Part shown: positions 1 through 13,772 of the stretch, in pieces | Position numbering within the stretch: position 1 is the first letter of the stretch | Layout: the number at the start of each line of letters is the position of its first letter | NCBI GenBank assembly: GCA_024404435.1 | Contig: JAKSPW010000017.1 | Coordinates: forward strand, 1-13,772 | Direction: 5' to 3' | DNA length: 13,772 nucleotides | From: Clostridia bacterium | Lineage (GTDB): Bacteria > Bacillota > Clostridia > Oscillospirales > CAG-272 | Program-made: the position numbers and the translations under genes | Notes under the pieces: generated by a model | Seen by the model: only the letters and a program-made list of their open reading frames with translations | The model's database searches: none | Told to the model about the DNA's origin: nothing

Positions 1-1
1 G

Positions 2-697
2 ATCGCACTCGTGACGGCGGCGGCACTCGCACTCGTTCCGATCTCGGGGATCTCCCCGCGGGTTGTGCTTCGGGGGCTGAAGCCCATAATCTTCATTGCC
101 GTGTTCACGGCGATCATCAATATCTTCTGGGTCAGAGGCGACACGCTTCTCGTCCACTTCGGCTTCGTGAAGATATACCTCGAGGGTATCATCAACGCGT
201 TCCTCATCGTGCTGCGCATCGTGATACTGCTCGTCGCAACGAGCATGCTTCTCACGTACACGACGACGCCGATCTCGCTGACCGACGGACTCGAGAGCCT
301 TCTTTCGCCTCTTGCGAAGATAGGCGTGCCGGTACACGATTTCGCGATGATGATGACGATCGCGCTCCGCTTCATCCCGACTCTGATCGAGGAAACGGAG
401 AAGATAATGAACGCGCAGAAGGCACGCGGCGCGGATTTCTCAAGCGGTAACCTTATAAGCCGTGCCAAGGCACTCGTACCGATAATCATACCTCTGTTCG
501 TGTCGGCGTTCCGCCGTGCCGCGGACCTCGCGACTGCGATGGAATGCAGATGCTACACGAGCGGAAAAGGCAGAACGAGAATGAACGTACTGCACGCCGG
601 GGCAAAAGACTACATGGCACTGTTCACAACCGTCGCGCTCGGCGCGGCAGTCGTGCTCATCAACGTGTACGTTCCCGGATACAGACTGAATATGTGA
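2..697 (+). CDS. ecfT: Energy-coupling factor transporter transmembrane protein EcfT (5' partial)
   Basis: This is the membrane T-component of an ECF-type ABC importer. It couples the EcfA1/EcfA2 ATPases to substrate-binding S-components for vitamins and similar micronutrients. The frame is open to the left edge, so the gene starts upstream; the GTG at 11 is only an internal valine codon. About 231 residues are visible against a usual 260-270, so roughly the first 30-40 are missing. Several hydrophobic helices are visible. The two cytosolic coupling motifs that contact the ATPases are present: an Ala-Arg-Gly motif in AQKARGAD (nt 413-433), preceded by the family-typical ALRFIPTL, and the second motif in MECRCY (nt 539-556). 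The stop lies 6 nt before truA, implying translational coupling. EcfT next to truA is a common Firmicutes order, with ecfA1 and ecfA2 expected just upstream outside the window. Confidence 0.93.
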   Translation: MALVTAAALALVPISGISPRVVLRGLKPIIFIAVFTAIINIFWVRGDTLLVHFGFVKIYLEGIINAFLIVLRIVILLVATSMLLTYTTTPISLTDGLESLLSPLAKIGVPVHDFAMMMTIALRFIPTLIEETEKIMNAQKARGADFSSGNLISRAKALVPIIIPLFVSAFRRAADLATAMECRCYTSGKGRTRMNVLHAGAKDYMALFTTVALGAAVVLINVYVPGYRLNM

Positions 698-703
698 GGA
701 AAC

Positions 704-1498
704 ATGAAGCTTTTACTGAAAATCAAATATAACGGTGCGCCGTACTGCGGTTTTCAGTATCAGCCGGACGCACCGACGGTGCAGGGGACGCTGACCGAAA
801 AGATTTCCGAAGCACTCGGGTTTCCCGTCACCGTGACGGGCTGCAGCCGTACGGATGCCGGAGTACACGCGCTCGGCTACGTCGCGGCAGTCGCGCCGCG
901 AGAGACGGAAAAACAGGACACCGAATGGTGCACCGTTCCGTCTTCAAAGCTGCACAGAGTGATAAATCAGTGCCTGCCCGAGAGCATCGCCGTCATCGGT
1001 GCGTGCCGGGTGGATGACGCATTCCATCCGAGATACGACGCCGTCGGGAAAGAGTATATCTACCTCATCGACGACTCGGTGACCGCCGATCCGTTCGGTG
1101 TGGGCAGATCATACCACGTAAAGAAAAAACTGTCGGACGCCGATATCGGAAAAATGAACGAAGCGGCGGAAAAACTGCTCGGAAAACACGATTTTTCCGC
1201 ATTCATGGCGTCGGGCTCGTCAGTTACCGATACGGTAAGGACATTGACAACTCTTCACGTCGAACGCGACGGGGCATACGTTAAGGTGACTGCCGCCGCA
1301 GACGGATTTCTGTACAATATGGTGAGGATACTCACCGGGACGCTTCTCGGCGCTGCCGCCGGAAGCATAGACGTAAACGATATCCCGAAGATCCTCGCCT
1401 CGGGCGACCGCTCCGCATCCGGTGCGACCGCGCCCGCCCACGGGCTGTACTTAAACCGCGTTTTCTATGCGGAGGAGCCCGTATTTGAAGCTGACTGA
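704..1498 (+). CDS. truA: tRNA pseudouridine(38-40) synthase TruA
   Basis: This cytoplasmic enzyme isomerises uridines 38, 39 and 40 in the anticodon stem-loop of tRNAs to pseudouridine. The product has 264 residues, slightly longer than the usual 245-260. The N-terminus has the family pattern KIKYNGAPYCGFQYQP. The catalytic motif CSRTDAGVHALG places the nucleophilic aspartate at D51. The C-terminus ends with the typical PAHGLYLNRVFY stretch. The ATG at 704 is chosen because the first residues match the conserved first beta strand and because a short SD (GAGGA, 696-700) overlaps the ecfT stop codon. The next gene starts 14 nt downstream, so it is probably part of one operon. In many Firmicutes rplM and rpsI follow truA; here they do not. 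Confidence 0.98.
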   Translation: MKLLLKIKYNGAPYCGFQYQPDAPTVQGTLTEKISEALGFPVTVTGCSRTDAGVHALGYVAAVAPRETEKQDTEWCTVPSSKLHRVINQCLPESIAVIGACRVDDAFHPRYDAVGKEYIYLIDDSVTADPFGVGRSYHVKKKLSDADIGKMNEAAEKLLGKHDFSAFMASGSSVTDTVRTLTTLHVERDGAYVKVTAAADGFLYNMVRILTGTLLGAAAGSIDVNDIPKILASGDRSASGATAPAHGLYLNRVFYAEEPVFEAD

Positions 1499-1512
1499 AA
1501 GGAGGCATCGGC

Positions 1513-2787
1513 ATGAGAAGCGACGAAGTCAGACGGCGCCGCGAAATGAACGCGGAAAAGCGCAGATTGCGCGTCGATGAGGACGAGACCATCCGCGTCG
1601 ACGGACATATTAAGGACAGAGAAAACAGATACTATAAAAAAGCCTCCGAAAGGTTCAAGACCGCAGGCTTCATACTGCTCCTGATGCTCGTGCTTTTCGG
1701 CGGGGTAATGCTCCTCAGATACCGCGAATATATTACCTATGGCAATTTCGTGTACCTGTTCCGCGACTTCGGAAGCGTTGCGTTCGGATCGGACGGCGAG
1801 TATTCCGAAATAGCTTATAATTCGCAGGAAAAAATGACCTTCGAGCAGTTCAGGGACGGCTTTGCCGTCGTTGGCACGAACTCCGTTTCCGTTTACGACA
1901 AGACGGGAGTCGAGATGTGCTCGGGTGACGAAGGGTTTTCATATCCGGCAGTCGGAACGAGCGACAAGTATCTGCTCGCGTACGACGTCGGAGGAGAGGG
2001 ATATTCGATCTACAATTCCATCACGCGCATCGTTTCAAAGAAGACCGATTTCCCGATAATTACGGCGTCTGTCAGTGACGAGGGCTCGTATATCATCACG
2101 ACGGAGTCCGATAAGGCGAAATATGTGACGGAGCTCTATTCCTCCGCACTTCGCCGCAAAATGAGCATTTACAAGGAAAAATACGTTATCGACGCCGCGA
2201 TCGACAGAGACGGGAAAACGATCGTGATCGCTTCCGTCGACGACTCCGGAACGGGCTTCTCGTCCGAGGTGGCGTTCTACTCGTCGGGCATGACGGATGC
2301 CGTGGCGGTGAAAAACTATCAGATGACGATGCCGATTTCGGCAGAAAGCCTGAAAAACGGCGTGTTCGCGGTCCTTTTCGACGACTCGCTGAGACTTTAT
2401 TCCGACTCGGGAGAAGTGATCCTCGAGAAATCATTCGGCGGCGCCGACGTGACCGGATTTGACAACGCGGGAGACAGAGCTCTCGTCGTCTGCCGCGAAA
2501 ACGGTCTCGGCACGGTATGCAGGGTCTATCTGTTCGACGGAGACGGCAATACTGTTCTCGACACCGTCGTGAACACCCGCATCACGAACGCATCCTGCGC
2601 GATCCCGGGAAGCACTTTCGCGGGATACGTCGTAACTCCCGACGGGATACTCGGGATAAAGGAGGACGGCTCCTCCGAAAAATTCGATTTTACGGGTGAC
2701 GTCCTCGACGTGACGGATACCGAGGGCGGACCGCTCATCTGCACTCCGACGGGAGCCTACCCGCTGAAGAAAGAGAATAACGACTGA
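1513..2787 (+). CDS. DUF5711-type single-pass membrane protein with predicted beta-propeller-like outer domain
   Basis: The function is unknown. The 424-residue product begins with a highly charged cytosolic segment (about residues 1-50, many Arg/Lys/Glu), followed by one clear membrane helix at about 51-68 (AGFILLLMLVLFGGVMLL). The remaining 350 or so residues are probably extracytoplasmic. They contain repeated short beta-rich units with a D/G turn, such as SDEGSYIITT, DRDGKTIVIAS, LRLYSDSGEV and YLFDGDGNTV, as expected of a WD40/PQQ-like propeller. Overall length, topology and the position directly before a CvpA-family gene fit the DUF5711 family of Clostridia; this assignment is from recollection, not a search. 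A strong SD (AAGGAGG, 1499-1505) lies 7 nt before the ATG. It ends 11 nt before the next gene. Other uncharacterised propeller proteins would look similar. Confidence 0.75.
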   Translation: MRSDEVRRRREMNAEKRRLRVDEDETIRVDGHIKDRENRYYKKASERFKTAGFILLLMLVLFGGVMLLRYREYITYGNFVYLFRDFGSVAFGSDGEYSEIAYNSQEKMTFEQFRDGFAVVGTNSVSVYDKTGVEMCSGDEGFSYPAVGTSDKYLLAYDVGGEGYSIYNSITRIVSKKTDFPIITASVSDEGSYIITTESDKAKYVTELYSSALRRKMSIYKEKYVIDAAIDRDGKTIVIASVDDSGTGFSSEVAFYSSGMTDAVAVKNYQMTMPISAESLKNGVFAVLFDDSLRLYSDSGEVILEKSFGGADVTGFDNAGDRALVVCRENGLGTVCRVYLFDGDGNTVLDTVVNTRITNASCAIPGSTFAGYVVTPDGILGIKEDGSSEKFDFTGDVLDVTDTEGGPLICTPTGAYPLKKENND

Positions 2788-2798
2788 AAGGGAAGACT

Positions 2799-3524
2799 AT
2801 GATAAGTATAATTGCTGACGTACTGATAGCCGCGGTGATGGTATTCACCATCGTAATGGCTGCGAAAAAAGGACTCATCAAGTCCGTGACGGGACTGATC
2901 AAGGGAGCGGTCTCGTTCATAGCCGCGTACGCATTCACACCGATGCTCAGCGGGCTGATCTACGACAAATTCATGCTCGGGCGGATCTCGGGCGGTATCG
3001 AAAAGACCCTTCTGTCTCTTTCCGGAGACGGCTCGGGAACGTACGATCTTGCCGGCATGTTCGACAAGATGGACTCTTCGCTGAAGCAGATAATCGACAG
3101 ATACGGCGCAGACGCGTCTGAGGTCGGAGAGCTTTGCAAGAGCTCTGCGGCAAGCGAGAGCTCCGTTGAAAAGCTTGCCGATTTCATCGCTCATCCGGTT
3201 GCTGACATGATCTCGTCGGCTCTTGCCTTTATTGGCATTTTCGTCGCCGTATTCCTTGCTCTGACGATCCTTGCATTCATCCTCGACGCGATCTTCCATC
3301 TGCCCGTTCTAAAGAGCACGAACAAGTTCCTCGGTTTCGTCTTCGGAATCGCCGAGGCTCTGATCCTTGCGGTGTTCATAAGCAGTGCCGTCGCGGCTCT
3401 CGTCCGCGGGCTCGGCTCGGTGAATTCGGATCTCTTCGGAGACAAGGTGGTCGAGAGCTCATATTTGCTGAAATTCTTTTCGACGGTCGATCTGTTCGGC
3501 CTCGTCGGAACGGTCGTGAAATGA
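2799..3524 (+). CDS. CvpA family membrane protein
   Basis: This 241-residue integral membrane protein belongs to the CvpA/colicin V production family. The family is widespread and linked genetically to envelope stress and bacteriocin-related phenotypes, but has no settled biochemical role. Four hydrophobic segments are visible: about residues 3-22, 32-51, 134-163 and 167-192. The N-terminal pair with KKGLIKSVTGLIKG between them and the later LPVLKSTNKFLGFVFGIAEA are typical of the family. A polar insertion of about 75 residues (about 55-130) lies between helices 2 and 3, which is longer than in short CvpA proteins and seen in many clostridial members. The SD AAGGGA (2788-2793) follows the preceding stop directly. 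Its neighbours are the DUF5711-type membrane protein and a Clp unfoldase, which suggests an envelope-quality role, by inference only. Confidence 0.87.
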   Translation: MISIIADVLIAAVMVFTIVMAAKKGLIKSVTGLIKGAVSFIAAYAFTPMLSGLIYDKFMLGRISGGIEKTLLSLSGDGSGTYDLAGMFDKMDSSLKQIIDRYGADASEVGELCKSSAASESSVEKLADFIAHPVADMISSALAFIGIFVAVFLALTILAFILDAIFHLPVLKSTNKFLGFVFGIAEALILAVFISSAVAALVRGLGSVNSDLFGDKVVESSYLLKFFSTVDLFGLVGTVVK

Positions 3525-3549
3525 CCGCTGAAACAGAAAGGATAACTTA

Positions 3550-5853
3550 ATGGTAATGTGTTCCAGATGCCATAAGCGTATGGCAGTAGTATTTCTCACA
3601 AAGATCGACAACGGCGAATCGAAGCAGGAGGGACTTTGCCTCAAATGCGCAAAGGAACTCGGCATCAAGCCGATAAACGATATACTCGAGCAGACGGGTC
3701 TCGACGAGGAGACCATCGACCGTCTCGGCGAAGAGATGGAAGGCTTCCTCGACGAGCCCGAAATGTCGTCTCTCGTTGACGGAGGCGGCGGGGAAGCGGA
3801 CGGAAAAGCGCCGATACTCGACTTCAAGAAACTGATGAACGAGGGGCTTTTCGGCGGCAAAAAGGAAGAAGAATCCGCAGGGACCGCAAAAGAAAAGAAA
3901 AAAGACAAAAAAGGCGAGAAAAAGAAGGAAAGCAAGTATCTCGGAGTATATACGCAGAATCTGACCGCACGCGCGAGGGCGGGCGAGCTCGACGAGATCG
4001 TCGGGCGTGACCGCGAGCTTGAACGCGTGATACAGATACTCTGCCGCCGCCAGAAGAACAATCCGTGTCTTATAGGCGAGCCCGGCGTCGGCAAAACGGC
4101 GATCGCGGAGGCCCTTGCGATCAGGATCGCAAAGGGCAACGTGCCTTATAAGCTGAAGGATCACGATATCTGTCTGCTCGACCTTACGGCTCTCGTCGCG
4201 GGCACCCAGTTCAGGGGACAGTTCGAGTCCCGTGTTCTCGGGCTTCTCGGCGAAGTGAGAGAAAGAGGAAACGTCATCCTCGTGATCGACGAGGTACACA
4301 ATATCGTCGGCGCGGGCGACGCCGAGGGAAGCATGAATGCCGCCAACATCCTGAAACCGGCGCTTTCCCGCGGAGAGATACAGATAATCGGCGCGACGAC
4401 GCTGACTGAGTACAGAAAATATATCGAGAAGGATTCGGCCCTCGAAAGACGCTTCCAGCCCGTGACGGTGGAGGAGCCGTCGGTCGCCGATACCGTGGAG
4501 ATACTCCGCGGCATCAAGGGCTACTATGAGAATTATCACGGCGTGAACATCCCCGCCTCCGTTGCGGAGAGCGCCGCAAAGCTTTCGGAGAGATATATCA
4601 CCGACAGATATCTGCCGGATAAGGCGATCGACCTCATCGACGAGGCGGCGTCCCACGTTTCGATCCATTCTCCGTGCATAAACGAGAGACACGAGCTTGC
4701 AAACAGACTCCGCGAGGTCACGTCCGACAGGGAAGCTCTCGAAAACGAGACTCCCGAAGAAAAGGACGCGGAGGCAAGGTATTCAAGACTTGCAGAGCTG
4801 AAGAGTGAGGAAATGAGGCTCGAGGCGAGACTTAAGGAGCTCGACGAGGAATGCGGAAAGGTCACCCTCAGGGTGTCCGACCTTGCCGACGTCGTCGAGA
4901 TCTGGACGGGGATCCCCGCCTCAGACATTTCCGAAAACGATTTTGAAAGACTCGAAAAGCTCGAGGAGAGACTTTCCCGCCGCATCATCGGTCAGTCCGA
5001 GGCGGTGAACGCGGTCGCACGCGCCGTCAGACGCGGCAGAGTAGGCGTTTCGACGAAGCGCCGCCCGGTTTCGTTCATCTTCGCAGGCCCCACCGGAGTC
5101 GGTAAGACGGAGCTGGTAAAGGTGCTCTCCGAGGATCTTTTCTCCTCCCCCGAGACGCTCATCAGACTCGACATGAGCGAGTTCATGGATAAATTCTCCG
5201 TGTCACGCATCATAGGCGCACCTCCCGGATACGTCGGCTACGACGACGCGGGGCAGCTCACCGAAAAGATCAGAAGAAGACCTTATTCCGTCGTGCTTTT
5301 TGATGAGATCGAGAAGGCTCATCCGGACGTGCTCAACATTCTTCTGCAGATCCTCGACGACGGGCGCATTACCGACGCGCACGGCAAGACGGTCAGCTTT
5401 GAGAATACCGTCATCGTCATGACGACCAACGCGGGCAGCAGCAACTTTACTTCTCCCGTGGGCTTTTCGGGCTCAGCGGAGACGCTCGCGAAGGACAGAA
5501 CGCTGAAGGCGCTCTCCGAATTCCTGCGTCCCGAATTCATCAACCGTGTCGACGAGATCATCACTTTCAGAGCGCTTGACCGCGATGATTTCGTAAAGAT
5601 CGCGGGCATCATGACGTCCGAGATGACGTCTCTTCTTGCCGACAAGGGCATAAAGGCTTCGTTCACGGACGCGGCGGTCGCATATATTGCCGAAAAGTCT
5701 TTCTCGACGAAGTACGGCGCGAGAAACATGAGAAGATTCATACAGACAGAGATAGAGGACAAGGTCGCCGAAGCGGTGATAGCCGCAAGAGGAGACGTTA
5801 CCGCCATCTCCGTCGATGCCGATGAAAACGGCATCATACTTCAGTCAGTCTGA
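3550..5853 (+). CDS. ATP-dependent Clp protease ATP-binding subunit, ClpE/ClpC-like with N-terminal zinc finger
   Basis: This 767-residue class I (two-AAA+) Hsp100 unfoldase is expected to thread substrates into ClpP. The N-terminus carries a ClpE/McsA-type zinc finger with C4, C7, C30 and C33, followed by an acidic helical segment and a Lys/Glu-rich linker (about 104-130). The usual paired Clp_N repeats of ClpC are absent. AAA-1 has Walker A GEPGVGKT (176-183), Walker B D247-E248 and Arg-finger region ERRF (299-302). A coiled-coil middle domain spans about 378-437. AAA-2 has Walker A GPTGVGKT (513-520), Walker B D585-E586 and R666 in PEFINRVDE. A V637-G638-F639 tripeptide sits where ClpC/ClpE proteins carry the ClpP-docking loop, so partnership with ClpP is likely. 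The start at ATG 3550 has AAAGG upstream; ATG 3556 is a possible alternative. It is closest to ClpE in layout, but a gene name is withheld because clostridial versions form their own group. Confidence 0.93.
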   Translation: MVMCSRCHKRMAVVFLTKIDNGESKQEGLCLKCAKELGIKPINDILEQTGLDEETIDRLGEEMEGFLDEPEMSSLVDGGGGEADGKAPILDFKKLMNEGLFGGKKEEESAGTAKEKKKDKKGEKKKESKYLGVYTQNLTARARAGELDEIVGRDRELERVIQILCRRQKNNPCLIGEPGVGKTAIAEALAIRIAKGNVPYKLKDHDICLLDLTALVAGTQFRGQFESRVLGLLGEVRERGNVILVIDEVHNIVGAGDAEGSMNAANILKPALSRGEIQIIGATTLTEYRKYIEKDSALERRFQPVTVEEPSVADTVEILRGIKGYYENYHGVNIPASVAESAAKLSERYITDRYLPDKAIDLIDEAASHVSIHSPCINERHELANRLREVTSDREALENETPEEKDAEARYSRLAELKSEEMRLEARLKELDEECGKVTLRVSDLADVVEIWTGIPASDISENDFERLEKLEERLSRRIIGQSEAVNAVARAVRRGRVGVSTKRRPVSFIFAGPTGVGKTELVKVLSEDLFSSPETLIRLDMSEFMDKFSVSRIIGAPPGYVGYDDAGQLTEKIRRRPYSVVLFDEIEKAHPDVLNILLQILDDGRITDAHGKTVSFENTVIVMTTNAGSSNFTSPVGFSGSAETLAKDRTLKALSEFLRPEFINRVDEIITFRALDRDDFVKIAGIMTSEMTSLLADKGIKASFTDAAVAYIAEKSFSTKYGARNMRRFIQTEIEDKVAEAVIAARGDVTAISVDADENGIILQSV

Positions 5854-5868
5854 GGAAGGAGGCCGACT

Positions 5869-8598
5869 ATGGCATATAGCGGAAACGAGTGGCATCTGCG
5901 TGATGCCGAAGCCGTAGCGGCGGCACTCGACACCGACATATATAAGGGACTTGACCGGCGCGTGGCGGCAAAAAGGCGCAGGCGCGACGGTGCAAACGAT
6001 ATCTGGCAGGTCAGCCGCACCTCCGCGTCGGAGTATGCTCTCAGATGCGTCGGTGACCTCACCGCTGCGGTACTCATAATCGCAGCTCTCACTGCGGCAA
6101 TATTCGAGTCGAACGCCATCGCGGCTGCCGTCTGTGCAATACTCGCCGTCGGCGTTGCGCTGCGCGTCGTGACCTACGTCAAGGCCCGCCGCACTCTCGA
6201 GGAGATGGCTGACGAGGGCATTCCGAACGCCACAGTCATAAGGAACGGTACGTCTGAGGTCGTCCGTGCCGACAGGATAGTCACGGGAGACGTGATAATC
6301 CTCGAAGCGGGCGACATTGTGCCCTGCGACGGCAGGATCGTGTCCGGCGACGAGATCCGCGTGAGCGAGCGCGGGATCACCGACAACAAGTCCGGAGTTA
6401 TCAAAAGAAACACGGTCATCATGACCGATTCCGCCGGGACGGACGTTCCGTGCGAATACAGAGTCAATATGCTCTTTGCGGGCTCGTGCCTGCTCACCGG
6501 GCAGTGCCGTATGATCGCCACCGCCTGCGGGGACGACGCGCTCGTTTCCATGAGATACGGCGGACTGCTCATCCCCTCCGGCGAGGAGATCCCCGTCATG
6601 GAACGCCTCGGCAGATGGTGCAGGACGGGCACAGTCATAATGCTTATTTCGGTCTTCCTCATAAGTGCGCTTTCCGTCGGAGTACACGTCGTGACGGGAA
6701 GAGACTTCAGCTTCGCCGACGCTTTCATCGACGCGATGGCTCTTGCGGCAGCATCGGTCAGCAGCTACCTCGTGACCTCCGGCTACGTGACGATCACGAT
6801 ACCGCTGATGCGCGCCGCAAAGGCGGAGTCGGGCAGGGCTATCGTAAAGGATGCCTCCGATATCGAAAAGGTCGCGTCCGTCAAAAGGCTCATAGTATCC
6901 GACATTTCGATGTTCAAGACGGGAAAGGCGGAATACGCATACTACTCGACCGACGGGACTCTTCACAAGGTGACACGCGGAGACGCCGGTGCGGAGAGAC
7001 TGCTTCGCGCAGTTCATCTGACGACGAAGGGCTCGGCGTCCTCGTCGGCACCCGTGGCGGCAGGTACTCTTTCCGAGACGAAGGGCTCGGTGATCGTCGA
7101 AAAAATATGGGAAAGCTCGGCGGAAAAATACGGTTTTGACAAATCACCCGACATGAAGAGGATCGCCGTGGATCACGCGATAACGAAAAACGTGAACGGA
7201 AGCTCCGACAACGTGATCGTGGTGACGGACGGAAGATACGAGGCACACGTCAGCGGTGACGTGCGCGACGTTCTCTCGTTCTCCGACAGATACATAAAGG
7301 ATGGCAGGGAAACGAGGCTCACAGACCGTGTGAGAGAGGAGATCCTCCGCACGGCGACCGAGGCTGAACGCTCGGGCGGCACCGTAACGGCTCTCGCTCA
7401 CAGAGACTCGCCTTACACTTCTCTCAAGAGAATATCGGTGCTTCAGAGCAATATGTGCTTCGACGGCTTCATCGTCTCCGACGAGGAGGCTGAGGCGGGA
7501 GTGACCGACGTGACCGCAAGGATGAAGAGATACGGCATGTCCGTGATCCTTCTGTCGTCGAGCCCCGTGACAGACTCGGCATATCTCGAAAAAGCGGGCA
7601 TCAGCAAATCCTCGGTTCCCGTGTTCACCATCGGTGACGTGGCTGAGAAGAGCGAATTCCCGCAGGGTAGCTTCATCGTGAGCGTTCCTCCGCGCCGCGA
7701 AAGCGGAGGCAAGATCGAGCACGATGCGAAGCTCCGCATGGCGGCGGTCAGATTCCTCACGGACAAGCTGAGCGATTGCGCCGTACTCACCTGCGAGCCT
7801 TCCGAATCGGGAATGATGGCTGAAAAGACAGTCGGAGTGGCGGTCAGCCGTTCATACGACAGACCGATCCCGCAGACGCTGAAGCGCAAGGCGGAGGTCT
7901 CGGTCTACCCCTCGACGGGACGCGGATACGGCGGCTTCACCGAAGCGGTGAAAGCAGTCTGCGCATCCGTCAGATCACTTGAAAACCTCAGGAAATGCGC
8001 GCTTTATTCCGTCATTTCGGGCTGTGCACGGCTTGCCTGCACTCTCCTGTCCGTGATCACGGGGATCGCCGCCGTGAACGCCGCGAGCATTCTGCTCCTC
8101 GGCATGATATTTGACTTCTGCGCGATGCTCGTCATCTCGTTCGCTCCGGGCGACGGGACGGCAGGTCACGAAGAAAGCATGAGACAGGTCCCCGACAGGA
8201 GTGAAGTCGTGAAGTTCTCCCTGATCGGTGCCGCCTGCGGTGCCGTCTGCTATGCGGCGGCGGTGCTCGCGGAAAGATACTTCGGAGGCGGCGGAACGAT
8301 AGCTGCCGGGACGGCGGCACTGATGCTTTCGGGACTCGTGCTCCTCAGCGAATTCCTCATCGGAAACCTGGAAAACGAGAAGAAGGAACGCTTCGGAACG
8401 GCATACGTCGCTTATGCCGCAGTTTGCCTGATCTTCACTCTCCTGTTCGCCGTTTCGGGCGGAGTCTGCGGAATGCTCGGAGACGTCCGTCCGCACCCGC
8501 TTACCGTCGCGGCAGCCGCTGCATCGGCGATCGTGATCTTCGCTGCCTTTGAGGTGACAAAGTACTGCCTGCGGCGCGGTAAAAGCGAAACAAACTGA
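5869..8598 (+). CDS. P-type cation ATPase homologue lacking catalytic motifs (predicted pseudo-ATPase)
   Basis: This 909-residue membrane protein has the layout of a P2-type (Ca2+-like) pump. The N-terminal cation-ATPase domain starts at WHLRDAEAV. Membrane pairs lie at about 61-79/82-103 and 253-276/286-314, with an actuator domain between them that retains AGDIVPCDGR (147-156). A large P/N cytosolic region spans about 315-705, and six further helices lie at about 711-897. The chemistry is missing. The TGES loop reads TDNK (171-174). The PEGL site in M4 reads YLVT (300-303). DKTGTLT is reduced to D345 followed by ISMFKTG. KGAPE reads SGDVR (462-466). TGD reads SSS (563-565). GDGVND reads CEPSES (642-647). 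D749 in M6 is kept. The reading frame is intact, codon use matches its neighbours, and a strong SD (AAGGAGG, 5856-5862) lies 6 nt before the ATG. It starts 15 nt after clp and is the last gene before a terminator. ATP-driven transport is unlikely; a scaffold, sensor or regulatory role is inference. Homology is confident, function unknown. Confidence 0.88.
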   Translation: MAYSGNEWHLRDAEAVAAALDTDIYKGLDRRVAAKRRRRDGANDIWQVSRTSASEYALRCVGDLTAAVLIIAALTAAIFESNAIAAAVCAILAVGVALRVVTYVKARRTLEEMADEGIPNATVIRNGTSEVVRADRIVTGDVIILEAGDIVPCDGRIVSGDEIRVSERGITDNKSGVIKRNTVIMTDSAGTDVPCEYRVNMLFAGSCLLTGQCRMIATACGDDALVSMRYGGLLIPSGEEIPVMERLGRWCRTGTVIMLISVFLISALSVGVHVVTGRDFSFADAFIDAMALAAASVSSYLVTSGYVTITIPLMRAAKAESGRAIVKDASDIEKVASVKRLIVSDISMFKTGKAEYAYYSTDGTLHKVTRGDAGAERLLRAVHLTTKGSASSSAPVAAGTLSETKGSVIVEKIWESSAEKYGFDKSPDMKRIAVDHAITKNVNGSSDNVIVVTDGRYEAHVSGDVRDVLSFSDRYIKDGRETRLTDRVREEILRTATEAERSGGTVTALAHRDSPYTSLKRISVLQSNMCFDGFIVSDEEAEAGVTDVTARMKRYGMSVILLSSSPVTDSAYLEKAGISKSSVPVFTIGDVAEKSEFPQGSFIVSVPPRRESGGKIEHDAKLRMAAVRFLTDKLSDCAVLTCEPSESGMMAEKTVGVAVSRSYDRPIPQTLKRKAEVSVYPSTGRGYGGFTEAVKAVCASVRSLENLRKCALYSVISGCARLACTLLSVITGIAAVNAASILLLGMIFDFCAMLVISFAPGDGTAGHEESMRQVPDRSEVVKFSLIGAACGAVCYAAAVLAERYFGGGGTIAAGTAALMLSGLVLLSEFLIGNLENEKKERFGTAYVAYAAVCLIFTLLFAVSGGVCGMLGDVRPHPLTVAAAAASAIVIFAAFEVTKYCLRRGKSETN

Positions 8599-8609
8599 CA
8601 AAAAACGAC

Positions 8610-8647
8610 AAATCCGGCAGATCTGAAAAGATTTGCCGGATTTTTTT
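8610..8647 (+). terminator. Rho-independent terminator after the P-type ATPase homologue
   Basis: A 15-bp inverted repeat (8610-8624 with 8629-8643) encloses a GAAA tetraloop. All pairs are Watson-Crick except one G-U. Seven T residues follow at 8641-8647. It lies 11 nt after the stop codon at 8598 and ends the ecfT-to-pseudo-ATPase transcription unit. The downstream promoter supports a boundary here. Confidence 0.93.
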
Positions 8648-8699
8648 GAAAATAATCAAAAAATGGCGTGTTTGGCCGAAAGTAATATCGACGAAATAC

Positions 8700-8728
8700 T
8701 TGTTTTTTGACTTCTTTTGTACTATAAT
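8700..8728 (+). promoter_or_regulatory. Sigma-A-type promoter for the mrp-hydCBA unit
   Basis: A perfect -10 hexamer TATAAT (8723-8728) is preceded at exactly 17 nt by TTGTTT (8700-8705), a four-of-six match to the -35 consensus. The surrounding 8640-8760 stretch is strongly AT-rich compared with the genes on either side. The predicted start near 8735 would give a leader of about 54 nt before the ATG at 8789. No clear operator palindrome or riboswitch-like fold was noticed in the leader. Confidence 0.75.
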
Positions 8729-8769
8729 ATTATGCGAGGTATTTTGGCATAAATATTTCACAGTATTTT

Positions 8770-8776
8770 GAAAGGA
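8770..8776 (+). promoter_or_regulatory. Ribosome binding site deciding the mrp start
   Basis: GAAAGGA lies 12 nt before the ATG at 8789. A TTG at 8768 is in frame but overlaps this SD-like element, so it cannot be the start served by it. The spacing to 8789 is slightly long but workable, and translation from there begins with the MAENN and Cys-rich segment expected of the family. Confidence 0.6.
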
Positions 8777-8788
8777 ACCGCATCCAAG

Positions 8789-9634
8789 ATGGCTGAAAAC
8801 AACAGTGAGTGCACTCACGACTGCTCCACCTGTTCGGCTAACTGCTCCTCAAGGCAGGCTAAGATCGAACACGATCCGCTGAACGCGGCAAGCAGCGTAA
8901 AGCACGTTATCGGCGTTGTCAGCGGCAAGGGCGGCGTCGGAAAGTCGATCGTCACCTCACTGCTTGCCGCAACGATGCAGAGAAGAGACAACAAGGTCGC
9001 CATTCTCGATGCCGACGTCACGGGACCGTCTATCCCGAAGGCGTTCGGAGTAAAGGGTGACGTGGTAGGCACGGGTGACGCTCTCATACCGCTTACGAGC
9101 AAAACGGGCATCGACATCATGTCTGTGGCTCTTCTCCTTCCGGAGGAAACGAGCCCCGTCGTATGGAGAGGACCGGTCATTGCCGGTGTCGTAAAACAGT
9201 TCTGGGGCGAAGTGCTCTGGGAAAACGAAGACTATATGTTCATTGATATGCCGCCGGGAACGGGTGACGTTCCGCTGACGGTGTTCCAGTCGATACCGCT
9301 TGACGGCATCATCGTCGTTACGACTCCTCAGGAGCTCGTCTCGGTGATCGTCGAGAAGGCACTCAACATGGCGGGACTCATGAACATCCCCGTGATCGGA
9401 GTCGTCGAGAATATGTCCTATGTGAAGTGTCCCGACTGCGGCAAGGTGATCGAGATCTACGGTGAGAGCCGTACCGAGGCGCTCTGCGCGGAGCGCGGGA
9501 TCGACTTCCTCGGACGCATTCCGTTCGATCCGTCGCTTGCGAACCTTTGCGACAAGGGCATAATCGAGCTCTTTGAGAACGATTACGTCGAAAAGGCGGC
9601 AGACGCCATCGAAAGCTTCGTCGCCAATAAATAA
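8789..9634 (+). CDS. mrp: Mrp/NBP35 (ApbC) family Fe-S cluster carrier ATPase
   Basis: This 281-residue cytoplasmic P-loop ATPase of the MinD/Mrp family binds and transfers [4Fe-4S] clusters to apoproteins. The N-terminus has a Cys-rich ferredoxin-like segment CTHDCSTCSANC (C8, C12, C15, C19; CX3CX2CX3C). The deviant Walker A is GKGGVGKS (46-53), followed by DADVTGPSIP (switch I region) and IDMPPGTGDV (Walker B/switch region). The C-terminal bridging-cluster motif is CPDC (C214, C217). Length and motif order are complete for the family. The start is set at ATG 8789 rather than the in-frame TTG at 8768. It is the first gene after the promoter at 8700-8728 and lies 37 nt upstream of hydC with no terminator between, so co-transcription with the hydrogenase is likely. 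A role in supplying clusters to HydABC is inference. Confidence 0.95.
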   Translation: MAENNSECTHDCSTCSANCSSRQAKIEHDPLNAASSVKHVIGVVSGKGGVGKSIVTSLLAATMQRRDNKVAILDADVTGPSIPKAFGVKGDVVGTGDALIPLTSKTGIDIMSVALLLPEETSPVVWRGPVIAGVVKQFWGEVLWENEDYMFIDMPPGTGDVPLTVFQSIPLDGIIVVTTPQELVSVIVEKALNMAGLMNIPVIGVVENMSYVKCPDCGKVIEIYGESRTEALCAERGIDFLGRIPFDPSLANLCDKGIIELFENDYVEKAADAIESFVANK

Positions 9635-9671
9635 AAAATAAAAAACAATATATATCAGGAGGATACATCCA

Positions 9672-10163
9672 ATGAAGAAACCCATGACTGCAGTTCCGTT
9701 CACGGAAACAGCCGAGCAGAAGGCAAAGCTTGAAGCGATCATTGCGGCTCACAAAGGAGAAGCAGGAGCACTCATGCCGATCCTTCAGGAAGCTCAGGAC
9801 GTTTACGGCTACCTTCCGATCGAAGTTCAGCGCCGCGTTGCGTTCGGACTCGAAATCCCCGTATCAGAAGTTTACGGAGTTGCAACATTCTACTCGCAGT
9901 TCCTTCTCAACCCGAAGGGACAGAACCCCATCAACGTATGCCTCGGTACAGCCTGCTACGTTAAGGGCTCCGGTCAGATCATGGAAAAGCTCGAAGAGAT
10001 CCTTAAGATCCCGTGCGGCTCCATCACTTCCGACCTCAAGTTCAGCCTTGACGCTACGCGCTGCGTCGGCGCATGCGGCCTTGCTCCCGTCATGATGATA
10101 GGCGAAGACGTTTACGGACGTCTCGAGCCCAGTCAGCTTGAAGGCATCCTTGCCAAGTATTGA
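9672..10163 (+). CDS. hydC: NADH-dependent [FeFe] hydrogenase subunit HydC (NuoE/HndA-like, [2Fe-2S] thioredoxin fold)
   Basis: This 163-residue soluble subunit is homologous to the 24-kDa NuoE subunit of complex I, and its length matches HydC of trimeric hydrogenases. An N-terminal helical bundle with LMPILQEAQDVYGYLP and VYGVATFYSQF is followed by the thioredoxin-like [2Fe-2S] domain, with ligands C90 and C95 (CLGTAC) and C131 and C135 (CVGAC). It should relay electrons beside the flavin subunit HydB. A very strong SD (AGGAGG, 9657-9662) lies 9 nt before the ATG inside an A/T-rich spacer. hydB follows 48 nt after the stop. From this gene on, codon choice shifts toward that of highly expressed genes (AAG for Lys, few GCG Ala codons). 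nuoE or hndA would be equivalent names. Confidence 0.95.
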   Translation: MKKPMTAVPFTETAEQKAKLEAIIAAHKGEAGALMPILQEAQDVYGYLPIEVQRRVAFGLEIPVSEVYGVATFYSQFLLNPKGQNPINVCLGTACYVKGSGQIMEKLEEILKIPCGSITSDLKFSLDATRCVGACGLAPVMMIGEDVYGRLEPSQLEGILAKY

Positions 10164-10211
10164 TGGCAGGATATTTAACGAAATAATTAAAGCATAGAAA
10201 GGAACCATATA

Positions 10212-12074
10212 ATGAAATCTCTTGAAGAAATTATGGCGATCAAGGAGCAGGTGCAGAGCGAGCTTTCCTTTGAGAACAATCCCGACGGTATCCGCGTTCT
10301 GGTCGGCATGGCGACCTGCGGTATCGCTGCAGGAGCACGCCCCGTGATGGACGCTCTCGTCGAAGGTGTCAAAGCCGCAGGACTTGAGGGCAAGGTCACG
10401 GTAACCGAGACCGGCTGTATCGGTATCTGCCAGTACGAGCCTATCGTTGAGATCTACGAAAAGGGCAAAGAGAAGGTTACATACGTCAAGATGACGGCCG
10501 ACAAGGCAAAGGACGTTCTCGAGCAGCACATCAAGGGCGGCAAACCCGTTGAAGATTACTTCCTTAAGGACGCTGACGGCACACCGAAGTCTTCTCTCGC
10601 TGAAACGAACTTCTACAAGAAGCAGAAGAGAGTCGCACTCCGCAACTGCGGTGTCATCAACCCCGAAAAGATCGACGAATACATCGGCAAGAGCGGTTAC
10701 CTTGCACTCGCAAAGGTCATCCGTGAAATGACTCCCGATGACGTTATCAATACTATCCTCGCTTCCGGTCTCCGCGGACGCGGCGGCGGCGGATTCCCCA
10801 CAGGCAGAAAGTGGATGTTCGCTAAGGCAAGCGTTTCCGACAAGAAGTACGTCGTATGTAATGCCGACGAGGGCGACCCCGGAGCATTCATGGACCGTTC
10901 CGTTCTTGAAGGCGACCCGCACGCAGTACTCGAGGCTATGGCTATCGCCGGCTACGCAATCGGAGCTGACGAAGGCTGGATCTACGTCCGCGCAGAGTAC
11001 CCGATCGCAGTCAGAAGACTCAAGATCGCAATCGAGCAGGCAAGAGAATACGGCGTGCTCGGCAATAACATCTTCGGTACGGACTTCAACTTCGATATCC
11101 ACATCCGTCTCGGTGCAGGCGCGTTCGTCTGCGGCGAGGAGACCGCTCTTCTCACCTCCATCGAAGGCAACCGCGGCGAGCCTCGCCCGCGTCCTCCGTT
11201 CCCGGCAGTCAAGGGACTCTGGGGCAAGCCGACCATCATCAACAACGTTGAGACATACGCAAACATCGCTCAGATCATCCTGAACGGTGCAGAGTGGTTC
11301 TCCAGCGTCGGTACGGAAACCTCCAAGGGTACCAAGGTCTTCGCTCTCGGCGGTAAGATCACGAACACCGGTCTCGTTGAGATCCCGATGGGCACGACTC
11401 TCCGTGAGATCATCGAAGAGATCGGCGGCGGCATCCCGAACGGCAAGAAGTTCAAGGCAGCTCAGACGGGCGGTCCTTCCGGCGGATGCATCCCGGCAGA
11501 ACATATCGATACACCTATCGACTACGATAACCTTATCAAGATCGGCTCGATGATGGGCTCCGGCGGACTCATCGTCATGGACGAGGACACCTGCATGGTC
11601 GACCTCGCGAAGTTCTTCCTCGAGTTCACGGTCGACGAATCCTGCGGTAAGTGTGCACCCTGCCGTATCGGTACGGTCAGACTCCTTGAGATCCTCAAGA
11701 AGATCACCTCCGGCAACGGCGAGATGGAAGACATCGACAAGCTTGAAGAGCTTGCAGCTTACATCAAGAGCGCATCTCTCTGCGGTCTCGGCCAGACAGC
11801 TCCGAACCCCGTACTCTCCACTCTCCGTTACTTCAGAGACGAGTACATCGCTCACATCAAGGACAAGAAGTGCCCGGCAGGCGTCTGCAAGAGCCTTCTC
11901 AGATATGAGATCGATCCCGACAAGTGCAAGGGATGCACGATGTGCGCAAGACAGTGCCCGGCAGGCGCTATCAGCGGCACGGTCAAGCAGCCTCACGTCA
12001 TCGATCCCGCTAAGTGCGTAAAGTGCGGTGCTTGCCTCACGACGTGTAAGTTCGGCGCTATTTCCAAGAAATAA
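10212..12074 (+). CDS. hydB: NADH-dependent [FeFe] hydrogenase subunit HydB (NuoF/HndC-like flavoprotein)
   Basis: This 620-residue NAD(H)- and FMN-binding subunit corresponds to HydB/HndC of NADH-linked, often electron-bifurcating, hydrogenases. An N-terminal [2Fe-2S] ferredoxin-like domain has C36, C69 and C73 (MATCGIAAGARP and GCIGIC). The NuoF core begins with the FMN/NADH glycine-rich loop LRGRGGGGFPTGRKW (187-201), then CNADEGDPGAFMDR and GEETALLTSIEGNRGEPRPR. An SLBB-like region follows, then the [4Fe-4S] ligands C478, C481, C484 and C524. The C-terminus carries two ferredoxin [4Fe-4S] motifs: C572/C575/C578/C582 and C602/C605/C608/C612. This fused layout matches the approximately 620-residue HydB type, so no separate small HndB-like [2Fe-2S] gene is needed. 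The SD GAAAGGA precedes the ATG by 8 nt. hydA starts 17 nt after the stop. Bifurcation of electrons between NADH and ferredoxin is family knowledge, not visible here. Confidence 0.96.
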   Translation: MKSLEEIMAIKEQVQSELSFENNPDGIRVLVGMATCGIAAGARPVMDALVEGVKAAGLEGKVTVTETGCIGICQYEPIVEIYEKGKEKVTYVKMTADKAKDVLEQHIKGGKPVEDYFLKDADGTPKSSLAETNFYKKQKRVALRNCGVINPEKIDEYIGKSGYLALAKVIREMTPDDVINTILASGLRGRGGGGFPTGRKWMFAKASVSDKKYVVCNADEGDPGAFMDRSVLEGDPHAVLEAMAIAGYAIGADEGWIYVRAEYPIAVRRLKIAIEQAREYGVLGNNIFGTDFNFDIHIRLGAGAFVCGEETALLTSIEGNRGEPRPRPPFPAVKGLWGKPTIINNVETYANIAQIILNGAEWFSSVGTETSKGTKVFALGGKITNTGLVEIPMGTTLREIIEEIGGGIPNGKKFKAAQTGGPSGGCIPAEHIDTPIDYDNLIKIGSMMGSGGLIVMDEDTCMVDLAKFFLEFTVDESCGKCAPCRIGTVRLLEILKKITSGNGEMEDIDKLEELAAYIKSASLCGLGQTAPNPVLSTLRYFRDEYIAHIKDKKCPAGVCKSLLRYEIDPDKCKGCTMCARQCPAGAISGTVKQPHVIDPAKCVKCGACLTTCKFGAISKK

Positions 12075-12091
12075 GAAGGGAGAACGATATA

Positions 12092-13772
12092 ATGGATATG
12101 GTAAATGTAAAAATAAACGGTGAACTGTACTCCGTTCCCGCCGGCAGCACTGTTCTTGAAGCTTGCCGCTATGCAGGTATAGACATTCCCACTCTTTGCT
12201 ATCTCAAGGATATCAATGAGATCGGTGCCTGCCGTCTCTGCCTCGTTGAGGTAAGGGGCGCAAGAGGCCTCGTTACGTCCTGCGTCTACCCGATCGAGCC
12301 CCCGAAGCCCGACCGCGTGACCGGCGAACTTATGCCGATGGAGATCTTCACGAACACAGAGAAGGTCAGACAGGCAAGAAAGATGAACATTCAGCTCGTT
12401 CTTTCTGCTCACAAGAAGAAGTGCCTCACCTGCATCCGTTCCACGAACTGCGAACTTCAGAAGCTCGCCCGCGACTACGGCGTAGATGAAGACTACTTCA
12501 ACACGGACTCCAAGAGAGTGTTCGAGTATGACACTTCTTCTCCGTCCATCATCAGAGACAACAACAAGTGCATCCTTTGCCGTCGCTGCGTTGCAGCCTG
12601 CAACAAGCTCCAGGGCATCGGTGCAATCGGCGCCAAGAACCGTGGCTATGACACGGAGATCGGCTCCAACTTCGACCTCCCGCTCGCAGAGACCTCCTGC
12701 ATCAACTGCGGTCAGTGCATCGTTGCCTGCCCGGTCGGCGCTCTCTACGAGAAGGACGACACTCAGAAGATCTTTGAGGCTATCAACGATCCGACAAAGC
12801 ACGTAGCTATCTGCTGCGCTCCGTCTGTTCGTGCTACCATCGGCGAGTGCTTCGGCATGGCTCCCGGCACGGATGCAGAGGGCAAGATGGTCGCCGCTCT
12901 CAAGAAGCTCGGCTTCGACGGCGTATACGACATGAACTTCACGGCCGACCTTACCATCATGGAAGAAGGCTTCGAATTCATCAACCGCGTGAAGAACGGC
13001 GGCAAGCTCCCGATCATCACGTCCTGCTCGCCCGGATGGGTCAAGTACTGCGAACACTACTTCCCGGATATGGTCGAGAACCTTTCCACCTGCAAGTCTC
13101 CGCAGCAGATGTTCGGCGCTCTGTATAAGACCTACTTCGCTGAGAAGATGGGCCTCGATCCGAAGGATATCGTATTCGTTTCCGCTATCCCGTGCACCGC
13201 GAAGAAATTCGAAGTGGGCAGAGACGGCCAGGACGTCAACGGGTTGCCCGGCGTAGACATTGCCGTTACCACGAGAGAACTCGGCAGAATGATCCAGCAG
13301 GCCGGCATCGACTTCTGCGCCCTCGACGACGCGAAGTTCGACCAGCCGATCGACATCGGTTCTGGCGCGGGCGCTATCTTCGGCGCAACGGGCGGCGTTA
13401 TGGAAGCTGCTCTCCGTACCGCGGCAGAAGTTCTGACCGGCAAGCCGCTTGAAAAACTCGACTTTGAAGAAGTCCGCGGCACCGATCCGATCAAGTTTGC
13501 CACCTACAAGATCGGCGATATGGAAGTCAAGGTTGCTGTCACCTCCGGCACGGCTAACGCCAACAAGCTGCTCCGCGGCGTTCAGGACGGTACGTACGAC
13601 GTACAGTTCATCGAAGTCATGGCCTGCCCGGGCGGATGCGTCAACGGCGGCGGTCAGCCCACGCAGCCTTCCGAGGTTCGCAATAAGGTTGACCTCAAGG
13701 CACTCCGTGCATCCGTTCTGTACAAGGCAGACAGCGAAAAGCGCGAATACCGTAAGTCTCAGGACAACCCGC
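12092..13772 (+). CDS. hydA: NADH-dependent [FeFe] hydrogenase catalytic subunit HydA (3' partial)
   Basis: This is the catalytic subunit producing or oxidising H2 at the H-cluster. The frame runs past the window end with 560 codons visible; about 20-30 more are expected if there is no C-terminal extension. In order: a [2Fe-2S] domain (C36, C47, C50, C64); a His-ligated [4Fe-4S] (H107, C111, C114, C120); two ferredoxin [4Fe-4S] motifs (C160/C163/C166/C170 and C203/C206/C209/C213); then the H domain. H-cluster loops are L1 TSCSPGW (310-316), L2 IPCTAKKFE (C368) and L3 EVMACPGGCVNGGGQP (C512, C516). In L1 the second Cys of the textbook TSCCPxW is Ser313. The start at ATG 12092 is supported by AAGGGAG (12076-12082), 9 nt upstream; ATG 12098 is less likely. 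The ferredoxin-rich N-terminus and the hydCB neighbours place it in the trimeric NADH-dependent group rather than the monomeric ferredoxin-only group. Confidence 0.96.
   Translation, partial: MDMVNVKINGELYSVPAGSTVLEACRYAGIDIPTLCYLKDINEIGACRLCLVEVRGARGLVTSCVYPIEPPKPDRVTGELMPMEIFTNTEKVRQARKMNIQLVLSAHKKKCLTCIRSTNCELQKLARDYGVDEDYFNTDSKRVFEYDTSSPSIIRDNNKCILCRRCVAACNKLQGIGAIGAKNRGYDTEIGSNFDLPLAETSCINCGQCIVACPVGALYEKDDTQKIFEAINDPTKHVAICCAPSVRATIGECFGMAPGTDAEGKMVAALKKLGFDGVYDMNFTADLTIMEEGFEFINRVKNGGKLPIITSCSPGWVKYCEHYFPDMVENLSTCKSPQQMFGALYKTYFAEKMGLDPKDIVFVSAIPCTAKKFEVGRDGQDVNGLPGVDIAVTTRELGRMIQQAGIDFCALDDAKFDQPIDIGSGAGAIFGATGGVMEAALRTAAEVLTGKPLEKLDFEEVRGTDPIKFATYKIGDMEVKVAVTSGTANANKLLRGVQDGTYDVQFIEVMACPGGCVNGGGQPTQPSEVRNKVDLKALRASVLYKADSEKREYRKSQDNP

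Follow-up and report, generated by a model that had tools for sequence, protein, structure and literature searches.

The window analyzed here, a stretch of 13,772 nucleotides from a Clostridia bacterium, carries a gene for a 909-amino-acid homolog of P2-type cation pumps in which the catalytic motifs have been replaced (Table 1). The reading frame is open from the ATG through the stop codon, and an AGGAGG ribosome binding site ends six bases 5′ of the start, in line with the intact codons and strong ribosome binding site of the initial annotation. The preceding gene encodes a protein with the N-terminal zinc finger, two AAA modules, and ClpP loop expected of ClpE, the GF tripeptide loop being presumably the ClpP loop, and ClpP is encoded in the same genome. 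Further upstream lie other members of a conserved block, with cvpA-like, DUF5711, and truA-like genes, the last taken to be truA-like from its sequence. Just 3′ of the 909-codon gene, a hairpin whose stem of 15 pairs leads into a run of T residues (-23.3 kcal/mol, z -6.9) is absent from the output of a simple terminator scan and was judged a likely intrinsic terminator from sequence and fold. A promoter scan of the window gave four sites against 1.8 expected, none of them in the gap between the two genes, and no tRNA or Rfam elements were found in the window at default thresholds.

Table 1. Features of the locus in window coordinates, with the basis of assignment where one was recorded.
Feature	Position	Strand	Basis
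truA-like gene, upstream, conserved block	704..1498	+	
DUF5711 gene, upstream, conserved block	1513..2787	+	
cvpA-like gene, upstream, conserved block	2799..3524	+	
ClpE-like Hsp100 unfoldase, 767 aa, two AAA modules, intact Walker motifs, GF tripeptide loop	3550..5853	+	
Zinc-finger-like CxxC...CxxC segment at the Clp N terminus	3559..3648	+	
AGGAGG ribosome binding site, inside 15-nt gap after clp stop codon	5857..5862	+	sequence
Pseudo-P2-type ATPase, 909 aa, ten predicted membrane helices plus A, P, and N domains	5869..8598	+	
Actuator loop TDNK, residues 171-174, replacing TGES	6379..6390	+	alignment
M4 Ser298 in helix-breaking Pro column	6760..6762	+	alignment
Ser344-Asp345 at phosphorylation-loop position	6898..6903	+	phmmer, MAFFT
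SGDVR, residues 462-466, replacing KGAPE, N domain	7252..7266	+	alignment
SSS, residues 563-565, replacing TGD, P domain	7555..7563	+	alignment
TCEPSE, residues 641-646, replacing GDGVND	7789..7806	+	alignment
M5 Arg721 in canonical Glu column	8029..8031	+	alignment
M6 Gly745 in canonical Asn column	8101..8103	+	alignment
M6 Asp749, canonical Asp retained	8113..8115	+	alignment
Likely intrinsic terminator just 3′ of pseudo-pump gene	8610..8643	+	sequence and fold

Homology and predicted fold both place the 909-aa protein in the P2 group of the P-type superfamily, in agreement with the initial description of a full-length cation pump homolog. Of the profiles suggested for this check, the Pfam models E1-E2_ATPase (E 1.6e-20) and Cation_ATPase_N (E 2.6e-11) matched above cut-off, and the hydrolase model did not, with no hydrolase or N-domain model found at E≤1; Cation_ATPase_C stayed below cut-off (16.9 bits vs 27.3). 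The top solved sequence relatives in phmmer were LMCA1 Ca2+-ATPases (E 6e-27). Structure prediction gave a P2-type ATPase fold (pLDDT 90.1, pTM 0.90) that overlays P2A Ca2+-ATPases over nearly its full length, namely hSPCA1 (8iwp) over 833 residues at 4.4 Å with a Foldseek TM of 0.77 and LMCA1 (9evc) over 825 residues at 6.1 Å; the rmsd of 8-11 Å in many other structural matches is put down to domain orientation. A divergent relative from family f17 (genome G051) was predicted with pLDDT 87.9 and pTM 0.86 and matched LMCA1 over 810 residues at 5.0 Å. If only the E1-E2_ATPase domain guided annotation, such genes would presumably be labeled cation pumps.

The alignments indicate otherwise for the catalytic chemistry, as all five catalytic motifs are absent from their places in the window protein. 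The substitutions first proposed for TGES, KGAPE, and TGD were recovered unchanged, and the loss of GDGVND was likewise borne out, although the replacing segment, given initially as CEPSES at residues 642-647, aligns one residue earlier. Retention of Asp345 as the phosphorylated aspartate, also proposed at first, is doubtful: phmmer and MAFFT put Ser344 on the catalytic Asp and Asp345 on the Lys, the alternative would require a one-residue insertion, and the Asp345 column holds Asp in only 12 of 58 related motif-less proteins. The window protein has neither the DKTG[TS] phosphorylation motif, nor the GDGxND Mg2+ motif, nor the TGE dephosphorylation motif of an active pump. Among the 58 motif-less loci, the phospho-Asp column is Asp in one, the first Asp of GDG is present in two, the TGE Glu in five, the KGA Lys in seven, and the K684-equivalent Lys in nine; the last Asp column of GDGxND is Asp in 36. 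A single locus (L049, genome G025) retains both the Asp in the phospho column and TGE.

These 58 distinct genomic loci, from uncultured gut Clostridia, fall, where a family code is available, in three families of one order. In one tree, 24 motif-less rows are split from 16 canonical pumps by a branch with 100/100 support, and in another, 25 motif-less rows sit on a 100/100 branch; the canonical comparison set consists mostly of top search matches and is not a random sample. The motifs were at their places in none of 33 database proteins (P0001-P0033). Two loci (L139 and L140) are counted as motif-less, since their match to a relaxed pattern is a chance GDGLSD at residue 54. Searches covered 295 genomes of the order and 391 of the class, with inspection of the new top loci from the class search and mainly of the top matches from the order search; all 29 new top loci inspected from the class search have DKTGT and GDGVND, and the clade was not found outside the order among them. 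A second motif-less group (P0063 and P0067; 811 aa) was rejected as part of the same clade, being placed among canonical rows in the tree, and no near relatives of it were found in the class sample. The loss of the M4 Pro and the change of the M6 Asn to Gly are common to all 58 loci, which fits a single ancestral loss of pumping. Only these shared changes support one event, since single catalytic residues survive in L049 and a handful of other loci; for the same reason, the phospho-Asp and TGE were seemingly lost later and piecemeal.

Loss on this scale could in principle mark a passive remnant, either a pseudogene on its way out or an artifact of metagenome assembly or sequencing, and divergence in the clade is indeed fast, with the nearest relatives found for the window protein about 50% identical and identity falling to 14-25% at lowest between genera and families. 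This explanation retains next to no probability and was ruled out on full-length open frames across dozens of separate assemblies, a high-confidence predicted fold, a conserved gene position, and dN/dS (NG86) of 0.064-0.210 in all 13 closest orthologue pairs (74-94% identity), pairs that come from few lineages, are not independent, and lie outside the window's own branch. Neither DKTGT nor GDGxND is kept by any inspected ortholog of the clade, and no sign of decay peculiar to this lineage was found. Enzyme homology, clade-wide loss of catalytic residues with single ones kept in a few loci, and retention by selection as judged from the ortholog pairs make the pseudoenzyme status of the 909-aa protein well supported, as the initial annotation had supposed. 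Its further remark that no bacterial family of this kind had been described agrees with the open-license literature searched, in which none was found.

Ion ligands in P2A Ca2+ pumps are contributed by M4 PE[GA]L, M5 Asn/Glu, and M6 Asn/Asp, and the window protein retains only the M6 Asp of these. The M4 Pro is present in 25/25 canonical sequences and 0/58 motif-less ones, and the M6 Asn column holds Gly in 58/58 motif-less vs 1/25 canonical sequences. The M5 Glu, presumably E771 in SERCA numbering, is Arg or Lys in 42/58, and 41/58 combine this change with the M6 Asp, a pair missing in all 16 loci of families f17 and f20. By these aligned residues, the cation site is rebuilt in the motif-less clade.

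A non-canonical active transporter that uses another phosphate acceptor or energy source is nonetheless conceivable, since the predicted fold is intact, L049 keeps its Asp and TGE, and the eukaryotic ERMA (TMEM94), with DKQGI but neither TGES nor GDGVND, is reported to mediate ATP-dependent Mg2+ uptake that requires Asp427 (PMC13322241). It is improbable here: the Asp said to be essential in ERMA is missing from its column in 57/58 loci, the M4, M5, and M6 replacements run through the clade, and the pump status of ERMA is itself disputed (PMC12134183). Constraint has also shifted between domains. Conservation in the P domain fell the most, from 0.671 in canonical to 0.235 in motif-less proteins (ratio 0.35), and the A domain (0.489 canonical, 0.354 motif-less) is now, by this measure, the best-conserved part of the motif-less proteins.

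Gene order suggests what the retained fold may be for. Of the 54 motif-less loci in which the upstream neighbor could be decided, 53 have a ClpE-like AAA+ unfoldase gene immediately ahead of the motif-less one, compared with 0 of 57 decidable canonical loci. The initial annotation mentioned neither this linkage nor the rebuilt cation site and the A-domain conservation. All 38 clp/pseudo-pump junctions are on one strand, the first candidate start is less than 100 nt from clp in 34 of them, and at five loci a candidate start lies within clp itself, by 4 nt. The likely terminator after the window's pseudo-pump gene and the intact Clp with its ClpP loop count toward the same link. In 34 further regions cut around DUF5711 genes, some of them too short beyond clp to be informative, no P-type gene with DKTGT was found, and three (L087, L107, and L117) have a motif-less P-type gene behind clp. 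The product is best read as a maintained pseudo-pump that, on this linkage, most likely partners the Clp machine at the membrane, an explanation given about an even chance.

A function unrelated to Clp, such as sensing ions, pH, or membrane state, binding lipids, or providing a scaffold for a different membrane protein, with the gene staying in place for suitable operon expression, is a serious possibility rated below even. The conserved block is of mixed functions, and because it includes genes with no evident Clp tie (truA and ecfT), neighborhood alone is weak evidence; one motif-less locus of family f17 (L181, genome G132) lies away from clp, and one downstream family is common to 15 of 47 loci, so that side of the gene shows some conservation as well. 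In three genomes of family f1 (G016, G031, and G032) and in an additional block of G018, clp is not followed by any P-type gene, so this Clp has no need of the pseudo-pump, and Clp motifs look alike with and without it. Against a Clp-unrelated role, the clp junction is kept almost throughout while the downstream junction spans 24 families across those 47 loci, and the five candidate starts inside clp point the same way.

On the favored reading, the pseudo-pump is a P2-type cation ATPase, SPCA/LMCA-like, that has lost its chemistry for catalysis and ion binding but retains, under purifying selection, a membrane domain of ten helices along with domains A, P, and N. As a Clp partner, it would be produced together with the adjoining ClpE-like unfoldase, and its conserved A domain would serve as a membrane docking site for a substrate or for the Clp ring. 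In this way it would recruit or gate Clp-ClpP proteolysis of substrates in or close to the membrane. The M5 Arg/Lys-M6 Asp pair may fill the former cation site in most members and lock the membrane part into a single state even when no ions are bound. The specific picture of the P-type fold as a non-pumping receptor or gate, in which a dead pump holds ClpE-ClpP at the membrane, docking takes place on the A domain, and a built-in Arg-Asp pair plugs the cation site in most members, is tentative and on the unlikely side. The near-perfect linkage to a ClpE-like gene offers a testable lead to membrane-side regulation of Clp proteolysis in gut Clostridia.

Several known systems invite comparison. 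LMCA1, SPCA, and SERCA are all among the best structural matches at nearly full length, with LMCA1 also the top solved sequence relative, but the pseudo-pumps differ in their replaced catalytic motifs, M4 Pro, and M5/M6 ligands, keeping the M6 Asp in most. The neighboring gene product resembles ClpE in its N-terminal CxxC pairs, two AAA modules, and ClpP loop; no P-type-fold partner of ClpE is named in the titles or abstract openings of the literature matches listed (the best 10 of 119 in one search). The iRhoms are pseudoenzymes used as membrane adaptors, and the window protein may be analogous to them as a dead enzyme fold kept as the membrane partner of a proteolytic system, although they have another fold and occur in other organisms. 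P-type pump relatives that have lost activity seem to have received little study, and TMEM94/ERMA, the case found in the searched literature, is disputed. By published descriptions it is the closest analog, as TMEM94 has a P-type ATPase fold with A/P/N-like domains and ten helices, lacks TGES, has GDGVND replaced, and showed no detectable ATPase activity in the hands of one group (PMC12134183). It differs in being a human ER protein that retains DKQGI with its Asp and for which another group reports Mg2+ uptake (PMC13322241). Because loss in the bacterial clade described here is old, widespread, and evidently maintained, the clade can help decide if a P-type fold is able to persist without pumping.

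The motif-less P2-type ATPase homologue of the window belongs to a clade with dead motifs, a kept fold, genes under selection, a single branch in trees and linkage to clp (a ClpE-like gene), and the protein and its clade are very likely pseudo-pumps. The reading frame begins 15 nt past the clp stop codon, encodes 909 aa, and carries AGGAGG before its ATG. In Pfam searches of this protein, P-type A-domain and N-terminal models match and the hydrolase model does not; the solved structures nearest by sequence are LMCA1-type bacterial Ca2+ pumps. Alignments bore out the initial annotation that the catalytic motifs are replaced, with two corrections: GDGVND is indeed lost and aligns with TCEPSE at residues 641-646, not 642-647, and D345, proposed as the kept phospho-Asp, is doubtful in that role, as it aligns one column past it. 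The window corresponds to contig C79 in an assembly of 1.5 Mb (80% complete), which also encodes a P-type ATPase (L001) with TGES, DKTGT, and GDGVND.

Coordinates of features in the window and at other loci
Feature	Location	Coordinates	Strand	Remark
clp, ClpE-like gene	window	3550..5853	+	
Pseudo-pump	window	5869-8598	+	
Hairpin and T-run	window	8610-8643		-23.3 kcal/mol, z -6.9
mrp-like gene, start region	window	8768-8791		listed TTG start may be wrong; in-frame ATG at 8789, seven codons downstream
Pseudo-pump with phospho-column Asp	L049 (genome G025)	9112-11937		DREGALT in the phospho column, TGEA in the actuator loop
Pseudo-pump not after clp	L181 (genome G132, f17)	7939-10587		followed downstream by a gene for a TrmK-like tRNA methyltransferase
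Canonical P-type ATPase	L046 (genome G018)	5385-8171		tail to tail with pseudo-pump
CDP-alcohol phosphatidyltransferase gene	L092 (pseudo-pump-free genome)	2261-2836		between cvpA and clp

A protein database search, scoring the 7995 candidates with most words in common, gave 77 matches. The long relatives (P0001-P0033) are 32-100% identical across 90-100% of the query, and the same losses recur in them, with DKTGT, GDGxND, and TGES missing from their places in 33/33; P0034-P0036 carry the motifs, and later matches were checked in part. P0063 and P0067 (811 aa) are motif-less yet outside this clade, forming a second such group among canonical pumps in the tree. Their best class-sample matches reach ∼30% identity in partial-length alignments, and their motif loss is probably an independent event. 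Genomes yielded 58 distinct motif-less loci after contained proteins were merged. When the order was searched (295 genomes), the best 25 loci were all motif-less and the following five all canonical, while six lower matches that were fetched comprised two motif-less (G216, G316) and four canonical loci. Motif-less loci with a family code fall in three of the order's families (f1, f17, f20). All 24 titled loci are from MAGs named Clostridia, Clostridiales, Eubacteriales, Oscillospiraceae, or Ruminococcus, and 14 of these titles name a ruminant gut site. Two of the 58 are copies within one bin (G022), where clp and pseudo-pump occur twice on two contigs (L048, L058), with pumps 70% and Clps 93% identical; the pair reflects either duplication or a mixed bin.

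The 58 proteins were aligned with 25 canonical ones drawn at random out of 61. The phospho-Asp is present in 1/58 motif-less vs 25/25 canonical proteins, the first GDG Asp in 2/58 vs 25/25, the TGE Glu in 5/58 vs 25/25, the KGA Lys in 7/58 vs 24/25, and the K684-equivalent Lys in 9/58 vs 25/25; the final Asp column of GDGxND holds Asp in 36/58 motif-less proteins. L049, from which GDGxND is absent, looks like the least degraded clade member and is possibly a relic of an intermediate state. Because it sits inside the clade, the phospho-Asp and TGE residue were probably lost several times.

The membrane site is rebuilt as well. The M4 Pro is absent from 58/58 motif-less and present in 25/25 canonical proteins, M6 Asn has become Gly in 58/58 vs 1/25, M5 Glu has become Arg/Lys in 42/58 vs 0/25, and M6 Asp is found in 41/58 vs 24/25. 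All 41 motif-less proteins with M6 Asp also have M5 Arg/Lys, and the 16 loci lacking the latter are all f17 and f20. Outside those families the two residues look like a putative internal ion pair replacing the bound cation; plant H+ pumps have a similar M5 Arg-M6 Asp pair. The split tracks the tree and so represents few events, not 41.

The fold is retained in structure predictions. The AlphaFold2 model of the window protein (pLDDT 90.1, pTM 0.90) has a P-type architecture, with hSPCA1, a Ca2+ pump (8iwp), superposing over 833 residues at 4.4 Å, and a divergent f17 member from G051 is likewise modelled with a complete P-type fold (pLDDT 87.9). With domain borders set by hand from the model, mean column identity is 0.671 for P and 0.489 for A in canonical proteins, and 0.235 and 0.354 in motif-less ones; alignment A2 (36 proteins) gives 0.673 for A, 0.448 for P, and ∼0.35 for N and M5-M10. 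Constraint has thus shifted away from the catalytic P domain and towards the A domain, in which a T[ED]N[KR]-like loop mostly stands in for TGES in these relatives. Pseudo-pump genes are under purifying selection: dN/dS is below 1 in orthologues (NG86, 0.064-0.210 in 13 pairs at 74-94% identity, drawn from few lineages), with the 28 most alike of 50 qualifying pairs computed and the window's own relatives too distant for inclusion. Values rise to 0.36 among more distant pairs. Where those 13 pairs also have the neighbouring genes, Clp gives 0.03-0.10, and truA, cvpA, and DUF5711 give 0.09-0.26, about equal to the pseudo-pump.

In two trees a 100/100 branch sets the clade apart (25 motif-less rows in one; 24, including f1, f17, and f20, in the other), and the order inside the clade is unsure because of long branches, varying letter make-up, and midpoint roots. 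For members that share a place after clp, and some changes found in all 58, the simplest account is one origin, then losses (or transfer); among the loci examined, none after clp held an intermediate with working motifs.

The pseudo-pump immediately follows clp on the same strand in 53/54 loci with enough upstream sequence, L181 being the sole decidable exception. The other four motif-less loci have too little upstream sequence for that rule, and for two (G007, G029) an N-terminal fragment that presumably belongs to this gene adjoins clp on another contig. Canonical P-type genes follow clp in 0/57 decidable loci (of 61), mostly top search matches, not a random sample. Both genes lie on one strand at 38/38 junctions; the first candidate start is <100 nt from clp at 34/38, and at five a candidate start lies 4 nt within clp. 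By a rough longest-ORF rule, the next downstream gene falls into 24 families across 47 loci, the largest with 15. The strong hairpin after the window gene was not among the sites of a simple terminator scan and is judged to be a terminator, which makes it likely that the operon ends with the pseudo-pump. Upstream lies the block ecfT-truA-DUF5711-cvpA-clp, with two ABC-like genes before it (truA and ecfA are presumed names). The block is old, since 54/59 genomes from the genus, family, and order to which the window belongs carry DUF5711, and truA-DUF5711-cvpA-clp also recurs in families without the pseudo-pump. Gaps of ∼600 bases between cvpA and clp recur in other families.

With or without a pseudo-pump neighbour, Clp shows the zinc-finger cysteines, the Walker pairs, and the ClpP loop, a few rows being partial or deviant (L052 is a different Clp picked up; L075 has one Walker B change). 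In the window's genome, 80% complete so that more may be missing, a single ClpP was seen, together with a second Clp (814 aa; 52% identity). For a pseudo-pump, partnership with Clp is slightly more probable than its absence: the protein would be coexpressed with Clp and may act as its membrane partner, the A domain docking the unfoldase or substrates. Against strict mutual need stand clp genes without a pseudo-pump in G016, G031, and G032 (same family as the window) and in a second block of G018, and also L181, away from clp.

The initial annotation knew of no described bacterial pseudo-P-type-ATPase family, and none was found in a search of open-licence literature, partly by title. The closest analogue is the human ER protein TMEM94/ERMA, for which one group detected no ATPase activity, solved structures without nucleotide or Mg2+, and measured micromolar AMPPCP affinity (PMC12134183). 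Another group reports Asp-dependent Mg2+ uptake and notes that the nucleotide pocket is inaccessible in structures (PMC13322241). This eukaryotic protein has the same kind of motif losses, but the bacterial clade goes beyond it in that the phospho-Asp is also nearly always gone.
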